A DNA stretch of 64,000 bases from an uncultured Opitutia bacterium. GTDB lineage: Bacteria > Verrucomicrobiota > Verrucomicrobiia > Opitutales > UBA953. Shown here piece by piece: positions 1-64,000 of this stretch (position 1 is its first letter; each line of letters begins with the position of its first letter). Below the pieces are notes generated by a model, which was not told where the DNA came from, did not search any database, and saw only the letters and a list, made by a program, of their open reading frames with translations. Both the position numbers and the translations under genes were made by a program. The stretch is from positions 248,001 through 312,000 of the forward strand of contig CAIOAN010000012.1 in the NCBI GenBank assembly GCA_903855995.1, in the 5' to 3' direction.

Positions 1-748
1 GAATTACGCCACGAAAGCGAACCTGTGCAGCCAATCCTAGGCGTTCGGCTGATGCACGTACGTTCGCCTGCGACGGTCCATCACCATAGACATCCAGCGT
101 CCACGCCCGTCCTGCGAGCGGAGCCAAGGCCCCTAGTAGGATATCCAAGCCTTTATAGGGCGCGAGCCGGCCGACGAAAATGATGCGCAAAGCCCCTGAG
201 GGTGAGGCTGCGACGGCGGGTGCGGGCGCGTCGCACTGATAAAGATACGGGAAAATCTGGGTCTTGGCGAACCCGATGGAATGATAGAAGTTTTCCGCCA
301 GAGAACTGATCGCCATGACGGCGCCGATCTGACGACGGACGGGATAGTAATAACCGAGCGCCTTCAAGGCGTTCGGGATGCGCAACCAAGGCGACTTCAT
401 GGCGGTCTCGACAATCAGCCCCGCCTTGGGGTGCGCCTGCTTCAGAATGATCCGCGCCGCGCGGGTCACCGGCGGGTAGGAGCCTAAGCCGGAGAACAGA
501 TGGATCGCGTCGAGGTTGGCTGCGGCCAACGTATCCACGTTGGGCCGCCACCCGACGGCCGGCAAGAAGTGATCGCGCAAATGAGACCGAGCGGGCGACC
601 TCCAGCCATCGCGCAGGCGATCCGCATACATATCCTCCACCCAGACGCCGGTCACGGGGGCGCCCCACTCTGCGGCGAAAGCATCGAGCGCGCCCACCTG
701 ATGGTGGGCTGGCATGTTCTGCCAGAAGAAGACAGGGGGCCTATCCAT
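1..748 (-). CDS. Glycosyltransferase family 4 (GT1/GT4 fold), 3' end outside window
   Basis: About 249 residues are visible; the gene continues past the left edge. It probably transfers a sugar from a nucleotide-sugar donor to a growing glycan at the cytoplasmic membrane. The N-terminal part begins MDRPPVFFWQNMPAHH. Near residue 180 comes the segment IIFVGRLAPYKGLDILL, followed by LDVYGDGP, the typical start of the GT4 donor-binding domain. The ATG at 748 overlaps the end of the preceding glycosyltransferase gene by 8 bases, so translation is probably coupled. The E-x7-E region would lie outside the window. Acceptor and donor cannot be told. Confidence 0.85.
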   Translation of the reverse strand, partial: MDRPPVFFWQNMPAHHQVGALDAFAAEWGAPVTGVWVEDMYADRLRDGWRSPARSHLRDHFLPAVGWRPNVDTLAAANLDAIHLFSGLGSYPPVTRAARIILKQAHPKAGLIVETAMKSPWLRIPNALKALGYYYPVRRQIGAVMAISSLAENFYHSIGFAKTQIFPYLYQCDAPAPAVAASPSGALRIIFVGRLAPYKGLDILLGALAPLAGRAWTLDVYGDGPSQANVRASAERLGLAAQVRFRGVI

Positions 749-1763
749 GACGCATCGAGCGCTTGCGTTCGCTTAGCCGGATACGCGCCTTGAGCACCGG
801 ACCATAAAGTGAAGGAAAGATAAACAAGGTGAGTAGTTTTACCGCCTTGGCCGTACCGACTCGGCGCAGCAACCATGCGCACAGGACTTGACCGGCCCGG
901 ACGAGCAGTGAACGCGTCTGCAGCAACCGCTGCTCCAGCGCAGAATAATCCGTCTCCCGGCGTAGATATTCATCCAGCTCAACCGGCAAGTTACGTCCAT
1001 CGGCCCGGGCTTTGGCGATGTCGGCGGACAACTGCGCGCAGAACGCCGCCCGATCGTCGGCGAATCTTAGATTGCGCTGGACCATGTCCGCCGAGGTCTG
1101 CGCCTGCGAGGGGCTGTGCAGATTACCGTCGTGCGTCCGATAGCGGACCAGCTTGCTGGACAGGAAGCGGCCTTCGCCCAGCATGAGTCCGCGGATGGGC
1201 AGAATGACGTCTTCCCTTAGGATTCGGGGCGGAAGCTCGGCGAACGCCCGGAAGACATCCGCCCGGTAGGCGCATGAGGCCCCGATGATGGGGACATCCG
1301 TGCCTAGCATCATACCTAGCATAGAGAGCGCGGTATCCTCATGGCATTCCCCCTGACGCCCTTCGACCGGATTTCCTACCGCGTCGATGACGCTCACGGC
1401 GGTGTGGGCAAATGCGATGCGCGCATCGGCGAACAATTGCATCGTGCGCGCGACCCGTTCGGGCTCGGAGACATCATCCCCGGCGCCAAAGATGATGACG
1501 CGCCCCGAAGCGCGGCGCGTGGCGGCGTTGATAACCCCCGGGATACCCTGGTTCTGCGCATGATTGATGCGGATGACGGAAATATCTGAAGGGAAATCGC
1601 GGAGGGCCTCCTCGATCTGCTCACGCGTGCGATCCGGCGAGGCATCGTCGGTGAGAATGAGTTCCAGCGGGCGATACGTCTGCCGCGCCACGCCGCGGAT
1701 GGCCTCCGCTACGAATGCCTCGTGTCGGTAGGCGAACAACGCGTAGGTGGCCAGTTCGGGCAT
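741..1763 (-). CDS. Glycosyltransferase family 2
   Basis: This 340-residue protein has a GT-A fold start (ATYALFAYRHEAFVAEAI) and the nucleotide-binding LILTDDASPDRT at about residue 35. A DxD-like acidic site lies at IIFGAGDDVSEP and a later ED pair at RILREDVILP. It likely adds one sugar to a lipid-linked glycan at the inner membrane. The C-terminal 60 residues are hydrophobic and basic, suggesting membrane attachment. Its ATG overlaps the fdtB-like stop codon (TGATG), and its own end overlaps the next glycosyltransferase, so it belongs to a tight operon. Donor is unknown. Confidence 0.85.
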   Translation of the reverse strand: MPELATYALFAYRHEAFVAEAIRGVARQTYRPLELILTDDASPDRTREQIEEALRDFPSDISVIRINHAQNQGIPGVINAATRRASGRVIIFGAGDDVSEPERVARTMQLFADARIAFAHTAVSVIDAVGNPVEGRQGECHEDTALSMLGMMLGTDVPIIGASCAYRADVFRAFAELPPRILREDVILPIRGLMLGEGRFLSSKLVRYRTHDGNLHSPSQAQTSADMVQRNLRFADDRAAFCAQLSADIAKARADGRNLPVELDEYLRRETDYSALEQRLLQTRSLLVRAGQVLCAWLLRRVGTAKAVKLLTLFIFPSLYGPVLKARIRLSERKRSMRHG

Positions 1764-2875
1764 CAGGCTTGAAATGAATTGATTGCGCCGATGACTCGCT
1801 CGGCCTGGTCGTCGCTCATCACGGGGCTGAGGGGGAGCGACACCACCTCGCGATGGATGGCCTCGGTCAGCGGGAAGTTCAGGTGACCCAGTTCGCGCGC
1901 ATAAGCGGCCTGCTTGTGGGGAGGAATCGGGTAATGCACCTGGGTCTGCACGCCCGCGGCCGCCAATTGGGCCTGGAAGGCTTCGCGATCAGGAACACGC
2001 ACGACGAATAGATGCCAGACGTGTGCCGCCGGAGCAGGCGGCGGCGCGGGCAGGCGCACGGCGGGATTCTTGATCTCGGTGAGATAGCGCCAAGCAATCG
2101 CCCGACGGCGGGCGTTATCGGCGTCGAGGTACGGCAGCTTGACGCGCAGGAAGGCCGCCTGCAATTCGTCGAGCCGATCGTTAGGCCCTTGGACGTGGTT
2201 CTGATATTTCTCCTTCGACCCATAGTTGCGCAAAGCCCGGACCATGTCGGCCAGCTTCGCATCCTTGCAGGTGAGCGCACCGGCATCTCCGAGTGCGCCA
2301 AGGTTCTTCGTAGGGTAGAAACTGAAGGCCGCCGCATCGCCCCAGGCGCCGGCCTTGATTCCGCCAATCTGCGCACCGTGGGCCTGGGCGGCATCCTCCA
2401 GAAGTAACAGGCCGCGCTCGCGACAAAGTTTAGCGACAGCCGGCATCTCCGCGAGCTGACCGTAGAGATGGACCGCCAGCACCGCCTTGACGTCGGGCGT
2501 CAGCGCGGCGGTGAGCTTCGCAGCACCGAGATTGAAGGTGGCCTCATCAGGCTCGACGAGGACCGGGCGGAGGCGGTTCTCCGTGATTGCCAAAATCGAG
2601 GCGATGTAAGTGTTAGCCGGGACCGCGACGCCATCGCCCTCTTTGAGCAGCCCCATTTCTTTCCAAGCGCGGAGCGCGAGGGTCAATGCGCTCAATCCGT
2701 CGGACGTCCCGACGCAGTGCGGCGAACCGACCCAGGCGGCGAACTCGGATTCAAAGGCCTTCACTTCTTCACCGAGAACATACCAACCTGAGTCGATGAC
2801 GCGGGCGGCAGCGGCCTTAAGCTCCGCGGCGTGGCGTGAATTGATGGCCTTGAGGTCTAGGAATGGGATGATCAT
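1763..2875 (-). CDS. fdtB: DegT/DnrJ/EryC1/StrS aminotransferase, FdtB/QdtB-like
   Basis: A PLP-dependent sugar aminotransferase of about 370 residues. The start is placed at MIIPFLDLK, the usual family N-terminus, rather than at upstream in-frame codons. The PLP lysine is in [14 protein letters not shown] at about residue 190, and the [13 protein letters not shown] segment is typical of the 3-amino-sugar branch. With rmlA, rmlB, a FdtA-like isomerase and a hexapeptide acetyltransferase nearby, it probably aminates dTDP-3-oxo-6-deoxyhexose at C3, as in dTDP-Fucp3NAc or dTDP-Quip3NAc synthesis. The symbol is by context; FdtB and QdtB cannot be separated here. It starts 13 bases after the low-GC methyltransferase gene. 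Confidence 0.85.
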
Positions 2876-2888
2876 GTGTCCTTTATCT

Positions 2889-3614
2889 TCATTTCTTTCT
2901 CGCGATAACATAAATCTCGGCAGCAATTTCAGGATGGCGCTCTCCTAACCTCATGAATGCCTCCAGCATTTGGGGAGTCCAACTTTCCTCAATTTGGGTG
3001 TTAGATAAAGGCTTCAACCAATATCCACCCGAAGTATGGATAGATAACCCTGCATCGACGAAATCTGCCTTTAGAGAATCCAGATCATACACTCTCCGGT
3101 GGCCGTGGTGTAAGTCGGCCTCGTTAAGATAATAAATGCTTGGGATTATCTCCATTAGCACGGCAGCTTCGCGATGAATGGATCATGCATTGGGTACAGC
3201 TGCGAGAAGTATGCCGCCTTCAATTAGCCACCCAGAAGCCAACCGCAGAATGGACACTGGATCAGAAACATGCTCCAAAACGTGCCCCATCACGATTACA
3301 TCATAGAGCCTCGAAGGTTTAAAATTTTCAAAAAGGGCCTCAATGATTTTTGCTGAAGGAAAACGTTCCCTCAAAATCTCGCAAAAGTGCGGAGCGCCTT
3401 CAATGACCGTAAGGTCATTAGTTTGATTCAACAACACGGCGGTCATGGCTCCTTCTGCAGGGCCGAGCTCGAGAACAGCGCAATCTTTTCTAATAAACCG
3501 GCAAAAAAGTTTGCCACTGTACAGTATGGTTTCTGGAGCAATCCCTTTACTATACCAGGAATCCTTTGCTACTTGCTGTATCCGATTAGTTTCAGATTTA
3601 TTTTCGTTATTCAT
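2889..3614 (-). pseudogene. SAM-dependent methyltransferase interrupted by an in-frame TGA
   Basis: Two segments in the same frame (3614-3183 and 3182-2889) together make a typical class I methyltransferase of about 241 residues. The SAM-binding motif is VLELGPAEGAM near residue 47 and the post-motif is DVIVMGHVLEHVSDP. After AAVPNA a TGA at 3185-3183 interrupts the reading frame, then SIHREAAVLMEII continues the family pattern without a shift. The residue replaced lies where relatives have a variable residue before S-I/L-H-R, and a single C-to-T change of CGA would explain it. It lies 1 bp after the HAD gene in a low-GC block. It could be a recent pseudogene, a read-through product or a sequence error. 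Confidence 0.7.
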
Positions 3615-3615
3615 T

Positions 3616-4221
3616 TTAAAATAGCTGCCTTAACTCTTTGGCGACTGTGGCATTAGTCTGAGCCCTGAGGAATGCTTCTGATCTTTGACCTGTGCAAACG
3701 GCGAAAAAGCCTACTTCCGCATTAGTTGCTGCTCGCCAATCTGACTCCGTATCCCCGACATAAAATGTCGGCAAAACTTCCCGCAATGCGACGGTTTTTT
3801 GCGTAACTGCCTGCAAAGGATCGACGCAAATTATGCTGTCGAAATATTCCCTAATACCAAGGTTTCTGACCTGACAAGCAAGCCACTCACTCCGTGAACG
3901 TGCACTTAATAAAGTGAGCCGATGGCCAGATTTTACCCATTCTCCGAGAGCGTCACGCACGCCGGGTAACAGCTGGTCGAGCTGTAGCCAGCCTAGGCCC
4001 TCGACCTCATCCGCCCAAGCGGACTGGATTTCGGCACTTTGATTTAATGATAGTCCAGTTAAAACAAGCGAATCTCTAGTATTGAGACCAGCCCGCTTGT
4101 ACTTCCAAACAGATTTCAAATCCGTCCTCAATCCATGTCGTAATAATACCGCAGAGAGCACTGATATCTGCCTAGCCTCGCACCCGACAATCGTTCCATC
4201 AAAATCGAGTACGATTTTCAT
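3616..4221 (-). CDS. HAD-superfamily hydrolase
   Basis: About 201 residues. The start is set at MKIVLDFDGT, because this ATG overlaps the stop of the ATP-grasp gene (ATGA) and motif I lies at residues 5-9 as usual. Motif I is DFDGT with the nucleophilic aspartate, motif II is LLSARS, and motif IV is YVGDTESDW. This points to a phosphatase acting on a small phosphorylated metabolite, possibly a sugar phosphate or nucleotide-linked intermediate of the surrounding glycan pathway. Base composition is clearly lower in GC than the flanking genes. The substrate is not predictable. Confidence 0.85.
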   Translation of the reverse strand: MKIVLDFDGTIVGCEARQISVLSAVLLRHGLRTDLKSVWKYKRAGLNTRDSLVLTGLSLNQSAEIQSAWADEVEGLGWLQLDQLLPGVRDALGEWVKSGHRLTLLSARSRSEWLACQVRNLGIREYFDSIICVDPLQAVTQKTVALREVLPTFYVGDTESDWRAATNAEVGFFAVCTGQRSEAFLRAQTNATVAKELRQLF

Positions 4222-5156
4222 GAACGAAAATCTGCATACTGTCTCGTCACATAGCACTCCCCGCTGAAGTCATTAAGGTGGCGATCGTAATTTTCACCGA
4301 AAGCCAGAGCGAATGTTGCGGAGAAGAAGTCATTCCCTGTAGTAAGGCACATGCTCGTTGCGGCGCCTGGTCGGGGGTTGACATCAATAATCATCCAGCC
4401 GCCCTCGCCACGCATGACCTGGAAGCAAAAACTACCCACTAAGCCAGCTGCTTTTCCCAATCGCGCAGCCAGATTATCTAATTCAGAATCACGAAACAAC
4501 CTGCACTTGGTTGAGACGCCGGCTTTCGTCTCGATGCGCTCTCGGCAGACCGTCCAAGTCACATCTTCACCCGGATCTCTAAAAGCGTCGACGGTGAGCT
4601 CCGGGCCAGAGCAGATTTCTTGAAAGATCTCCTCCTCGCCTCTGGGCTGATCGCATTGTTTTAAAATTCGTACGCCTTTACTTCCGTAGCCAAACCTTGG
4701 CTTGGCTATTAGCTCACCAGACACGGGTCTTGTAGTTGAAGACAAATAAGTCTTCGGCGTCGGCAATCCTGCATCCTGTAAAAGTTCCACAGTTTTCCAC
4801 TTATCGCTGACTTTAATCGCACTAGCTTCGCTTGGGGCAAGGATTCTAAGTTCTGGCGGGAGTAGCGGCGAGGATTTCAGTGATGCCGCCATGATTATCT
4901 CTTCTGGCATTAATGGCAGATAGACGGTTACCTGATTTGTAATAATGAGTTGGACGAGTTCGTCACGGTGTAGGTTATCCGAAACTGGTCGCACGATTTG
5001 ATAAACATCTGCCAGGAGGGCGGCGGTCACTAAATGCGGCGGGTTAATATCCATGCATACGATACGGACGTCTTGCTTCCACGTACGACGTAGGGCTGAG
5101 GTAGCCGCAAAGCCTGTGCCCGATCCAGCACACCCGATTAACACTGTTTTCTTCAT
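4218..5156 (-). CDS. ATP-grasp domain protein
   Basis: A 312-residue protein starting MKKTVLIGCAGSGTG, with a Rossmann-like N-terminal domain of the carbamoyl-phosphate-synthase type. The ATP-grasp segment shows the lysine and glycine loop in ELIAKPRFGYGSKG (about residue 150) and the metal-binding end MIIDVNPRPGAATS, where family members usually have E-x-N-P-R. Such enzymes activate a carboxylate with ATP and couple it to an amine or thiol, so this one could attach an amino or carboxylic acid to an amino sugar. The ATG overlaps the fdtA stop (ATGA) and the gene ends in an ATGA overlap with the HAD gene. GC content is low relative to its neighbours. Confidence 0.8.
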   Translation of the reverse strand: MKKTVLIGCAGSGTGFAATSALRRTWKQDVRIVCMDINPPHLVTAALLADVYQIVRPVSDNLHRDELVQLIITNQVTVYLPLMPEEIIMAASLKSSPLLPPELRILAPSEASAIKVSDKWKTVELLQDAGLPTPKTYLSSTTRPVSGELIAKPRFGYGSKGVRILKQCDQPRGEEEIFQEICSGPELTVDAFRDPGEDVTWTVCRERIETKAGVSTKCRLFRDSELDNLAARLGKAAGLVGSFCFQVMRGEGGWMIIDVNPRPGAATSMCLTTGNDFFSATFALAFGENYDRHLNDFSGECYVTRQYADFRS

Positions 5157-5560
5157 CTTTGTACAAATTGACCAAATTGAGCCCGGTCGCGGATATAGTC
5201 GGCCTCGTCGTATTCGGCGTCGGCAAAGACCATGAGGACGCAGTCGGGCGAGAAGTCGTGCATCTCGTGCCAGAGACCGGGGCCGATGAGGAGGCCTTGG
5301 GCGGACGAATCGAGTACGACAGTTTCTTCGCGGTTGCCGTCGAAAAGGCTGATCCGCACGGAACCGGCGACACACACGCATAGCTGGCTGAGCTGCCTAT
5401 GGGCATGGAAGCCGCGGCTGACGCCCGGCTTGGTCCCATGGATCCAATAGACGCGGCGAACCACGAATGGCAGCGCGCCACCGACTTCGGCGACGGAGAG
5501 CTGGCCGCGGGTGTCTCCGTGGGAAGGGATAGTAATTTTATGAACTAAGGAGTGGCTCAT
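5153..5560 (-). CDS. fdtA: dTDP-4-oxo-6-deoxyhexose 3,4-ketoisomerase, FdtA/QdtA-like (WxcM-like cupin)
   Basis: A 135-residue single-cupin protein. The segments GFHAHRQLSQLCVCVAGSV and GLLIGPGLWHEMHDF carry the conserved histidines of the FdtA/QdtA/WxcM-like family. It converts dTDP-4-oxo-6-deoxyglucose, made by RmlA and RmlB, to the 3-oxo isomer used by the FdtB aminotransferase. It sits between the acetyltransferase gene (6-bp gap) and the ATP-grasp gene (ATGA overlap). FdtA (galacto product) and QdtA (gluco product) cannot be separated by eye. Confidence 0.85.
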   Translation of the reverse strand: MSHSLVHKITIPSHGDTRGQLSVAEVGGALPFVVRRVYWIHGTKPGVSRGFHAHRQLSQLCVCVAGSVRISLFDGNREETVVLDSSAQGLLIGPGLWHEMHDFSPDCVLMVFADAEYDEADYIRDRAQFGQFVQR

Positions 5561-5566
5561 GATAGA

Positions 5567-6151
5567 TCAAAGCGTGCGGATAGGGCGTGCCGGGTTCCCT
5601 GCCACGACCGTACGCGGCGGCACCGAACGGGTGACGACTGAGCCTGCGCCCACGACACAACCTGCGCCGAGCGTCACGCCTTTCAAGATAATCGCTCGGC
5701 TACCGATCCACACATTGTCCTCTATCGTGACGACCGCCGATAGGCCGGCAGACTGACGACGTAATTCCGGGGCAAGCGCATGGCCGTCAGCATCCATGAT
5801 CAGTACGGCATCCCCGATGAGGCAGTCCGCCCCGATATCCACTCCCGCTGATGCCAAGACCTGGACGTTATTGCTTAAATGCGTACGTGCTCCCACGCGG
5901 ATGATTACCCCGGTCGCAGCCTGAAGACGGACTTCGCCTGTTCCTAGACGCGCACCCCCATCGTATCCGACGATGACGCGGTCACCAAAAATAACCTGTC
6001 CGGACCCCCCACAACTGAGAGGGACCATAAAAACGGGCCGGGCCCCAGTACAATTGAGCCGCCCGCCCGCCCTGGCAGGTAGCGATAAAAGCGAGCAGCG
6101 CTGGCGACGATACCAACGGCCGAGCCTCGTGACAAATTCGTGAAGAAACAT
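5567..6151 (-). CDS. Hexapeptide-repeat acyltransferase, FdtC-like
   Basis: A 194-residue left-handed beta-helix transferase. Hexapeptide repeats run from about residue 60 to 185 and include IGADCLIGDAVLIMDADGHA, VWIGSRAIILKGVTLGAG and VVGAGSVVTRSVPP, the acetyl-CoA binding pattern. By context it probably N-acetylates the 3-amino-3,6-dideoxyhexose produced by the fdtA/fdtB pair, although O-acetylation of another sugar is possible. The first 40 residues are basic and non-repetitive. The gene starts 2 bp after the rmlA stop and is followed closely by fdtA. Confidence 0.8.
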   Translation of the reverse strand: MFLHEFVTRLGRWYRRQRCSLLSLPARAGGRLNCTGARPVFMVPLSCGGSGQVIFGDRVIVGYDGGARLGTGEVRLQAATGVIIRVGARTHLSNNVQVLASAGVDIGADCLIGDAVLIMDADGHALAPELRRQSAGLSAVVTIEDNVWIGSRAIILKGVTLGAGCVVGAGSVVTRSVPPRTVVAGNPARPIRTL

Positions 6152-6153
6152 GT

Positions 6154-7020
6154 TTAAGCAGCGTTCACCAGATTGCGCAGGTATTCGCCATAGCCTGACT
6201 TGGCGATGGGTTCGGCGAGGGCGAGTAGCTGAGCATCGGTGATATACTTCTGGCGCCAGGCAATCTCCTCGATGCAGCCGATCTTGAAACCCTGCCGGGC
6301 TTCGACAATCTGCACGAACTGCGAGGCCTGCAGCAGGGAATCAAAAGTGCCGGTGTCGAGCCAGGCGGTCCCGCGCGGCAAGACCTTCACGCTGAGCTTA
6401 CCTTGGCGCAAATACTCGCGGTTGACGTCGGTAATTTCGTATTCACCGCGCGCCGAAGGTTTCAAGGCCTTAGCGATACCGACCACGGAGTTGTCGTAGA
6501 AATAGAGCCCGGGAACAGCGAAGCTCGACTTGGGCGCCGCGGGCTTCTCCTCAATGGAGAGAGCCTTGCCGGCGGCATCGAACTCGACCACGCCGAACCG
6601 TTCAGGATCTTTGACGTGATAGGCGAAGATCGTGCCCCCCTGGGGTCGCGCGCATTCGCGGAGCAGCGTGCCAAGGCCGGCGGCGTAGAAGATGTTATCG
6701 CCCAGCACGAGGCAGACGTCGTCAGCGCCGATGAACTTCTCACCGAGGACGAAGGCCTGGGCGAGGCCGTTGGGTACGGCCTGTTCGGCGTATGCGAAGC
6801 GGCACCCGAGCCGGGAGCCGTCGCCCAAGACCTCACGGAACTTTGGCAGATCCTGCGGGGTTGAGATGATCAACACCTCGCGGATGCCCGCGAGCATGAG
6901 CACGGAGAGCGGATAATAGATCATCGGCTTGTCATACACGGGCAGGAGCTGCTTGCTCATGACCTGCGTGAGGGGATGAAGTCGGGTGCCGGAACCGCCG
7001 GCGAGGATGATGCCTTTCAT
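6154..7020 (-). CDS. rmlA: Glucose-1-phosphate thymidylyltransferase
   Basis: A 288-residue protein of normal RmlA length. It makes dTDP-glucose from glucose-1-phosphate and dTTP. The signature [18 protein letters not shown] opens the protein. [31 protein letters not shown] and [18 protein letters not shown] follow in the family order. The start at 7020 is fixed by the nucleotide-binding motif at residues 1-18, although the frame stays open further upstream. It precedes the FdtA/B/C-like genes, and rmlB lies a few genes upstream, while rmlC and rmlD are absent from the window. This fits a 3-amino sugar rather than rhamnose. Confidence 0.95.
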
Positions 7021-7043
7021 AAGAGTAAGACGGGGGAGAGAAG

Positions 7044-8447
7044 TCAGTCCGTCCGGAGCGCGCGACGGTAGGCCCAGAGACAACCGCCGGCGATGATGGC
7101 CGTGGGCAGCAGGCCCCAGTAGAGTCCGGCGGCGTGGCTTACGCTCACTTGAGCCAGCAGCAGCACGCCAGCCGCACCCGCGAATCCAGCCAAGGTGCGG
7201 GCTCCGAGCCAACGACCGCAACGCGCTCGAGCGACGCACATCATGACCATCGCGTAGAGAGCATAGCTCGCCAAGAAGGCGATGGCGGCGCCCTCCAGCC
7301 CGAAGGCTGGCAAGAGCATCCATGGCAAGAGCGTCGCCAAGACGTTGCCGAAGAGTTCGACGAGGATGACGGAACGCGCGGAGCCGCGGGCAAGCAACCA
7401 GTAGCCGAGCGGCCAGGCGAGCAGGCGAAGGAAGACACCCCAGATCATCCATGGCAACAGGCTCAAGGCCCCGTCGAACGTGCGGGCGTAGAGCAGATAC
7501 ACGCAAAGCTTGCCCATCGTCAGCAGGACCGCGAGGAGCGGCAGGGCCAGCAGCAAGCCGGCTTGAATCTGCTTCTCGGCGATATCCGCCGCTGCAGACT
7601 CATCTCGGGCCGAGGCGATCCGCGGGAAAAAGTCCGCCGCCATCGCGGCAAAAACAAATCCGGGCAGGCTGCCGGCGAGCGCATACGCCGCTTGATAGTA
7701 ACCGGCGGCTTCCAATCCCGACTCGCGGACAATGATGAGTCGAATGACGTAAGCCGACAGCTGCGCCAACCAGCCGACGGCCATGAGCGCTCCGCCCAGA
7801 TGGAGCAACTGGCGCAAGTCAGCGGGATTAGCCGGAACCATCACCGGCGGGCAGTGCCGGCGCGCGGCATTCCAGAGAGCGATGGCCGGCACGGCGGCGG
7901 CAAAAAATACGCTCAAGGCCACACCTTCGCTGCCCAGAAAATAAATGAAGGGTACTCCGAGCGTCAGCCCGCCCAAGGCGCCGATGATTTGAATCTTTGC
8001 GAGCGTCTTGACCCGGCCCATCGCCTGCAGGAGAGCCGACCACATCCCGGAGGCCACCAGACAAGGCACGGCGAGGCCAGCGATGGCCATCTCCAACGCA
8101 TAACGATTGGAAGAGAACGTGGCGCGGCCCAAGGGCCAGAATAAGACCACCGCCGCGAAGAGCCCGGCCCAACTGAGGAAATACCCCAGCCGACGCACGG
8201 CGGCGATTTTATCGGCCTTCTCGTTGTCACCGGCGGCGGCGATCGTGCGCACACCCGAGGTCGCCAGACCCCAGCCGGCGAAGGAGGCGATGTTGCCGTT
8301 GAAAGAGTTTAGCACGCCGATCAAGCCGATGCCTGTAGCGCCGAGCACGAGCGCGACCACCTTTGTGCGCAAGAAGCCTACGGCCAGAACGATAACCTGA
8401 GCTCCGCCCATGAGGGCGCTGGAACGGAGGATGCGGGCAAAGGGCAT
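7044..8447 (-). CDS. wzx: O-antigen/oligosaccharide flippase (Wzx-type, MATE/PST superfamily)
   Basis: About 467 residues with roughly 12-14 hydrophobic segments spread along the whole protein. It begins [17 protein letters not shown], like O-antigen translocases of the WzxE/RfbX type. It is expected to flip undecaprenyl-diphosphate-linked repeat units across the inner membrane for the polymerase encoded near 22 kb. The start is set where the family N-terminus begins; upstream in-frame sequence belongs to a repeat region. It is the only flippase of this type seen in the window. Confidence 0.85.
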
Positions 8448-8615
8448 GCGAGGAAGGTGTGGGCGGTTAGCGGTTGGCGGTTGGGAGCACCGAAGGCAAT
8501 TCGAGATGGGGGCCTGCTGGCAGGGTGAACTGCTGCGAAGCAAAGGCCATGCGACTGAAGTCAGTGCAAAGGTGCAACCGGAGCGGAGCTCCTGTGCAAA
8601 GGTGCAAAAGTGAAA
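8448..8615. repeat. Composite intergenic repeat element 1 (modules f, g)
   Basis: The gap between a glycosyltransferase and the flippase gene holds module f (GCGGTTAGCGGTTGGCGGTT, a 7-nt period, from about 8463). It also has two copies of module g (GTGCAAAGGTGCAA) at 8564-8577 and 8594-8607, exactly 30 bp apart. Both modules recur in other gaps of the locus. No gene or terminator is seen. Confidence 0.7.
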
Positions 8616-9839
8616 TTAAGCCTGGGTCGAGGCTACGTAAGCCGCGAAGAAGTTGCGGCGGTAGGCGGCCCAGGTGTGCTTCTCGGCTTCTCGGCGCGCA
8701 GCTTGGCCCATCTGGAAAAGTTCGTCGCGGTGAGTCAGGGCCCATTCGATCTCGCGCTGGATGGCCTCGGTGCTACCCGGCTCGATGAGCAGGCCGTTCT
8801 CGCGATGGACGATGAAATCGGCGCCGCCGGTGCTGGTCGTACAAAGCACGGGCACGCCGCAGGCCATGGCCTCGAGAATCACGAGGCCGAAGCCTTCCGC
8901 GATCGAGGGCAGTGCGACGAGATCGCAGCATTTCATATCCGCGGCGAGTTCGGCGTCGGAAAGGCCACCGCGGATCTCGACGTCGACCGCTTCAAATCCA
9001 CGGATAAGATCCCGGTCGACGGTTGTCCGCGTATAGAGGATGAGCTTAGCCGAGCCCTTAGGCAGGGAAGCCAAAGCCCCGAGCAGGTAGCGGGCGCCTT
9101 TGCGTTGAGAAAGCGCTCCGATGAAGCCAACCGTCAGCGGGCGGGCCGAGGGCGCGAGAGTACGGGCGGAAAAGAGGTCGAGGTCGACGCCGTAGCCGAC
9201 GACGTGGACGGGTACCTTGGCTCCGGCCACTTCGAGCGAATGTTTCGTGAACGAACTGGCGCAGATGACGGCATCCGCCTCGGCGAATGAGCCATCGACT
9301 TCCCCGTAGGCCGACGACATCTCCGACTCCCGCCTCAGCGAAGCGGCGGCCTCCGGAACCAACGCGGCTTCCCGGACGAAGAGGTCGCGCAGGAACTTGG
9401 CCTGCGGGTGAACCTGAAAAAGGATGCGCGGAAGCCCAGAGCCGTCCAGCAGCCGGAATGCTGGCTCAGCGTAATAGCTGTAAGCGATGAGCGGAGCCTT
9501 GCGTGCCAGCGCGACGCGGGCGGCCTTGGCGCTTAGCCACCGATCGGCGGCGGCAAGGTGCGGGGAATCTTTACGGCCGTCGATCCGAGAGCCGAGAGAA
9601 CGGATGAAGGAATTCCAAGCGGTGACGACCTTATCCGTCGGCAGGCCTTCGGCATGCCGGGCGGCGGCGAATCGCCGGAAGGAAGCACCCAGCAACGGGA
9701 AGCGGGACCACGAGCCGGGGCAATAGGCATCGGTGACCAATGCTTCCAATGCGCCGTGCTCTTGCAGCGCCAAGGCCGACTGGTAATGGTCGCGGGCACC
9801 TGCGAAAGCGATGACTGCCGATGGAGGAGAGAGGGACAA
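8616..9839 (-). CDS. Glycosyltransferase family 4
   Basis: A GT4 enzyme of about 407 residues. The N-terminal acceptor domain begins AVIAFAGARDHYQSALAL. The donor domain contains LTVGFIGALSQRKGARYLL and the E-x7-E region PSIAEGFGLVILEAMACGVP. A TTG at 9839 is proposed as start because no ATG or GTG lies between it and the family N-terminus, and the rmlB gene ends 13 bp upstream; this start is uncertain. It should add a sugar, perhaps one made by the nearby dTDP-sugar genes, to the lipid-linked glycan. Confidence 0.85.
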   Translation of the reverse strand: MSLSPPSAVIAFAGARDHYQSALALQEHGALEALVTDAYCPGSWSRFPLLGASFRRFAAARHAEGLPTDKVVTAWNSFIRSLGSRIDGRKDSPHLAAADRWLSAKAARVALARKAPLIAYSYYAEPAFRLLDGSGLPRILFQVHPQAKFLRDLFVREAALVPEAAASLRRESEMSSAYGEVDGSFAEADAVICASSFTKHSLEVAGAKVPVHVVGYGVDLDLFSARTLAPSARPLTVGFIGALSQRKGARYLLGALASLPKGSAKLILYTRTTVDRDLIRGFEAVDVEIRGGLSDAELAADMKCCDLVALPSIAEGFGLVILEAMACGVPVLCTTSTGGADFIVHRENGLLIEPGSTEAIQREIEWALTHRDELFQMGQAARREAEKHTWAAYRRNFFAAYVASTQA

Positions 9840-9852
9840 AGTGGAAATTACT

Positions 9853-10905
9853 TCAGCCGCGACCGAGGCGCTCGAGGCGATAGGAGCCATCGAGAATGGC
9901 TTGGGTCCAGGCGGGGTTGTCCAGATACCACTGCACGGTCTGGCGAAGGAGGCTTGGGAAATCCGCCCGCGGCGCCCAACCGAGTTCGGCCCGCGCGCGG
10001 CGGGCGTTGATCGCATAGCGCTGATCGTGGCCGGGGCGGTCGACCACAAAGGTGATCGCGTCGGCGTGTGGCTGGCCATCGGCCCGCGGACGCAGCTCAT
10101 CGAGCAAGCCGCAGAGGGCTTGCACGAGCTCAAGGTTGCGACGCTCGTTGTCGCCGCCGAAACAATAGGTCCGGCCAGCGACGCCCTTCTCGGCCGCTAA
10201 GAGCAGGCCGCGCGCGTGGTCGTCGACATAGAGCCAGTCGCGGATGTTCTCCCCTTTTCCGTAGACCGGGATAGGTTCGCCGCGCAGGCATTTGAGGATG
10301 ACGACGGGGATGAGTTTTTCGGGGAACTGATACGGGCCGTAATTATTGGAGCAGTTGGTCACGACTACGGGCAGCCCGTAAGTGTCATGCCACGCTCGCA
10401 CGAGGTGGTCGCTGGCGGCCTTGCTCGCACTATAAGGCGAATGGGGCGCATACGGCGTCGTTTCGTCGAAAGGCTTCTCCGTAGGGCCGAGTGATCCGAA
10501 AACCTCATCGGTCGAGACATGCACGAAACGGAAGGCATCCCGAGGGGCACCGGACATGGTGCGCCAGTATCCGAGGGCGGCCTGCAGGAGCGTGAAAGTG
10601 CCGGTTACATTCGTGGCCACGAAGGCCCCGGGGCCATCGATCGAACGGTCGACGTGTGACTCGGCGGCGAGGTGCAGAATTTTTTCGGGCGACTGTTCCC
10701 CTAAAATCCGGCGTATCGCTTCGCCGTCGCAGATATCCGCCTGCACGAACGCGAAGCCGGGCTTGCCTTCGAGGTCGGTCAGCGAGGCGCGATTGCCGGC
10801 GTAAGTCAGCTGGTCGACGACGGTCACGGCGTGCCCTTGGGCGACCGCGAGGCGGGCCAGATTTGAGCCGATGAAGCCGGCGCCGCCGGTGATGAGGAGT
10901 TTCAT
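9853..10905 (-). CDS. rmlB: dTDP-glucose 4,6-dehydratase
   Basis: A 350-residue extended SDR. The NAD-binding motif is GGAGFIGSN at the N-terminus. HVSTDEVFGSLG carries the catalytic T/D/E residues, and PYSASKAASDHLV supplies the Tyr-x3-Lys pair. It converts dTDP-glucose from RmlA into dTDP-4-oxo-6-deoxyglucose, the substrate of the FdtA-like isomerase. Length and motif spacing are normal. Its ATG overlaps the gtrA-like stop (ATGA), so it is co-transcribed with the upstream membrane-protein genes. Confidence 0.95.
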   Translation of the reverse strand: MKLLITGGAGFIGSNLARLAVAQGHAVTVVDQLTYAGNRASLTDLEGKPGFAFVQADICDGEAIRRILGEQSPEKILHLAAESHVDRSIDGPGAFVATNVTGTFTLLQAALGYWRTMSGAPRDAFRFVHVSTDEVFGSLGPTEKPFDETTPYAPHSPYSASKAASDHLVRAWHDTYGLPVVVTNCSNNYGPYQFPEKLIPVVILKCLRGEPIPVYGKGENIRDWLYVDDHARGLLLAAEKGVAGRTYCFGGDNERRNLELVQALCGLLDELRPRADGQPHADAITFVVDRPGHDQRYAINARRARAELGWAPRADFPSLLRQTVQWYLDNPAWTQAILDGSYRLERLGRG

Positions 10906-11309
10906 GGGGCGGAGGAGTCGGACGAGGTGAGACGGAAGACGATGAAATGACCGAGCAAGAAATTGCCGATCGGCTGCACGGGGGCCTGGAGCCAGAAGGC
11001 GAGATCCGGACTCAGTCCGAACCCTTTCTGGAGCACCATGAAAATCACTTGGGCGAGCAGGAAGCAGGCGAGGCGGGCCGCGAAATATGAACGGAGATCA
11101 CGCCACCACGGTGCGGCCGAACCGAACGTCCACCCGCGGTGCAAAACGAAGGAAAGGGCGAAGGCGACGAGGAAGCTTAGCACCCGGGCCCAGGAGGGAT
11201 CCAGGCCGGCGAGGACCGACAGCTTGAATGCTCCGTAATCGCACAGTGTGATGGGGACGCCCGCGACCAAGAAGCGCGACCCGCGGCGGAGGAAGGAAGT
11301 CTGACTCAT
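10902..11309 (-). CDS. GtrA-family membrane protein
   Basis: A 135-residue protein with four hydrophobic segments (FLVAGVPITLCDYGAFKL, VLSFLVAFALSFVLHRGWTF, LACFLLAQVIFMVLQ and the C-terminal PIGNFLLGHFIVF). This is the layout of GtrA proteins that flip polyprenyl-phosphate-linked monosaccharides. It overlaps rmlB at its 3' end by ATGA and the GT2 gene at its start by 4 bp. With that GT2 and the large membrane protein upstream it resembles a three-gene glucosylation module. Confidence 0.85.
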   Translation of the reverse strand: MSQTSFLRRGSRFLVAGVPITLCDYGAFKLSVLAGLDPSWARVLSFLVAFALSFVLHRGWTFGSAAPWWRDLRSYFAARLACFLLAQVIFMVLQKGFGLSPDLAFWLQAPVQPIGNFLLGHFIVFRLTSSDSSAP

Positions 11310-12130
11310 CGGAGCGAGACTCGGTTGGGTTCGCCAGGCAACGCCTGCCGGGAGCGACCGGCGATGGCGGCATAAAACCATTCCCCGAGGCGCGCGAACG
11401 GGCGACCGAGCGATCTGGGGACGCGGCGCAGAAAGAAAAGCCGGCAGACCGAGAGGAACATGAGTGAAGACGTATGGAAGACCCGGACCTTGGACCCGGG
11501 CTGATCAGCCCAGTCTACCGTCCGCTCACCGATGGCGGCACCCGCCGACTTGGCCGCCAGCAGCAGGTCGACGTCCACCGCCATGTCGCAGGTGTCCGCC
11601 TGGGCGAGGATGGCCGGCAAGAAAGCCGCCCGGAAGAATTTCGCTCCGCACTGCGTGTCGCGCGTGCGCAAGCCGAGCAAGACCCGCACCGTGAGGTTAA
11701 AACCGAAACTCGTGACGCGACGTCCGAACGGGCGGGTGGACATCACACGGCAGCCGACCATGACATCCTTCACCGGCGCATCGAGCAGCGCGAAAAGTGA
11801 AGCGGCCGGCGTGGCGCCGTCGGCATCCGCGAATCCCACCCACTCGGCATCACCCGCTTGACGAAAACCAGCGAGGAGTGCCCCACCCTTCCCGATCGGA
11901 CCGGTGTATTCCATCCACGACAGTTCCGGGAAGACGCTCGCCAGGCGCTCGACGAGCGCGGCCGTGCCGTCGCGACAACCATTGAGGACGACCAGGAAGC
12001 GCACCTCGAGGTCAGCGCGGTCGCGGGCATAGGCCAGATAACTCCGCAACGGCGGCTCAAGGCGGGCCTCTTCGTTATAAGCTGGAATGACCAGCAGCAC
12101 CCGTCGGCGAACTGAAGCAGGTGCGCTCAT
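11306..12130 (-). CDS. Glycosyltransferase family 2, polyprenyl-phosphate sugar synthase-like (GtrB/ALG5 type)
   Basis: A 274-residue GT-A enzyme. VLLVIPAYNEEARL opens the catalytic domain and WVGFADADGATP gives the DxD metal site. The segment RDTQCGAKFFRA is typical of dolichyl- or polyprenyl-phosphate glycosyl synthases. It likely makes a polyprenyl-phosphate monosaccharide that the neighbouring GtrA-like protein flips. Unlike phage-type GtrB it lacks two clear C-terminal membrane spans. The start at 12130 overlaps the upstream gene by ATGA. Confidence 0.8.
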   Translation of the reverse strand: MSAPASVRRRVLLVIPAYNEEARLEPPLRSYLAYARDRADLEVRFLVVLNGCRDGTAALVERLASVFPELSWMEYTGPIGKGGALLAGFRQAGDAEWVGFADADGATPAASLFALLDAPVKDVMVGCRVMSTRPFGRRVTSFGFNLTVRVLLGLRTRDTQCGAKFFRAAFLPAILAQADTCDMAVDVDLLLAAKSAGAAIGERTVDWADQPGSKVRVFHTSSLMFLSVCRLFFLRRVPRSLGRPFARLGEWFYAAIAGRSRQALPGEPNRVSLR

Positions 12131-13530
12131 GGGGCGGTGGGGCTGGAGCGACGGAGAATCAGATAGCGGCCTTGGGCCGCCAAAGGTGGCGCGGCATCTG
12201 AAATATATACCTGTTCCCACGAACCCCCGAGCAGGCCGGTGAGGCTCGGCTGGTCGATCTCGGCCAGCACGAGCCACCGGACATCCCGCGCGATCATCGG
12301 GTGCGGCGGCAGCGACCGATCGTAAGTCCAGTAGACTTCCTGCCCAGAGGCGCGCAGGTCATAGTAAAGAGAGGTGGACGCGAGGGTGACTTCGCGCGGC
12401 GTGGCCAGCCCGCGGAACGCCCCCACCGCCTGCTGGCGTCGATCAACTTCCTTCACCGCCAGCGGGAGCTCTTGAAGGCGGATGGCGCAAGAAAGCAGGA
12501 AGAGCCCGGCCACGACGGCGACAAACCACCCACCCCGGGAGAAAGAACGGGTCGCACAAACAGGAAGCACCAGCAGCAACAGCGGCACCGCGATCATCCA
12601 GCTGAACGGCGACTGCCATAGCCCGATTTGCTGGATGACGATGGGGACGCCGAGCAGGAGCGCCAAGCCGCACCCACCGGCCGAAGCAACTTCGTTGCGC
12701 CAGCCTCGTCCGGAAAATCCTTCCATCAGCACTAACCCGAGGCAGGCGGGAATGAGCACCAGGAACTCCTTGCTGACATAAAATTTATCGAGATGGAATT
12801 CCCGGCCGAAATTCTCCCCCCGGTTGTCAAGGAACGCCTGCCAGACCCCCATCTGCCCGTAGGCGCAGCGCAACAGGAGAACCCCCGCCAAAAAACCGAA
12901 CGCCAAGCAGAGCCCGGAAAGGAAGGCTTCACGCGTGCGGCGCCAGAGAAAGACCCCCGCGGCCGCGAGCGCGAAGTATCCGCAGAATTGTAGCCCGAAG
13001 AACACGCACGCGGGCCCGAGGAGAAAGGCGGACCAGCGCGAGCGGGCGCCGCCGACGCCGAACGTATGACTTAGGAACCAGGCAAAGAGCAAGAGGGCGA
13101 AGGCATCATGGCGCGCATGATAAATCATGTTTCCAGCCAGCGAATGCAGCATCATGCACAGGGCCACTCCACCCAGCACACCGCTGCGTCCGAGCGGATA
13201 TCGGGCCGCGACCCAGCGCAGCAGGGCGATCGCCCCAGCGAGTTGGGCGAGGAAAAAGAACGCCCGGGCCGAGAACTGTCCGAAGCCGAAAAGCTTGAAC
13301 CAGCCAGCCAGCAACACTGGCAGGCCGGGATTGCTCAGCCCCCAGGGGGTGCCGTGGCCGAGCTGACTCCAGCCATTGGAAAGGAAGCCCTTGCCCAGCG
13401 CGAGGCATGCACCCGGATCCACATAAAATACCTCATCCGTCCAAGCTGGATTGAATAACACCGCCAGCAGAGCGAGCCCGAGCGAGAGGGCCGCGACGCT
13501 GCCGAACGTGCGCGGCCAACGGGCAAACAA
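12127..13530 (-). CDS. Polytopic membrane glycosyltransferase-like protein (GT-C fold)
   Basis: About 467 residues with some ten or more membrane segments. The first external loop contains the acidic pair in NPAWTDEVFYVDPG, the D-E motif of ArnT/PMT-type GT-C enzymes that use polyprenyl-phosphate sugars. A C-terminal soluble region of about 100 residues follows the last span. The protein ends in an ATGA overlap with the GT2 gene, fitting a final periplasmic transferase of a Gtr-like set. The start is uncertain: a TTG at 13530 is proposed, but the frame stays open upstream with no ATG, and a start nearer the DegT stop at 13575 is possible. Confidence 0.7.
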   Translation of the reverse strand: MFARWPRTFGSVAALSLGLALLAVLFNPAWTDEVFYVDPGACLALGKGFLSNGWSQLGHGTPWGLSNPGLPVLLAGWFKLFGFGQFSARAFFFLAQLAGAIALLRWVAARYPLGRSGVLGGVALCMMLHSLAGNMIYHARHDAFALLLFAWFLSHTFGVGGARSRWSAFLLGPACVFFGLQFCGYFALAAAGVFLWRRTREAFLSGLCLAFGFLAGVLLLRCAYGQMGVWQAFLDNRGENFGREFHLDKFYVSKEFLVLIPACLGLVLMEGFSGRGWRNEVASAGGCGLALLLGVPIVIQQIGLWQSPFSWMIAVPLLLLVLPVCATRSFSRGGWFVAVVAGLFLLSCAIRLQELPLAVKEVDRRQQAVGAFRGLATPREVTLASTSLYYDLRASGQEVYWTYDRSLPPHPMIARDVRWLVLAEIDQPSLTGLLGGSWEQVYISDAAPPLAAQGRYLILRRSSPTAP

Positions 13531-13574
13531 TGCCGCAGGCGTAAGGCCGCCCGCATTAACTGGAGGGAACAGGC

Positions 13575-14705
13575 TCAGACGAAAAGTGCTTTGACGGCGG
13601 TGATGACGCGATCGCGGTCGGCTTCGGTCATAGCGGAACCGGAAGGCAGGCACAGCCCCTGGGTGAAGAGGCGCTCGCTGACCTTGCCGCCGTGCATCTC
13701 GGCGCCGGCAAAGACGGGTTGCAGATGCATGGGCTTCCAGAGCGGCCGCGATTCAATGTTCGCTTGCTCCAAGGCGAGCCGCACCTGCTCGCGGGTGACG
13801 CCCGCGACGGCGGGATCGATCGTCAGGCAAGTAAGCCAGCGCGTCGACTGGCCCCACGGCGCCTCGGGTTGCATGGTCACCCCGGGCAGATTCTGAAAGG
13901 CGGCAGCGTAGGCCTTGAAGTGACCGCGGCGGCGGCCGACCTTGCCCGAGAGTCGCGTGAGCTGACCGAGACCGATGCTCGCCGAGATATTACTGAGGCG
14001 ATAATTGTAGCCGATGGTCGAATGCTCGTAATGTGGGGCGGCATCCCGCGCCTGGGTCGCGAGGAAACGCGCCTGCTTCGCGAGGTCAGCGTCGTCGGTG
14101 ACCAACATGCCACCGCCGGAGGTGGTGATGATTTTATTGCCGTTAAACGAATGGATGCCCGCGAGGCCAAAGGATCCCGGCGAAGCTTCGCCATAAGTGG
14201 CGCCGAGCGCCTCGGCGGCGTCTTCGATCAGCTTCACGCCATGCTGATCGCAGCAGGCTTTGATGGGGGCGATATCCGCCGCCTGACCGTAGAGGTGCAC
14301 GAGCACGAGGGCCTTGGGCGCCTTGCCCGCCTTGGCTTTCTGCTCGATGACGGCGCAGGCGAGCGCCGGGTCCATGTTCCAGCTGATCTCTTCCGAATCA
14401 ATGAAGACCGGCTTCGCGCCGAGATAGGTGATCGGCGAGGCCGAGGCGATGAAAGTCAGCGAGGAGCAGAGGACTTCGTCACCCGGGCCGACGCCAGCGA
14501 GGCGCAGCGCGAGGTGCAGGGCCGCGGTACCCGAAGAAAGCGCCACGGCATGCTGCGAGCCGACAAGCTGCGCAAAATCTTCCTCAAACGCATCGAGATT
14601 CGGCCCCACCGGCGCGATCCAATTGGATTGGAAAGCTTCCAGGACGTATTCGATTTCAGCGGAACCGATGTCGGGAGGAGAGAGGTAAAGGCGAGGGAGA
14701 GACAT
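13575..14705 (-). CDS. DegT/DnrJ/EryC1/StrS aminotransferase (PglE/EpsN-like)
   Basis: A 376-residue PLP-dependent sugar aminotransferase. It begins MSLPRLYLSPPDIG, has QHAVALSSGTAALHLAL for phosphate binding, LIEDAAEALGA, and the PLP lysine in GIHSFNGNKIITTSGGG. The SFNGNKIITT form is the one seen in PglE/EpsN enzymes that aminate C4 of UDP-4-keto-6-deoxy-GlcNAc. A PglD-like acetyltransferase lies about 2.5 kb upstream, supporting a bacillosamine-like sugar, but the PglF dehydratase is not in this window. An in-frame upstream extension would translate the 101-bp tandem repeat and is not believed. Confidence 0.85.
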   Translation of the reverse strand: MSLPRLYLSPPDIGSAEIEYVLEAFQSNWIAPVGPNLDAFEEDFAQLVGSQHAVALSSGTAALHLALRLAGVGPGDEVLCSSLTFIASASPITYLGAKPVFIDSEEISWNMDPALACAVIEQKAKAGKAPKALVLVHLYGQAADIAPIKACCDQHGVKLIEDAAEALGATYGEASPGSFGLAGIHSFNGNKIITTSGGGMLVTDDADLAKQARFLATQARDAAPHYEHSTIGYNYRLSNISASIGLGQLTRLSGKVGRRRGHFKAYAAAFQNLPGVTMQPEAPWGQSTRWLTCLTIDPAVAGVTREQVRLALEQANIESRPLWKPMHLQPVFAGAEMHGGKVSERLFTQGLCLPSGSAMTEADRDRVITAVKALFV

Positions 14706-15073
14706 GAGATTAAGGGCGTAAAAGTTTCGGGTGGCGGGTGGCAGCCCCGGGTGGCAGGTGGCGGGAAAAGCGGAGGCTAAGCGCCAAAAGGAAAGAGGAG
14801 GCCGGAAAGTTAGCTGGGATAAAAGTTTCGGGTGGCGGGTGGCAGCCCCGGGTGGCAGGTGGCGGGAAATGCGGAGGCTAAGCGCCAAAAGGAAAGAGGA
14901 GGCCGGAAAGTTAGCTGGGATAAAAGTTTCGGGTGGCAGGTGGCGGCCTCAGGTGGCGGGTGGCAGGAAAGTTACTTTGGGGTATTCTCTGATTACGGGT
15001 GGCGGGAAGTGCCTAGGGCACGGTGAGGAGTGTCTGTGATTTAACGGAAAGCCACAGAGACAATAGTGACTCT
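14706..15073. repeat. Composite element 2: 101-bp tandem repeat of module d
   Basis: A unit of 101 bp starts at 14720, 14821 and 14922. The first two units differ at one visible base (GGGAAAAGCGG versus GGGAAATGCGG) and the third is cut short. Each unit opens with module d (GGTGGCGGGTGGCAGCCCC and GGTGGCAGGTGGCGGG) followed by a purine-rich spacer. A diverged d copy continues to about 15005. The left half (14724-14768) is an inverted match to 15463-15507 beyond the four-helix-bundle gene. Confidence 0.9.
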
Positions 15074-15448
15074 ATGTGTGCCGCACCTATTGAACTTCGT
15101 GTCCTTGTCCTAGCAAATGAGCTTTCCGAGAGAATCTATCGCCTAACTGATGGCCGCGAATATCGGGGAGACGGCGTACTGCGAAATCAAATCCGGCGGG
15201 CTGGGCTTTCTGTTTCCAGCAACATCGCTGAGGGCGACGGAAGGAGATACAGCAAGGAAGGGGTGCGGTTCTTTCAGATCGCGATCGCCTCGGCCGAAGA
15301 ATGCAAAAGCCAACTTGGTGTAGCCGGTAAACTTGGGGCCATACCGAGAGACGAATCGATACGTGCCATCGAAGACTATTCCGTTGTCTGCAGGATGCTG
15401 AATCGGCTCATCGTATCCCGTAAATCTAGGGGCGACGGCCTAGAATAG
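15074..15448 (+). CDS. Four-helix-bundle protein, S23/IVP family
   Basis: A 124-residue helical protein of the 23S rRNA intervening-sequence (S23) or Avd-like family. The hallmark is RNQIRRAGLSVSSNIAEGDG, followed by RFFQIAIASAEECKSQL. The start MCAAPIELRVLVLANEL is chosen because family proteins begin close to this helix. It is the only plus-strand gene between 1 and 42 kb. It is bracketed by a 45-bp inverted repeat of module d, like the IVS elements of some 23S rRNA genes, but it lies in a protein-gene operon. Known relatives form pentameric barrels that bind nucleic acid; its role here is unknown. Confidence 0.8.
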   Translation: MCAAPIELRVLVLANELSERIYRLTDGREYRGDGVLRNQIRRAGLSVSSNIAEGDGRRYSKEGVRFFQIAIASAEECKSQLGVAGKLGAIPRDESIRAIEDYSVVCRMLNRLIVSRKSRGDGLE

Positions 15449-15462
15449 CCCGCCACCCGAAA

Positions 15463-15507
15463 TTTCCCGCCACCTGCCACCCGGGGCTGCCACCCGCCAC
15501 CTGAAAC
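15463..15507. repeat. Right inverted repeat (module d') of the S23 element
   Basis: These 45 bases are the reverse complement of 14724-14768 apart from about one visible mismatch. Together they enclose the four-helix-bundle gene and could pair as a long stem. A further diverged d' copy lies at about 15450-15462. Confidence 0.85.
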
Positions 15508-15516
15508 GAGTTAATC

Positions 15517-16239
15517 TTACTTCCACTTCCTATCCGCAAACACTCCCAGCGGAGCCAAGGCCTCGAATAAGGTCTTATTCAGGGGGTCCGCGATTAATTC
15601 CTCTATCCGCGCATTTGATGATATCCGAATAAACATCTGCTCATTCTTCTGATTAAATCCATAGGCTCGGATATCTTTAAAGACGAGCGGCAGGCGTTCA
15701 AGGCGGCCGAGCAATCCATTGCGCCAGCCCGCGGCCTGCTCTTCATACCGATTAGGTTCGCCGTTCACGAGGTGCCAGAAGGCGACGTTCTGCTTGCCAC
15801 CGCGCGGCACGAGATACTGGCCGTATTCATAAGGGAGCAGCTCCCGCTCGCCGACGCGGCCGGCGACAGCGTACCGCCGCTCGGTCCGCACACAGCCGTT
15901 GTTCACCCAACAGGAGTCCGGATTATGCGAACCGGCGTCGACGACCGACACTTTGCCGGGCTCCCAGTAGGCGACGTAGACCAGGATCTGCGTCGCGTCG
16001 CGCACATACAGCACCTGCGCCGCCTGGCTGAAATTTAAAATCCCCTGGGCGCTGGCCAACGCCGCCGAAGATCCGGCAATCGGAATCTCCTGTCGCCTCC
16101 AGCCCGCTACTCCCGGAAGCGCCCGGATGAGCTCGCCCGAAAACCGCCGCGGCCGCTGCGAGGCAAACTGCGCCGCGATGACCAGCGCGAGCAAGCCCAC
16201 GAGCATCCCGCCACCAAAAATCAGCAGGGCTTTGCGCAT
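15517..16239 (-). CDS. Exosortase-associated EpsI-type protein (DUF3485-like)
   Basis: A 240-residue protein with one N-terminal membrane anchor (residues 5-26) and an exported domain. The segment AGSHNPDSCWVNNGC matches the cysteine-containing pattern of EpsI proteins that accompany exosortases, and FWHLVNGE follows as in that family. EpsI partners are found beside exosortases in extracellular-polysaccharide loci, but no exosortase gene is visible here. It ends 9 bp from the module d' repeat and lies 1 bp after the PglD-like gene. Function in polymer export or protein sorting is inferred from the family. Confidence 0.65.
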   Translation of the reverse strand: MRKALLIFGGGMLVGLLALVIAAQFASQRPRRFSGELIRALPGVAGWRRQEIPIAGSSAALASAQGILNFSQAAQVLYVRDATQILVYVAYWEPGKVSVVDAGSHNPDSCWVNNGCVRTERRYAVAGRVGERELLPYEYGQYLVPRGGKQNVAFWHLVNGEPNRYEEQAAGWRNGLLGRLERLPLVFKDIRAYGFNQKNEQMFIRISSNARIEELIADPLNKTLFEALAPLGVFADRKWK

Positions 16240-16240
16240 T

Positions 16241-16867
16241 TCAAAGGATACGGGCGGGAATGCCCACGACCGTCACACCCGCTGGGACATCGGTGACCAC
16301 GACGGCACCGGCGCCGACGATGCTTCGGCTGCCGACGGACTTGCTCGGAATCACACTCGCGCGGCTACCCATGAAGACCCGATCGGCGACACGCACATGC
16401 CCGGTGATATCGCACTGCGCGCTCAGCGACGTCCACGCGCCGAGGGTCGCGTCGTGGCCGATGGTGCAATTGAGGTTGATCATCGCGAAGTCGCCGATGG
16501 CGATATCCGCGGAAAGAATCGCACCGGGGCAGACCACGACGCCGCGACCGAGTTTGACGCGCGCCCCGAGCAGGGCTGCCGGATGGATGAAGGTCAGGAA
16601 TTCCGCCCCCGCGGCGACGAGCGGCGCCACGAGCTTTTCCTTCAAGTCCGGCATCCCGAGGGCGCAGACATAAATATGCTCAGGGCTGGGGCGATGGCCG
16701 GCGAGCGGCGCCACGGGGGCGAAATCGCCGAATGGCGCGAGCGCCTGCGGGTTGTCATCGAGGAAGCCAGCCAAGGCCCATGCCCGTCCGCAGTCCGGAT
16801 GCTGGCCCGCCCAGGCATACATTTCGCGGCCAAAACCGCCGGCGCCAACAATCAGTAATTTCTTCAT
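16241..16867 (-). CDS. PglD-like sugar O/N-acyltransferase
   Basis: A 208-residue protein with the PglD architecture. The Rossmann-like N-terminal domain starts MKKLLIVGAGGFGREMYAWA. The left-handed beta-helix with hexapeptide repeats begins near residue 100 (ARVKLGRGVVVCPGAILSAD) and contains NLNCTIGHDATLGAW with the catalytic histidine. It would acetylate a UDP-4-amino sugar made by a PglE/EpsN-type aminotransferase such as the one at 13.6-14.7 kb. Its start overlaps the ACP stop (ATGA). An unusual acyl donor is possible because it is coupled to an ACP and a KAS III. Confidence 0.85.
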   Translation of the reverse strand: MKKLLIVGAGGFGREMYAWAGQHPDCGRAWALAGFLDDNPQALAPFGDFAPVAPLAGHRPSPEHIYVCALGMPDLKEKLVAPLVAAGAEFLTFIHPAALLGARVKLGRGVVVCPGAILSADIAIGDFAMINLNCTIGHDATLGAWTSLSAQCDITGHVRVADRVFMGSRASVIPSKSVGSRSIVGAGAVVVTDVPAGVTVVGIPARIL

Positions 16868-17088
16868 GAGCGGAGAGGAATCAGTGCGAGCAGGTCGCCG
16901 ACCGTGCGGCAGGCCCGCACCTGGGCGCCGGAGATCTCGACCTTGTGCACGTGTTCGAAATGGGAGATGACGAGCAGGACCGCGAGCGAATCCCAGCTGG
17001 GCAGGCCATCCAGTCGCGTCGCCTCATCGGCGCCGGCGAGTACGTCGACATCGGCCTGGAGGGCCGGGAGGTGTTGCATTCGGGTCAT
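16864..17088 (-). CDS. Acyl carrier protein
   Basis: A 74-residue ACP. The phosphopantetheine serine is in LPSWDSLAVLLVI, the DSL motif, and a short helical C-terminal part ends LLALIPLRS. It is translationally coupled to the PglD-like acyltransferase (ATGA) and lies 5 bp after the KAS III gene. The three genes probably build and transfer an acyl group to a sugar or lipid rather than serve bulk fatty-acid synthesis. Confidence 0.8.
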   Translation of the reverse strand: MTRMQHLPALQADVDVLAGADEATRLDGLPSWDSLAVLLVISHFEHVHKVEISGAQVRACRTVGDLLALIPLRS

Positions 17089-17093
17089 GAGAT

Positions 17094-18164
17094 TCAGGCG
17101 GGGAAAGAGCGGAGAGGCGCGACGGTGAGCGGACCGATTACGCCGGCGAAGGCGCCCCAAGACAGCCCGACGCCGAAGCCGCAGGCGACGATCTTGAGCG
17201 GCTCGCGTTCGAGACGATCGACCAGCCCGTCGATCAGCGCGCAGGGAATGGAGGCCGAACTCTGGTTGCCAAAGCGTTCGACGACGGCCATCGGGGTCTT
17301 CTCCGCGGTGAAGCCGCACTTCTTGGCGAGGGTCGAGAGCATGAAGCGGTTGGCTTGGTGCAAGACGAGCGCATCGGCGGTCTCGGCGGTGTAACCCGCG
17401 AGGCGCATGACCGCCCCCACGGCCGACGGGACTTCGCGCAGGGTGAAATTGAAAACCTCGGCGCCGTTCATGGCGAGATTGGCGGCGTGGCGGACGTTGC
17501 CTTCGCTATCTGTGATTTCGGCGAGCGGAGCCGCCCCAGGAGCCTGGCGCGCCCCACCCTGTGGCACCATGATCGCGGACGACCCTTGACCGTCGGCACC
17601 GAGAACGAAATGGAACGGTGCGGCGTGGCCGGTGCGTTCCACCAAGGTCGCCGAACCGGCGTCGCCGAAAAGCGGATCGGTGGAGCGATCGCCGGGATGC
17701 GTCAGCCGGCTGAGCGTGTCGCCGGCGCAGAGCAGCACGCGGGCGGCACCGCCATGGGCGCAGAGCAAGGCGGCCTGCTGTAAACCGTAGACCCAACCCG
17801 AACAGCCCAGGGCGAGATCGAAAGCGGCGGCCGACTTGCTGAGCCCGAGCCGGCCGTGGAGCAGCGAGGCATTGTTGGGCTGGGAATAATCCGGCGTCTG
17901 GGTGACGAAGATGACCGCATCGATGGAAGTGGCATCGAGGGCCATTTCTGCCAGCAGTCGGCGCGTCGCGTCTTCACACAAATCGAGCGCGGTCACTCCC
18001 GGCGCGGCGATGCGGCGCTCACGTAGGCCCACGGTCTTGGCGATGCGTTCCAGCTGGCCGCGATCAATACCCCGGGCAAGACCATCGGCCATGAAATCGC
18101 GCACCACCGAACCGGTGGAGACGGCGAGGCCAGCGAGGCGGATGTTGGAGAGAGAGGAATGCAT
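17094..18164 (-). CDS. 3-oxoacyl-ACP synthase III family protein
   Basis: A 356-residue thiolase-fold enzyme of FabH type. The catalytic triad is visible: Cys in LALGCSGWVYGL, His in VLHQANRFM and Asn in ERFGNQSSASIP. It condenses an acyl-CoA starter with malonyl-ACP or performs a related acyl transfer. The adjacent ACP and PglD-like genes suggest a dedicated acyl modification of the glycan. The start at MHSSLSNIRLAG is chosen because the upstream in-frame residues come from module e of the repeat element. Confidence 0.85.
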   Translation of the reverse strand: MHSSLSNIRLAGLAVSTGSVVRDFMADGLARGIDRGQLERIAKTVGLRERRIAAPGVTALDLCEDATRRLLAEMALDATSIDAVIFVTQTPDYSQPNNASLLHGRLGLSKSAAAFDLALGCSGWVYGLQQAALLCAHGGAARVLLCAGDTLSRLTHPGDRSTDPLFGDAGSATLVERTGHAAPFHFVLGADGQGSSAIMVPQGGARQAPGAAPLAEITDSEGNVRHAANLAMNGAEVFNFTLREVPSAVGAVMRLAGYTAETADALVLHQANRFMLSTLAKKCGFTAEKTPMAVVERFGNQSSASIPCALIDGLVDRLEREPLKIVACGFGVGLSWGAFAGVIGPLTVAPLRSFPA

Positions 18165-18579
18165 GGGGCTTAATGAGGGGACAAGTTGGCACGTGGGCAC
18201 GTGGGCAAGGGGAGAGGCAGATGAGAGGCTTAGTTGACCAGAGGCTCGGAGGCTCAGGGAGACTAACTAGCTGGCCGGTTGACAAGTTGACCAGTGGACA
18301 AGGGAGGCAGACGGGTTAACTCAAGGGGAAACCGGAGACCGGAATATTGACTGGGGTGATTTGAGGTAGGGCGGCGATTGCTATCGCTGCCGTTGGAGAC
18401 CGAAGCCCTGAAGTCGTCGGGGCTTAGCTATGTCGAACCGACAACAGAATCACCTGGCGAACGGACGTGATAGCAATCACGTCCCTACCCATTCCATCAC
18501 TGGTCAACCGGTCAACTAACGCTGTATCGTTCTGGTCCACCGAGCCTCTGGGCCTCCGGGCCTCTAGTCATGCGCGCTC
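18165..18579. repeat. Composite element 3: complete nested palindrome e-a-b-c-b'-a'
   Basis: This 415-bp gap contains no gene. Read left to right it shows e (GGCACGTGGGCACGTGGG), a (AGAGGCTCGGAGGCTCAG), b (GGTTGACAAGTTGACCAG), the 125-bp foldback c at 18366-18490, then the inverted b' (CTGGTCAACCGGTCAACT) and a' (GAGCCTCTGGGCCTCC). The inner arms of c read GATTGCTATC on the left and GATAGCAATC on the right, exact reverse complements. It separates the asparagine synthase from the KAS III gene. Confidence 0.9.
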
Positions 18580-20481
18580 TCACCGCCCAGCAAACTGCCT
18601 CACCCAGGACTCAAGGCAAAGAATGCCGAGCAAGGGATAAGCCGCGTCGATCTGGCCGCGGCGATCCGCCTCGAGTAATCGCAAGACGCCTTGGCCGTCG
18701 AACACGCCGGTGGCGTCCAATCTTCCGCTGCGAGCGAGCTCGGTGAGTTTTCGTCCATAGGCACCGTGGATCAACGAACGGAGCGGGAGACCGAAGCCGG
18801 CCTTGGGCCGATCGAGCACGCGATCCGGCAGGACTCCGCGCATCGCCCGACGCAGGATATATTTACCTTCGCTGCCATGCTGCTTGAGCGTATCGGGCAG
18901 GCGCTCCGAGAAGGCCACGAGATCAGGATCAAGGAAAGGCAGGCGGACTTCGACGCCATGTGCCATGGCCATCTTGTCGGTGTAATTGAGATTATGATCG
19001 GCGAGGAAAAACGATCGGTCGAGGTGCAGCATCTGGTTGAGACGGCTGACCCCTTCGGGCAGGCCATCCAGGGAGCGCAGGAGCACATCGACTGGGCGAG
19101 ACGCTGGCTGGCTCGCCCGGAAGGCGGGGCTGAGCGCCGGGCTCAAGGACTCCTGGCTGATCCAGAGGAAGTAACTGGCCAAGCGCTCCGGCGCGGGAGC
19201 GTCGGCGTAACGGAACAGTTTTGAGAGGCGACGGGCCAGCGGGCCGGCGACTTGCGCATGGGCGGCCGAGCGACGCAGCAAGCTACGCAAAGGCCGCGGG
19301 GCCCAGGCCCAATATTTCTCCGAGCCCAAGGCCACATGTCGGCGATACCCCGAGAAGAGGTCGTCGCCGCCGGCACCCGACAGCAAGACCTTGACGCCTT
19401 GGGCGCGTGCTTCGCGGCAGATGGCCCGGGCGGCGAAGGCGGCCACATCCGGCGTCGGCTCATCGAGCTGCCAAACCATCAGGTCCAGGTCGTCGAGTTC
19501 GGCCTGATCCATCGTGCTCACGTGCAGCGGCGTGCGCATCTGCTCGCTGACATACTGAGCGTAGGGGAAATCTTCCGCGAAGCCTTCCTTGCCGAGACCC
19601 TTGAGTGAACTCGCCCCAATCGTGAAGCAGGGGTAACGGCTCGGATCGCCGAGGCCCTCGACCGCGTAATGGGCGACCGACGAAGAATCCACCCCGCCCG
19701 AAAGGAATCCGCCCACGGGGACATCGGACACCAACTGGCGCTTCACCGCCTGGCCGAGGTAATGGCGGCAGGCCTCGAGGGCGTCGGCCGTTTTAAACGG
19801 CTGCACTTCTTCGGAGTAATGCGCCGGAGCGAAGGACCCCCGGACTGGCTCCTGCCCTTCGCGCCATTCGACCCAGGTCCCAGGTAAGATTTTACGAATG
19901 CCCTTGGCCGGGGTGAGCTCACCTGGGGCGTAGAGCAACGTGAGATAGGAAGACACCGCCAAGGGATCCAGCGACAGATCCACCCCGGGCAAGCGGCACA
20001 AGGCTTTGATCTCCGAAGCGAAGCCATAGCCATCGGCGGTCTTCGCCCAGTAGAGCGGCTTGACGCCGGCGGCGTCGCGGACGACCAGCATGCGCCGCTC
20101 TTCGGGATACCAGGCCGCAAAGGCAAAAATACCGTTCAACCACGGCAGGCAATCCTTGCCGAAGCGCGACAGGAGATTGGCCAATACCTCCGTGTCGCTG
20201 TGGCCACGGAAGACCACGCCCTGCCGCTCCAGCTGGGCGCGCAGTGCGCGATAATTATAAATCTCGCCGTTGAAGGTCAGGATCAGCTTGCCCGCGGCAT
20301 CCGCCATCGGCTGGGCACCGGCGGACGTGAGATCCAGAATCGAAAGCCGAACGTGCGAGAGACCCGCCCGGGCGTCATGCCACTCTCCGGAGGCATCCGG
20401 GCCGCGATGGCCCTGAGCGCGGCCCATCTGCGCGAGCAACGCGGGGTCGAAGCGACCGACATATCCGGCGATACCACACAT
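18580..20481 (-). CDS. asnB: Asparagine synthase (glutamine-hydrolysing) family amidotransferase
   Basis: A 633-residue two-domain enzyme. The class II glutaminase domain begins MCGIAGYVG with catalytic Cys2. The synthetase domain has the PP-loop LSGGVDSSSVAHYA at about residue 265 and LLSGAGGDDLFSGYRRH. The length matches the amidotransferases often found in exosortase and exopolysaccharide loci, which may amidate a sugar acid instead of making free asparagine. A substrate could be the uronic acid made by the WecC-like dehydrogenase. It begins 3 bp after a glycosyltransferase gene. Confidence 0.85.
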   Translation of the reverse strand: MCGIAGYVGRFDPALLAQMGRAQGHRGPDASGEWHDARAGLSHVRLSILDLTSAGAQPMADAAGKLILTFNGEIYNYRALRAQLERQGVVFRGHSDTEVLANLLSRFGKDCLPWLNGIFAFAAWYPEERRMLVVRDAAGVKPLYWAKTADGYGFASEIKALCRLPGVDLSLDPLAVSSYLTLLYAPGELTPAKGIRKILPGTWVEWREGQEPVRGSFAPAHYSEEVQPFKTADALEACRHYLGQAVKRQLVSDVPVGGFLSGGVDSSSVAHYAVEGLGDPSRYPCFTIGASSLKGLGKEGFAEDFPYAQYVSEQMRTPLHVSTMDQAELDDLDLMVWQLDEPTPDVAAFAARAICREARAQGVKVLLSGAGGDDLFSGYRRHVALGSEKYWAWAPRPLRSLLRRSAAHAQVAGPLARRLSKLFRYADAPAPERLASYFLWISQESLSPALSPAFRASQPASRPVDVLLRSLDGLPEGVSRLNQMLHLDRSFFLADHNLNYTDKMAMAHGVEVRLPFLDPDLVAFSERLPDTLKQHGSEGKYILRRAMRGVLPDRVLDRPKAGFGLPLRSLIHGAYGRKLTELARSGRLDATGVFDGQGVLRLLEADRRGQIDAAYPLLGILCLESWVRQFAGR

Positions 20482-20484
20482 AGC

Positions 20485-21645
20485 TCAGGAAGCGACGCTC
20501 CCTTCGGGATATAATTTCAACGTGGCTTTCGCCAGCGTATCCCAATCATGGACGCGATGAACATAGGCCTGACCCACCTGACCCTGGGTGCGGGCGGCGG
20601 CGGGATTCAGCAGCAAGGGAGCCAAGGCCTTGGCGAGGGCCTCGGGACCCTGCTCACATTGCACGAGCGCCTCGGCGGTCGACGCGTTCGACATATAACA
20701 ACCGCGGGTGGCGACGACGGGCAGGCCCGCAGACATGGCTTCCAGAATCGCCAAGGCCATGCCTTCGGATTCCGAAGCGTGCACAAACACATTCGCCGCC
20801 GCATAAGCGGCGGCTTTGGCGGCCTCGTCCATGAAGCCCAGCCAGTGCACGCGGGGGGCGCACCCGCAGGACCGTACTAAATGGAAAAGCTTGGCGCCAT
20901 ATTCGCCGTCATGATCAGGGTTGCCGGCGATCAGCAGATGGGGGGCCGAGGCGCCGAGTAAACTGAGCGCGAGGATGATGTCCTCGAGTCGTTTCTTGGG
21001 CGTGATGCGGCCGATAAACAGGATCACGCGATCGGTGGCATCGATGCCGTGCTGTCGGCGGAGCGCTCCACCGGCTTCGGCGTCGGCAACTTTAACCGGG
21101 CGGATGCCATTAGGCACGACGTGGATCGGGGCGGTGATACCGAGGGACAGGAGCTGGTTACGCTCAAGGGGGGTGAGCGCGAAGACCCCGGTGGATCGAT
21201 TGAGATTCGGGCCGGAGAATGCCCGGATGTAGAGCCGCTTCTTGAGTGACTTGAAACTCCAGTCCGAGAACAGCAACGGATCCAGCGCGCCGTGCGGGTG
21301 ATAAAAGACCGGGAGACGGCATTGCTTGGCCGCCGCGCCGACCTGCAGGTTCAAAGGATTGAACGTGCTGTGCGCGTGCAACACCGTGCCCCCAGGGAGC
21401 GTCGCGAACTCCCGGACCATCCGATGAGAGCGCGCCAGGCCGAACAGCGGGTCCGGCATGAAGTAACGCACGGGCAGGCCGTCGAAATATTCTGTGGACC
21501 CGGCGCGAATGGCATTAGGCGTCCAGACCTGCACGTCCGCTCCGGCCCGACGCTGCGCAGAGGCGAGCTCGAAGACCATCTTCTGCACACCTCCGGCGTA
21601 AGCGCCGGGGAGGCATTCATAGACGACGTGGCGGACGGAGGGCAC
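20485..21645 (-). CDS. Glycosyltransferase family 4
   Basis: About 386 residues. RHVVYECLPGAYAGGVQKMV starts the acceptor domain. VILFIGRITPKKRLEDII and the E-x7-E region HASESEGMALAILEAMSAGLP mark the donor domain. A GTG at 21645 is proposed as start, because the polymerase gene ends at 21665 and upstream in-frame sequence overlaps it. The enzyme probably adds a sugar during repeat-unit assembly. Confidence 0.85.
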   Translation of the reverse strand: MPSVRHVVYECLPGAYAGGVQKMVFELASAQRRAGADVQVWTPNAIRAGSTEYFDGLPVRYFMPDPLFGLARSHRMVREFATLPGGTVLHAHSTFNPLNLQVGAAAKQCRLPVFYHPHGALDPLLFSDWSFKSLKKRLYIRAFSGPNLNRSTGVFALTPLERNQLLSLGITAPIHVVPNGIRPVKVADAEAGGALRRQHGIDATDRVILFIGRITPKKRLEDIILALSLLGASAPHLLIAGNPDHDGEYGAKLFHLVRSCGCAPRVHWLGFMDEAAKAAAYAAANVFVHASESEGMALAILEAMSAGLPVVATRGCYMSNASTAEALVQCEQGPEALAKALAPLLLNPAAARTQGQVGQAYVHRVHDWDTLAKATLKLYPEGSVAS

Positions 21646-21664
21646 GGAGAGCGGGGGGGCAGGG

Positions 21665-23023
21665 TCAGCGGCGGGGCGGGCCGGGTGGCTGAGCGGCGAA
21701 AGGGGGCGTGATGTTGCCGTGTTCCAATGCCATGGGATCTGCGGGCGGCAGGTCCCAGACTTTCGGCGCAAGGCCGGGAATGGAGTGGAGGATCCAGATG
21801 AATAACATCGGCATGTTGTGCACGATCGTGAAGACGAAGAGCGACATCATCCCGTCGCGAAACACCTGCACGAGGATCATGAAGAAAATCAGGTACAGGT
21901 AGCGGCTCAGCCGGTCCATCGGGCCCGTGGTGGCACGCAGGCAGAAGGTCGTCAGGCCGAAGCCCAACAGGAGCGGCACGATGAAGATGCCGGCATAGCC
22001 ATAGTTCAGGTAGGCTTCGCCGACGTAGGTAAGAATGCGCCCCTCAACGTTATATTGTCGGGTGCTGGTAGAGATATCCACCAAATGATCAGCCAGGCCG
22101 GGCTTATTGGCCCACCACGCCCGCGGCACGGGTAAGGTGATGATTGCAAGATACGTCGACCCTAGGAATTTCTTCTCCGCGAAGTCGGTCATGGTCAGGC
22201 CCGCGGCGAACTGATCGAGGAAGTTTTCCCCTTCTTCGCGTTTCTTGTTCCGATCGAAAGAATCTTTTAACTGGGTGACTACCTCGGCCGTTTCGCCCTG
22301 CTGAAAAGCCGTGCCAATCATCTTGAGCCGCGGGAAGAGCAGGGCCACCAAGACGGCGCCGATAACAATGGTGAGGGTCGGCCAGCGGCGCCGCCGCGCC
22401 TGCAGGTAATAGGCCGCAAAGAAAAGCAGCGGCAAAACAAGCATGAAGCGGTGGTAGCCCTGGAGGGCCACGAAGCTGAGGTAGAGCGCGACCAAAATCA
22501 GCCACTGGGGACGGAAGCCGTAGGTGAAGATCAGGGCCGTGAGGCATCCGATCGGCCACATGGCGACGACGGTCAGGTAATTCGTGGCCGCGAAGTCTTC
22601 ACCTATCTCAATGCCTCCGCTCTTGATTGAAAGGAAGACACAGAGGCCCGCGGGTAGACAAACCGCGCAAACCGCGGCGATGATCCGCGGGTTGAGCACG
22701 CGGCGTTGCACGGGCCGCTGGGCCGTGCGCCCGAAGCGGGCGTGGGCCCAAAGGCAGCCGAATACGAAAAAGATCAGGGCGACATCCGCCCAGAGGAGCG
22801 CCCGAGAAATCTCCGCTTCGGTCACCACTTCGAAGTTAGCCGTGTTGCCATACATCGGAGTGGCCCCGGCGTAGAGATCCCACCCCCGCATGGTATAACT
22901 GAAGACGTGAAACAACAGGTAGACCGCCAGGGGGTGCCAGAACGACACGCGCCGAAACATGATCACGACGACGGCGATCAAGACGACCGCGTCGAAGAGG
23001 AGATTGAGGAGGATGGAATCCAC
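21665..23023 (-). CDS. wzy: Wzy-type oligosaccharide repeat-unit polymerase
   Basis: About 452 residues with some 11 hydrophobic segments and a central cytoplasm- or periplasm-facing loop (LKDSFDRNKKREEGENFLDQ). The segment GSTYLAIITLPVPRAWWANKP followed by GEAYLNYGYAGIF is the pattern of O-antigen polysaccharide polymerases of the oligosaccharide-repeat-unit type. It would join flipped repeat units in the periplasm. The GTG at 23023 is proposed as start since the upstream in-frame stretch reads through a repeat element. Confidence 0.8.
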   Translation of the reverse strand: MDSILLNLLFDAVVLIAVVVIMFRRVSFWHPLAVYLLFHVFSYTMRGWDLYAGATPMYGNTANFEVVTEAEISRALLWADVALIFFVFGCLWAHARFGRTAQRPVQRRVLNPRIIAAVCAVCLPAGLCVFLSIKSGGIEIGEDFAATNYLTVVAMWPIGCLTALIFTYGFRPQWLILVALYLSFVALQGYHRFMLVLPLLFFAAYYLQARRRRWPTLTIVIGAVLVALLFPRLKMIGTAFQQGETAEVVTQLKDSFDRNKKREEGENFLDQFAAGLTMTDFAEKKFLGSTYLAIITLPVPRAWWANKPGLADHLVDISTSTRQYNVEGRILTYVGEAYLNYGYAGIFIVPLLLGFGLTTFCLRATTGPMDRLSRYLYLIFFMILVQVFRDGMMSLFVFTIVHNMPMLFIWILHSIPGLAPKVWDLPPADPMALEHGNITPPFAAQPPGPPRR

Positions 23024-23267
23024 TAGAAGATAAGACCGGAGGCCGAGAGGGCCGGAGGCGCAGATGAGAGGCAGTGCAAAGGTGAAATAAACTCTGGGGA
23101 CGGGGGGCCAGGTTGCGGCTACTCGGCCATCAGCCGCGGGGACCAGGAGCCGGCTACCGAAGGCCGAAGGCCGGAAACCTGAAACAATACCCGTGCTTCC
23201 GTTGTATTCCCCACCGCTAACCGCCAACACCTGACCTTGGCACTAGGGATAGCACGTGGTGCTGTCC
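23024..23267. repeat. Composite element 4 (modules a-like, g, CAGCCGCGG block, f', small hairpin)
   Basis: The gap holds an a-like stretch (GGAGGCCGAGAGGGCCGGAGG), module g (GTGCAAAGGTG at about 23073) and a block around CATCAGCCGCGG and GGAGCCGGCTACCGAAGGCC that recurs at 44.13-44.19 kb. It also has f' (CCGCTAACCGCCAACACC) and a short hairpin (GGGATAGCACGTGGTGCTGT) ending in the CCCTACC seen at the end of module c. No gene is seen. Confidence 0.7.
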
Positions 23268-24596
23268 CTACCTCGTCTTTTTCAATCGCTCACCGCTGAC
23301 GGCGGCGACGAAGTTGACCCGCGTGGGGGCTTTGTGCCGGGCGAGCTGCTGCCGGCAGGCGGTGCGCAGGGCTGCGCGCAAGGCTTCTTGGTCGGCCGCC
23401 GGGGCGACGACATCCACCACGACAGTCTGGCCAGTGAGCGGGTGGGCTTCGCCGCGCACCCGGCAATCGATCACTCCCGGCACACCGAGGATGACTGATT
23501 CGACTTCGGCCGGCATGAGCTTCTCGCCGCCGACGTTGATCATCTCACCCATGCGGCCGAGGATGCGGAGCGTGCCGTCGGGGCCGAGCTCGACCTTGTC
23601 GCCGGTGCGGAACCAACCGTCGTCGGTAAAGCGTTCGTTGCTGGCGTTGAGATAGCCGGCGATCTGGGTCCGGCTGCGGAGCCAGAGTTCGTCGTCGACG
23701 ACTTTCCATTCCAAGCCGGGATCATCAAAGCGCAGGAACGTCGACCCGGGATCCGGGCTTTCGGTCCGAGTGATGCCCGTCTCACTGGTCCCGAACGTCT
23801 GGATGAACCGCGCACGCGGGAAGGCGGCCTTCAAGCGATGGAGCAGGCTTTCGGGCATCGGCTCGGTGCCATACGTGATCACGCGCAAGGAGCTGAGGTC
23901 GTGGCCCTCGACCTCACCCGAGGCGAGCAGGAGATTGAGAAACGTCGGTGATGCCGGCAGGACCGCCACACGATGGGTCGCGATCGCCGCGGCGACGCTC
24001 GCCGGCGCGCGGCTGGCGGGGATGACCAACAGGGAGCCAGCCGCCAGGGAACCCAGCAGGGTGTTCAAGCCGCCGATGTGATCGAAGCCTAGCAAGGCGA
24101 GCACGGGGAGGCGGCTTTCGTGGCGCGATTCATACGTCGCCAATAGTTTGGGAAAATCCTGCACCATTGCCTTCGGCACGCCACTGGTGCCGCTCGAAAA
24201 AAGGATCAGCCCCGCGGCACCCTGCTCGCGCAGGCGGGCGAAGAGCGGATGGGCGGAAGGCTCGTCGACGCGCGGGTAGAGGCTCCAGCTCAGCGGCTCG
24301 GTCGTGATGATCCACTGGGCGTTGATCAAGGCGAGTTTGGCGGGATGCTCGACCGCATTGCCCGACAGCGGCGCGACGAAATGGCCGGCCTCCGCGAGCA
24401 CGAGTAACCAGGCGGTCGAAGCTGGCCCGTGTTCGCCGATGAGGCCGAAGGCCGTGGGGCGATCCAATTTCAGCTGCCGGAGAAACTCCCGTGCGCGCAC
24501 CACCAGGGCATCCAGTTCACCGAAATTCACCACACCCCACGATCCGGCCAAGGCAGGCTTGGCGGAATAAGCGGTGAAGCGGGTGAGGAGGGACAT
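23268..24596 (-). CDS. AMP-dependent acyl-CoA/acyl-ACP synthetase family protein
   Basis: A 442-residue adenylate-forming enzyme, shorter than fatty-acyl-CoA ligases and closer in size to OSB-CoA-ligase-like members. Motifs are LILFSSGTSGVPKA (ATP loop), TFGTSETG, GWFRTGDKVELGPDG and a lysine-containing C-terminus (SGERLKKTR). It activates a carboxylic acid as an adenylate and loads it on CoA or an ACP. An SDR and an ACP follow upstream in the same direction, separated by repeat elements, which suggests a small acyl-modification pathway for the glycan. Confidence 0.8.
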   Translation of the reverse strand: MSLLTRFTAYSAKPALAGSWGVVNFGELDALVVRAREFLRQLKLDRPTAFGLIGEHGPASTAWLLVLAEAGHFVAPLSGNAVEHPAKLALINAQWIITTEPLSWSLYPRVDEPSAHPLFARLREQGAAGLILFSSGTSGVPKAMVQDFPKLLATYESRHESRLPVLALLGFDHIGGLNTLLGSLAAGSLLVIPASRAPASVAAAIATHRVAVLPASPTFLNLLLASGEVEGHDLSSLRVITYGTEPMPESLLHRLKAAFPRARFIQTFGTSETGITRTESPDPGSTFLRFDDPGLEWKVVDDELWLRSRTQIAGYLNASNERFTDDGWFRTGDKVELGPDGTLRILGRMGEMINVGGEKLMPAEVESVILGVPGVIDCRVRGEAHPLTGQTVVVDVVAPAADQEALRAALRTACRQQLARHKAPTRVNFVAAVSGERLKKTR

Positions 24597-24991
24597 GGGA
24601 CGAAAGAATAGGAGGACTGAGTCGATGTCTGAATGGAGGACTGGATGGACGAAAGACCGGGTTGGTTAGTTGAACGATTGGCCAGTTGGCCGGAAAGGAG
24701 AACGAGAGGCTGAGTTGACCAGAGGCACGGAGGCTCAGGGGGGAGGCGATTTAACTTCGGGTGGTAGGTGGCAGCCACGGGCATCGGGGATTCAGTTGCA
24801 TCCCCAACCGCCAACACCTAACCCGTGCACCTTTGCACTTCGGACGGCTCGGAGAGCCGTCCCTACCTTGAGCAGGGTAGACGCGGTTAGGACTATATCG
24901 AAGGCTGGCACGCAGTACCGACCCTACCTCGCTGCATTCCTTGCCCGCTGGCCCGCTGGTCAACCGGTCAACTAACGTTATCTCTCGCTGA
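24597..24991. repeat. Composite element 5 (b, a, d, f', g', hairpins, b')
   Basis: A 395-bp gap without a gene. It contains b-like GGCCAGTTGGCCGG, a (GACCAGAGGCACGGAGGCTCAG), a d fragment (CGGGTGGTAGGTGGCAG), f' (CCAACCGCCAACACCTAACC), inverted g (GTGCACCTTTGCAC), a perfect 9-bp hairpin (GGACGGCTCGGAGAGCCGTC), CCCTACC ends like those of module c, and b' (CTGGTCAACCGGTCAACT). It lies between the SDR and the AMP-ligase gene. Confidence 0.8.
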
Positions 24992-25684
24992 TCAACTGCC
25001 CAACTTTCCGAGATATTCCACACTGCCGCTGGCAGAAGCGGAGGCGCCGAGGCGAGCGACGACGAAATCCACGGCTTCGCCCATAGAGGTGCCGGCGGGG
25101 CGGCTGATCCGCGCATTAATTTTGGCGAGCGCGGCCTTGGGCACGGCGCGCGTGAGATCGGTGTCGATGGGGCCGAAGCCCAACGCCATGACGCGCACCC
25201 CCTGCGTGGCGAGTTCGGTGGCGGCGACGCGGGTCAGGGCCTCGACCGCGGCCTTGCTGGCGACATAGGCGGCTTCACCTTCCAGGGAAAGCGGCACAGC
25301 TACAGTGGTGAAATTGATGATCAATCCGCCGCGCTGACGCACCATCACTTTACCGACGGCCTGCAGGCAGTGAAACGTCCCAAGGTAATTCACGCGCATG
25401 AGCGACTCGGCCACCTTGCCCGGGGTGAGCAGGAAAGCATTCAGCGAGGCGGCCCCGGCGTTATTGATCAACAAATCGATGCGGCCGAGCTCAGCGACAG
25501 CCGCGACCGAGGCGCGAACGGCGGCCTCATCGGTGACGTCGACCAAGTGTCCGGTGAAATGCGCGTGCGTGATGGGTGCGGCCTGTCGGGAGAAACCATG
25601 CACCACCCAACCATCGGCCAACAAGCGTTCGGCCAGCGCGCGGCCGAGGCCTTTGGAAACTCCGGTGATGAGAGCGGTGGGCAT
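24992..25684 (-). CDS. Short-chain dehydrogenase/reductase
   Basis: A 230-residue classical SDR. It has TGVSKGLGRALAE for NAD(P), LLINNAGAAS, and the active-site pair in EAAYVASKAA. The usual catalytic Ser position in IINFTTVAVP appears to be Thr, which is uncommon. It is FabG-like in size and could reduce a 3-oxoacyl-ACP or a sugar ketone. Its place between an ACP and an AMP-ligase favours the acyl role, by inference. Confidence 0.8.
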   Translation of the reverse strand: MPTALITGVSKGLGRALAERLLADGWVVHGFSRQAAPITHAHFTGHLVDVTDEAAVRASVAAVAELGRIDLLINNAGAASLNAFLLTPGKVAESLMRVNYLGTFHCLQAVGKVMVRQRGGLIINFTTVAVPLSLEGEAAYVASKAAVEALTRVAATELATQGVRVMALGFGPIDTDLTRAVPKAALAKINARISRPAGTSMGEAVDFVVARLGASASASGSVEYLGKLGS

Positions 25685-26103
25685 TTGAATCGAGGGATGG
25701 AGGTGAAGGAGGGCCCGAGGGCTAGAGGTTGAGTTAGAGGCTGAGTTGACCAGAGGCTCGGAGGCTCAGGGGGAGAAACAAACTAGCTGGCCGGTTGACA
25801 AGTTGACCCGTGGGCAAGGGAAGCGAAGTAGATGCCCGGAGGCTCAGAGGCCCAGTTGACCAGTGGTCGATTGTCTCAAAGGGGAGCCGGAGGCCGGATG
25901 ATTGGCTGCGGGAAACACATTTTCGGGTCACGGGTCTCGGCCGTCGGGTGCCTGGTTCAGGTGTTCAGGTTCGGGTACAGGTTCAGGACCTGAACTTTGC
26001 CCCGCACCTGCACCTGATAACCCGTACCAGAGACCTGAGGGCCGAGACCTGAGACCCGAAATTGCATCGCTCTGGTCAACCGAGCCTCTGGGCCTCCGGG
26101 CCT
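25685..26103. repeat. Composite element 6 (a, b, a, long palindrome, a')
   Basis: This 419-bp gap holds no gene. It has two a copies (from about 25750 and 25830), b (GGCCGGTTGACAAGTTGACC), then a distinct palindrome at about 25920-26062. The left arm of that palindrome (TTTCGGGTCACGGGTCTCGG) reappears inverted on the right (CCGAGACCTGAGACCCGAAA), with GTTCAGG repeats between. It closes with a' (GCCTCTGGGCCTCCGGGCCT), whose last bases form the TAG stop of the ACP gene. Confidence 0.85.
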
Positions 26104-26400
26104 CTAGTTTCGGGTGATCTCAACCACATACTCCGCGAGTAAACCGGCGCGGCGGAAGGGAGAAGTGAGGCGGCTCATGGCTTTTTCGTCGGCGAGCGTG
26201 ACAGTCTGGCCGGTGGCGACCCGGATATCTTCCTCCAGATCGGCGATCAGCGTGACCAGCCCGATGCTGTCGAGGGCGGCGGTCTCGCCGAAGAGGCGCG
26301 TCTGTTCGTCGGCCTGAGCCAGCTCGGGCTTGCCCAGCTCGTGGCCAAGGGCGGCGAGGCGGCGCAGGACGATTTGCAGGGCTTGTTCGCGGGTCAGCAT
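26104..26400 (-). CDS. Acyl carrier protein
   Basis: A 98-residue ACP starting MLTREQALQIVLRRL. The phosphopantetheine serine is in ETAALDSIGLVTLIADLE, near residue 46. It is longer than the ACP at 16.9 kb. It is followed by an SDR and an AMP-ligase after a repeat element, and preceded 13 bp away by a glycosyltransferase gene. The TAG stop lies in module a' of the repeat. Confidence 0.8.
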   Translation of the reverse strand: MLTREQALQIVLRRLAALGHELGKPELAQADEQTRLFGETAALDSIGLVTLIADLEEDIRVATGQTVTLADEKAMSRLTSPFRRAGLLAEYVVEITRN

Positions 26401-26413
26401 AGGAGGAAAGATT

Positions 26414-27631
26414 TCAGGCGGCGACGGCCTCAAGGACGTCGATGAATTCCGCCGCCAGTTTGGGGCGGGCGAAACGGCTTTCGGCGAGCACCCGGGCATT
26501 CGCGCCCATGCTTGCCTTCAAGTCAGGATTGGCGGCGAGCCGCTGCAAAGCGTCGGCGAAAGCGACGGGGTCGGCGGGGGGCACGGCGATGCCCGCATTT
26601 TCGGTCGTAATCATCTCGGCCAGCCAACCGGGGTAATTGTTCACGACCGGAAGGCCGGCAGCGATGTAGTCGAAGAACTTGTTGGGCGACGTGCCGCGAT
26701 AAAACGCCGGGAGATCGCGCAGCACCATCAGGCCGCAATCGAGCGAAGCGGTGATGCCGCCCAGCTCCTCCTTGGCGACGGGCGCGAAGAAAAGACAGTT
26801 GGTCAGGCCCTCGGCCTGTGCCTGCGCGGCGATGCGCGCCTTCTCCTTGCCGTCGCCGATGAAGGCGATTTTGACGCGTTGATCGCCCCGGCGGCGCAGC
26901 TCGCGCGCGACGGCGAGCAAGGCATCCAGCCCGTTGGCCGGGCCGTGGGCACCGGTGAAGCCAGCGACAAAATCTTCCGGCGAGATACCTGGCAGCGCCA
27001 GACTGCGGCGCCGACGAGGATGAAAGATCTCCAAATCGCAGCCGTTGGGGATCATCACGATTTTCTGAGTGGAGGCCGACCGCCGACGGATGCCATCGAC
27101 GATACCCGGGGAAAGCCCGATGCAGGCGTCGGCCGAACGGTAGCCGAGAAATTCCAGCAGCGACATGCCGCCGAGAATGAATGGGTTGCGCAGGCCGAGG
27201 GCGCGGGGCAGTTCCGGCCAGAGATCACGCACCTCGAAGACGAAGGGCTTGCCGCGAAGCCATTTGGCCGCGAGGCCCGGGATGACCGCCGTGATCGGCG
27301 TCGAGGTCGCAAACACGAGGTCGTAATCCAAGCGTAGCGTGAGACCGATCGAGCGGGCGGCGAAGCGCAGGAACGACCCCCCGCGGCGCCAGAGCGAATC
27401 CTGGTTTGAATAACTCAGCGGCAGGGAAATGACATCCATGCCGTCCACCGAACCGCGATGCCAGTCATGCGCGGCGTCATACGGCAGCTCCAAACCGCTC
27501 TGGCGATGGGCGCCGCAGACTACCGTGACTTCATGGCCGCGGGCGAGCAGTGCGCGGGCGAATTCATAGGAACGCGTCCCGGTCGACCCCTGCGGGGTGG
27601 CGAAATGTTGATGGAAATAAAGGAGGCGCAA
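26414..27631 (-). CDS. Glycosyltransferase family 4 (WbuB-like)
   Basis: A 405-residue GT4 enzyme. It starts LLYFHQHFATPQGSTGTRSY, the pattern of WbuB-like fucosamine or fucose transferases. Later come VAGFTGAHGPANGLDALLAV and the donor-site region RGTSPNKFFDYIAAGLPVV. The start is a TTG at 27631, since no ATG lies before the conserved N-terminus, and module e begins about 10 bp upstream of it. It likely acts at the cytoplasmic face of the membrane. Confidence 0.85.
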   Translation of the reverse strand: MRLLYFHQHFATPQGSTGTRSYEFARALLARGHEVTVVCGAHRQSGLELPYDAAHDWHRGSVDGMDVISLPLSYSNQDSLWRRGGSFLRFAARSIGLTLRLDYDLVFATSTPITAVIPGLAAKWLRGKPFVFEVRDLWPELPRALGLRNPFILGGMSLLEFLGYRSADACIGLSPGIVDGIRRRSASTQKIVMIPNGCDLEIFHPRRRRSLALPGISPEDFVAGFTGAHGPANGLDALLAVARELRRRGDQRVKIAFIGDGKEKARIAAQAQAEGLTNCLFFAPVAKEELGGITASLDCGLMVLRDLPAFYRGTSPNKFFDYIAAGLPVVNNYPGWLAEMITTENAGIAVPPADPVAFADALQRLAANPDLKASMGANARVLAESRFARPKLAAEFIDVLEAVAA

Positions 27632-27754
27632 CTAATTTAGGGGGCAAGCTGGCACGTGGGGAGACGACTCACTTCAGGTGGCGGGTGGCGGCCGCAGGTG
27701 GCGGGTGGCGGGTAATTTACTTCCTGCCACCTGCCACCCGAAACTTGTTTCGGA
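27632..27754. repeat. Composite element 7 (e, d, d')
   Basis: Module e (AAGCTGGCACGTGGG) lies next to the glycosyltransferase start. It is followed by two d copies (CAGGTGGCGGGTGGCGG) and the inverted d' (CCTGCCACCTGCCACCC), making a foldback of about 85 bp without any gene inside. It resembles the S23 element at 14.7 kb in an empty state. Confidence 0.85.
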
Positions 27755-28900
27755 TTAGATCGCCGCTTCCATCACCCTTGCGATCTTGGCCGCGGCGGTG
27801 CCGTCACCGTATGGATTACGGAGCTGGGAACGACGGGCGTATTCGGCGGGATCGGAAAGCAGACGGGTCGCGGCGGCGACGATGCGGACGGGGTCGGTGC
27901 CGACGAGTTCGCTGGTGCCGGCGGCGAGGCCTTCGGGCCGTTCGGTATTCTCGCGCATAACCAGCACGGGCTTACCGAGCGAAGGCGCTTCTTCCTGCAC
28001 GCCGCCTGAATCGGTGAGCACGAAGGTCGAGCGGTCCATCAGCCAAACGAAATCTTCGTAGGCCGCCGGCGCAGCGAGCGCGATGCGCGGATGACCACCG
28101 AGGAGGCGACGGACCGGCTCCTGGACCAGCGGGTTGAGATGCACAGGGTAGACCACCCCGAGGTCGGGATGAGAGTCGACGAGCTGGCGGATGCCGCGGC
28201 AGAGATTCTCGAAGCCTGGGCCGAACGATTCGCGACGGTGGCCGGTGACCAGGATCCAGCGCGACTTCGGCGCAGCGAGATGCGAGGCGACGAAGGACGG
28301 AGCGATGCCGAGTCGGGAGCCGATCGCGGAAGCTTCGATGCCACCGATGCGCGTACGAGTGGCGAGCAGAGCGTCGATGACCGTATTGCCGGTGACATGA
28401 CAGTGCGCGGCGGGGATGCCTTCGCGCAGGAGATTGGCCTTAGCCTCGTCGGTCGGGCAGAAGTGCCAGCGGGCGAGCGTCGACGTCACGCGGCGGTTCA
28501 TCTCTTCCGGGAACGGCGAACGGAGGTCGCCCGTGCGCAGGCCGGCTTCGACATGGCCGACGGGGATCCCGGCGTAGAAGGCGGCCATGGCTGAGCCGAG
28601 CACCGTGGTGGTGTCGCCTTGCACGAGGATCGCGGACGGCTTCGCTTCGGCGAGCCAGGCGGAGACCCCGGTAAGCACGCGGGAGGAAAGCTCCGGCAAC
28701 GACTGGCCGGGCGTCATCAAGCCGAGATCGACGTCGGGCTTGAGCCCGAATGAACCCAAGGCCTGATCGAGGAGCTCGCGATGCTGGCCGGTCGAGACGA
28801 GGAGCGGACGCAGGTGCGAAGATTTTTGCAGCTCCGCGAACACCGGCGCGAGCTTGATGCACTCGGGGCGCGTACCGACGATGAGGGCGAGGGAGGGCAT
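27755..28900 (-). CDS. wecB: UDP-N-acetylglucosamine 2-epimerase (non-hydrolysing)
   Basis: A 381-residue epimerase. ALIVGTRPECIKLAPV opens it. VQGDTTTVLGSAMAAFYAG, HVEAGLRTGDLRSPFPEE and TDSGGVQEEAPSLGKPVLV are the family signatures, with the catalytic acid residues in the second and third. It interconverts UDP-GlcNAc and UDP-ManNAc and feeds the dehydrogenase encoded at 31.5-32.7 kb. Start at 28900 is the first Met of the Rossmann motif. The gene is bounded on both sides by repeat elements. Confidence 0.95.
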   Translation of the reverse strand: MPSLALIVGTRPECIKLAPVFAELQKSSHLRPLLVSTGQHRELLDQALGSFGLKPDVDLGLMTPGQSLPELSSRVLTGVSAWLAEAKPSAILVQGDTTTVLGSAMAAFYAGIPVGHVEAGLRTGDLRSPFPEEMNRRVTSTLARWHFCPTDEAKANLLREGIPAAHCHVTGNTVIDALLATRTRIGGIEASAIGSRLGIAPSFVASHLAAPKSRWILVTGHRRESFGPGFENLCRGIRQLVDSHPDLGVVYPVHLNPLVQEPVRRLLGGHPRIALAAPAAYEDFVWLMDRSTFVLTDSGGVQEEAPSLGKPVLVMRENTERPEGLAAGTSELVGTDPVRIVAAATRLLSDPAEYARRSQLRNPYGDGTAAAKIARVMEAAI

Positions 28901-29235
28901 TTTTAGAGGAGGGGACAAGCTGGCACGGGGGCACGGGGACCGGACGACAAGAGGAGGCTTGGTGGGCCAGAGGCTCGGAGGCTCAGAGAGATCGAGTTGA
29001 GCTGTTGAACGGTTAGCCAGTTGGCCGGAGGGGAACACTCGCTGGCCGGTTGACAAGTTGGCCAGTGGACAAGGGAGACCGAGGGTTAACTCACGGGGGG
29101 CCGGAGAAGATACAGCTATGTCGTGACGCAGTCCCGACCCTACCCATTGCATCCGTTGTCAACTTGCCAACTTTTCAACGGGCCAACTCACGGTGCATCT
29201 CTTCTGGTCAACGGGGCCTCTGGGCCTCCGAGCCT
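28901..29235. repeat. Composite element 8 (e, a, b, b, short c, b', a')
   Basis: This 335-bp gap has no gene. It reads e (AAGCTGGCACGGGGGCACGG), a (AGAGGCTCGGAGGCTCAG), two b copies, a short core with AGATACAGCTATGTCGTGAC ending in CCCTACCCATTGCAT, b' (GTCAACTTGCCAACTTTTC) and a' (GCCTCTGGGCCTCCGAGCCT). The core and right half nearly repeat element 10. The a' end supplies the TAG stop of the heparinase-like gene. Confidence 0.9.
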
Positions 29236-31170
29236 CTATTCCAAGGGAACCTCTTCTCCGTCGGCGAAAAAGCTGTGGGCCTCGAGGCGCAGGGAGCAGC
29301 CGAGCGCGGTGACGAAGGTGACATCGTCGCCGGTCGCGGCGATGCGGCGGCACCAGGAAGGCTCCTTCGAACCGTAGTGCGAAGAGTGCCACCCTTCCCC
29401 GCCGTCCGGGAGCGCGGTGACATATTCCTCCGTCGAGGGGGCGGAACAAGCGACGGTCAGCTGCTCGAGTCCTTCGCGAGTACGGCCATGCCAGCGCAAG
29501 GTGAAGCGTCCGTGCTGTTTGAGGAGACCAGTCAGGCGATCGATGATCACGAAACCGTTGGGGACCTTCACGACGCGCCGACGGGACTTGAAGCCTGGGA
29601 AGCCGAGGTGCGAGGCCGTGACGCCGTCGAACTGCCAGCGCACCTCGCAACCTGTCCAGGGCAACCAGAGGAAGCGGCTGACGCGGCGCATGGGCTCGAA
29701 GTCGCCGACGGTGACAAGATTATGGAAACGGGACCCGGCGAAACCATCCCAGCCACCCGGGGCATTATAAGAATACGTTCCCGGATCTTCGGCGATCCAC
29801 TCGCCATCCCAACGGAGCGAAACATGCAGTTGATCGGCGTGCGACGGACGCGTGCGGAATTTTTCCGGAGCGCGGAAGAAGAGCGTACCGCGCGCGTGGC
29901 GCAGCTGGAAGACCCCGGCATCCCGGAATTCTGCGGGCGGACGTAAGGCCGGGGCGGCGCTGGCGGCCACGGGTCCCAGTAGGAGAAGGGAAGCCTCGTC
30001 CCAAGGTCCGGATGGCAGGCGTTCACCCTTGAAGAGCGCGAGGGCGGCGCCGACAGCCGGACGGAAATCCTCGAACGGACAGCCGCTGAGGGGAAAGAGG
30101 TTGGCGCCATCATCCGCGCCGTATCGTGGCACGGTGCCATCGGCTTCCATCAAGGTCGCCAAGAAGTCGGTCGCGGCGATGGCCTTGGCTCGCACCGATT
30201 CGGGCAAGGTGTCGCGGACGGAACGTTCGACGACCTCGGACCAGGTCAGGAGCTGCAGGAGCAGTCGATGGTAGTTCGACGAGTGCTGGCTGAAACCACC
30301 GTCGGGGCCGATGAGCGCGTCGCACTGACGGGGGAGCAAATCCCTCCAGTCATCGTCGGGCCAATGCGGAGAACCGCAGAGACTAGGCCAGAACCGGGCC
30401 GCGGTCTGGAGTCCGATCAGTTCCGCAATGCCGTGGTTGTTCTTCTGCGACAGTGCGTAACTCAGATGGTCGCCGATGCGTTCAGCGGTCGCGACAGCGA
30501 GGCGTGCGGCGAGCGCAAGACGGGCGTCGGTCGTAGACGGGTGATCACGGAAGGACTGCAGGGCGAACGTGACGGCGATCAGACGAAAGGAAGCTTCCTG
30601 CCCGCACATCCAGTTCGGGCCGCGGTTGGGAGGATTGCGAGCCATCCAATCCTCGAGCGTCGACCAGAAGAGTTCGACGTGACGGTCGTCGCCGTCGCGC
30701 AGCCAGGCACGGACGAGGGCGTAGGCCCAGGAGAAGCGGGAGAGCTCCCAGACGCCCTTGATATCGTCGGCGGCGGCATCCCCTAGTCGTGACCAATGCC
30801 GGTAAGGGTCGATGGAGCGGCCGGTCAGGACATTGCGAGTCCAGCGGTCCGGACGGCCGACTTCGACGAGCTGATGCGAGAAGATCCGGGCGTAGCCGCG
30901 GGCGAAAGCGTCCGCTTCGGCAATCGGCGTAGCGCCGGACTCGACGGACCACGCTTCGAGCTGCGGCGCGAGGCGCGCGCGGTCGAGTAAAGCGCTCGGG
31001 AGACGCGGCGCGGACTGACGCCATTTGGCCGGATCAAAGCCCACGGCGATATCATTCCACGGGCGCATCGGTGAACGCCATTCCCAGACTCCGAACTTAC
31101 GCTCGCACGCCCAACGCGCGCGCTGGAAGAGCCAGGAAGGGCCGAGGTGATAGAGAAGAGGAAAGAGCAC
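29236..31170 (-). CDS. Heparinase II/III family protein
   Basis: A 644-residue protein with the two-part heparinase II/III architecture. The alpha-helical N-terminal domain contains SQKNNHGIAELIGLQTAARF near residue 245. The C-terminal beta-sandwich contains PSHADQLHVSLRWDGEWIAE and DPGTYSYNAPGGW. Family enzymes cleave uronic-acid polysaccharides, and in glycan biosynthesis loci with wecB/wecC they may trim or epimerise the polymer. No clear signal peptide is seen. The GTG at 31170 is the likely start. It is isolated between two repeat elements. Confidence 0.85.
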   Translation of the reverse strand: MLFPLLYHLGPSWLFQRARWACERKFGVWEWRSPMRPWNDIAVGFDPAKWRQSAPRLPSALLDRARLAPQLEAWSVESGATPIAEADAFARGYARIFSHQLVEVGRPDRWTRNVLTGRSIDPYRHWSRLGDAAADDIKGVWELSRFSWAYALVRAWLRDGDDRHVELFWSTLEDWMARNPPNRGPNWMCGQEASFRLIAVTFALQSFRDHPSTTDARLALAARLAVATAERIGDHLSYALSQKNNHGIAELIGLQTAARFWPSLCGSPHWPDDDWRDLLPRQCDALIGPDGGFSQHSSNYHRLLLQLLTWSEVVERSVRDTLPESVRAKAIAATDFLATLMEADGTVPRYGADDGANLFPLSGCPFEDFRPAVGAALALFKGERLPSGPWDEASLLLLGPVAASAAPALRPPAEFRDAGVFQLRHARGTLFFRAPEKFRTRPSHADQLHVSLRWDGEWIAEDPGTYSYNAPGGWDGFAGSRFHNLVTVGDFEPMRRVSRFLWLPWTGCEVRWQFDGVTASHLGFPGFKSRRRVVKVPNGFVIIDRLTGLLKQHGRFTLRWHGRTREGLEQLTVACSAPSTEEYVTALPDGGEGWHSSHYGSKEPSWCRRIAATGDDVTFVTALGCSLRLEAHSFFADGEEVPLE

Positions 31171-31518
31171 TAGACGAGGGCCGGAAAATTAGAGGCTTAG
31201 ATTTGGTAAACTAGCTGGCCTGTTGACAAGTTGACCCGTTGGCAAGGGAGGCGGACGCGTGGGCCCGTGGACCTGCGGACTGAATGGAGTCTGTAGGCAG
31301 GGATGCGATTGCCATCGCATCCGTTCGAAACTGAAACCGCCTAGTCGTCAGGTCTTAGCTCTGTATGTCAGACTTCACCGTCGCACGGCGAACGGACGTG
31401 ATGGCAATCACGTCCCTACCCATTGTCTCCCTTGTCAACTTGCCAACGGGTCAGCGGGTCAACTAACGTTGAGTTTCTCTGGTCAACCGGGCCTCCGGGC
31501 CTCCGGGCCTCCGGGCCT
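31171..31518. repeat. Composite element 9 (b, c, b', a')
   Basis: A 348-bp gap without a gene. It contains an a remnant, b (GGCCTGTTGACAAGTTGACC), the 125-bp foldback c at 31297-31421, b' (CTTGTCAACTTGCCAACGGG) and a' with three GGGCCTCC units. The c arms are GATTGCCATC and GATGGCAATC, exact reverse complements. The a' end supplies the TAG stop of wecC at 31519. Confidence 0.9.
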
Positions 31519-32742
31519 CTAGCCTCGAATCACGCCCCGCGTATCAATCAACTTTTTACCTTTGAGCTGCTCAAGGGTGAGGCCGGCGAAGGCGCGGTGA
31601 TCGACGAGGAGGACGACGACGGAAGCGCGGGCGAGGGCGTCGGCGAGCGGGACGAGTTCCGCCCTGCCCTGCAGCGCCTTCGGTAGCGCGGTCACATGCG
31701 GCTCGACCGCGAGGACTTTGAGGCCGGCATCGGCGAGCAGGCCGGCGATCTCGACCGCCGGTGATTCGCGGAGATCGTCAATGTTCGCTTTAAAGGCGAG
31801 GCCGAGGCAGGCGACGGCGGCGTCCTTGCCGGCCGCGGCGCGCACCTGAGCGACGACGTGATGGGGCTTCGAGTCGTTGACCTCGCGCGCCGTGCGGAGG
31901 AGTCGCGCTTCCGCGGGAGCGGCGTCGACGATGAACCAGGGGTCCACCGCGATGCAATGGCCGCCAACGCCGGGGCCGGGTTGAAGAATCTTCACGCGCG
32001 GGTGCCGGTTCGCCAGACCGATAAGCTCCCAGACATTGATGCCGAGCTTGTCGCAGATCAACGAGAGCTCGTTGGCGAAAGCGATGTTCACGTCACGGAA
32101 GGCGTTCTCCGTGAGCTTGGCGAGTTCCGCCGTACGCGCGTCGGTGAGAAAGATTTGGGCGGTACAGAACGTCGCGTAGAGGTCGCGCGAACGCGCCGAC
32201 GCTTCCGGGGTGAGCCCGCCGCAGATGCGATCATTGGAAACAAGTTCCTTGAGCATCTGTCCGGGCAGAATGCGTTCTGGACAATGCGCGTAAAGGAGCC
32301 CGTCGACGGTTCGACCGAGTTTGGTCAGCTCATCATCGAGCCAGGCTTTGACTTTCTCCGTCGTGCCGACCGGCGAAGTGGACTCCAAGATGATGAGATT
32401 GCCGGCCGCGACCACCGGGGCGATCGAACGGGCGGCGGCTTCGACGAAAGACAAGTCCGGCACGCGAGCCCCATCGGCGCGCACTTGGAAGGGCGTGGGC
32501 ACCGCGATGATGAAAGTGTCGGCCGGGCCAGGCTTCAGGGCCGCTTTGAGATTGCCCGACTGCACCGCGGCGCGCACCAGGACATCGAGGTCAGGCTCTT
32601 GGATATGGATGCGGCCGCTGTTGATCGTCTCGACCACCGCCGGAGTGACATCGACGCCGAGGACGCGGCGCCCCTTCGTCGCGAAGATGGACGCGGTCGG
32701 GAGGCCGATGTAGCCGAGACCGAGGACGCAGAGGGAGGACAT
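31519..32742 (-). CDS. wecC: UDP-N-acetyl-D-mannosamine dehydrogenase
   Basis: A 407-residue nucleotide-sugar dehydrogenase. The NAD motif is VLGLGYIGLPTAS. The segment NIAFANELSLICDKLGINVW and the catalytic cysteine in GPGVGGHCIAVDPW follow in the family order. It oxidises UDP-ManNAc to UDP-ManNAcA with two NAD+. WecB is encoded nearby, supporting the substrate. Module e lies just upstream of its ATG, and both neighbours are separated from it by repeat elements. Confidence 0.9.
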   Translation of the reverse strand: MSSLCVLGLGYIGLPTASIFATKGRRVLGVDVTPAVVETINSGRIHIQEPDLDVLVRAAVQSGNLKAALKPGPADTFIIAVPTPFQVRADGARVPDLSFVEAAARSIAPVVAAGNLIILESTSPVGTTEKVKAWLDDELTKLGRTVDGLLYAHCPERILPGQMLKELVSNDRICGGLTPEASARSRDLYATFCTAQIFLTDARTAELAKLTENAFRDVNIAFANELSLICDKLGINVWELIGLANRHPRVKILQPGPGVGGHCIAVDPWFIVDAAPAEARLLRTAREVNDSKPHHVVAQVRAAAGKDAAVACLGLAFKANIDDLRESPAVEIAGLLADAGLKVLAVEPHVTALPKALQGRAELVPLADALARASVVVLLVDHRAFAGLTLEQLKGKKLIDTRGVIRG

Positions 32743-33017
32743 ATTTATAGGGGGTAAGCTGGCACGTGGGCAAGGGGAGAGGCTAATGAGAGGCTTAGTT
32801 GACCAGAGGCTCGGAGGCTTAGGAGGAGAAATAAACTAGCTGGCCGGTTGACAAGTTGACCAGGTGACAAGGGAGACAGAGGCTTAACTTAAGGGGGGCC
32901 GGAGAAGATACAGCTATGTCGTGACGCGGTCCCGACCCTACCCATTGCATTCCTTGTCAACTTGCCAACTTTTCAACGGGTCAACTAACGGTGCATCTCC
33001 TCTGGTCAACCGGGCCT
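32743..33017. repeat. Composite element 10 (e, a, b, short c, b', a')
   Basis: The gap has the same module order as element 8: e (AAGCTGGCACGTGGG), a, b, the short core with AGATACAGCTATGTCGTGAC, b' and a'. Much of its right half matches element 8 almost base for base. The CTCTAG end of a' provides the stop codon of the bi-domain oxidoreductase at 33018. Confidence 0.9.
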
Positions 33018-35072
33018 CTAGCTTCTTAGCATTCCCTGCATCCGAATGCTCCAACGGGAAACTTCTTCGATTTCATCGAGTGGAATCGGCGACGGTCGGC
33101 GCGCGGCGACGGCGGCGAGAAAAGCGCGGAGCGCTTCGACGTGTCCTTTCTGCGGCGGACGGAGCCAGCCGGCGCGGGCGCGCACCGTCGAGAGACCTTC
33201 GCCGCGCAGGTGGCGCCAATTATCGAGATGGATGGCCCAATCCGCTCCGGTCGCCACGATGACTTCCTTGGGCAAGTGGGTAGGCTGATCGGTCAGATAG
33301 TTGATCGCGGCGGTCGTGCCATCGGCGAACGTGAGCGTGAAGCGGCCGGCATCCTGGCCATCGATCCCGCGCATGAGCGCACGGACGTCGGTGATCGGCT
33401 GGCCGACAAGAAAACGGAGGAGGTCGACGAAATGACAGACCTCGCCGACGATACGGCCACCACCCACCGTGGGATTCAATGTCCAGTGGTCGGGCGGCAA
33501 GGTCCCGGCATTGATGTGGAGCGAGATCGAACGCGGGCCGGGCAGACGCCGCAATTCATCCCGCAGGCCCAGTGCGAGCGGGGCGAAGCGACGATTGAAA
33601 CCGACCATCAGCGGCGCGGTGCTGGCGCGGGCCGAGGCCATGACGGAAGCGAGTTCCGTTTCATTCAAGGCCAGCGGCTTTTCGACCCAGACCGCCTTGC
33701 CGAAGCGCAGGCACTCCGCGGCCTGGGTCGCATGATCTGCGTGGCGCGTACAAAGCAAGACCGCGGCGACCGCCGGATCATCCAAGGCCGTGGCCGAATC
33801 CGTGCTGGCGAGCGGCGCATGAAAGCGGCGGGCGACCAAGAGGGCGTTGGCGCCGTGGGCGGAAATCGCCGAGCGCAACGTGAAGGCTGAGCCCGATTGC
33901 ACCAGCGCCGGAAGCAAAGTGCGGTCGGCGAAATTACCCGCTCCGATCAAAGCCAGCCCCAGCCCGGCACCTTGCGGCGACGGCAAGGTAATCGTGCGGC
34001 CCAGCGCCGCTGGCGATTGATCATATTCCAACAGGACACCGAACGTGCGCTCCGAGGACAGGGCCGAGTAGGCGCTCGCCGCATGGATGAAGGCGTGGCG
34101 ACGGGAAATCAGCGGCACCGGCCGCAGCTGGCCGCCCTCCATCCATCGCAATACCTGTTGGAAATTCGCCGCCGCCGAATCGGTCGATGAATCCGTACGC
34201 GGACCGTAGGAATTCGAAACCTGAAAGGAAATTTCCTGGCGGTAGAAATCGGCACGGTTAAGCGCGAGGCCCGTCACGCCCACCAGCACGACCCGGCCGC
34301 GCAGGCGGCACATCCGGGCGGCCTGATTGACGGGATCGCTGGAAGCCGTGCTCGCGGTGATCAAGACGCCCGCGGCGCCCTGCCCCGCCGTCCAACGCAT
34401 CGCGGCGGCCACCGGATCGGCTCCCGCCGCCAAGACAAAGACTGCGGCGCCGGCTTGAGCAGAGACCGCGCACTTATCCGCATCGGGATCAATCCCCAGA
34501 ACCTCGCAGCCCAAGGCCCGTAATACTTGGACGGCGAGTTGCCCGACCAAGCCTAAGCCCATCACGACAACGCGATCGCCGGCGGTGGGGGCCAGCAGGC
34601 GGGCGCCTTGCAACGCGATAGCGGCGAGCGGCGTGAAGGCGGCCACCTCATCGCTTACCCCGTCGGGAATACGGGCACAGCTACGCGGGTCGGCGAGCAC
34701 CACCTCGGCGTGAGGGCTATTGGAAATCACGCGCTCGCCCGCGACGAAGAGGGAGTCGCCGGCATCGAGCACCTGGCCGACATGGCAGTAGCCGAGCGGG
34801 ATCGGCTGGGCCAGTTTGCTGCGGACCGCGGACCACGTGGCGAAGATTCCTTCGGAACGCACCTTGGCCAAGACCGCGCGGAATTTTTCCGGCTGCTGGC
34901 GAACTTTACTGAACCAGCCGGCTCGGCCGAACTCGACCAGCATGCGTTCCGTGCCAAGCGAGACCAGCGAGCACGTCCCGCGGATCAAGACACGGCCCGC
35001 CTGCGGACCCGGGGCGGGCACGACGGCGAGCTCCGTCTCGCCGGAACCCAGATGCTGGAGCAGTTGGAGCAA
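33018..35072 (-). CDS. Bi-domain oxidoreductase (zinc-type alcohol dehydrogenase fused to Gfo/Idh/MocA domain)
   Basis: A 684-residue fusion. Residues 1-350 form a medium-chain dehydrogenase-like domain with IPLGYCHVGQVLDAG and the NAD motif VVVMGLGLVGQLAVQVL. Residues 355-684 form a Gfo/Idh/MocA domain with LGLALIGAGNFADRTLLPAL and WVEKPLALNETEL. This fusion recurs in polysaccharide loci that carry wecB, wecC and heparinase-like genes. It may process a nucleotide sugar or a cleaved uronate. The TTG at 35072 is the proposed start, 5 bp after the O-antigen ligase gene. Confidence 0.85.
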   Translation of the reverse strand: MLQLLQHLGSGETELAVVPAPGPQAGRVLIRGTCSLVSLGTERMLVEFGRAGWFSKVRQQPEKFRAVLAKVRSEGIFATWSAVRSKLAQPIPLGYCHVGQVLDAGDSLFVAGERVISNSPHAEVVLADPRSCARIPDGVSDEVAAFTPLAAIALQGARLLAPTAGDRVVVMGLGLVGQLAVQVLRALGCEVLGIDPDADKCAVSAQAGAAVFVLAAGADPVAAAMRWTAGQGAAGVLITASTASSDPVNQAARMCRLRGRVVLVGVTGLALNRADFYRQEISFQVSNSYGPRTDSSTDSAAANFQQVLRWMEGGQLRPVPLISRRHAFIHAASAYSALSSERTFGVLLEYDQSPAALGRTITLPSPQGAGLGLALIGAGNFADRTLLPALVQSGSAFTLRSAISAHGANALLVARRFHAPLASTDSATALDDPAVAAVLLCTRHADHATQAAECLRFGKAVWVEKPLALNETELASVMASARASTAPLMVGFNRRFAPLALGLRDELRRLPGPRSISLHINAGTLPPDHWTLNPTVGGGRIVGEVCHFVDLLRFLVGQPITDVRALMRGIDGQDAGRFTLTFADGTTAAINYLTDQPTHLPKEVIVATGADWAIHLDNWRHLRGEGLSTVRARAGWLRPPQKGHVEALRAFLAAVAARRPSPIPLDEIEEVSRWSIRMQGMLRS

Positions 35073-35076
35073 AGCT

Positions 35077-36780
35077 TTACTCGGGCTTACCCGAACCCTC
35101 GGCGGAAGATTGCGCCACGAAGGCTACCATGGCGGCGCTGATGAACGCCGCGGCGTACATCAGGGGCGTGAACCAGAAAATCAGGTCGATGAAAGCGTGC
35201 GCCCCCAGCAGCAGTAGCACGCAGGCCAAGGGAATGGATTCGGCATGGCCGGGACGAAACGCCCGGACGAGTTGGCGGCCCAGCCAGAGCAGTGCGGCAA
35301 AGACCGGCAGCAAGCCGATCACGCCCCACTCGGCCAGCATCTGGAGCCAATCGTTGTGGGCATACAGTGCGCGGATGGACAGTTTGCCGGAGGCATCCTG
35401 CTGCTCCTTTTGCTTCGCCTGATAGGGCGGCGAGACCCAGCGGAACGAACCCGCACCATAGCCGGACCAGACTCGGCCGCTCCATCCACCGTCCGTCGCC
35501 AAGGCCCAGGAAGCGCGTCGCAGGGGCGCGCGGTCATCAGCGCCCGTGCGATGGTACTGGGAGGACTTCGCCTGGAGCTTATCGCCCAGTGAACGCAGGT
35601 CCGCCGTGAAGAGGAAGGCCAGCGCCGCGAACAATAGCGCGAAGAGCGTGACGGACGCGATTTCCTTGAAATTATTTCGCCCGCTGCTGAATCCGATAAA
35701 ATACGTCGCCGGGATGGCGACGAGCCCGAGGGCCACCACGACACCCGTGGCGCCCATACTGTTCGTGAGGCCGACAAAGAGCGCGAGGTAGAGCGCGATG
35801 AAGGCGCTCACGAGATGCGGCCCGCCGCGCAAGGCGTTATGACTCGAGCGGCGGATGTGCCACGCCGTGAGCGACAACGCGACCGCGACATTGAGATACA
35901 GGTAGACCCCCGCGTGGTTATGATAGATGAAGGGCCCGAAGCACAGCGCCGCGTCGGGGATCGGGAATCCGAGAATCGTGCCTTCGGCATACTGGTGCAG
36001 AAACCCGCCGATACCATAGAGACAGGCGGCGCCCACGGCGATCCAACCGAGTATCACGTAACCACGCCGACGGCGCAGCCCGACGATCAAGGCGCAGAGT
36101 ATCGCCCAGGGGCCGGCCAGGATGAGCATCACCCGCCAGGCGTTCATCGTCGGGTGCGTCGTATCCGTGGTGATGAATGGAGCGCGCAGGCCGGAGGGTA
36201 GCCAGTTCACGTGCGCCAGCGGGACGATGTCGAATTTCCCCGACTCGATGCCCGCGACACCCTGCTGTGCCCAGAAGGCGGAGCGATCGACGACTTCGCC
36301 CCAAGCGTTAAAATCCTGCACGACGAAGTAAGCGAACAAGGCGAGGCCCGCCCAGAACGGGACGAGGCGGAACAAGTCTCGCCGACAATTCTCCGCGGGA
36401 CGGGAGCGCAGATCACCCCCCAACATGAAGAGCCCGAAGGCCGTGCCGATGAAGGCGGCGGAGGGGAAGGCGATGAAATCTAGCCAATGGGACGAGAGCA
36501 TTTCCAGGCCGGTGACCGTCGCTCCCGCCAGTCCCGCCACAATGCCGAAAAACCAGAGGATGAGCGCCCCTCGCTGCACGGGCAGGCTGCTCACCGCTGC
36601 CAGCAAAGCCGCCAGCGAGAAGCCGAGTCCGGCCGCGATCGCCCAAAGCAGGGCGCCGCCGATGCCGAGCGGAGAAAGCACCATCACCACGGCCGAAAGG
36701 ATCAGCACCGTCAGCTCGCGGCGCGTGAGCGGCGGACGCTGGCGGCGGGCTTGCTCGATGTGTCGAGGGTCTGTGGTCAT
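35077..36780 (-). CDS. O-antigen ligase family protein
   Basis: A 567-residue membrane protein with about 12 hydrophobic segments and a long loop (about residues 400-480) containing RVWSGYGAGSFRWV, typical of Wzy_C/WaaL proteins. It should transfer the finished polymer to a lipid or protein acceptor, or act as a second polymerase. The first 20 residues are cytoplasmic and charged. It is followed closely by the bi-domain oxidoreductase and preceded 44 bp away by kdsD. Confidence 0.8.
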   Translation of the reverse strand: MTTDPRHIEQARRQRPPLTRRELTVLILSAVVMVLSPLGIGGALLWAIAAGLGFSLAALLAAVSSLPVQRGALILWFFGIVAGLAGATVTGLEMLSSHWLDFIAFPSAAFIGTAFGLFMLGGDLRSRPAENCRRDLFRLVPFWAGLALFAYFVVQDFNAWGEVVDRSAFWAQQGVAGIESGKFDIVPLAHVNWLPSGLRAPFITTDTTHPTMNAWRVMLILAGPWAILCALIVGLRRRRGYVILGWIAVGAACLYGIGGFLHQYAEGTILGFPIPDAALCFGPFIYHNHAGVYLYLNVAVALSLTAWHIRRSSHNALRGGPHLVSAFIALYLALFVGLTNSMGATGVVVALGLVAIPATYFIGFSSGRNNFKEIASVTLFALLFAALAFLFTADLRSLGDKLQAKSSQYHRTGADDRAPLRRASWALATDGGWSGRVWSGYGAGSFRWVSPPYQAKQKEQQDASGKLSIRALYAHNDWLQMLAEWGVIGLLPVFAALLWLGRQLVRAFRPGHAESIPLACVLLLLGAHAFIDLIFWFTPLMYAAAFISAAMVAFVAQSSAEGSGKPE

Positions 36781-36824
36781 GAGTGTGGGCGGGCGATGGA
36801 AAGTTTCAGCCGAGAGGCCGATAC

Positions 36825-37799
36825 TTACACGAGGCCGGCCTGATAGATGTCGTGGATGCGAATCAAGCCGAGGCAGCGGTGGCTGGCGGCATCCGTCACC
36901 GGGAGTACGGAAATCTGGGAAGGTCGGTCCTCCATGATGCGGGCCGCTTCGGCCAAGGACATCGGCGCGTGGGCGCGGACCGGATTGATCGTCATGATAT
37001 CGGCGGCGCGAGCGGTGTTGATATCAATGCCACGTCCCAAGGCACGGCGCAGATCACCGTCGGTGATCAGCCCGGCGAGAGAGCCATCGGCGGCGAGGAC
37101 GCACGCCGCGCCGTGCGGGAAGCGCGTCATCGCAATGACCGCGTCGCGCAATAAATCGGTCGGCTTCGCGCAAGCGCAGCGTTCGAGCGGCTGCAGGGCT
37201 TCGCCGACAGTCAGCGTGAGATTGCGGCCCAGCTGGCCGGCGGGATGGAAGCGGGCGAAATCCGAAGGGCCGAATCCGCGCTGCGTCATCAAACCAGCGG
37301 CGAGGGCGTCGCCCAAGGCGAGCGTCAGCAGCGCGCTCGTGGTCGGCACGAGCCCGAGCGGATCGGCCTCCGGGCGGGCACCGATGTCAAGGACGAGATC
37401 CGCCTGCGTAGCGAGCGGCGAGGAGGTGTTGCCGACGATGGCGATGATCGGCGAACGGAACGAACGGAGCACCGGGACGAGGCGAACGAGTTCGGCCGTG
37501 GTCCCGGAGCGCGAAATCAAGATGACCGGATCACCCGCCTGCAGGATGCCGAGGTCGCCATGGACGGCATCCGCCGCGTGGAGGAAAATCGCGGGGGTGC
37601 CCGTGCTGCAGAGCGTCGCGGCGATCTTCTGGCCGATGAGGCCGGATTTGCCGACGCCGCAGAGGACGACTTTGCCTGGGTGCGCGGCGATGAGGTCGAC
37701 GACCTGCGTGAAAGACCCATCGAGACGCGTGGCGAGTTCGGCCAGCGCGGAGGCTTCGGCCTGCAAAAGGGCACGGGCGGAGTTCAGGGGAGTGGACAT
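36825..37799 (-). CDS. kdsD: Arabinose-5-phosphate isomerase (KpsF/GutQ family)
   Basis: A 324-residue protein with a SIS domain (residues 30-190) and two CBS domains. KVVLCGVGKSGLIGQKIAAT and SRSGTTAELVRL mark the sugar-phosphate site. It converts ribulose-5-phosphate to arabinose-5-phosphate, the first step of KDO synthesis. kdsB lies in the next cassette upstream, while kdsA and kdsC are not in the window. The gene starts at a repeat element. Confidence 0.9.
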   Translation of the reverse strand: MSTPLNSARALLQAEASALAELATRLDGSFTQVVDLIAAHPGKVVLCGVGKSGLIGQKIAATLCSTGTPAIFLHAADAVHGDLGILQAGDPVILISRSGTTAELVRLVPVLRSFRSPIIAIVGNTSSPLATQADLVLDIGARPEADPLGLVPTTSALLTLALGDALAAGLMTQRGFGPSDFARFHPAGQLGRNLTLTVGEALQPLERCACAKPTDLLRDAVIAMTRFPHGAACVLAADGSLAGLITDGDLRRALGRGIDINTARAADIMTINPVRAHAPMSLAEAARIMEDRPSQISVLPVTDAASHRCLGLIRIHDIYQAGLV

Positions 37800-38112
37800 G
37801 GAAGGAAGGGATGCGGGGTTGATTAGTTGATTGGTTGGCCAGTTGGCCGGAAAGGAGAACTAGCTGGCCGGTTGACAAGTTGACCAGTGGACAAGGAAGG
37901 CAAGCGACCGAAGGAAGACACGGGGGCACGAGGACCTGAGGCACCTTGAGGCAGGGAGGCGATGGCCATCGCCTCCGTTCGAAACCGAAACCGCCACGTC
38001 GTCGGGTCTTAGCTATTTTAGTCAGACTTCCCCGTTGCATGACGAACGGACGTGATGGCCATCACGTCCCTACCCATTGCATCTCTTGTCAACCAGCCAA
38101 CTGATCAACGGG
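37800..38112. repeat. Composite element 11 (b, b, c, b')
   Basis: A 313-bp gap without a gene. It holds two b copies, the 125-bp foldback c at 37951-38075, and b' (CTTGTCAACCAGCCAACTG). The inner c arms are both GATGGCCATC, which is its own reverse complement. The TGA stop of kdsB at 38113 lies inside the b' sequence (GGGTTGACC read on the minus strand). Confidence 0.9.
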
Positions 38113-38868
38113 TCAACCCACGTTGCCTCTTGACGCCAAGAGGCGCCGCGCGGCTTCGAGATCCTCGGGGGTATCGATGGCGATCGGATGGTAGTTCGTG
38201 ATGACAGTCTGGAAAGTCATGCCGTGGGCGAGGAAGCGCAGCTGCTCGAGCGACTCGGCGGCTTCGAGTTCGGTGGCGGCGAGCTGCGCATAGCCGGCCA
38301 GGGTCGCGCGGTCGTAACCATATACGCCGATATGCACCCAGTAATCGCGGCGCTGGACCCATTCCGCCGGAGCGACGCCGCGGAGATGAGGAATCGGGCT
38401 GCGGGAGAAATAGAGAGCCTCGCCGTTTTCAGCGCGCACGACCTTGACCACGCTCGCGGCGTGCAGACGCTCGCTCGTCTGGATCTTGGAAACCGCGGTG
38501 ACCAAGCGGCAGCGGGTTTCTTTCCAGCGCGTGATGAGGCCATCGAGCAGGTCGGGCTCGATGAAAGGTTCGTCGCCCTGCACGTTGAGGAAGAAATCGC
38601 CGGGCAGATGTTCGATCACGCTGGCCATGCGGGCGGTGCCGGAGGGGCAGGCCGGATCGGTCATGAGCACCTCGGCGCCGAACGCACGGGCGGCGGTGGC
38701 CACTTCTTCCGAATCCGTGAGGAGCACCACGCGATCCGCCTGGCGCACGCGCTTCGCGCGCTCCCAGACATGCTGGACGACCGGTTTGCCGCCGAGATCT
38801 AGCAGGACCTTGCGCGGCAGACGCGTCGAGGCGATGCGGGCCGGGATACAGAGGGTGACGGAGGGCAT
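38113..38868 (-). CDS. kdsB: 3-deoxy-manno-octulosonate cytidylyltransferase
   Basis: A 251-residue CMP-KDO synthetase of normal length. It opens with TLCIPARIASTRLPRKVLLD. It then shows HVWERAKRV, LTDSEEVATAA, CPSGTARMA and FFLNVQGDEPFIEPDLL, in family order. It activates KDO as CMP-KDO for lipopolysaccharide or capsule. The start is the first Met of the nucleotide-binding motif. Module e begins about 15 bp upstream of the ATG, and module b' contains its stop codon. Confidence 0.95.
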   Translation of the reverse strand: MPSVTLCIPARIASTRLPRKVLLDLGGKPVVQHVWERAKRVRQADRVVLLTDSEEVATAARAFGAEVLMTDPACPSGTARMASVIEHLPGDFFLNVQGDEPFIEPDLLDGLITRWKETRCRLVTAVSKIQTSERLHAASVVKVVRAENGEALYFSRSPIPHLRGVAPAEWVQRRDYWVHIGVYGYDRATLAGYAQLAATELEAAESLEQLRFLAHGMTFQTVITNYHPIAIDTPEDLEAARRLLASRGNVG

Positions 38869-39041
38869 TTTTAGTTTAGGGGGCAAGCTGGCACGTGGGC
38901 ACGTGGATAAGGGGAGGTAGAGTGGCTTAGTTGACCAGAGGCTCGGAGGCTCAGGGGAGAGGCGATTTAACTTCGGGTGGCGGGTAAATAATCCTGCCAC
39001 CCGGGACCCGGGGCCGCCACCTGCCACCCGAAGCGATGCCT
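38869..39041. repeat. Composite element 12 (e, a, d, d')
   Basis: The gap contains e (AAGCTGGCACGTGGGCACGT), a (AGAGGCTCGGAGGCTCAG), then a foldback of module d: CTTCGGGTGGCGGGT on the left and CCTGCCACCCGAAG on the right, with another d' copy between. No gene is present. Confidence 0.85.
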
Positions 39042-39983
39042 TTACCGCCGTGCTTCCGCGGGGTTCGCGAGATACCAGGCATAGGCACCGCGAATACCAT
39101 CCACCATCGAGATGCGGTGCTTCCAGCCGAGCGCACGGATGCGGGAGACATCCATTAATTTGCGCGGCGTGCCATCGGGCATCGCGGGATCGAATTCAAT
39201 CCGACCTTGGAAGCCGACCGCCTGGGCGACGCCTTCGGCGAGCGCGCGAATAGTCAGCTCTTCACCCGAGCCCACGTTGATATGGCCGGGTTCTGCATAG
39301 CGATCCATGAGCAGGAGGCAGGCTTCAGCCAGGTCGTCCGCGTGCAGGAATTCGCGGAGCGGCGTGCCTGTGCCCCAGAGACGCAGCACCGGATCGCCGC
39401 GCAGCTTGGCCTCATGCATCTTGCGGATCATCGCCGGCAGGACGTGGGAGTTCTCCAGGGAGAAATTGTCGCCGAGGCCGTAAAGGTTACAGGGCATCGC
39501 GCTGATGAAATCGCAGCCATATTGCGTGCGCGCGTGTGTGCAGAGCTTGATCCCGGCGATTTTCGCGACCGCATACGCTTCGTTGGTCGCCTCGAGGGGG
39601 CCGGAGAGGAGCGAGTCTTCGTGGATCGGCTGCGGCGCCAGCTTCGGGTAGATGCAGCTTGAACCGAGGAACAGCAGTTTGCGGACGCCGGCGAGGCGGG
39701 CGCCCTCGATCACGTTGGCCGACATGATCAGGTTGTCGTAAAGGAAATCGTACGGCGCGAGGGAGTTATACTTAATGCCCCCGACGCGCGCGGCGGCCAT
39801 GATCACGTAGGTGGGCGCTTCGGCGGCGATAAAAGCGCGGGTCGCGGCGCCGTCGCGCAGGTCGAGCTCCGCCGAGGTGCGCGTGATCACCGCCTGGTGA
39901 CCCGCGGCACGCAGGGCGCGGACGATCGCCGACCCGACCATGCCGCGGTGACCCGCGACGTAAATCTTAGCCCCGAGGTCCAT
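39042..39983 (-). CDS. fcl: GDP-L-fucose synthase
   Basis: A 313-residue extended SDR. VAGHRGMVGSAIVRAL binds NADP, LGSSCIYPKLAPQPI and NEAYAVAKIAGIKLC carry the catalytic Ser and the Tyr-x3-Lys pair. It converts GDP-4-keto-6-deoxymannose to GDP-L-fucose. The ATG overlaps the gmd stop (TGATG), so the two steps are coupled. Confidence 0.95.
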   Translation of the reverse strand: MDLGAKIYVAGHRGMVGSAIVRALRAAGHQAVITRTSAELDLRDGAATRAFIAAEAPTYVIMAAARVGGIKYNSLAPYDFLYDNLIMSANVIEGARLAGVRKLLFLGSSCIYPKLAPQPIHEDSLLSGPLEATNEAYAVAKIAGIKLCTHARTQYGCDFISAMPCNLYGLGDNFSLENSHVLPAMIRKMHEAKLRGDPVLRLWGTGTPLREFLHADDLAEACLLLMDRYAEPGHINVGSGEELTIRALAEGVAQAVGFQGRIEFDPAMPDGTPRKLMDVSRIRALGWKHRISMVDGIRGAYAWYLANPAEARR

Positions 39984-41044
39984 CAGCGGTTTTCGTGCGC
40001 AATCTTCTTGAGGTCATGGTCGACCATCTTCTGCACCAGTTGCTCGAAGGAGGTCTGCTGGGGATTCCAGCCGAGTTCGCGGACAGCCTTGGCTGGATTG
40101 CCCAGGAGCTGCTCGACCTCGGTCGGGCGGAAGTAGCGCGGGTCGACGGCGACGAGCGTCTTGCCCGACTTGCGGTCGACGCCCTTCTCGTCGGCACCCG
40201 TACCCTGCCAGTCGAGCTCGATGCCCGCGCGGCGGAAGGCGTGGGTGCAAAATTCGCGGACCGTGTACATCTTGCCAGTCGCGATGACGAAATCATCGGG
40301 CTGCTTGTGCTGCAGGATGAGCCACATGCACTGGACGAAGTCCGGGGCGTAGCCCCAATCGCGCTGCGCCGAGAGGTTGCCCAGGAAGAGGCAATTCTGG
40401 CGGCCGTGGACGATGTTGGCGACCGCGAGGCTGATCTTGCGGGTCACGAAGGTCTCGCCGCGGCGCTCAGACTCGTGGTTGAAGAGGATGCCGTTGCTGG
40501 CGAAGATGCCGTAGGCTTCGCGGTAATTGCGCGTGATCCAGTAAGCGTAGATCTTCGCGACGCCATACGGGCTGCGCGGGTAGAAAGGCGTGGTTTCCGA
40601 CTGCGGGACTTCCATCACCTTACCGAAAAGCTCGGAGGTAGAGGCCTGGTAGATACGGACCTTCTTCTCCAGCTTCAGGATGCGGACCGCCTCGAGGAGG
40701 CGCAACGTACCGACGCCGTCGGTGTCGGCGGTGTATTCCGGGATATCAAACGAAACCTTCACGTGCGACATCGCGCCGAGGTTGTAGATTTCATCGGGCT
40801 GGATGTCGCCGATGAGGCGGATGAGGTTGGTGCTATCGGTGAGGTCGCCGTAGTGCAGCGTGATCTTCTTCACGTGAATATCGCGGACCAGGTCCTCCAT
40901 GTAGAGGTGCTCGATGCGCTCGGTGTTGAATGAGGACGACCGGCGGATGACGCCGTGGACTTCATAGCCCTTGCCGAGCAGGAATTCGGCGAGGTAGGAA
41001 CCGTCCTGGCCCGTGATGCCGGTGATGAGTGCGCGCTTCTTCAT
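39983..41044 (-). CDS. gmd: GDP-mannose 4,6-dehydratase
   Basis: A 353-residue enzyme. [31 protein letters not shown] and [18 protein letters not shown] supply the cofactor and catalytic residues. It makes GDP-4-keto-6-deoxymannose for fcl. The ATG at 41044 is chosen because the family N-terminus begins there. A RfaE2-like nucleotidyltransferase gene ends 44 bp upstream, and that spacing holds no repeat module. Confidence 0.95.
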
Positions 41045-41088
41045 GAATGGGGATGGGTAAAAGAGGGGGGTGGGCAGGTCTACCTCAT

Positions 41089-41523
41089 TCACTGCGGGGA
41101 ACTTGCCTGGGCGATGATGCGCGAACTGCTGTCGATCTTGAGGCCGAGGCCTTCGATGAGCGCCGCCCCGTGCTTCTTGAGCACGAGCATCTCGGGGATA
41201 TTGCCGGCGTTGCGGTCGCCGCCCTTGCAGAAGACCGCCTCGTGGCCGAGGGCTTTCGCTTCACCGATCAACTGATCGAGGGTCGCACAGACCGAGCCAT
41301 CCGTATCGATGGAGAGCACCGCCCGGTCGACGACGCGCAAGGCGGAGGTGACGGCCAGGCGCGTGTCCTGGTCGATGAAGGCCTTGCCTTTTTTCAAGGC
41401 GGCCTGGGCGTCGGTGTTCACGATTACCCAAAGGATATCGCCCTGCTCGCGGGAGAGCTGGAGCAGTTCGAGGTGACCGCGATGCATCGGGTCAAAGTAG
41501 CCGGAGGTGATGGCGATGCGCAT
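41089..41523 (-). CDS. Adenylyl/cytidylyltransferase family protein (RfaE domain II-like)
   Basis: A 144-residue single-domain nucleotidyltransferase. The HxGH motif lies in [18 protein letters not shown], and the second site is [13 protein letters not shown]. It resembles the heptose-1-phosphate adenylyltransferase half of RfaE or glycerol-3-phosphate cytidylyltransferase. No other heptose gene is in the window, so the substrate is open. It is the first gene of the glycan locus proper. Confidence 0.8.
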
Positions 41524-41767
41524 GAGTCGAAAAGGTGTTAGCGGTGGGCGGTTAGCGGTAAGCGGTTAGGAAAATACCTGCCGCGGCGGGGCTTGGGATT
41601 TATGAGGCCGTGAAATATTGGTTCGGGTTTTTGGTTGGTTGTCCTAACCGCCAACCGCTGTCCGCTTATACCTATTTTGACTACCCGGGCAGGCTACCGC
41701 CCGTGGAGGCGATTTTGCCAGCACGTATGGGTAGAGAAAACTGTCACCGGCCGCGCCGGCAGAAAGG
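41524..41767. repeat. Composite element 13 (f, f')
   Basis: Module f (GTTAGCGGTGGGCGGTTAGC and a second copy, about 41535-41571) faces its inverted form (CCTAACCGCCAACCGCTG, about 41643-41668) across a 70-bp spacer. This 244-bp gap between the GbsR-like gene and the first glycan gene is the likely place for the locus promoter, but no convincing -35/-10 pair was found. Confidence 0.75.
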
Positions 41768-42292
41768 TCAGGAGCCCGGAGGGGGCGGGAGGAGCAGCGG
41801 GAAGAGTTCCAGCGCTCGACTGTTCCAGCGATTGAGGCGCTCCAGACGCTCGACGACGGCGGGCGTCGTCCCGTTTTGCTGGGCGTCTTGGAGGACGCGC
41901 TTCAGGGAGGGCGTCGCCTGCTCGAGGGCAGGGAGAACTTGGCTGCGAAGAAGAGCGACGAGCGAGGACGCCAAGGAGGGTGTCGGCATCCAGCTTTCGC
42001 GGCGCGACCCCGGGGCTTTTACGGAAAGGATCATTTCGTGATCCCTTAAAAACTTAAGTCCTTGGCTGACAGAGCCTTTACTCATCCCTAATCGCCCTTG
42101 AATTAGGTCGAAATTAAGGGGGCGCGGGGCCAGGTAAAGCAGCGCGTAAATCTCCGCGACTGACCGAGGTACGCCCAAGATGCCGGCCATACGCACAAAG
42201 AAATCGGCTAGCTCGATCTCGTGAGGCTGCAGCGGCTCAAAAGAGGGGCGGCTTTTACGCCGACCGGCGGTCTTTTCAGAGGGGGGCTTCAT
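41768..42292 (-). CDS. GbsR/MarR-family transcriptional regulator
   Basis: A 174-residue winged-helix protein. ELADFFVRMAGILGVPRSVA followed by IYALLYLAPRPLNFDLI and GRLGMSKGSVSQGLKFL is the GbsR pattern. The tail is proline-rich. The start at MKPPSEKTAGR is selected over an upstream in-frame codon that lacks family similarity. It lies directly upstream of the glycan locus in the same direction and may control it, which is inference. Confidence 0.8.
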   Translation of the reverse strand: MKPPSEKTAGRRKSRPSFEPLQPHEIELADFFVRMAGILGVPRSVAEIYALLYLAPRPLNFDLIQGRLGMSKGSVSQGLKFLRDHEMILSVKAPGSRRESWMPTPSLASSLVALLRSQVLPALEQATPSLKRVLQDAQQNGTTPAVVERLERLNRWNSRALELFPLLLPPPPGS

Positions 42293-42302
42293 AGGGCTAA
42301 AC

Positions 42303-42329
42303 CTTGGGTTCAAAAGAGGCAGGCCCAAG
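42303..42329. promoter_or_regulatory. Possible operator: inverted repeat upstream of the GbsR-like gene
   Basis: The arms CTTGGG and CCCAAG, 15 bases apart, lie just upstream of the regulator start. A second short inverted pair (TTCAA and TTGAA, 6 bases apart) follows at about 42331-42346. Such paired palindromes fit an autoregulatory site, but no binding consensus is known. Confidence 0.3.
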
Positions 42330-42397
42330 TTTCAATATTTTTTGAACTCAAGCAAGGGGGAATTGTGGATAACTTCCCAAGGAGCCCGGATTGGCCC

Positions 42398-42435
42398 TAA
42401 AAACGATGACCCCACCCGATCCGGGGCAGGTCATC
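42398..42435 (-). terminator. Intrinsic terminator after tRNA-Glu
   Basis: Read on the minus strand, GATGACC and GGTCATC form a stem with an inner CCC/GGG pairing, followed by GTTTTTAGG. It sits 16 bases downstream of the tRNA-Glu gene and before the GbsR-like gene, so it should end the tRNA transcript. Confidence 0.7.
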
Positions 42436-42451
42436 TTGAAAAGCTTCCACC

Positions 42452-42529
42452 TGGCGCCCCCTTGGGGATTCGAACCCCAGTTACCTCAGTGAAAACGAGG
42501 TGTCCTGGACCGGGCTAGACGAAGGGGGC
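42452..42529 (-). tRNA. tRNA-Glu (anticodon TTC)
   Basis: The minus strand folds as a complete tRNA: acceptor GCCCCCT with AGGGGGC, T-arm CTGGGGTTCGAATCCCCAA, and anticodon loop TTTTCAC giving TTC. The CCA end is encoded. An intrinsic terminator follows. Confidence 0.95.
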
Positions 42530-42613
42530 GGTCGGTGGAAGTGAGGAACGTAGGAACGAAGCGGGGCTGGTCAAGATTTTAGAAAAGCGCCCCAAATCCT
42601 GACCCCTAGGGGC

Positions 42614-42796
42614 TCAGCGGCCGAATAAACTTTGGTCTTTGTAGGGATCCTGGGGCTTACCATCGGACTTCTCCCCATGTAACTGCTGCTGTTTATGACC
42701 AAACCACGCGGCCCCGGCGGCCGAGAGCACGAACAGCACCATGCCGGCACGGATCAACCATTGGCGGGTGGCGGACGGTGTCGGGTCGGTGGTCAT
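42614..42796 (-). CDS. Small single-span membrane protein, unknown function
   Basis: A 60-residue protein, MTTDPTPSATRQW then a hydrophobic span (LIRAGMVLFVLSAAGAAWFG) and a charged tail ending PYKDQSLFGR. It is not recognised. The start is chosen at the Met before the charged N-terminus. It is divergent from the response regulator gene across about 95 bp, which must contain both promoters. Confidence 0.55.
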   Translation of the reverse strand: MTTDPTPSATRQWLIRAGMVLFVLSAAGAAWFGHKQQQLHGEKSDGKPQDPYKDQSLFGR

Positions 42797-42891
42797 TAGC
42801 ATAATACAAGGCATGTTAATGGGCTTTGCAATCCATCCGCAGTTTTTACAAATGTATCTCACCCCCTAGTCTTACCCCCTTCCGATTCTGC

Positions 42892-43662
42892 ATGAGCCCC
42901 AAGCAGAAGCCACTGGTAGTCATCATTGAAGACGATCGCAGCCTCGCCGCCAACATCGCCGACCAATTAGTGACCGCCGGATTTGCCTCCCAAATATTTC
43001 ACAAAGGCGCCACGGCGCTGAAATTCATCGGGGAGAGTCATGTCCACTTGGTATTGCTGGATCCGAATCTGCCCGACCAAGACGGCCTAGTCCTCTTGGA
43101 AAAAATCCGGCGCCTAAATCACTCGCCCGCCGTCATCTTCCTTTCCGCCCAGCGCAGCGGGCCGCAGGTCGCCACAGCGCTCGAAGCCGGCGCCGATGAT
43201 TTCGTCGGCAAGCCGCACCATCCCGAAGAACTCATCGCGCGGATCAACGCGGTGCTTCGTCGCAGCGAGACTTCCGGTGACAGCCGGCTCACCGGCAACG
43301 CGGACCTCGGTACTGGCGTCTTTCTTTTCAATGGCGTGGAAGTGTATCCCGAGCGCCTCGAGCTGGTCTTCGGCGGCAGCAAGCGGCGCAAGCTCGGCCG
43401 GAAGGAACTCGGCATCCTTTATCACCTGCACGCCAATCCCGGCGTCATCATCAGCCGGCACAGCCTGATCCATGCGGTCTGGGGGGTGCACGCCGATGTG
43501 CGTAGCCGCTCGCTGGATCAATACATCGCGAAGATCCGCGAGGCGTTCGCTGAGTTTGGGCGCGGCCTTGAATGCTTCCGGACGATTCACGGCATCGGTT
43601 ACTGGTATGAGCCCGTGCCCACCAACGGCGAAAACGGCGGACGAAAAGGTCGGCGGGCTTGA
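42892..43662 (+). CDS. OmpR-family response regulator
   Basis: A 256-residue regulator. The receiver domain (residues 7-125) has the acidic pair IIEDD, the phosphoacceptor Asp57 in VLLDPNLPDQDG, and the lysine in DFVGKPHHPEEL. The winged-helix DNA-binding domain follows (RKLGRKELGILYHL to TIHGIGYWYEP). No histidine kinase is encoded in the window, so it is an orphan here. The start at MSPKQKPLVV gives the usual distance to the acidic pair. The gene is followed by a glutaredoxin on the same strand. Confidence 0.85.
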   Translation: MSPKQKPLVVIIEDDRSLAANIADQLVTAGFASQIFHKGATALKFIGESHVHLVLLDPNLPDQDGLVLLEKIRRLNHSPAVIFLSAQRSGPQVATALEAGADDFVGKPHHPEELIARINAVLRRSETSGDSRLTGNADLGTGVFLFNGVEVYPERLELVFGGSKRRKLGRKELGILYHLHANPGVIISRHSLIHAVWGVHADVRSRSLDQYIAKIREAFAEFGRGLECFRTIHGIGYWYEPVPTNGENGGRKGRRA

Positions 43663-43693
43663 TTCCTGCGGGAAGGCCCCCATTGGTGAGGTC

Positions 43694-44029
43694 ATGAATA
43701 TCCGCTGCTACCTCAAACCCAGCTGTGGCTGGAGCAACGGCGTCCGCGCCATCATGGCTAAATACGCCCTAACCTACCAAGACGTGGACATCATCAACAG
43801 CCCGACGAACTACGCTGAGATGGTGGAGAAGACCGGACAGCGCCTCTCCCCTTGTGTCGAAATCGATGGCGTGATGCTGCCGGATATCTCGGGCGCCGAA
43901 GTCGAACAATACCTGCTCGCCAACGGCTTGGTGGTCCCGAACGACAAAGCGCCTTCCGTACCGATCAATGCGCCGTGCACCGATGCGGAGCACGAGAAGA
44001 TGCGGGTGAAGACGGTTCGGTTTTTCTGA
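43694..44029 (+). CDS. Glutaredoxin-like thioredoxin-fold protein
   Basis: A 111-residue protein starting MNIRCYLKPSCGWSNGV. The redox site is CGWS, a monothiol-type variant, close to the N-terminus. The segment RLSPCVEIDGVMLPDISGAE takes the place of the usual Thr-Val-Pro loop. A C-terminal extension (INAPCTDAEHEKMRVKTVRF) holds another Cys. It may act in thiol redox or Fe-S transfer. It starts 31 bp after the response regulator stop with GGTGAGG upstream. Confidence 0.75.
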   Translation: MNIRCYLKPSCGWSNGVRAIMAKYALTYQDVDIINSPTNYAEMVEKTGQRLSPCVEIDGVMLPDISGAEVEQYLLANGLVVPNDKAPSVPINAPCTDAEHEKMRVKTVRFF

Positions 44030-44373
44030 GCGCCTAGGCGCCTAGGTATTAGCGGTTAGCGGTAAGCGGATAGAAATGAATTCCAGGTGTCGGGTGACGG
44101 CCACGGCTGTCGGCGACTCAGGAGTCGGCTTTTCAGCCATCAGCCGCGGGAGCCTGGAGCCGGTTGCCGAAGGCCGAACAGCAGATACCCGAAAGGCCGA
44201 TGCCCCGGTGGCCGGCACCTGACACCATTTTGAGCTGTCTGCTTGGGTAGGGGCGCGACGGCGTCGCGTCCGTTTACAACCGTAGGCAGGGAGTCATCGG
44301 GACTTAGCTAAATTAATTGAACTCTGCGTCGCTAAGCGAACGGACGCCACGCAGTTGCGTCCCTACCTCCGAA
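44030..44373. repeat. Composite element 14 (f, palindrome, CAGCCGCGG block, c)
   Basis: A 344-bp gap with no gene. It contains f (GCGGTTAGCGGTAAGCGG), a palindrome with arms AGGTGTCGGGTGACGGCCAC and GGTGGCCGGCACCTGACACC, the CATCAGCCGCGG block shared with element 4, and a diverged c copy at 44248-44367 whose arms start GTAGGGGCGCGACGG and end TTGCGTCCCTAC. It is the rightmost element found. Confidence 0.85.
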
Positions 44374-45537
44374 TCACTCGCTCTTCCCGGCCGCGAAATC
44401 AGCCAGGGAGTCGGAGACCCATTGGCGTTGCTCGTCGGCGAGTTCAGGGAAGATCGGGATGCTGAGCACTTCCGTCGCGAGCTGCTCGGAAACCTTGGCG
44501 CTGTCGTGGCCACGGTGCGATTTGCCGACGAAGCATTCCTGGCGGTGCAGCGGGATCGGGTAATAGATTTCGCAGCCGATCTTACGGGCAGTCAGGAAAG
44601 CCTTGAGCGCATCACGGCGACCGCCGGTCACGCGCAAGGTGAACTGATTCCAGATGCCCTGGCCGGAGAAATCCACCGGGAGCAGGATCTTCGCCGCCGC
44701 CTCGGCACCGGGGCGGTTCTCGGCGATGCCGGGGCGGCCTTTGAGCGAGGCGTGATAGAAGTTGGCATTGCCGGCGCGCGCGCAGTTATAGGACGGCAGC
44801 TGCGGCAGCTTGATGTGCAGAAGCGCGGCCTGCAGGGGGTCCATGCGGAAATTCGCTCCGACTTCGCGGTGATAATATTTCGGCTGCATCCCGTGGACGC
44901 GCAACATGCGCGCGCGTTCGGCGAGGGCGTCGTCGGAAGTCGTCACCAGGCCGGAGTCGCCCAGGCCACCCAGATTCTTGGAGGGAAAGAAACTCGTGGC
45001 CCCGAAATCGCCGGAGGACATCGTGCAACGGCCTTTCCAGCGGGCGCCCATGGATTGGGCCGCATCCTCGATGACGCGCAGGCGGTGCGCCGAGGCAAAG
45101 GCCTGAAGCACATCGAGATCGCAGGACTGGCCGAAAAGATGCACCGGCATGATGGCGCGGGTGCGCGGGCCGACCTTACGGGCCGCATCCTCCAGATCGA
45201 TGTTGAAGTGGTGCGGGTTGACGTCGACCCACACAGGCGTCGCACCGAGACGTGACACGGAACCGGCCGTCGCGAAGAAGGTAAAGGAAGGGATCAGGAC
45301 TTCGTCGCCCTCGCCGATGCCAAGCGCCATCAAGGCGAGCAGGAGCGCATCGGTGCCAGACGAGACGCCCAGGGCGTGCTTCACGCCGAGGAACGCCGCG
45401 CAGTCTTTTTCAAAAGCCTCGAGGCGCGGGCCCATGATGAACATGTTGGAGCGAAGCACTTCGCGGAACGCGGTCTCGAACTGGGCCTCGAGGGCGCGGT
45501 TCTGGGGACCTAGGTCAAGCAACGGGACGTTCATCAT
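44374..45537 (-). CDS. DegT/DnrJ/EryC1/StrS aminotransferase (WbpE/WlbC-like)
   Basis: About 387 residues. MMNVPLLDLGPQNRALEAQF opens it, GVSSGTDALLLALMALG binds PLP phosphate, and the PLP lysine is in ATSFFPSKNLGGLGDSG. The form VPLLDL and VHLFGQSCDLD is that of enzymes aminating C3 of UDP-3-keto sugars such as UDP-GlcNAc(3NH2)A precursors. Either of two adjacent Met codons (45537 or 45534) can be the start. It lies outside the main run of glycan genes but could serve them. Confidence 0.85.
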   Translation of the reverse strand: MMNVPLLDLGPQNRALEAQFETAFREVLRSNMFIMGPRLEAFEKDCAAFLGVKHALGVSSGTDALLLALMALGIGEGDEVLIPSFTFFATAGSVSRLGATPVWVDVNPHHFNIDLEDAARKVGPRTRAIMPVHLFGQSCDLDVLQAFASAHRLRVIEDAAQSMGARWKGRCTMSSGDFGATSFFPSKNLGGLGDSGLVTTSDDALAERARMLRVHGMQPKYYHREVGANFRMDPLQAALLHIKLPQLPSYNCARAGNANFYHASLKGRPGIAENRPGAEAAAKILLPVDFSGQGIWNQFTLRVTGGRRDALKAFLTARKIGCEIYYPIPLHRQECFVGKSHRGHDSAKVSEQLATEVLSIPIFPELADEQRQWVSDSLADFAAGKSE

Positions 45538-45579
45538 GGCGCAGCAGGCTTCTCCCACCGCCCGCCCGCACGGGCAACA

Positions 45580-46383
45580 TCATTCAACCGAACGGCGCGT
45601 ACGCAGCAGCAGGAAAAGCCCGAGCCCGGCGAGCGGCAGCGTCCAGAACTGACCAGCGGTCAGGCCGAGCACATAGCCGTCTTCAGCCGAACGGAAACAC
45701 TCGCAGACAATGCGTGCGGCTGAATAGAGGAGCAGGAATTCACCGGCCAGACGGCCCGGCGGCAGTCGGCGCGGGTAGCGGAGCAGGACCCAGATGAGCG
45801 GCAGGAGGCCTTCCCCAAACGCTTCGTAAAGCTGCGACGGATGCCGGGGCATCGCGCCTTCATGGGGGAAGATCACCGCCCAAGGCGCCGACGAAGGATC
45901 ACCGACGAGCTCGCCGTTGACGAAATTCGCCAAGCGTCCGAAGAAGAGGCCCGCCGGCGCGAGCGCGCACAGCAGGTCGCCCAGAGAAAGGAAGTCCACT
46001 TGGCGGCTGCGGGCAAACCAGAGCCCGGCGAGCAGCACGCCGAGGAAACCGCCGTGGCTGGCCATCCCGCCCTGCCAGACGCGGAACAACATCATCGGGT
46101 CGGCGGCGAATTCGGCACGAGCGTAGAGAGCGACGTGGCCGAGGCGACCGCCCGCGATCACGCCGACCATGATGGCTGTGACCAAGGTCGATTCATCCAG
46201 ACCGTTGCGCAGCGGCGTCAACCCAGCCTTGCGCCAGCGCCCGAGCAGGTAGGCCGCGACCATGAAACCGGCGGCGTAAGAGAGCCCATACCAATGGACG
46301 CCGCGCAAGGCCCAGCCGGCCGGAAAGTGAATCGCGACCGGATCGAGGTCGTGCACCCAATAGGCTAAAATCGAGGACATCAT
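45580..46383 (-). CDS. lgt: Prolipoprotein diacylglyceryl transferase
   Basis: A 267-residue membrane enzyme with about seven hydrophobic segments. The key sites are GGMASHGGFLGVLL and the Lgt signature FFGRLANFVNGELVGDP. It attaches diacylglycerol to the cysteine of lipoproteins, the first step of lipoprotein maturation. Its start overlaps the CorC-like stop by 4 bases. Confidence 0.95.
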   Translation of the reverse strand: MMSSILAYWVHDLDPVAIHFPAGWALRGVHWYGLSYAAGFMVAAYLLGRWRKAGLTPLRNGLDESTLVTAIMVGVIAGGRLGHVALYARAEFAADPMMLFRVWQGGMASHGGFLGVLLAGLWFARSRQVDFLSLGDLLCALAPAGLFFGRLANFVNGELVGDPSSAPWAVIFPHEGAMPRHPSQLYEAFGEGLLPLIWVLLRYPRRLPPGRLAGEFLLLYSAARIVCECFRSAEDGYVLGLTAGQFWTLPLAGLGLFLLLRTRRSVE

Positions 46384-47471
46384 GTCGCGGCCTTCGGCGG
46401 CACCTCGCCGCCCGGACGACGACCGACGCGGTGGCCGCGCTGGCGCGCGAGCTCACGCATGTCTGGATGCGGATCATCCTTCTCGTAAATCTCCACGCCC
46501 AGCAGGGATTCAAAAACGTCCTCGAGCGTGATCACGCCGGCGAACGCCCCGAACTCATCCACCACCACCGCGAGGTGCTGATGCGCCCGCACGAGGTCAT
46601 GAAGAGCGTCGGAGAGCGTCGCGTTCTCCGGGACGATGTGGGCCTTGGACATCAGTTCTCGGATGGGAACCTCACGGCGGCCTTCGCCGGCGGCTTTCAG
46701 AATATCACGGCGGCGGACCACGCCGACGATGCGATCCGGATTCTGCTCCCAGACGGGCATGCGGCCATGCGGCACGTTGGGGTAAAGACGGAGCACGTCG
46801 GCCACGGTCAGGTCCGCATCGATGGCCGTGACGACCGGCCGAGGCGTCAGCACATGTGAGACCGGGATGTCGTCGAGGCGGACCGCGTTGGAAACCAGAT
46901 TGCTCTCCGCCTGGGTGATCTTGCCTTCGCGCGCCGCGGCCTGGGCGAGGCTGCCGATGTCGGCATCCGCGCGGTCAAGGCCTGGCTCCTCCGGAGGGGC
47001 GAGGGAGTCGTGAAGTTTGCCGAAGACACGGAGTAATTTTGCGGCGCCGCGCACCAGCTTAAGCGGGGCGGCGATACGCGGGGCCAGTTGTACTCGGAAA
47101 TGCATGCCGACCTTGCGGGGAAGCATGACCGTGAGCCAAGCCATGATGAAGGAGACGGCGATCACGCCGAGCGCGGTCAGAAGGGCCACCTGCCAACCCG
47201 TGGCGACCTGGGGGAAAAGCCGCCCGCCGACGAGGAAGCCGCCGAGGAGCGCGCTCATGCCGACGAATGCCGCCGACAGCACCTCGAGGGCCGCGAGGGT
47301 ATTCCCTTGGTCGCCCCGCGAACGCTCAATGGAGACGGCCGCCTTAGCGTCCTGACGGCGGAGTTCTTCCAACTCGGCATGCGACAAGGTGGAGACGACT
47401 CCAGCCACGAGGGAGATCCCGGCGGCGCTCCCATTCAGGAGGATAAAAATTGGCCAAAGCAACCATTCCAT
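46380..47471 (-). CDS. CNNM/CorC-family transporter-associated protein (DUF21 and CBS pair)
   Basis: A 363-residue protein. The N-terminal DUF21 region (residues 1-140) has four hydrophobic segments starting WLLWPIFILLNGSAAGISLV. A CBS pair follows (VSHVLTPRPVVTAIDAD and ELMSKAHIVPENATL), ending DEFGAFAGVITLEDVFESLL. Family members act in magnesium or cobalt efflux. The CorC_HlyC C-terminal domain seems missing, so it is shorter than many relatives. It is coupled to lgt. Confidence 0.85.
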   Translation of the reverse strand: MEWLLWPIFILLNGSAAGISLVAGVVSTLSHAELEELRRQDAKAAVSIERSRGDQGNTLAALEVLSAAFVGMSALLGGFLVGGRLFPQVATGWQVALLTALGVIAVSFIMAWLTVMLPRKVGMHFRVQLAPRIAAPLKLVRGAAKLLRVFGKLHDSLAPPEEPGLDRADADIGSLAQAAAREGKITQAESNLVSNAVRLDDIPVSHVLTPRPVVTAIDADLTVADVLRLYPNVPHGRMPVWEQNPDRIVGVVRRRDILKAAGEGRREVPIRELMSKAHIVPENATLSDALHDLVRAHQHLAVVVDEFGAFAGVITLEDVFESLLGVEIYEKDDPHPDMRELARQRGHRVGRRPGGEVPPKAAT

Positions 47472-47558
47472 GTGCGGGTTTCATAGGCCCGCCCGCTGGG
47501 CTTGGCGAGGGAGAATCCCGGCGTTGACCCTAAGGAAACCTCACGAAATACTCACCCT

Positions 47559-47939
47559 ATGACCCCTCGTGAGCTCCAGGTTATCTCCGCTCTGGCCGTC
47601 TTCCTGACCGCCTCGCTGCCCGCCGCCGCCGGAGCGATCGCCTTCCGCACCCAGCCCATCCTCGCCGCCACGCTGACGGGCGAGCCTGGCAAACTTCCCG
47701 GACTCACGGGATTATTTTTCAATAACTTCAAGGCCGCGTTGCTCCTGCTCATGTTCCTCGGCGCCGCTGCGACGATCGTTGCGATCCGCACCCACTTTAA
47801 CAAAGAAGCCGAAGCCCCGACCAAGATGGCGACGTTGGTCGTCACCACTTGCTTCTCTTCCCTGCTCAGCGTGATCTTCCTGGCGTTGCTGATTCTGGCG
47901 ACCGTGATGCCCGTCTACGCCAAGTTGATGCAGCGCTGA
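47559..47939 (+). CDS. Integral membrane protein of unknown function
   Basis: A 126-residue hydrophobic protein with three likely spans (ALAVFLTASLPAAAGAIAF, AALLLLMFLGAAATIVAI, LLSVIFLALLILATVMPVYA). It begins MTPRELQVISA. I do not recognise its family. It is divergent from the CorC-like gene, and its 3' end overlaps the end of the pabC-like gene on the other strand by about 25 bp. Confidence 0.6.
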   Translation: MTPRELQVISALAVFLTASLPAAAGAIAFRTQPILAATLTGEPGKLPGLTGLFFNNFKAALLLLMFLGAAATIVAIRTHFNKEAEAPTKMATLVVTTCFSSLLSVIFLALLILATVMPVYAKLMQR

Positions 47940-48775
47940 GCCCGCCAAGCCGCCAACGCCGCCAGCATCGCACGGGCCTCCGTCTGCGGACCCGTTGATT
48001 GCCAGCAGACTTGCCGTTCTGCATCGGAGCACGTCGAGCTCAGCACGCCTCCACCCGCCAAGGTAGAACGCAGCACCACGACCGATTCAGCCCGCGGCGG
48101 GAAAGGCTCCGCCACTTCTGCGATCTTGCGGCCGGCGGCGAGAACCACGCCGCGGAACTGGGCCATCGCCGTGCCGCCAAGGCGACCCGTCGAGGCGGCG
48201 GGGAAACACCAGTGGGTGCCGTCCCACCAAGCAAGGGAGCTGCGCGTGGCTTCGGCCACATGCCCGGTCGCGTCCAGCTGCACGCCTTCGATGTCGGTGT
48301 CGTGCGAGATGGCACGGAGTTCGCGCCAGGCGACGGAAGAATTCTGCCACGGACCGCTCTTGGGACGGGGCAGCCATTCGGGGGCGTCGCGCCGTGTCTG
48401 CAAAAGCTGGAGTCGAATCGCCGGCGGCGTCGCGGGCAACGGGCGCACGGTCACCCACTCGGTCGCCAACGTATCCATCGCACGGGGCGCGACAATTAAG
48501 CGGACGATGGCATCGGTCAGCTGCTCGCGACGGAGGATCTCGCGCAAGACCGGGGCCCAGCGCACGGGGTCTGGCGCGGCGCCCAACGTGAGCCTGTTTG
48601 AATCAATGCCGAGGCGGGGGCACGACTGAACCAGGCGGGCGAGGTGATCCGGCAGGCACTCCACCTTGCCGCCGCGGAGCGCAAAAGTCTCAAAAAGACA
48701 CGGACCGGGCGAAATCACGGATACCTCCGCGCCGTCGGGCAGGGGAAACCATTCGCCGTTACGCCAGCCGATCAT
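47915..48775 (-). CDS. pabC: Aminotransferase class IV, aminodeoxychorismate lyase-like
   Basis: A 286-residue fold-type IV PLP enzyme. ISPGPCLFETFALRGGKVEC is the N-terminal pattern and the PLP lysine is probably in RPKSGPWQNSSVAW. The ATG overlaps the stop of the pabB-like gene (ATGA). That pairing supports conversion of aminodeoxychorismate to p-aminobenzoate for folate. Sequence alone does not exclude a D-amino-acid or branched-chain aminotransferase. Confidence 0.8.
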   Translation of the reverse strand: MIGWRNGEWFPLPDGAEVSVISPGPCLFETFALRGGKVECLPDHLARLVQSCPRLGIDSNRLTLGAAPDPVRWAPVLREILRREQLTDAIVRLIVAPRAMDTLATEWVTVRPLPATPPAIRLQLLQTRRDAPEWLPRPKSGPWQNSSVAWRELRAISHDTDIEGVQLDATGHVAEATRSSLAWWDGTHWCFPAASTGRLGGTAMAQFRGVVLAAGRKIAEVAEPFPPRAESVVVLRSTLAGGGVLSSTCSDAERQVCWQSTGPQTEARAMLAALAAWRAQRCINLA

Positions 48776-50250
48776 GACGTCAGCGCCGCGCGGTTGGCGG
48801 CGAGCAACGGTGCCTGCGCCTTGCGGAGGCTTTCGGCGTATTCGCGCGAAGGCACAGAATCCGCAACAATGCCGGCGCCGGCCTGGACGAAGGCCCGGCC
48901 CTCGGCGGACCACAGGGAACGGATGATGATGTTGAGGCAGAGATCGCCCGAGGCCCCGATCCACCCCAGCGATCCCGTGTAATAACCACGGGCCACTGGT
49001 TCGAGTTCCGCGATGATCTGCATCGTGCGCACTTTCGGCGCACCCGTAATCGTGCCGCCGGGGAAAAGCGCCCGGATGACTTCGGCCGGGCCCGCGGCGG
49101 CCTGTAATCTGCCTTCCACCTGGGAGACGAGGTGCATCACATGAGAGTAGCGTTCGACCGCCATGAATTCAGGGACGCTCACCGTGCCGGGCTGGGAGAC
49201 GCGACCGACATCATTCCGCAGAAGATCCACCAGCATCAGGTGCTCCGCTTTTTCTTTCGTATCGCCGGCTAATTCCTGCGCCCAGGCCAAATCGGCGGCG
49301 GCATCGGCCCCGCGCGGGCGCGTGCCGGCAATCGGCCGGGAAGCGATGCGTCCGGCGGAGACCTCAACCAATAGCTCCGGCGAGCCACAGACCAGCGTCG
49401 CTCCGGGAAGTCGCACCAAACCCATGTAGGGGGAAGGGTTGGCGGAGCGTAGCGCTTCATAGGCGCGCAGCGAATCGACCGGTGCGACCTCCAGCCGCGT
49501 CGAGAGGTTGACCTGATAGGTGTCGCCGGCGGCGATATACTCCTGGCAGCGGCGGACCGCGGCGACAAAGGCGGGTTCGGCCAAAGACTGGGCGAGTGGC
49601 GATGCAGGCGTGGACGTGGTCGCACCCGCCACGGCCGGCTGAGCCACGGTGCGATGCCAATGCGCGGCGAGAGACCGTGCGCGTTCGCGGGCCGACCGCA
49701 GGGTCGCAGCGGGCGGGCCGACCGGACAGAGCACCACGACCGTCAGCTCCTGTTTTGAGGCATCAAACACACAGGCTTCGGAAGCCTCGAGAAAAGCGGC
49801 CAACGGTGCCGACGGATCGGCCGGCGCCGCGGCTACCGGTTCGAACTGCGCGGCCAGTTCGTAGCCGAGCAGCGCGATGAGCCCACCCTGGAAGGAAGGC
49901 CAGCCAGCGAGGCGCGGGGCGCGGACTTCGCGCGACCAGCGCCGCAGAAAGGCCAGGGGGCGTTCGGAAGTTTCTTCATGGGCGCCGTCTTCGGCGTGCA
50001 TCACCACGCGCCCGTCGGCAAAAAATACCGTCGTGCGGTGCGCACACGGTACCGCGATGGTGAACGAGCCCGAACGGCCGCTCTCGAGCACCGCATGGTG
50101 TCGTCCGGAGAAAAAGCCCTCCCAGGAGGCCGGCAATCGATCTGCGCGGAAGCGCGCTAGGTAGGGCAGATGCGTCCAGCCTTCGCCCGCGGCGGTCCAG
50201 TCGGCCGCGCTTACTTCCGCCAGAATTTCGGGGGCTTCAGCCACGGGCAA
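48772..50250 (-). CDS. pabB: Aminodeoxychorismate/anthranilate synthase component I
   Basis: A 492-residue chorismate-binding enzyme. The C-terminal domain contains GDTYQVNLSTRLE, SRPIAGTRPRGAD, LMLVDLLRNDVGRVSQPG and GGTITGAPKVRTMQIIAELE, all in the family order. It adds ammonia to chorismate. No glutaminase partner is in the window. The start could be the TTG at 50250 or the GTG at 50244, which overlaps the upstream stop. Co-translation with the pabC-like gene favours PABA synthesis over tryptophan. Confidence 0.85.
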   Translation of the reverse strand: MPVAEAPEILAEVSAADWTAAGEGWTHLPYLARFRADRLPASWEGFFSGRHHAVLESGRSGSFTIAVPCAHRTTVFFADGRVVMHAEDGAHEETSERPLAFLRRWSREVRAPRLAGWPSFQGGLIALLGYELAAQFEPVAAAPADPSAPLAAFLEASEACVFDASKQELTVVVLCPVGPPAATLRSARERARSLAAHWHRTVAQPAVAGATTSTPASPLAQSLAEPAFVAAVRRCQEYIAAGDTYQVNLSTRLEVAPVDSLRAYEALRSANPSPYMGLVRLPGATLVCGSPELLVEVSAGRIASRPIAGTRPRGADAAADLAWAQELAGDTKEKAEHLMLVDLLRNDVGRVSQPGTVSVPEFMAVERYSHVMHLVSQVEGRLQAAAGPAEVIRALFPGGTITGAPKVRTMQIIAELEPVARGYYTGSLGWIGASGDLCLNIIIRSLWSAEGRAFVQAGAGIVADSVPSREYAESLRKAQAPLLAANRAALTS

Positions 50251-50533
50251 GGTTCAGCTTATAACCGGAGAACTCCGGCTGCGAAAGAATCTCCGCGGCG
50301 CGATCCATCGTCAGGCCATAGACGTGGAGCTCTTGGCGCGAGCCCTTCGAGACCACCGTGAGGCGCAGGCCGCCGTCGAGCGGCATGATTTTGATCGAAA
50401 GCGTCTTCGCGCCGACGCGGGCGCTGATGACGCCGCGGGAGACGCGACCATGACGCTCCAGGGCTTCGGCGACGGGGCGCGCGGCGTCGGTCAACGTCGT
50501 GTGCGCGCCCGCCCTGCCCCGGCCCTTCGCCAT
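50237..50533 (-). CDS. Small conserved-looking protein of unknown function
   Basis: A 98-residue basic protein, MAKGRGRAGAHTTLTDAARP. A compact beta-rich part follows (SRGVISARVGAKTLSIKIMP and GGLRLTVVSKGSRQELHVYG). I do not recognise the family. It starts 2 bp after the M24 peptidase stop and overlaps the pabB-like start, so it is co-transcribed. A small nucleic-acid-binding role is possible from its charge, but this is only a guess. Confidence 0.6.
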   Translation of the reverse strand: MAKGRGRAGAHTTLTDAARPVAEALERHGRVSRGVISARVGAKTLSIKIMPLDGGLRLTVVSKGSRQELHVYGLTMDRAAEILSQPEFSGYKLNLARG

Positions 50534-50535
50534 GC

Positions 50536-51720
50536 TCAGGCGATCTCCCAATGATAGGGATGGGAGGAGAGCATCTCGCAGCCCTTCTTCGTGACCACGA
50601 CACAATCTTCAAAGCGGCAGCCGCCGATGCCCGGATAATAAAGCCCCGGCTCGACGGTGACGGCGTTACCGACGACGAGCGGAAGCGGGTGGCGCAACGA
50701 GAGTGAAGGGTCCTCATGGATGTCGTAACCCAGCCCGTGGCCCGTGCCATGGAAGAAGCCGACGTAGACATCTTTCACCAGGCCGGTCTTATAACGGAGC
50801 GACTTGAAGTAATCGACCACCACCGTGTGGACCTTGGCGCCGGTCACGCCCGCGCGGATCGCCTTGATTGCGCGACGCTGGCCCTCGAGGACAGCGTGGA
50901 CCATCTTGCGCTGCTTTGCGTTGGCCTTCCCTTTCAGGTAGGTGCGGGTCATGTCGCCGTAGTGATGAGAGGCGATATGGCGCGGATAAATATCGCACAC
51001 GATGAGCTCGTTGGCGCGGACCGGTCCCGAGCCCGAGCAGTGGCAATCCACCGCTTGGTCGCCCGGCGCGATGATCAGGCCGATGTCGCAGAGACCGCCG
51101 GCGCGGAGGATGGCGACCTGCGCCTCCTCTTTCAGGATCTCCGCCGTGAGCAAACGACCCCCCCATTGCAGCAAGCCCTTCTTGTCGGCCTTGGATTCGG
51201 CTAGGATTTTCTCAACCGCCTTGAAGCCGGCGACGGCCGCGACGTTGCCGGCGCGGATGCCGGCGAGCTCGGCCCGGGACTTAATCTGGCGACCGGGGAA
51301 AAGTTCGGGTGAACCGCGTTCGTTGTGCTGGGCGCCGACCGGATGAAGTTCCAGGCCGAGTTCGCGGAGGCGCTCGCAGAGGCCGACTGGGAAATCGGCG
51401 GGGACGCGGAAGCGATGCACGCCGTGCTGGAGGGCAGCGAAAGCAATGACATCCGCCAGACCCGCCTTCGGGTTAGTCTGGCGCAGGTCTTTGAAAATCT
51501 CGGCCATGTTCAGGACTTCGTCGAAGGCCGATTCTTCTTTGGCGCGACCGACTTCCATCCCTGGCAGCAGGCCGATCTTGCGACCGGCGGCGGAAAAGGC
51601 CGGGAATGGGTCGGAGGCGTGAAAACCGCCGAACCAGCGCAGGTCGGCATTCTTGGAGGGGGTCGCCATCATCAGCACATCGCGGACGGGGGCGGGGGAT
51701 TTGCGGGAGGGGCGAGCCAT
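50536..51720 (-). CDS. M24 family metallopeptidase (Xaa-Pro aminopeptidase-like)
   Basis: A 394-residue protein with a short N-terminal creatinase-like domain and a pita-bread fold. The metal ligands can be read as Asp in IVCDIYPRH, Asp in YGDMTRTYL, His in GTGHGLGYDIHEDP, Glu in AVTVEPGLYYPG and Glu in CRFEDCVVV. It would remove N-terminal residues before proline. The start at MARPSRKSPAPV is taken as the first Met compatible with the domain. Confidence 0.85.
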   Translation of the reverse strand: MARPSRKSPAPVRDVLMMATPSKNADLRWFGGFHASDPFPAFSAAGRKIGLLPGMEVGRAKEESAFDEVLNMAEIFKDLRQTNPKAGLADVIAFAALQHGVHRFRVPADFPVGLCERLRELGLELHPVGAQHNERGSPELFPGRQIKSRAELAGIRAGNVAAVAGFKAVEKILAESKADKKGLLQWGGRLLTAEILKEEAQVAILRAGGLCDIGLIIAPGDQAVDCHCSGSGPVRANELIVCDIYPRHIASHHYGDMTRTYLKGKANAKQRKMVHAVLEGQRRAIKAIRAGVTGAKVHTVVVDYFKSLRYKTGLVKDVYVGFFHGTGHGLGYDIHEDPSLSLRHPLPLVVGNAVTVEPGLYYPGIGGCRFEDCVVVTKKGCEMLSSHPYHWEIA

Positions 51721-51800
51721 GGGCGCAGGATGACGGAACCCGGCTCGCCGTGAAGCGCAAACGGAGTGGCAGTCCCCCAAAAGAGGGGCACGATGCCCGC

Positions 51801-52307
51801 ATGCTCGCCGAAGCCTCCGACGCCCTGCCCCGCTACGTCTTCCTCCCCCAGCTCCCGTGGCTCGAACTCCTCGCCCGCGGCGTGCTCGTGTATATCTTCC
51901 TAGTCATCCTCATCCGCATGACCGGTCGCCGGCAGGTCGGCATGATGGCACCGTTTGATTTCATCCTCCTGCTCATCCTGAGCAACGCCGTCCAGAATTC
52001 CATGAGCGGCGGCGATAACAGCCTCGCGGGCGGGCTCTTCATCGCGACGGTGCTTATCGCGATGAATACGCTGATGGCCTGGCTCACCCGCCGCTCGAAA
52101 TTCATCGAAGGCCTGCTCATCGGCCAGCCCGTGTTCATCATCCGCGCGGGCGTGCTGGACGAAAAAGTCATGGCGCGGGAGAAGATCACGCACCATGAAC
52201 TGGCGGCCGCGCTGCGCTCCGCCGGCTGCCCAAACATCGAGCACGTACGGCACGCGATTCTCGAGACGAACGGCACGATCAACATCGTCCACCGGGACGC
52301 CGCTTGA
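51801..52307 (+). CDS. DUF421/YetF-family membrane protein
   Basis: A 168-residue protein. Three N-terminal spans are followed by a small soluble domain. TGRRQVGMMAPFDFILLLIL and SNAVQNSMSGGDNSLAGG are the family signature, and LIGQPVFIIRAGVLDEKVM the C-terminal part. Function of the family is poorly known; related YetF/YrbG proteins affect envelope or spore properties. It is divergent from the peptidase gene across 80 bp. Confidence 0.85.
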   Translation: MLAEASDALPRYVFLPQLPWLELLARGVLVYIFLVILIRMTGRRQVGMMAPFDFILLLILSNAVQNSMSGGDNSLAGGLFIATVLIAMNTLMAWLTRRSKFIEGLLIGQPVFIIRAGVLDEKVMAREKITHHELAAALRSAGCPNIEHVRHAILETNGTINIVHRDAA

Positions 52308-52348
52308 CCGTCGCAGGGGATTTCCGCAAGATAGCGGCTCCTGGCAAC

Positions 52349-52422
52349 GCGGGTATCGTTCAGTGGTAGGACCTCACTTTCCCATAGTGGTGACACCAGT
52401 TCGAATCTGGTTACCCGCTCCA
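52349..52422 (+). tRNA. tRNA-Gly (anticodon CCC)
   Basis: A full cloverleaf: acceptor GCGGGTA with TACCCGC, anticodon loop TTCCCAT giving CCC, T-arm ACCAGTTCGAATCTGGT, with encoded CCA. It lies 74 bp before a second tRNA-Gly of nearly the same sequence. Confidence 0.95.
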
Positions 52423-52496
52423 GGAGCCCCCGGCGGGGCCTGCAGGTAGGCTTGACCCGGGCCCTTTCCGTGGGAATAGTGCCCGTCCTTGGCCAC

Positions 52497-52570
52497 GCGG
52501 GTATCGTTCAGTGGTAGGACACCACTCTTCCAAAGTGGATACACCAGTTCGAATCTGGTTACCCGCACCA
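52497..52570 (+). tRNA. tRNA-Gly (anticodon TCC)
   Basis: Acceptor and T-arm match the preceding tRNA-Gly, while the anticodon arm CCACT-CTTCCAA-AGTGG gives TCC. CCA is encoded. The pair probably arose by tandem duplication with anticodon-arm divergence. Confidence 0.95.
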
Positions 52571-52583
52571 AGGAAAACCGGCC

Positions 52584-53201
52584 TCAGTTCCGCCAAGGAA
52601 GCTGACCCGCCGGCGTGACCTCGAGGAATTCCTTCCAGGCCTCGACCTCGTCGGCCGAGAGGGAGGAGGCGACCACCAGCCGCCACTTCGGTTTGGCCGG
52701 AACGCGGCGCAGCGTCATGCCAGCCTGTTCGGGCAGCCGGTTGGCCTTGCGTGAGTTGCAACGGATGCAGGCCGTGACGATGTTCTCCCAGTTCGTCTTC
52801 CCGCCGATGTCGCGCGGAACCACGTGATCAAGATTCAACTCCTCATCGCGGAACTGGCGGCCGCAATACTGGCAAGTGTTTGCGTCGCGCAGGTAGACAT
52901 TGCGGCGGCTGAAGCGGATCTCGCGGCGAGGCACACGATCATAGGCCCCCAGGAGCAGCACGCGGGGCACGCGCAGCGAGAGGCAGGGGGAGCGGACGGA
53001 TTCGTTCGCGGGCGGCGGCTCCTCGAGCGAGAACTTCACCCACTCCTCGGCATTAAGCACGCGATGGCCCGAGGAATCCGCGTGCACGGCCGTAGCGCGG
53101 CCACGGAACAGTAGGCTCATCGCCCGAAGCACGCCCACGATATTAACCGGCTGCCAGAGACGGTTAAGAACAAGGACACGATGTTCGAGGCGCGGCGGCA
53201 A
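52584..53201 (-). CDS. HNH endonuclease family protein
   Basis: A 205-residue protein. The zinc-binding HNH site spans about residues 110-155: DANTCQYCGRQF, then LNLDHVVPRDIGGKTNWENI, then TACIRCNSRKANR. The N-terminal part starts LEHRVLVLNRLWQPVNIVGV, as in the chromosomal HNH proteins common in many bacteria. The target is unknown. It is convergent with the tRNA-Gly pair. Confidence 0.85.
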   Translation of the reverse strand: MPPRLEHRVLVLNRLWQPVNIVGVLRAMSLLFRGRATAVHADSSGHRVLNAEEWVKFSLEEPPPANESVRSPCLSLRVPRVLLLGAYDRVPRREIRFSRRNVYLRDANTCQYCGRQFRDEELNLDHVVPRDIGGKTNWENIVTACIRCNSRKANRLPEQAGMTLRRVPAKPKWRLVVASSLSADEVEAWKEFLEVTPAGQLPWRN

Positions 53202-53251
53202 GGCACCTCCTGTCTAGCGAACCTGCGGGGGGTGGTCAACACCCTCAGCGG

Positions 53252-53602
53252 TCAGCGCTTCTTCTTGGACTTCGTCGGCGCCTGCCCCGTACCGACCGGA
53301 TCAGGTATCGGCGGGGTCGTCTCCAGATCGGGGAAGTTCACGGGCACTTCGCCCTGTGCCGACGCGGGGAACAGGAAAGGCACCCCGTCGATGCGGACGC
53401 GCAGACGTTCGATGTCCGTGGCGCGGAGCTCGGTCGGGCCCTTCACATTGATAAGCACTTCTTTATCCTTCGGACCGAGCACGCCGGAGGAACGCATCTC
53501 GCCGGTGTTGATCTCGCGCAATTCATAACGGACGCCTTTCTGCGTCGAGGTGACCCCGACCTGATGGGGCCGTCCCACCGGCTTGGGCGGCAACACGACC
53601 AC
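53252..53602 (-). CDS. Hypothetical protein
   Basis: A 116-residue protein with a mixed-charge middle (RYELREINTGEMRSSGV, VLINVKGPTELRATDIERLR) and a lysine-rich end (TKSKKKR). I do not recognise it. The GTG at 53602 is proposed as start, but the frame stays open to the RodZ-like gene stop at 53644 and the true start may be further upstream. Same strand and close spacing suggest an operon with the HTH gene. Confidence 0.5.
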   Translation of the reverse strand: MVVLPPKPVGRPHQVGVTSTQKGVRYELREINTGEMRSSGVLGPKDKEVLINVKGPTELRATDIERLRVRIDGVPFLFPASAQGEVPVNFPDLETTPPIPDPVGTGQAPTKSKKKR

Positions 53603-53643
53603 CGGCGGCTTAGGCTGCGGGCGGCTCGCCGATGAGGGCGAGC

Positions 53644-54036
53644 CTAGATAAAAAATGCGATGATGATGGCGATGACCGCGATACCGATGATGCCGTAGAT
53701 CAGCATGTCGCGGTTCACCGAGATCGATCCGCCGGGAGCGGGCGGCTCGAACTCCGCATCCTCATCCGCACCGGCTTCCAGCGGACGACGCGAGGCCTTG
53801 GCGGAATGGTGCGTATTGAAATCGGCGCCGGCCTTCTCGTCATCGAGGCGGAGATACTTCGCGTAGACTTTCACGAAGCCCCGCTTGTAGACGTCGGCGA
53901 GCGGAATCGACTCAAACTGGTTGGCTTCCATCGACTGGAGATAGTCGGTGCGGATCTTGGTGAACTCCGCGGCTTCGCGGAGGGTCACACCCAGTCGCTG
54001 CCGGGCTTCTTGAAGGCGTTCGCCGAGGGTTTGCAT
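53644..54036 (-). CDS. RodZ-like helix-turn-helix membrane protein
   Basis: A 130-residue protein. The Xre/HTH_25-like N-terminal domain reads MQTLGERLQEARQRLGVTLR and then TKIRTDYLQSMEANQFESIP, VYKRGFVKVYAKYL. After an acidic linker it ends in a single C-terminal span (YGIIGIAVIAIIIAFFI). RodZ proteins have this layout plus a periplasmic domain that is lacking here. It may link cell-shape or envelope functions to the membrane. Confidence 0.8.
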   Translation of the reverse strand: MQTLGERLQEARQRLGVTLREAAEFTKIRTDYLQSMEANQFESIPLADVYKRGFVKVYAKYLRLDDEKAGADFNTHHSAKASRRPLEAGADEDAEFEPPAPGGSISVNRDMLIYGIIGIAVIAIIIAFFI

Positions 54037-54083
54037 AGACGGAGATTCGGCCGAAGCGGAAAAATACGCAAGCCTCTCGTGGC

Positions 54084-54731
54084 TCAGGCCAGCAGGTCCC
54101 AGAGGGCCAGCCAGGGCAAGGCCAACCAGCGCAGTCCCTCGTGCAGCGCCCACTGGAAGGGCGGAAGGTTGATGAGCACCAGCAGAATGATGAAGCCCCA
54201 GCGCGAGAGGGTAAGGAACATCTCTTCCGTATAGAGCCCCAGACGAAGGGCCACGCGAGAGCCGTCGAGCGGCGGAACGGGGATGAGGTTAAACACAACC
54301 AAGCCCGCATTAAGAAAGATACCCTGCAGGAGGAATTTCACGATCACCGCATCCTTTACTTGGTCGAAATGCCCCAGTCCGCCGATGACGGCCAAAATAA
54401 AGCACAGCACTACATTCATCGCTGGGCCGGCCAGGGTGATCAGGATGTCATCCATCCGACGAGTCTTCGGATTGGGGAGGGAAATCTGGACGGGCTTACC
54501 CCAGCCGATGAGGCCGAAGCCCGGGCTGAGGAAGATCATGAGCGCCGGAATCGCGATGGTCCCCATGGGGTCCGCGTGGGCGAAGGGGTTGAGGGTGACC
54601 CGTCCCTGCCGGCGAGGGAGCGGATCGCCGCGCATATCCGCCATCCAGGCGTGGCCGAACTCATGGAGGCCGATCGAGATGATCAGTAGAATGAGCTGCA
54701 GGAGGCCGTCGCGAAGATGTCCGATATCCAT
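54084..54731 (-). CDS. Site-2 protease family (M50) metalloprotease
   Basis: A 215-residue membrane protease. The zinc motif is HEFGH in ISIGLHEFGHAWMADMRGDP, and the third ligand is in FNLIPVPPLDGSRVAL. About five hydrophobic segments surround them. The start at MDIGHLRDG is the first Met of the conserved region. Small M50 proteins of this type are common and their substrates unknown. Confidence 0.85.
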   Translation of the reverse strand: MDIGHLRDGLLQLILLIISIGLHEFGHAWMADMRGDPLPRRQGRVTLNPFAHADPMGTIAIPALMIFLSPGFGLIGWGKPVQISLPNPKTRRMDDILITLAGPAMNVVLCFILAVIGGLGHFDQVKDAVIVKFLLQGIFLNAGLVVFNLIPVPPLDGSRVALRLGLYTEEMFLTLSRWGFIILLVLINLPPFQWALHEGLRWLALPWLALWDLLA

Positions 54732-54870
54732 GTTAAGGGGCGCAAGGGTTGTCGAAGTTTGGCATGGAGGACGGCGGGATGGAAACGGCTGCGGACCGCC
54801 AAGCCAATCCGAAACCCGCGGGGGGCTACTCGCTCCTTGAGGAATCAAGGGGAAGCAGTAGACCCCATGC

Positions 54871-55533
54871 ATGTCGCTCGCCGCCCGCATCCGACTCGCC
54901 CAACAGCGCGGCCTCGGCCTGCCGCAGGCGAAAGTGCTGGCCAAGCTGGCCACCCCGAGGGCCATCCAAGATTTTCTCGTCGATTTCCCGCAGAACTTCG
55001 AGCCCGAGGGCGACACCGCCCGTTCCGTCGAACAGGCCCTCATCCACCGCAAGGCCCACTGCATTGAAGGCGCGATGATCGCCGCGTTCGCCTTATGGCT
55101 GCAGGGCCACCCTCCCCTGTTGCTCGATTTCAGCGCACACCAAGACATGGATCATGTGATCGCGCCCTTTCGTGTGAATGGGAAATGGGGCGCCATCTCC
55201 AAGACCAACTACGTCTGCCTGCGCTGGCGGGATCCGATTTACCGCAGCGTCCGTGAGCTCGCGATGTCGTACTTCCACGAATACGCCAAAGGCCCTCGCA
55301 AGTCCCTGCGCAGCTACTCCCGGCCCTATGACCTGAGTAGCCTGCCGGCCGAAAAATGGGTCAATAATTCTAAAGATTGCTGGGAGATCGCCGATCTCAT
55401 CACCGCCGCGCGCCACTATGAGATTGTCACCGACAAAGAAGCGAAAGCCTTACGGCCGCGCGACGACGTCGAACTCCGCTCGGATAAAGTGACCGTGTTC
55501 CCGATCCCGAAGTGGAAGCGCCAGCGGCTCTGA
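54871..55533 (+). CDS. Unknown protein, possible transglutaminase/papain-like fold
   Basis: A 220-residue soluble protein. HRKAHCIEGAMIAAFALWL, with a Cys at the start of a helix, is followed about 40 residues later by DMDHVIAPFRVNGKWGAISK, with a His at the start of a strand. The spacing looks like the Cys-His pair of transglutaminase-like enzymes, and WVNNSKDCWEIADL may follow. The family is not recognised by name. It is divergent from the M50 gene across 139 bp and convergent with a GT2 gene. Confidence 0.6.
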   Translation: MSLAARIRLAQQRGLGLPQAKVLAKLATPRAIQDFLVDFPQNFEPEGDTARSVEQALIHRKAHCIEGAMIAAFALWLQGHPPLLLDFSAHQDMDHVIAPFRVNGKWGAISKTNYVCLRWRDPIYRSVRELAMSYFHEYAKGPRKSLRSYSRPYDLSSLPAEKWVNNSKDCWEIADLITAARHYEIVTDKEAKALRPRDDVELRSDKVTVFPIPKWKRQRL

Positions 55534-55539
55534 CGCGGC

Positions 55540-56271
55540 TCAGCGCCGGCCGTCATACCAGATATCACAGTTCTCTGGGCGCTTCGCTGCGCGTCCAGCA
55601 GTGAAGAGCATGCGGAAAAAGAATCGGGCGGCTTCGGTGACCGTGTAGAGCTTCAGCTTACGCGAAGAGGTACGCAAGGGGTACTCGGCCAAGATAACAA
55701 AACGACGGCCGCGACGACGGGCGATGGCCTTAAGCCGACGGCTCAGGAAGACCTCTTCGCCGGCGTAATATTCGGTGCCGAAGCCGCCGGCTTCGCGGAA
55801 GGCGGCGGCTTCGACCCAGACGCACGAACCCGCCGCCCAGCCGGCGAGGCGGCTGCACAGGTTCCAGATACCGCAGACGAAACGAGCGTAGCGAGGCGTG
55901 CCTGGTTCGAGCTCGACCGTACTTCCGCCACCGAGCGCGCGGCCGGCGGAAATCTGGTCGGCGATGGCCGCAAAGAGCACGGGTGAAGGAGTCGAATCCG
56001 CATCGATGAAAACCAACCAATCCCCGGTGGCCACGCGCGCGCCCGCGTCGCGGGCCCGGCCGATCTGGTTCACCGGTTCGAAAACGACGACCGCACCGGC
56101 GGCACGGGCACAGGCCGCCGTGCCGTCGGTCGAATTATTATCGCAGACCACGCACTCCCAGGTCCAGCCGCGCCGCTCGAAGGCGCTCGCAGCTGCGCGG
56201 ATAGCCGCGAGCGCCGCCGGGAGGAGCTTCTCTTCATTGAACGCCGGGATGACGACCGAAACGCGTATCAC
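55540..56271 (-). CDS. Glycosyltransferase family 2
   Basis: A 243-residue GT-A enzyme. VSVVIPAFNEEKLLPAAL begins it, CVVCDNNSTDGTAACARAAG holds the nucleotide site, and WLVFIDADSTPSP gives the DxD motif. FGTEYYAGEEVFLSRRLK carries the catalytic acid region. A GTG at 56271 is proposed as start. It follows the ROK kinase gene by 14 bp. The role is unknown and it is not near the main glycan genes. Confidence 0.85.
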   Translation of the reverse strand: MIRVSVVIPAFNEEKLLPAALAAIRAAASAFERRGWTWECVVCDNNSTDGTAACARAAGAVVVFEPVNQIGRARDAGARVATGDWLVFIDADSTPSPVLFAAIADQISAGRALGGGSTVELEPGTPRYARFVCGIWNLCSRLAGWAAGSCVWVEAAAFREAGGFGTEYYAGEEVFLSRRLKAIARRRGRRFVILAEYPLRTSSRKLKLYTVTEAARFFFRMLFTAGRAAKRPENCDIWYDGRR

Positions 56272-56285
56272 GACGGAGGGTGCGT

Positions 56286-57248
56286 TCAGCTGACGTGCTC
56301 GAAGGCGCAGGCCGCCGCGCCGACGACGCCGACGTTGCCGCCCAGGCCGGCCGGAACAATCGTGCAAACCGCCGAGAGGCGCGGGAAAGCGTAGTTGCTG
56401 GCGCTCTTGCGCATCGGGACGAAAAGAGCATCGCCCGCGGCGGTCACGCCGCCGCCGACCACGATCACATCAGGGTTGAACGTGTTGATCACCGCGCCGA
56501 GACCACGGCCGAGATAGTTGATCGACTGATCCCAGATTTCCTTGGAGAGAGCGTCGCCCGACGCCATGGCCTGCAGGATGTGGTGCGTGGTGACATGCTC
56601 GGCACCGCCGGCGAGACCCGCGAGCGTCGAGGCTCGGCCGGTGGCCAGAGCTTCGCGGGCGCGGCGGGCGATGGCCGTACCGGAGGCGTAGACTTCCCAG
56701 CAGCCAGGGTTGCCGCAGCCGCAGCGCGGTCCGTCCATCGTCAGAGGAATGTGGCCGAGCTCAGCCGCATTGCCATTGCTGCCGCGCATGAGACGCCCGT
56801 CGATGACCGCACCGCCGCCGATGCCTGTGGAGACGGTGATGTAGACCACGTTCTTCTTACCCTTGCCGGCGCCGAAACGATACTCGCCAAGCGCGGCGGC
56901 GTTGCAGTCGTTATCAATACGGGCCGGCAGCCCGCCGAAAGAGTTGCTCAGGTATTCCGTGATGGAAAAACCCGTCCAGCCCGGGAGATTGGGCGAGCCG
57001 TCGACGCAACCGCGCGCGATATCAAGCGGGCCAGGAGAGGCCACGCCGAGCGCGACGAAATCCACTGGCTTCAACTTCAGCTCAGTCAAAAGCAGGTGGG
57101 CGGCTTCCGCCACGCGTTCGCAGGCCTGGGCCGGGCCTTTTTCGGCGAAAGTCTCGACGCGGCCGGAGCCGAGGACGGAACCATCTTCATTGACGACGCC
57201 GAAGGCGAACTTCGTGCCACCCAGATCAAAAGCGAGAACTTTGCGCAT
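56286..57248 (-). CDS. ROK-family sugar kinase (glucokinase-like)
   Basis: A 320-residue ROK protein. The ATP site opens it (LAFDLGGTKFAFGVV). ARIDNDCNAAALGEYRF carries the catalytic Asp, TVSTGIGGGAVIDG and the zinc site GHIPLTMDGPRCGCGNPGC with three Cys follow. It most likely phosphorylates glucose or a related hexose. It lies between a PMI-like cupin gene and a GT2 gene. Confidence 0.9.
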   Translation of the reverse strand: MRKVLAFDLGGTKFAFGVVNEDGSVLGSGRVETFAEKGPAQACERVAEAAHLLLTELKLKPVDFVALGVASPGPLDIARGCVDGSPNLPGWTGFSITEYLSNSFGGLPARIDNDCNAAALGEYRFGAGKGKKNVVYITVSTGIGGGAVIDGRLMRGSNGNAAELGHIPLTMDGPRCGCGNPGCWEVYASGTAIARRAREALATGRASTLAGLAGGAEHVTTHHILQAMASGDALSKEIWDQSINYLGRGLGAVINTFNPDVIVVGGGVTAAGDALFVPMRKSASNYAFPRLSAVCTIVPAGLGGNVGVVGAAACAFEHVS

Positions 57249-57254
57249 GGAAAA

Positions 57255-57656
57255 TTAGTCACGAGCCGGACGCGAGAAATCGTCCTGCAGGCGGACAACG
57301 TCTGACAAATCAGGCGTGGAAACCTCGAGCAGAACACTATCCGTCACCGCTTCGAAGCGATGAATCGTACGGGCGGGCACATGGAGAGACTGCCCGGGAT
57401 TCCAGAGATACACATCCTCAGGGCCGACAAGGTCGCCCGCGGGCGCCTCGCGTGAGGCGAGCGGGCGGAAGGTCACCTTCACCTGTCCGGAGAGAAGGAA
57501 GAGTGTCTCCGTCTTGCGCTCGTGGTATTGAAGGCTCAGGCGGCGCCCGGCCGTCACTTCCAAGACCTTACCCGCATAGGCAGGTTGGTCGGCATACCAG
57601 ATTTCCCGCCCCCACGGCTTCTCCACGACCTTGGGTGAATGCAGCGGACTGGGCAT
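57255..57656 (-). CDS. Cupin of the mannose-6-phosphate isomerase type II family
   Basis: A 133-residue single-cupin protein. VVEKPWGREIWYADQPAYAG, LSLQYHERKTETLFLLSGQV and PARTIHRFEAVTDSVLLEV are the motifs of the C-terminal cupin of bifunctional ManC/PMI enzymes. The stand-alone form could interconvert mannose-6-phosphate and fructose-6-phosphate, feeding GDP-mannose for gmd/fcl. It ends 6 bp before the ROK kinase start. Confidence 0.85.
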   Translation of the reverse strand: MPSPLHSPKVVEKPWGREIWYADQPAYAGKVLEVTAGRRLSLQYHERKTETLFLLSGQVKVTFRPLASREAPAGDLVGPEDVYLWNPGQSLHVPARTIHRFEAVTDSVLLEVSTPDLSDVVRLQDDFSRPARD

Positions 57657-57683
57657 GACAACGGTCTGTCGAAAAGCCGCCGA

Positions 57684-58385
57684 TTAGCCAAGCAAATCCC
57701 CAAAAAAGTCCGGCTGATCCGCGGCACCAACCATGGGCTCGACCAACTGGCGGCCCTCGCAGGCCACGCGATTCACATCGGGCGACACTCGATGCAGGGA
57801 CAGTGTCCGCTCTGGCGCCGTGATGGCGAGGGAGGCGAAATCTTCCGGCGAGATGGCGCGCTCGGAAAGCCACGCCTGCCGGGCGGCACCCATGAGCACC
57901 ACCGGCATGCGTGAATGCACTTCAGCGGCTTCGCGGTTCGGAGCGACGGTGACGAGGCACACCGAGCGGCGGGCCAGCCCATCGGGCGTCATTTGAAATG
58001 ACCAGAGCCCGCCAACCGCCAGCGGCCCTCCGTCGGCGGCACGGAAATAATACGGCACCTTCAGACGGCCCTCCGTCTTCCATTCATAATAGCCGTCGAT
58101 CGGCACGATACATCGGCGCAACCGCGCGGCTTCGCGAAAGGTGGGGCGCTCGAAGATGCCTTCCGCGCGGGCGTTGGCGTGGCCCGGTTCCTTTGTGTCC
58201 ACCGACCAAGCCGGGACGAAGCCCCAGGGTAAAGCTTCGGCGCTCAGCCTGCCCTGCTCTCGGCGCAAGGTGAGCAACGGCGTGCCCGGAGAGATATTAA
58301 AGCGAGGCCCATGGGCGACCGGTGGGGCCGCCAGGCTTCGCACGATTTCCTCCCAGCGAGAGAACTGGGTGACGCGGCCGCACAT
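57684..58385 (-). CDS. SOS-response-associated peptidase family (HMCES/YedK, SRAP)
   Basis: A 233-residue protein. After Met removal, Cys2 in MCGRVTQFS is the residue that crosslinks to abasic sites. NARAEGIFERPTF, IVPIDGYYEWK and EVHSRMPVVL supply the conserved Asn, Glu and His. It shields abasic sites in single-stranded DNA. Length is normal. It ends 27 bp before the cupin gene start. Confidence 0.9.
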   Translation of the reverse strand: MCGRVTQFSRWEEIVRSLAAPPVAHGPRFNISPGTPLLTLRREQGRLSAEALPWGFVPAWSVDTKEPGHANARAEGIFERPTFREAARLRRCIVPIDGYYEWKTEGRLKVPYYFRAADGGPLAVGGLWSFQMTPDGLARRSVCLVTVAPNREAAEVHSRMPVVLMGAARQAWLSERAISPEDFASLAITAPERTLSLHRVSPDVNRVACEGRQLVEPMVGAADQPDFFGDLLG

Positions 58386-58400
58386 GCAGTCAGCGCCGGC

Positions 58401-58799
58401 TCAAGCTGGCGGCAGCCCGGGCGGCCGGGTCGCCGCCGCACCGGTGCGCAGAGAATTCAAGACCGTCAAGTTGATGAAGTGCATGATGCCCAAGACTACC
58501 ACCACGACGCCGACCGACTTGCTTAGGTGCTCGACGACCTCGATTCCGGTCTTCGGATGTTCCTTTGAAGAAAGGAAGAGCAGCATGAAGCCGACATTCA
58601 CGAGGTAGAAGCCGATGAGTAGGAGATTGTTGACTGAGTCAGCCATCGTCTCGTTGCCGTGGAAGGCCTCGAGTAGGAAAGGCCGACCGCTGCGGAACAA
58701 CGTACGCCCGACCCAGATCGTCACGGCGAGGGAGAGCACGAAGTAGATGCCGTATTCGAGATACGTCAGGGAATCATTGGCTTCGGTGGCGGCGAGCAT
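58401..58799 (-). CDS. Integral membrane protein of unknown function
   Basis: A 132-residue protein with three hydrophobic spans (YGIYFVLSLAVTIWVGRTLF, LLLIGFYLVNVGFMLLFL, VGVVVVVLGIMHFINLTVL). The loop FHGNETMADSVNN is charged and polar. The family is not recognised. It starts just upstream of the SRAP gene in the same direction. Confidence 0.6.
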   Translation of the reverse strand: MLAATEANDSLTYLEYGIYFVLSLAVTIWVGRTLFRSGRPFLLEAFHGNETMADSVNNLLLIGFYLVNVGFMLLFLSSKEHPKTGIEVVEHLSKSVGVVVVVLGIMHFINLTVLNSLRTGAAATRPPGLPPA

Positions 58800-58851
58800 G
58801 GCTTTAAATTAGCGGTGATAAGTATGGCCTCAAGTCTACAAATCAAAGGCC

Positions 58852-59055
58852 TTACCAATGCGGCGGCCGCTCGTCGGCCGGCGGGCCGGAGTCGGCCACA
58901 TCGCTCGACCGGACCACCTTCGCCTCCGTGCGTGCCAAGCGATCGGACAGTTTGGCGACCTCGCGCGAGAGCTCGAGAATCACCCGGTCCTGCTGCTCCA
59001 CATGGCGCTGCAGAAAGGTAAGGCGCTCTTCGATTTCATGCAGGCGAGGATCCAT
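58852..59055 (-). CDS. SlyX-like coiled-coil protein
   Basis: A 67-residue protein. The heptad pattern in LHEIEERLTFLQRHVEQQDR and VILELSREVAKLSDRLA matches SlyX, a small coiled-coil protein of unknown role. The C-terminal part is polar and proline-rich. It is divergent from the large plus-strand gene at 59190. Confidence 0.75.
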   Translation of the reverse strand: MDPRLHEIEERLTFLQRHVEQQDRVILELSREVAKLSDRLARTEAKVVRSSDVADSGPPADERPPHW

Positions 59056-59189
59056 TCCCCAAGGGTGCGGAGCGATAAAGCCGGGGCAAGCCCCGCAACC
59101 GATGTTTTTTACGGATAATTAACCCGCCTCTGGGCGAAAGCAGGTGATTGGCGTTTGTGCCAAGCGATGGGCCGTCTACGCTCCGCCCC

Positions 59190-60476
59190 ATGTCCACACC
59201 CCTGGACATTCCACCGGCTGACCCCAGCCCGGATACCCTTACCCGGCCGCGCCTTCCCTTCTGGCGGCGGCTAGGAGGAGAGGGTTTGGCGGTCTCGATC
59301 CTCATCCACGTGGCACTGGTCGTGATCGCGCTGGTCTGGGTCATTGCAACCATCACCGACCAGGCCGCCAAAAAAGATCCGGAGGCCTTCATCACGGGCA
59401 CGGGCGGCGGGAACGGCGGCCAAAAGGCGAAAGAATTCAAGACCCGGCTCCAGCCCAAGAATATCAAAGCCCTGGCGAAGACGAACGCGCGCATCACGAC
59501 CAAGAACGCGAACTCCACGGTGGCGATTTCCAGCCTACCGGTCTCGGCACCTTCGATGTCGCTCGGGGGCGCCGCGGGCGGAAACTCCAAAGGCTTCGGG
59601 GGTGGCAGCGGCGGCGGCATCGGCAGCGGCAAAGGCGCCGGCGTCGGCGGGGGAAAGAATTTCATCTCCATGTTCGGTGCCAAGCTGAATGGTGGTGAGG
59701 CCATCGGCATCGTCGGCACGTTCTACGACTTCAAACAGGATAGATCGGGGAAGCCCACCGCCGCCATGGGTGATCCGGCCAATCAGGGCTCGAAGGCCAA
59801 CGGGCCGGCCATCGCGGCCTATCGCAAGGAAGTCCACGAATTCCTCGTGGAGCGGAAATGGTCCATCACCTCGCTCTCGGATAAATACCGGGCCCCAGAC
59901 GTGCTCTGGGCCGCGCAGATTTTCATCCCTAATGTGTCCGCCGACATGGGCCCGAAAGCGTATGGCGTCGAAAAAACGGTAAAGCCCTCGCGTTGGATCG
60001 CCCATTACAAAGGGGCCGTCAAGGTGCCGCAGACCGCGAAGTTTCGCTTTGTCGGAATGGGCGATGATTTTCTCTGCGTCAAATGGAGCGGCCGCGTCGT
60101 GCTCGATTCGGGCTACGACCAGCCCATCGTGGGCGGCGGCAATATCTACCCAGACTTCGGGAAACAAAAATTCGCGGAAACCCATCCGTCCAAACTCGGC
60201 AAACCCCTGCGTTGTGGGCCGTGGCTGACCATGACGGCCGGGCAGTCCGTGCCGCTGGAGATCGTCATCGGCGAAACGCCAGGCGGGCTCTTCGCGGCCT
60301 TCCTGCTGTTTGAGGTCGCGGACGCCGCCGGCAAAGGCACGGGGTTGAAGCTTGTACGGTTTGCGGATTCACCGCTACCGGCGGAAATCGCCAAGGGTCA
60401 TCCGGACGTGCCGAACGTCGATATGCTCGCCAAGGGCTGGCTCTTCAAGCCCGTCAAGCAGGCCGACGCGCGCTGA
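59190..60476 (+). CDS. Membrane-anchored protein with glycine-rich linker and PA14-like C-terminal domain
   Basis: A 428-residue protein. A cytoplasmic N-terminus (about 45 residues) precedes one span (AVSILIHVALVVIALVWVI). A glycine-rich linker follows at about residues 120-155 (GGGSGGGIGSGKGAGVGGG). The C-terminal part has KPSRWIAHYKGAVKVPQTAK and FVGMGDDFLCVKWSGRVVLD, like PA14 carbohydrate-binding domains. It ends back to back with the fuconolactonase gene. The TonB-like anchor and the sugar-binding-like tail suggest an envelope role; this is inference. Confidence 0.6.
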   Translation: MSTPLDIPPADPSPDTLTRPRLPFWRRLGGEGLAVSILIHVALVVIALVWVIATITDQAAKKDPEAFITGTGGGNGGQKAKEFKTRLQPKNIKALAKTNARITTKNANSTVAISSLPVSAPSMSLGGAAGGNSKGFGGGSGGGIGSGKGAGVGGGKNFISMFGAKLNGGEAIGIVGTFYDFKQDRSGKPTAAMGDPANQGSKANGPAIAAYRKEVHEFLVERKWSITSLSDKYRAPDVLWAAQIFIPNVSADMGPKAYGVEKTVKPSRWIAHYKGAVKVPQTAKFRFVGMGDDFLCVKWSGRVVLDSGYDQPIVGGGNIYPDFGKQKFAETHPSKLGKPLRCGPWLTMTAGQSVPLEIVIGETPGGLFAAFLLFEVADAAGKGTGLKLVRFADSPLPAEIAKGHPDVPNVDMLAKGWLFKPVKQADAR

Positions 60477-61307
60477 TCAGCGGCGGCGGAAATAGAATTG
60501 CTGGCAGTTAAGACCGAACAGTCCGGCCCGCTCAGCGGCGGAAAGGTGCTTCGCGTAATCATCCACGAGCATCAGCGCCTGACCGTAGCTGCCCGCAAAA
60601 AGACAGACCGGCCAATCGGAGCCAACCATCAGGCGCGAAGGACCAAAGGCCTCAAAGACCGTATCGAGATAGGGGCGGAACTGCTCGGGCTTCCAATGGT
60701 AATGGTCGGCCTCGGTGATCATCCCGGAGACCTTACAATAGACGTTGGGCAGCCGAGCCAGGCGTCGCAGCTGCGACTTCCAAGGCTCAATTGTGCCGTC
60801 CTTGATGCGTGGCTTGGCGATGTGATCGAGGACGAAGGGCTGTTGCGGAAAGGTCTCCGCGAGGTGCGTAGCGGCCTCAAGCTGCTTGGGGTAGATCAGG
60901 ATATCGTAGGTCAGGCCATGCGCGTGCAGTTTGGAGATACCGCGCTGGAAATCTTTCCCGAGCATGAAATGATCATCGGGTTCCTCTTGAACCACGTGAC
61001 GCACCCCGACGAACTTCGGGTGCTTCGCCAGTCGAGCCAAGTCGACATCGACGCGCTCGGAGCGCAGATCGACCCAGCCGACGACGCCCTTCACAGTCGC
61101 GTGCTTATCGGCGAGCCCTAGCAGCCAGTCGGACTCCTCGATTACCTGGCGCGCCTGAACCGCGATGGAGCCGTCAAAGCCCAGCGGCTGTTGCAGTGCG
61201 GCGAGGTCTTCCGGCAGCCAGCTGCGGTGGAGCGCGGAACCCGGCGGGATCCACGGATATTGCGCCGCGTCGTATGACCAGAAGTGCTGGTGGGCGTCGA
61301 GGCGCAT
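60477..61307 (-). CDS. Amidohydrolase family 2, L-fucono-1,5-lactonase-like
   Basis: A 276-residue TIM-barrel hydrolase. The metal motif is MRLDAHQHFW. PFVLDHIAKPRIKD and LMVGSDWPVCLFAGSYGQ follow as in fuconolactonases. It should open L-fuconolactone to L-fuconate. It is the last gene of a minus-strand run with a zinc dehydrogenase, an aldo/keto reductase and FucU, which supports the substrate. Confidence 0.85.
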   Translation of the reverse strand: MRLDAHQHFWSYDAAQYPWIPPGSALHRSWLPEDLAALQQPLGFDGSIAVQARQVIEESDWLLGLADKHATVKGVVGWVDLRSERVDVDLARLAKHPKFVGVRHVVQEEPDDHFMLGKDFQRGISKLHAHGLTYDILIYPKQLEAATHLAETFPQQPFVLDHIAKPRIKDGTIEPWKSQLRRLARLPNVYCKVSGMITEADHYHWKPEQFRPYLDTVFEAFGPSRLMVGSDWPVCLFAGSYGQALMLVDDYAKHLSAAERAGLFGLNCQQFYFRRR

Positions 61308-61311
61308 GCGG

Positions 61312-62340
61312 TCAGACGACGTCGACGATCGCCTTGATCACGCCTGATTCTGGCTTCAGCCAAGTCGGGAAGACCGCGATCATGTCATCGAACTTCGCGT
61401 GGTGCGTGATCCAAGGCTTGGTGTCGATCACGCCGTCCTCGATAAGCTTGATGATGCGTGCAAAGTCCTTCGTGTGTGCGTTACGGCTGGCCATGATGGT
61501 CAGCTCCCGACGATGCAGCAGTGGGGCGTGCGGGAAGGTGAGTTCTTGTTGCGTGATGCCCACATAGACTACGCGGGCGGCGAACGTCGCATAGGCGAAG
61601 CAGGCCACCATCGATTTGTTGCTGCCCGTCGCATCAATGACGACATCGGCCAGCTGCCCGTTCGTCAGCGCGGCAAGGGCGGGGACTTCCGAGCCGTCTC
61701 CCTTCGCCTGAATCACCGCATCGACCTTCATGACATCGGTGCAGAACTTCAAGCGATCCGCGTTCATGTCCATGACGACGCACTTCGCGCCGGAGACCTT
61801 GACGAACTCGACGGCCGAAAGGCCGATTGGGCCCGCGCCGATGACCAGGACGGTCTCACCGGCCTTAGGGGCGGCGCGGTCGACGGCGTGACAGCCGATG
61901 GCGAGCGTCTCGACGAGCGCGAGCTGGTCGTAGGAAAGCTTCGTGGAGGTGTGCAGCTTGCGAGCCGGGAGCAGGAATTTTTCCGCCATGCCGCCGTCGC
62001 ACATCACGCCCAGCGTGAGATGCTTTTCGCAGCAGTTGGTGTAACCTCGGCGGCAACTGTAACACTGTTGGCAATTGATATACGGCTCGACCGAACAGCG
62101 GTCGCCGATTTTGACGTTCTGCACGCCCTCGCCAATGGCAATCACCTCGACACCCAGTTCGTGGCCGGGGATGCGCGGGTACGAATAGAAGGGCATTTTC
62201 CCGAGATAGCCTCCGTAGTCGGTGCCGCAGATACCGATGCGGTGGACGCGCACGACCGCCTCGCCCGGGCCAGGAGCGGGCGGCTCCGGAATATCGATGC
62301 GGACGAACTGCTGCGGCTGGTCGAGACGAATGGCTTTCAT
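61312..62340 (-). CDS. Zinc-binding alcohol dehydrogenase family protein
   Basis: A 342-residue medium-chain dehydrogenase. The catalytic zinc site uses Cys in GICGTDYGGYLG and His in PGHELGVEV. The structural zinc has four Cys in NCQQCYSCRRGYTNCCE. The cofactor motif is VLVIGAGPIGLSAVEF. By position it oxidises a sugar acid or L-fucose intermediate, for example 2-keto-3-deoxy-L-fuconate. It starts 4 bp after the aldo/keto reductase. Confidence 0.85.
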   Translation of the reverse strand: MKAIRLDQPQQFVRIDIPEPPAPGPGEAVVRVHRIGICGTDYGGYLGKMPFYSYPRIPGHELGVEVIAIGEGVQNVKIGDRCSVEPYINCQQCYSCRRGYTNCCEKHLTLGVMCDGGMAEKFLLPARKLHTSTKLSYDQLALVETLAIGCHAVDRAAPKAGETVLVIGAGPIGLSAVEFVKVSGAKCVVMDMNADRLKFCTDVMKVDAVIQAKGDGSEVPALAALTNGQLADVVIDATGSNKSMVACFAYATFAARVVYVGITQQELTFPHAPLLHRRELTIMASRNAHTKDFARIIKLIEDGVIDTKPWITHHAKFDDMIAVFPTWLKPESGVIKAIVDVV

Positions 62341-62344
62341 CGGC

Positions 62345-63277
62345 TTAGTTGTTCTCCTTGAGGCCTTCCAGGTGCCCGAGGTTCTTCACCGGGGCGAAAA
62401 TCTGGAGCACTTCCGTGAGCAGCTGGCGATCGACCGGCTCCTCGGCCCACTTGGCCCAGTTGCGGATGTTAGTGGGGTTCGCGCTACCCGAGACCGTCGT
62501 GGTGATGTCTTCATGCATCAGCGAAAACTGCAGGGCGACCTTGGCGATATCGACGCCCTTGGAGGCGCAATGGGCGGCGGCGGCGCGGGCGGCGGCCTTG
62601 ACGTTCTCGGGCTCCTTGAGCCAGGCGGGCAAAGGCGCGTTGGTGAGCAAGCGGGCGCTAAAAGGGCCGGCATTCATCACGCCGATGCCCTTGGCTTTCA
62701 GATAGGGCACCGTCTCATCGGCAAAGCGGGTGTTCTGGAGCGTGTACTGGTTATAGCTCAGCACGCAGTCCACGTCGGTCTGGTCGCAGATGAATTTGAA
62801 GATTTTCTGCGGGTAGCCGCTGAAACCGAGGGCGCGAATCTTGCCGGCCTGCTTGGCTTTGCGCAGCGCGGGAATCGTCTCGTCGACAATCTGCTGCATC
62901 GGGACGAACTCGATATCGTGACAGAGGGCGATATCAAGGTGGTCCGTGCCGAGGCGGTGCAGGGAGACGTCGATACTTTCCGCGACGCGCCGGGCGCTGA
63001 AGTCGAAATGCGCGAGGTCGTAGCGGCCGAGTTTAGTGCATAACGTATAACTATCGCGCGGGACGCCGCGGAGGGCGACGCCCAGGAGTACTTCAGATAT
63101 GCCGCGGCCGTAGAAGGGCGAGGTGTCGATGAAGTTGAGGCCGCAGTCGAGGGCGACCTGGACGGACTTCAAGGCGTCGTCGAGGGCGACACTGCGGAAT
63201 TCCTGGCCGAGCGACGAGGCGCCGAAACTCAGGATGGGTAGATTGATCCCGGTCTTGCCGAGCGGACGCGTTTTCAT
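62345..63277 (-). CDS. Aldo/keto reductase, L-fucose/L-galactose dehydrogenase-like
   Basis: A 310-residue (beta/alpha)8 enzyme. The catalytic Asp and Tyr are in NFIDTSPFYGRGISEVLLG, the Lys in LCTKLGRYD and the His in IALCHDIEF. It resembles D-threo-aldose or L-galactose dehydrogenases and would oxidise L-fucose to L-fuconolactone with NAD(P)+. It is one of five genes in an apparent fucose operon. Confidence 0.85.
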   Translation of the reverse strand: MKTRPLGKTGINLPILSFGASSLGQEFRSVALDDALKSVQVALDCGLNFIDTSPFYGRGISEVLLGVALRGVPRDSYTLCTKLGRYDLAHFDFSARRVAESIDVSLHRLGTDHLDIALCHDIEFVPMQQIVDETIPALRKAKQAGKIRALGFSGYPQKIFKFICDQTDVDCVLSYNQYTLQNTRFADETVPYLKAKGIGVMNAGPFSARLLTNAPLPAWLKEPENVKAAARAAAAHCASKGVDIAKVALQFSLMHEDITTTVSGSANPTNIRNWAKWAEEPVDRQLLTEVLQIFAPVKNLGHLEGLKENN

Positions 63278-63288
63278 GGTGCGAAAGT

Positions 63289-63735
63289 TTAGGCCGTGCG
63301 GCAGCCAACGGTGAGGAGCACGTTACCCCAGAGGGCTTGGTCGCCGGTCTGGATGGTGAGAATGTGGTCGGCGGATTCGACGGCCTTGTAGAAATCCCAC
63401 TTCAGCACGGGGTGCAGCTCGAGTTTGAGCCCGGCGGCTTTCACTTCCTGGCGGAACTCAGCCCAGACGGGTGGCTCCCCCTTCTGCGCGTAGGGATCGT
63501 CGGCCGGGATCCCCATCGTGTTGACGGCGTCAACTGGCACCGCGCTAAGCACCGCCCGGAGCACTTGGGCGACGGTCGGGATGCCGGGTGAGAGATTCAA
63601 TGAGACCAGTTCGGCGTTGGGGCCGCGCTTCGTCCAGGCAGGATAATTACCATCAGCGATGAGAATCACGGAGTGGTGGCCAGCACGGCCGAGCACTTCG
63701 TTGATCTTGGGATGAATGAGCTGGTGCTTGAGCAT
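63289..63735 (-). CDS. fucU: RbsD/FucU family sugar mutarotase
   Basis: A 148-residue protein. INEVLGRAGHHSVILIADGN with the catalytic His, VLSAVPVDAVNTMGIPADDP and HILTIQTGDQALWGNVLL match FucU. It interconverts alpha- and beta-L-fucose, providing the anomer used by the dehydrogenase. It precedes the aldo/keto reductase by 11 bp. Confidence 0.9.
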   Translation of the reverse strand: MLKHQLIHPKINEVLGRAGHHSVILIADGNYPAWTKRGPNAELVSLNLSPGIPTVAQVLRAVLSAVPVDAVNTMGIPADDPYAQKGEPPVWAEFRQEVKAAGLKLELHPVLKWDFYKAVESADHILTIQTGDQALWGNVLLTVGCRTA

Positions 63736-63739
63736 GGTC

Positions 63740-64000
63740 TTAGCGGGGTAAGTGTTGGCGGATCACCTTGATTGTCTGAGCGGCAGCGGCTTCGGGGTCG
63801 GGCAGCGGGAGGATTTCGCCGGAAAGATACCCCGCGAAGCCGAGGGACTGCAGGGCCGCGATGACAGGGGCGGCCTCCGTGTGGCCGAAGCCGATGGCCC
63901 GACGATTACTGTCGGCGAAATGGACATGGCCGACATGGCGGCCGCAGGCGCGCAAAGTCTCTGCATTGGAGATTTCCTCGATGTTCATGTGGAACAGGTC
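63740..64000 (-). CDS. Sugar phosphate isomerase/epimerase family (TIM barrel), 5' end outside window
   Basis: The last 86 codons of a xylose-isomerase-like TIM-barrel protein are visible. The segment DLFHMNIEEISNAETLRACG followed by HVGHVHFADSNRRAIGFGH and GYLSGEILPLPDPEAAA fits the metal site and C-terminus of this family. It ends 4 bp before fucU and probably belongs to the same pathway, but its substrate cannot be set from the fragment. Confidence 0.8.
   Translation of the reverse strand, partial: DLFHMNIEEISNAETLRACGRHVGHVHFADSNRRAIGFGHTEAAPVIAALQSLGFAGYLSGEILPLPDPEAAAAQTIKVIRQHLPR

Follow-up and report, generated by a model that had tools for sequence, protein, structure and literature searches.

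An S23 four-helix-bundle gene between inverted heptanucleotide arrays in an Opitutia genome, and similarly bracketed S23 genes in other bacteria

The S23 gene of the window, its ends and its dispersed repeats

In this study, the window, a stretch of 64,000 nucleotides from an uncultured Opitutia bacterium, was analysed around a small gene of the S23 (23S_rRNA_IVP) family that has protein genes on both sides (Table 1). As the initial annotation had stated, this gene lies on the strand opposite to its neighbours and is enclosed by an inverted repeat of about 45 bp with one mismatch. The pair 14724-14768 / 15463-15507 covers 45 nt and is 98% complementary, and a second pair of equal quality was observed further in, at 14825-14870 / 15462-15507 (46 nt, 98%). 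The left end is present in three copies, two of them within a 101-bp tandem duplication of end and spacer (14719-14920, 99% identical), which is apparently recent. The end of the element consists of degenerate 7-mers, namely GGTGGCR GGTGGCR, a short spacer and again GGTGGCR GGTGGCR. Since no Rfam families were matched within 14000-16500, the S23 gene of the window lies outside any rRNA gene, and the proposed likeness to the intervening sequences (IVS) of 23S rRNA, with an S23 reading frame between complementary ends but in a protein-gene locus, was borne out. The RNA fold computed for the element has its arms paired, with a z of -6.3 against shuffles.

Table 1. Coordinates of the S23 element, the neighbouring genes and the gene-less foldbacks in the window
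Feature	Position	Strand	Evidence or remark
DegT/DnrJ/EryC1 aminotransferase, left neighbour, start codon towards the S23 element	13575..14705	-	Pfam PF01041, E 1.7e-101
Left end copy 1, GTTTCGGGTGGCGGGTGGCAGCCCCGGGTGGCAGGTGGCGGG	14719..14768	+	direct-repeat family D9, inverted pair I3
Left end copy 2, pairs with the right end; lies in the tandem duplication (101 bp) of 14719-14819	14820..14869	+	D11, 99% identity; I1, 46 nt, 98%
Left end copy 3, 88% to copy 1	14921..14970	+	D9
Innermost partial unit GGGTGGCGGG, pairs with CCCGCCACCCG immediately 3' of the S23 stop codon	14997..15007	+	
S23 / 23S_rRNA_IVP four-helix-bundle protein, 124 aa	15074..15448	+	PF05635, E 8e-24; alternative start GTG at 15023
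Right end, the left end inverted	15463..15507	-	I1/I3
Right neighbour, gene by which the orthologous site was located in congeners	15517..16239	-	no Pfam family
Further right-hand gene	16241..16867	-	
Gene-less foldback, ends and polarity as in the S23 element	27666..27751	+ then -	
Second gene-less foldback with these repeats, degenerate	38974..39032		sequence, I5

The protein scored 84.3 bits with PF05635 (curated cut-off 33.8) and 87.5 bits with TIGR02436 (curated cut-off 24, E 6e-25). Its AlphaFold model is a four-helix bundle (pLDDT 92), for which Foldseek returned 2GSC and 2RLD as the best matches (E 6e-5, TM 0.79-0.85), followed by Avd of diversity-generating retroelements (DGR), both free (4DWL) and in a reverse-transcriptase ribonucleoprotein (8UB7). 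The two solved homologues comprise five chains each, and the Xanthomonas campestris S23 protein has been called a homopentamer in the literature; by analogy with them, the window protein probably forms a pentameric ring. The relatives are mostly basic, with a median pI of 8.6 (9.2 for the window protein), and omega values of 0.04-0.14 show purifying selection on their genes. Only one of the 141 pairs of S23 proteins from the same genome exceeded 67% identity, indicating a single copy per subfamily. A single-copy gene accompanied by many repeats looks like the RAYTs rather than like insertion sequences (IS), though its persistence as a single copy also fits a host function. No nuclease or catalytic domain was evident in the S23 protein, and PF05635 was the only family found in the single gene of the element. 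A defence or phage gene was considered and rejected, with no match in PADLOC or PHROG. The Xanthomonas S23 protein XCC0516 was at most 58% identical to its best match in the class sample.

With reference to the dispersed repeats, GGTGGCNGGTGGCNG occurred 119 times in the 2.66-Mb genome, compared with 0 occurrences of a reversed control pattern. Repeats were counted genome-wide by pattern search and also in a 464-kb sample picked to include known sites, where the window repeat (module d, GGTGGCR) formed 38 clusters; 11 of these were inverted pairs, and all 11 were oriented as in the S23 element (p ~0.001). Over several repeat families, 21 of the 22 gene-less pairs displayed this polarity. These pairs have GTTTCRGGTGGCRGGTGGC or close variants in common at their ends, while their interiors of 20-220 bp are unrelated to the S23 element and contain nested RAYT-type REPs. 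Both foldbacks that had been regarded as empty versions of the unit proved to be real; the first is typical of the pairs, and the second is degenerate, with one heptad pair on the left and two on the right. The common polarity marks them as relatives of the S23 element, but with unrelated interiors their descent from it by internal deletion is unsupported.

Other dispersed 7/8-mer modules, GCACGTGGGCACGTGG and GTTGACAAGTTGACC, were noticed at several places between 18176 and 38960. They are similar to the ends of certain congeneric S23 elements, namely the RDLVVW type with GGGACACGTGGGCACGG and the element of G007:C133 with TGACAAGTTGACACG. No S23 gene that matches either module was found in the source genome, and the modules are possibly orphan arrays.

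Inverted 7- and 8-mers at S23 genes in other genomes

The source genome harbors five S23 genes, and all five lie in an inverted repeat, each with a different repeat (GGTGGCR, GCGGTTR, CATCTGY, GTTCYTK and an 8-mer of GAGGCYC type). One of the five, at C12:3553-3867, has an in-frame TGA and appears to be a gene in decay whose bracket is still intact. Across 38 genomes of the order, a flanking inverted repeat with a score of 15 or more was present at 69 of the 84 S23 genes, whereas 240 random positions drawn from the same loci gave none. In named genomes of many phyla (Bacteroidota, Clostridia, Planctomycetota, Acidobacteria, Proteobacteria, Chloroflexota, Cyanobacteria, CPR bacteria and one archaeal MAG), 43 of 78 S23 loci were bracketed, against 2 of 234 controls. 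The right array sometimes overlaps the end of the S23 reading frame; with the windows therefore extended into the gene end, the counts rose to 73/85 in the order and 48/78 in the named genomes, as compared with 2/260 for the controls. Additional loci, mainly from gammaproteobacteria, were bracketed in 31 of 41 cases, and 14-38% of the S23 genes were without a clear bracket at the threshold used. Among the other ORFs in the deliberately repeat-rich sample of the source genome, from which the S23 gene itself was excluded, 21 of 330 were bracketed. Chance or a repeat-rich genome was rejected as the cause on the strength of these controls, and so was a curiosity of module d alone, given the brackets at other S23 loci in the order and in the named genomes. 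The initial annotation had proposed a search of other genomes for S23 genes with flanking repeats of the window type, with homologues that lack repeats counting against its view. The opposite of such a lack was found, as the inverted-array bracket is general for S23 genes, while a link to module d alone proved too limited, the 7- or 8-bp repeat being a different one in every S23 subfamily.

A tandem period of 7 or 8 was best in most S23 flanks, and the left and right periods were equal in 63 of 69 cases. In their units of about 7 bp, the S23 flanks agree with the short tandem heptanucleotide repeats (STRR/LSSR). Among non-syntenic loci of the genus, right flanks were no more similar than background where the proteins were less than about 65% identical, and their similarity increased beyond that value. 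Judged from these flanks, the repeat goes with the S23 protein subfamily. This correlation partly reflects descent of the unit as a whole; it is compatible with recognition of the repeat by the protein and is no proof of it.

Occupied and empty sites

The initial annotation had also asked whether strains differ by presence of the unit, and the orthologous site between the DegT gene and the right neighbour is variable among congeners. The site is empty in four of them, with 20-40 bp of intergenic sequence, is taken by a gene-less GTGCAAAG pair in G062 and by other repeats in G019, and in further congeners carries S23 elements of at least four kinds: a GGTGGC element (G000, G007, G061), a GTGCAAAG element (G008, G020, G021 and others), a CGGGT-type element (G004, G048, G052) and an ACCGGAA element (G001, G024). 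The RDLNLW and EEIEAW subfamilies were found at different loci in congeners, with homology stopping at the repeats. Short hairpins were observed outside the ends of the RDLNLW element (L090, L100, L058), whose stems, GCGAAGGTTC, GCGTCGCTTC and GAGGCGCTTC, vary by species at the same site and keep their self-complementarity.

Pairs of occupied and empty sites were also obtained from cyanobacterial plasmids, with flanks 84-99% identical and inserted units of 0.4-0.5 kb. In Calothrix brevissima a unit of 518 bp replaces 11 bp of the empty site of Nostoc carneum, Tolypothrix and Aulosira. The element of Nostoc C052 (486 bp) replaces 42 bp of the site in Nostoc C057, and Nostoc ATCC 53789 has a gene-less heptad foldback at this position. 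The unit in the nrd operon of Nostoc edaphicum (494 bp; empty in Calothrix NIES-4105) and that between cmr2 and cmr3 of Picosynechococcus PCC 7003 (429 bp; empty in PCC 7002) each replace 13 bp. The unit of Trichormus variabilis (420 bp; empty in Nostoc linckia, flanks 97-99%) shows a candidate 8-bp duplication, GTAATWAA. The five comparisons gave no consistent target-site duplication, with a candidate in one and a replacement of 11, 13, 13 and 42 bp in the other four. An empty site common to several genera marks the insertion as the derived state. Comparison of these sites demonstrates that the S23 unit is mobile and that S23 elements insert into intergenic gaps, mostly within operons and usually with a small target replacement.

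The operons split by S23 elements in cyanobacterial plasmids (L333, L335, L341, L342) include nrdA-nrdB, cas6-cas4 (twice) and cmr2-cmr3. In Dolichospermum, the cas6-cas4 site of the Anabaena 90 element is occupied by another insertion, a different foldback GTAGGTTGGGTTGACGC...GTTGGGTTGCGCTGTCGCTTAACCCAACCTAC at L352:560-830. IVP genes have been noted in cas loci (PMC3936711), and these can simply be read as S23 elements inserted into cas operons, since such an insertion is seen directly in the occupied site of Picosynechococcus PCC 7003 and the empty site of PCC 7002.

An IS association was observed in two cyanobacteria. Calothrix PCC 7103 harbors seven near-identical S23 genes (L281, L285, L288, L292, L295, L297, L298) as passengers of an IS, with the transposase end upstream of S23 and TGCCCTC heptads downstream; this IS has captured an S23 unit. 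These copies were rejected as proof of self-transposition, as they travel as IS passengers. In Nostoc HK-01, the S23 gene adjoins an IS transposase.

Interpretation and comparison with known systems

The S23 elements are best read as a family of selfish insertions that is REP/RAYT-like or IVS-like. Our main reading, to which we give a probability of roughly 0.6, is that of a small selfish S23 element of about 0.4-0.8 kb, in which an S23 gene between inverted 7/8-bp arrays serves its own repeats, and we infer that S23 is the driver of insertion. The S23 ring would recognise its own arrays, as folded single strands or as RNA, and together with host enzymes it would maintain, copy or insert DNA that ends in such arrays, as RAYT does for REP/REPIN. 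The gene-less foldbacks and solo arrays would then be non-autonomous relatives of the element.

The same protein family and layout are found in the rRNA IVS, where a short rRNA loop is replaced by a stem and RNase III cuts the IVS from the transcript (PMC4990558), and the S23 element may accordingly be viewed at the RNA level alone. The transcript arms would fold, RNase III would excise them, S23 would bind the excised RNA, and the spread would follow an unrelated DNA or RNA route; excision of the stem would make insertion into operons and rRNA tolerable. The folding of the window element, the insertions that sit inside operons and replace few target bases, and the fold that S23 has in common with Avd, a ribonucleoprotein part, are in line with this explanation. 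Nevertheless, we consider it unlikely, because any perfect inverted repeat would suffice for it, and the many solo arrays, the tandem 7/8-bp architecture and the period retained on both arms are left unexplained.

Another transposase, of RAYT/IS200 type or of another IS, might instead move the repeat-flanked DNA with S23 as cargo. Roughly half the genomes of the genus have Y1 transposase (RAYT) genes, and the S23 genes of Calothrix PCC 7103 and Nostoc HK-01 do accompany IS genes. However, the RAYTs examined in the genus are bracketed by their own GTAG-type palindromes and not by 7/8-mers (L255, L257-L259 and L261-L266, with GGTAGGGTCAGCACTGCGTGCTGACCTAG and others, in several sequence types), so that they speak against RAYTs moving the heptads, serve as a positive control for a gene with its own repeats, and led us to reject the heptads as belonging to RAYTs. 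Furthermore, no Y1 transposase was detected in G012 and G022, which harbor six and four S23 elements and are both incomplete genomes, and the tight cross-phylum pairing of the S23 family with inverted 7/8-mers would be left unaccounted for, making this cargo role quite improbable. Still more remote is a retro-element in which S23, being related to Avd, enlists a reverse transcriptase in trans that copies the folded transcript back into DNA. The structural match of S23 to Avd within DGR ribonucleoproteins and the insertion without consistent duplication are compatible with it, but of the 25 genus genomes searched, most of which carry S23 elements, a single one had a PF00078 match, and the source genome gave none; a DGR or retro-element is thus very improbable. 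With the RAYTs having their own palindromes and reverse transcriptase nearly absent, S23 itself serving its repeats is the best explanation.

In a broader form, which we put forward only tentatively and at somewhat less than even odds, S23 proteins would confer both specificity and mobility on a class of selfish DNA that crosses phyla and spreads without a recognisable nuclease. The ring protein would recognise tandem arrays of 7/8 nt, which would be copied via host replication or repair; the unexplained heptads of Nostoc, Xanthomonas and further bacteria would be products of this process, and the rRNA IVS a special case. PF05635 is widespread and labelled only as four helix bundle or ribosomal S23, and its placement in a mobile element offers a testable role. 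The S23 elements would constitute an overlooked selfish class, to which many of the 7- and 8-base repeats scattered over bacterial genomes may be due, and they are a possible source of the heptanucleotide repeats that have long been recognised in cyanobacteria and Xanthomonas. Should S23 work alone with the enzymes of the host, it would represent a novel mode of DNA spread.

The open-access literature yielded a paper on the Coxiella IVS, the remark on cas loci and the papers on heptads, but no earlier mention of inverted 7/8-mers around S23 genes that lie outside rRNA, and priority for this link is not certain. Heptanucleotide repeats have been described as GGGAATC in Xanthomonas and GGGGAYT in Nostoc, with no gene linked (Rehm et al., PMC4692102), and as TAACTGA in Beggiatoaceae (PMC4679880). 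Like the S23 flanks, these repeats of Xanthomonas, Nostoc and Beggiatoaceae, together with LSSR/STRR, are intergenic tandem units of 7 bp with degenerate sequence, and the Xanthomonas pairs are convergent, X. campestris also having an S23 protein (2GSC); unlike them, they were described as repeats only, and the link to a gene is absent. MITEs and foldback elements are likewise short, have inverted ends and do not encode a transposase themselves, whereas the S23 ends are tandem 7/8-mers, showed no regular target-site duplication in the five comparisons and are partnered by a gene that codes for no known transposase. Avd has the four-helix-bundle fold and is structurally related, but no reverse transcriptase or template/variable repeat was found at the S23 loci.

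The closest layout is that of the 23S rRNA IVS of Leptospira and Coxiella, which also hold a PF05635 protein within complementary ends, replace a small piece of the target and have a sporadic, mobile distribution; the S23 element differs from them in lying outside rRNA, in having arms made of 7/8-mer arrays, and in repeats that are dispersed without the gene too. The RAYT (TnpA_REP)/REPIN system resembles the S23 element in its single-copy gene between inverted copies of a dispersed extragenic repeat, in its gene-less inverted pairs of fixed polarity, and in purifying selection on the gene. It differs in that S23 is an unrelated four-helix bundle with no HUH domain and in that the S23 repeats are 7/8-bp tandem arrays (GGTGGCR at the window) and not GTAG-tagged palindromes; the two systems coexist in the genus, each with different repeats.
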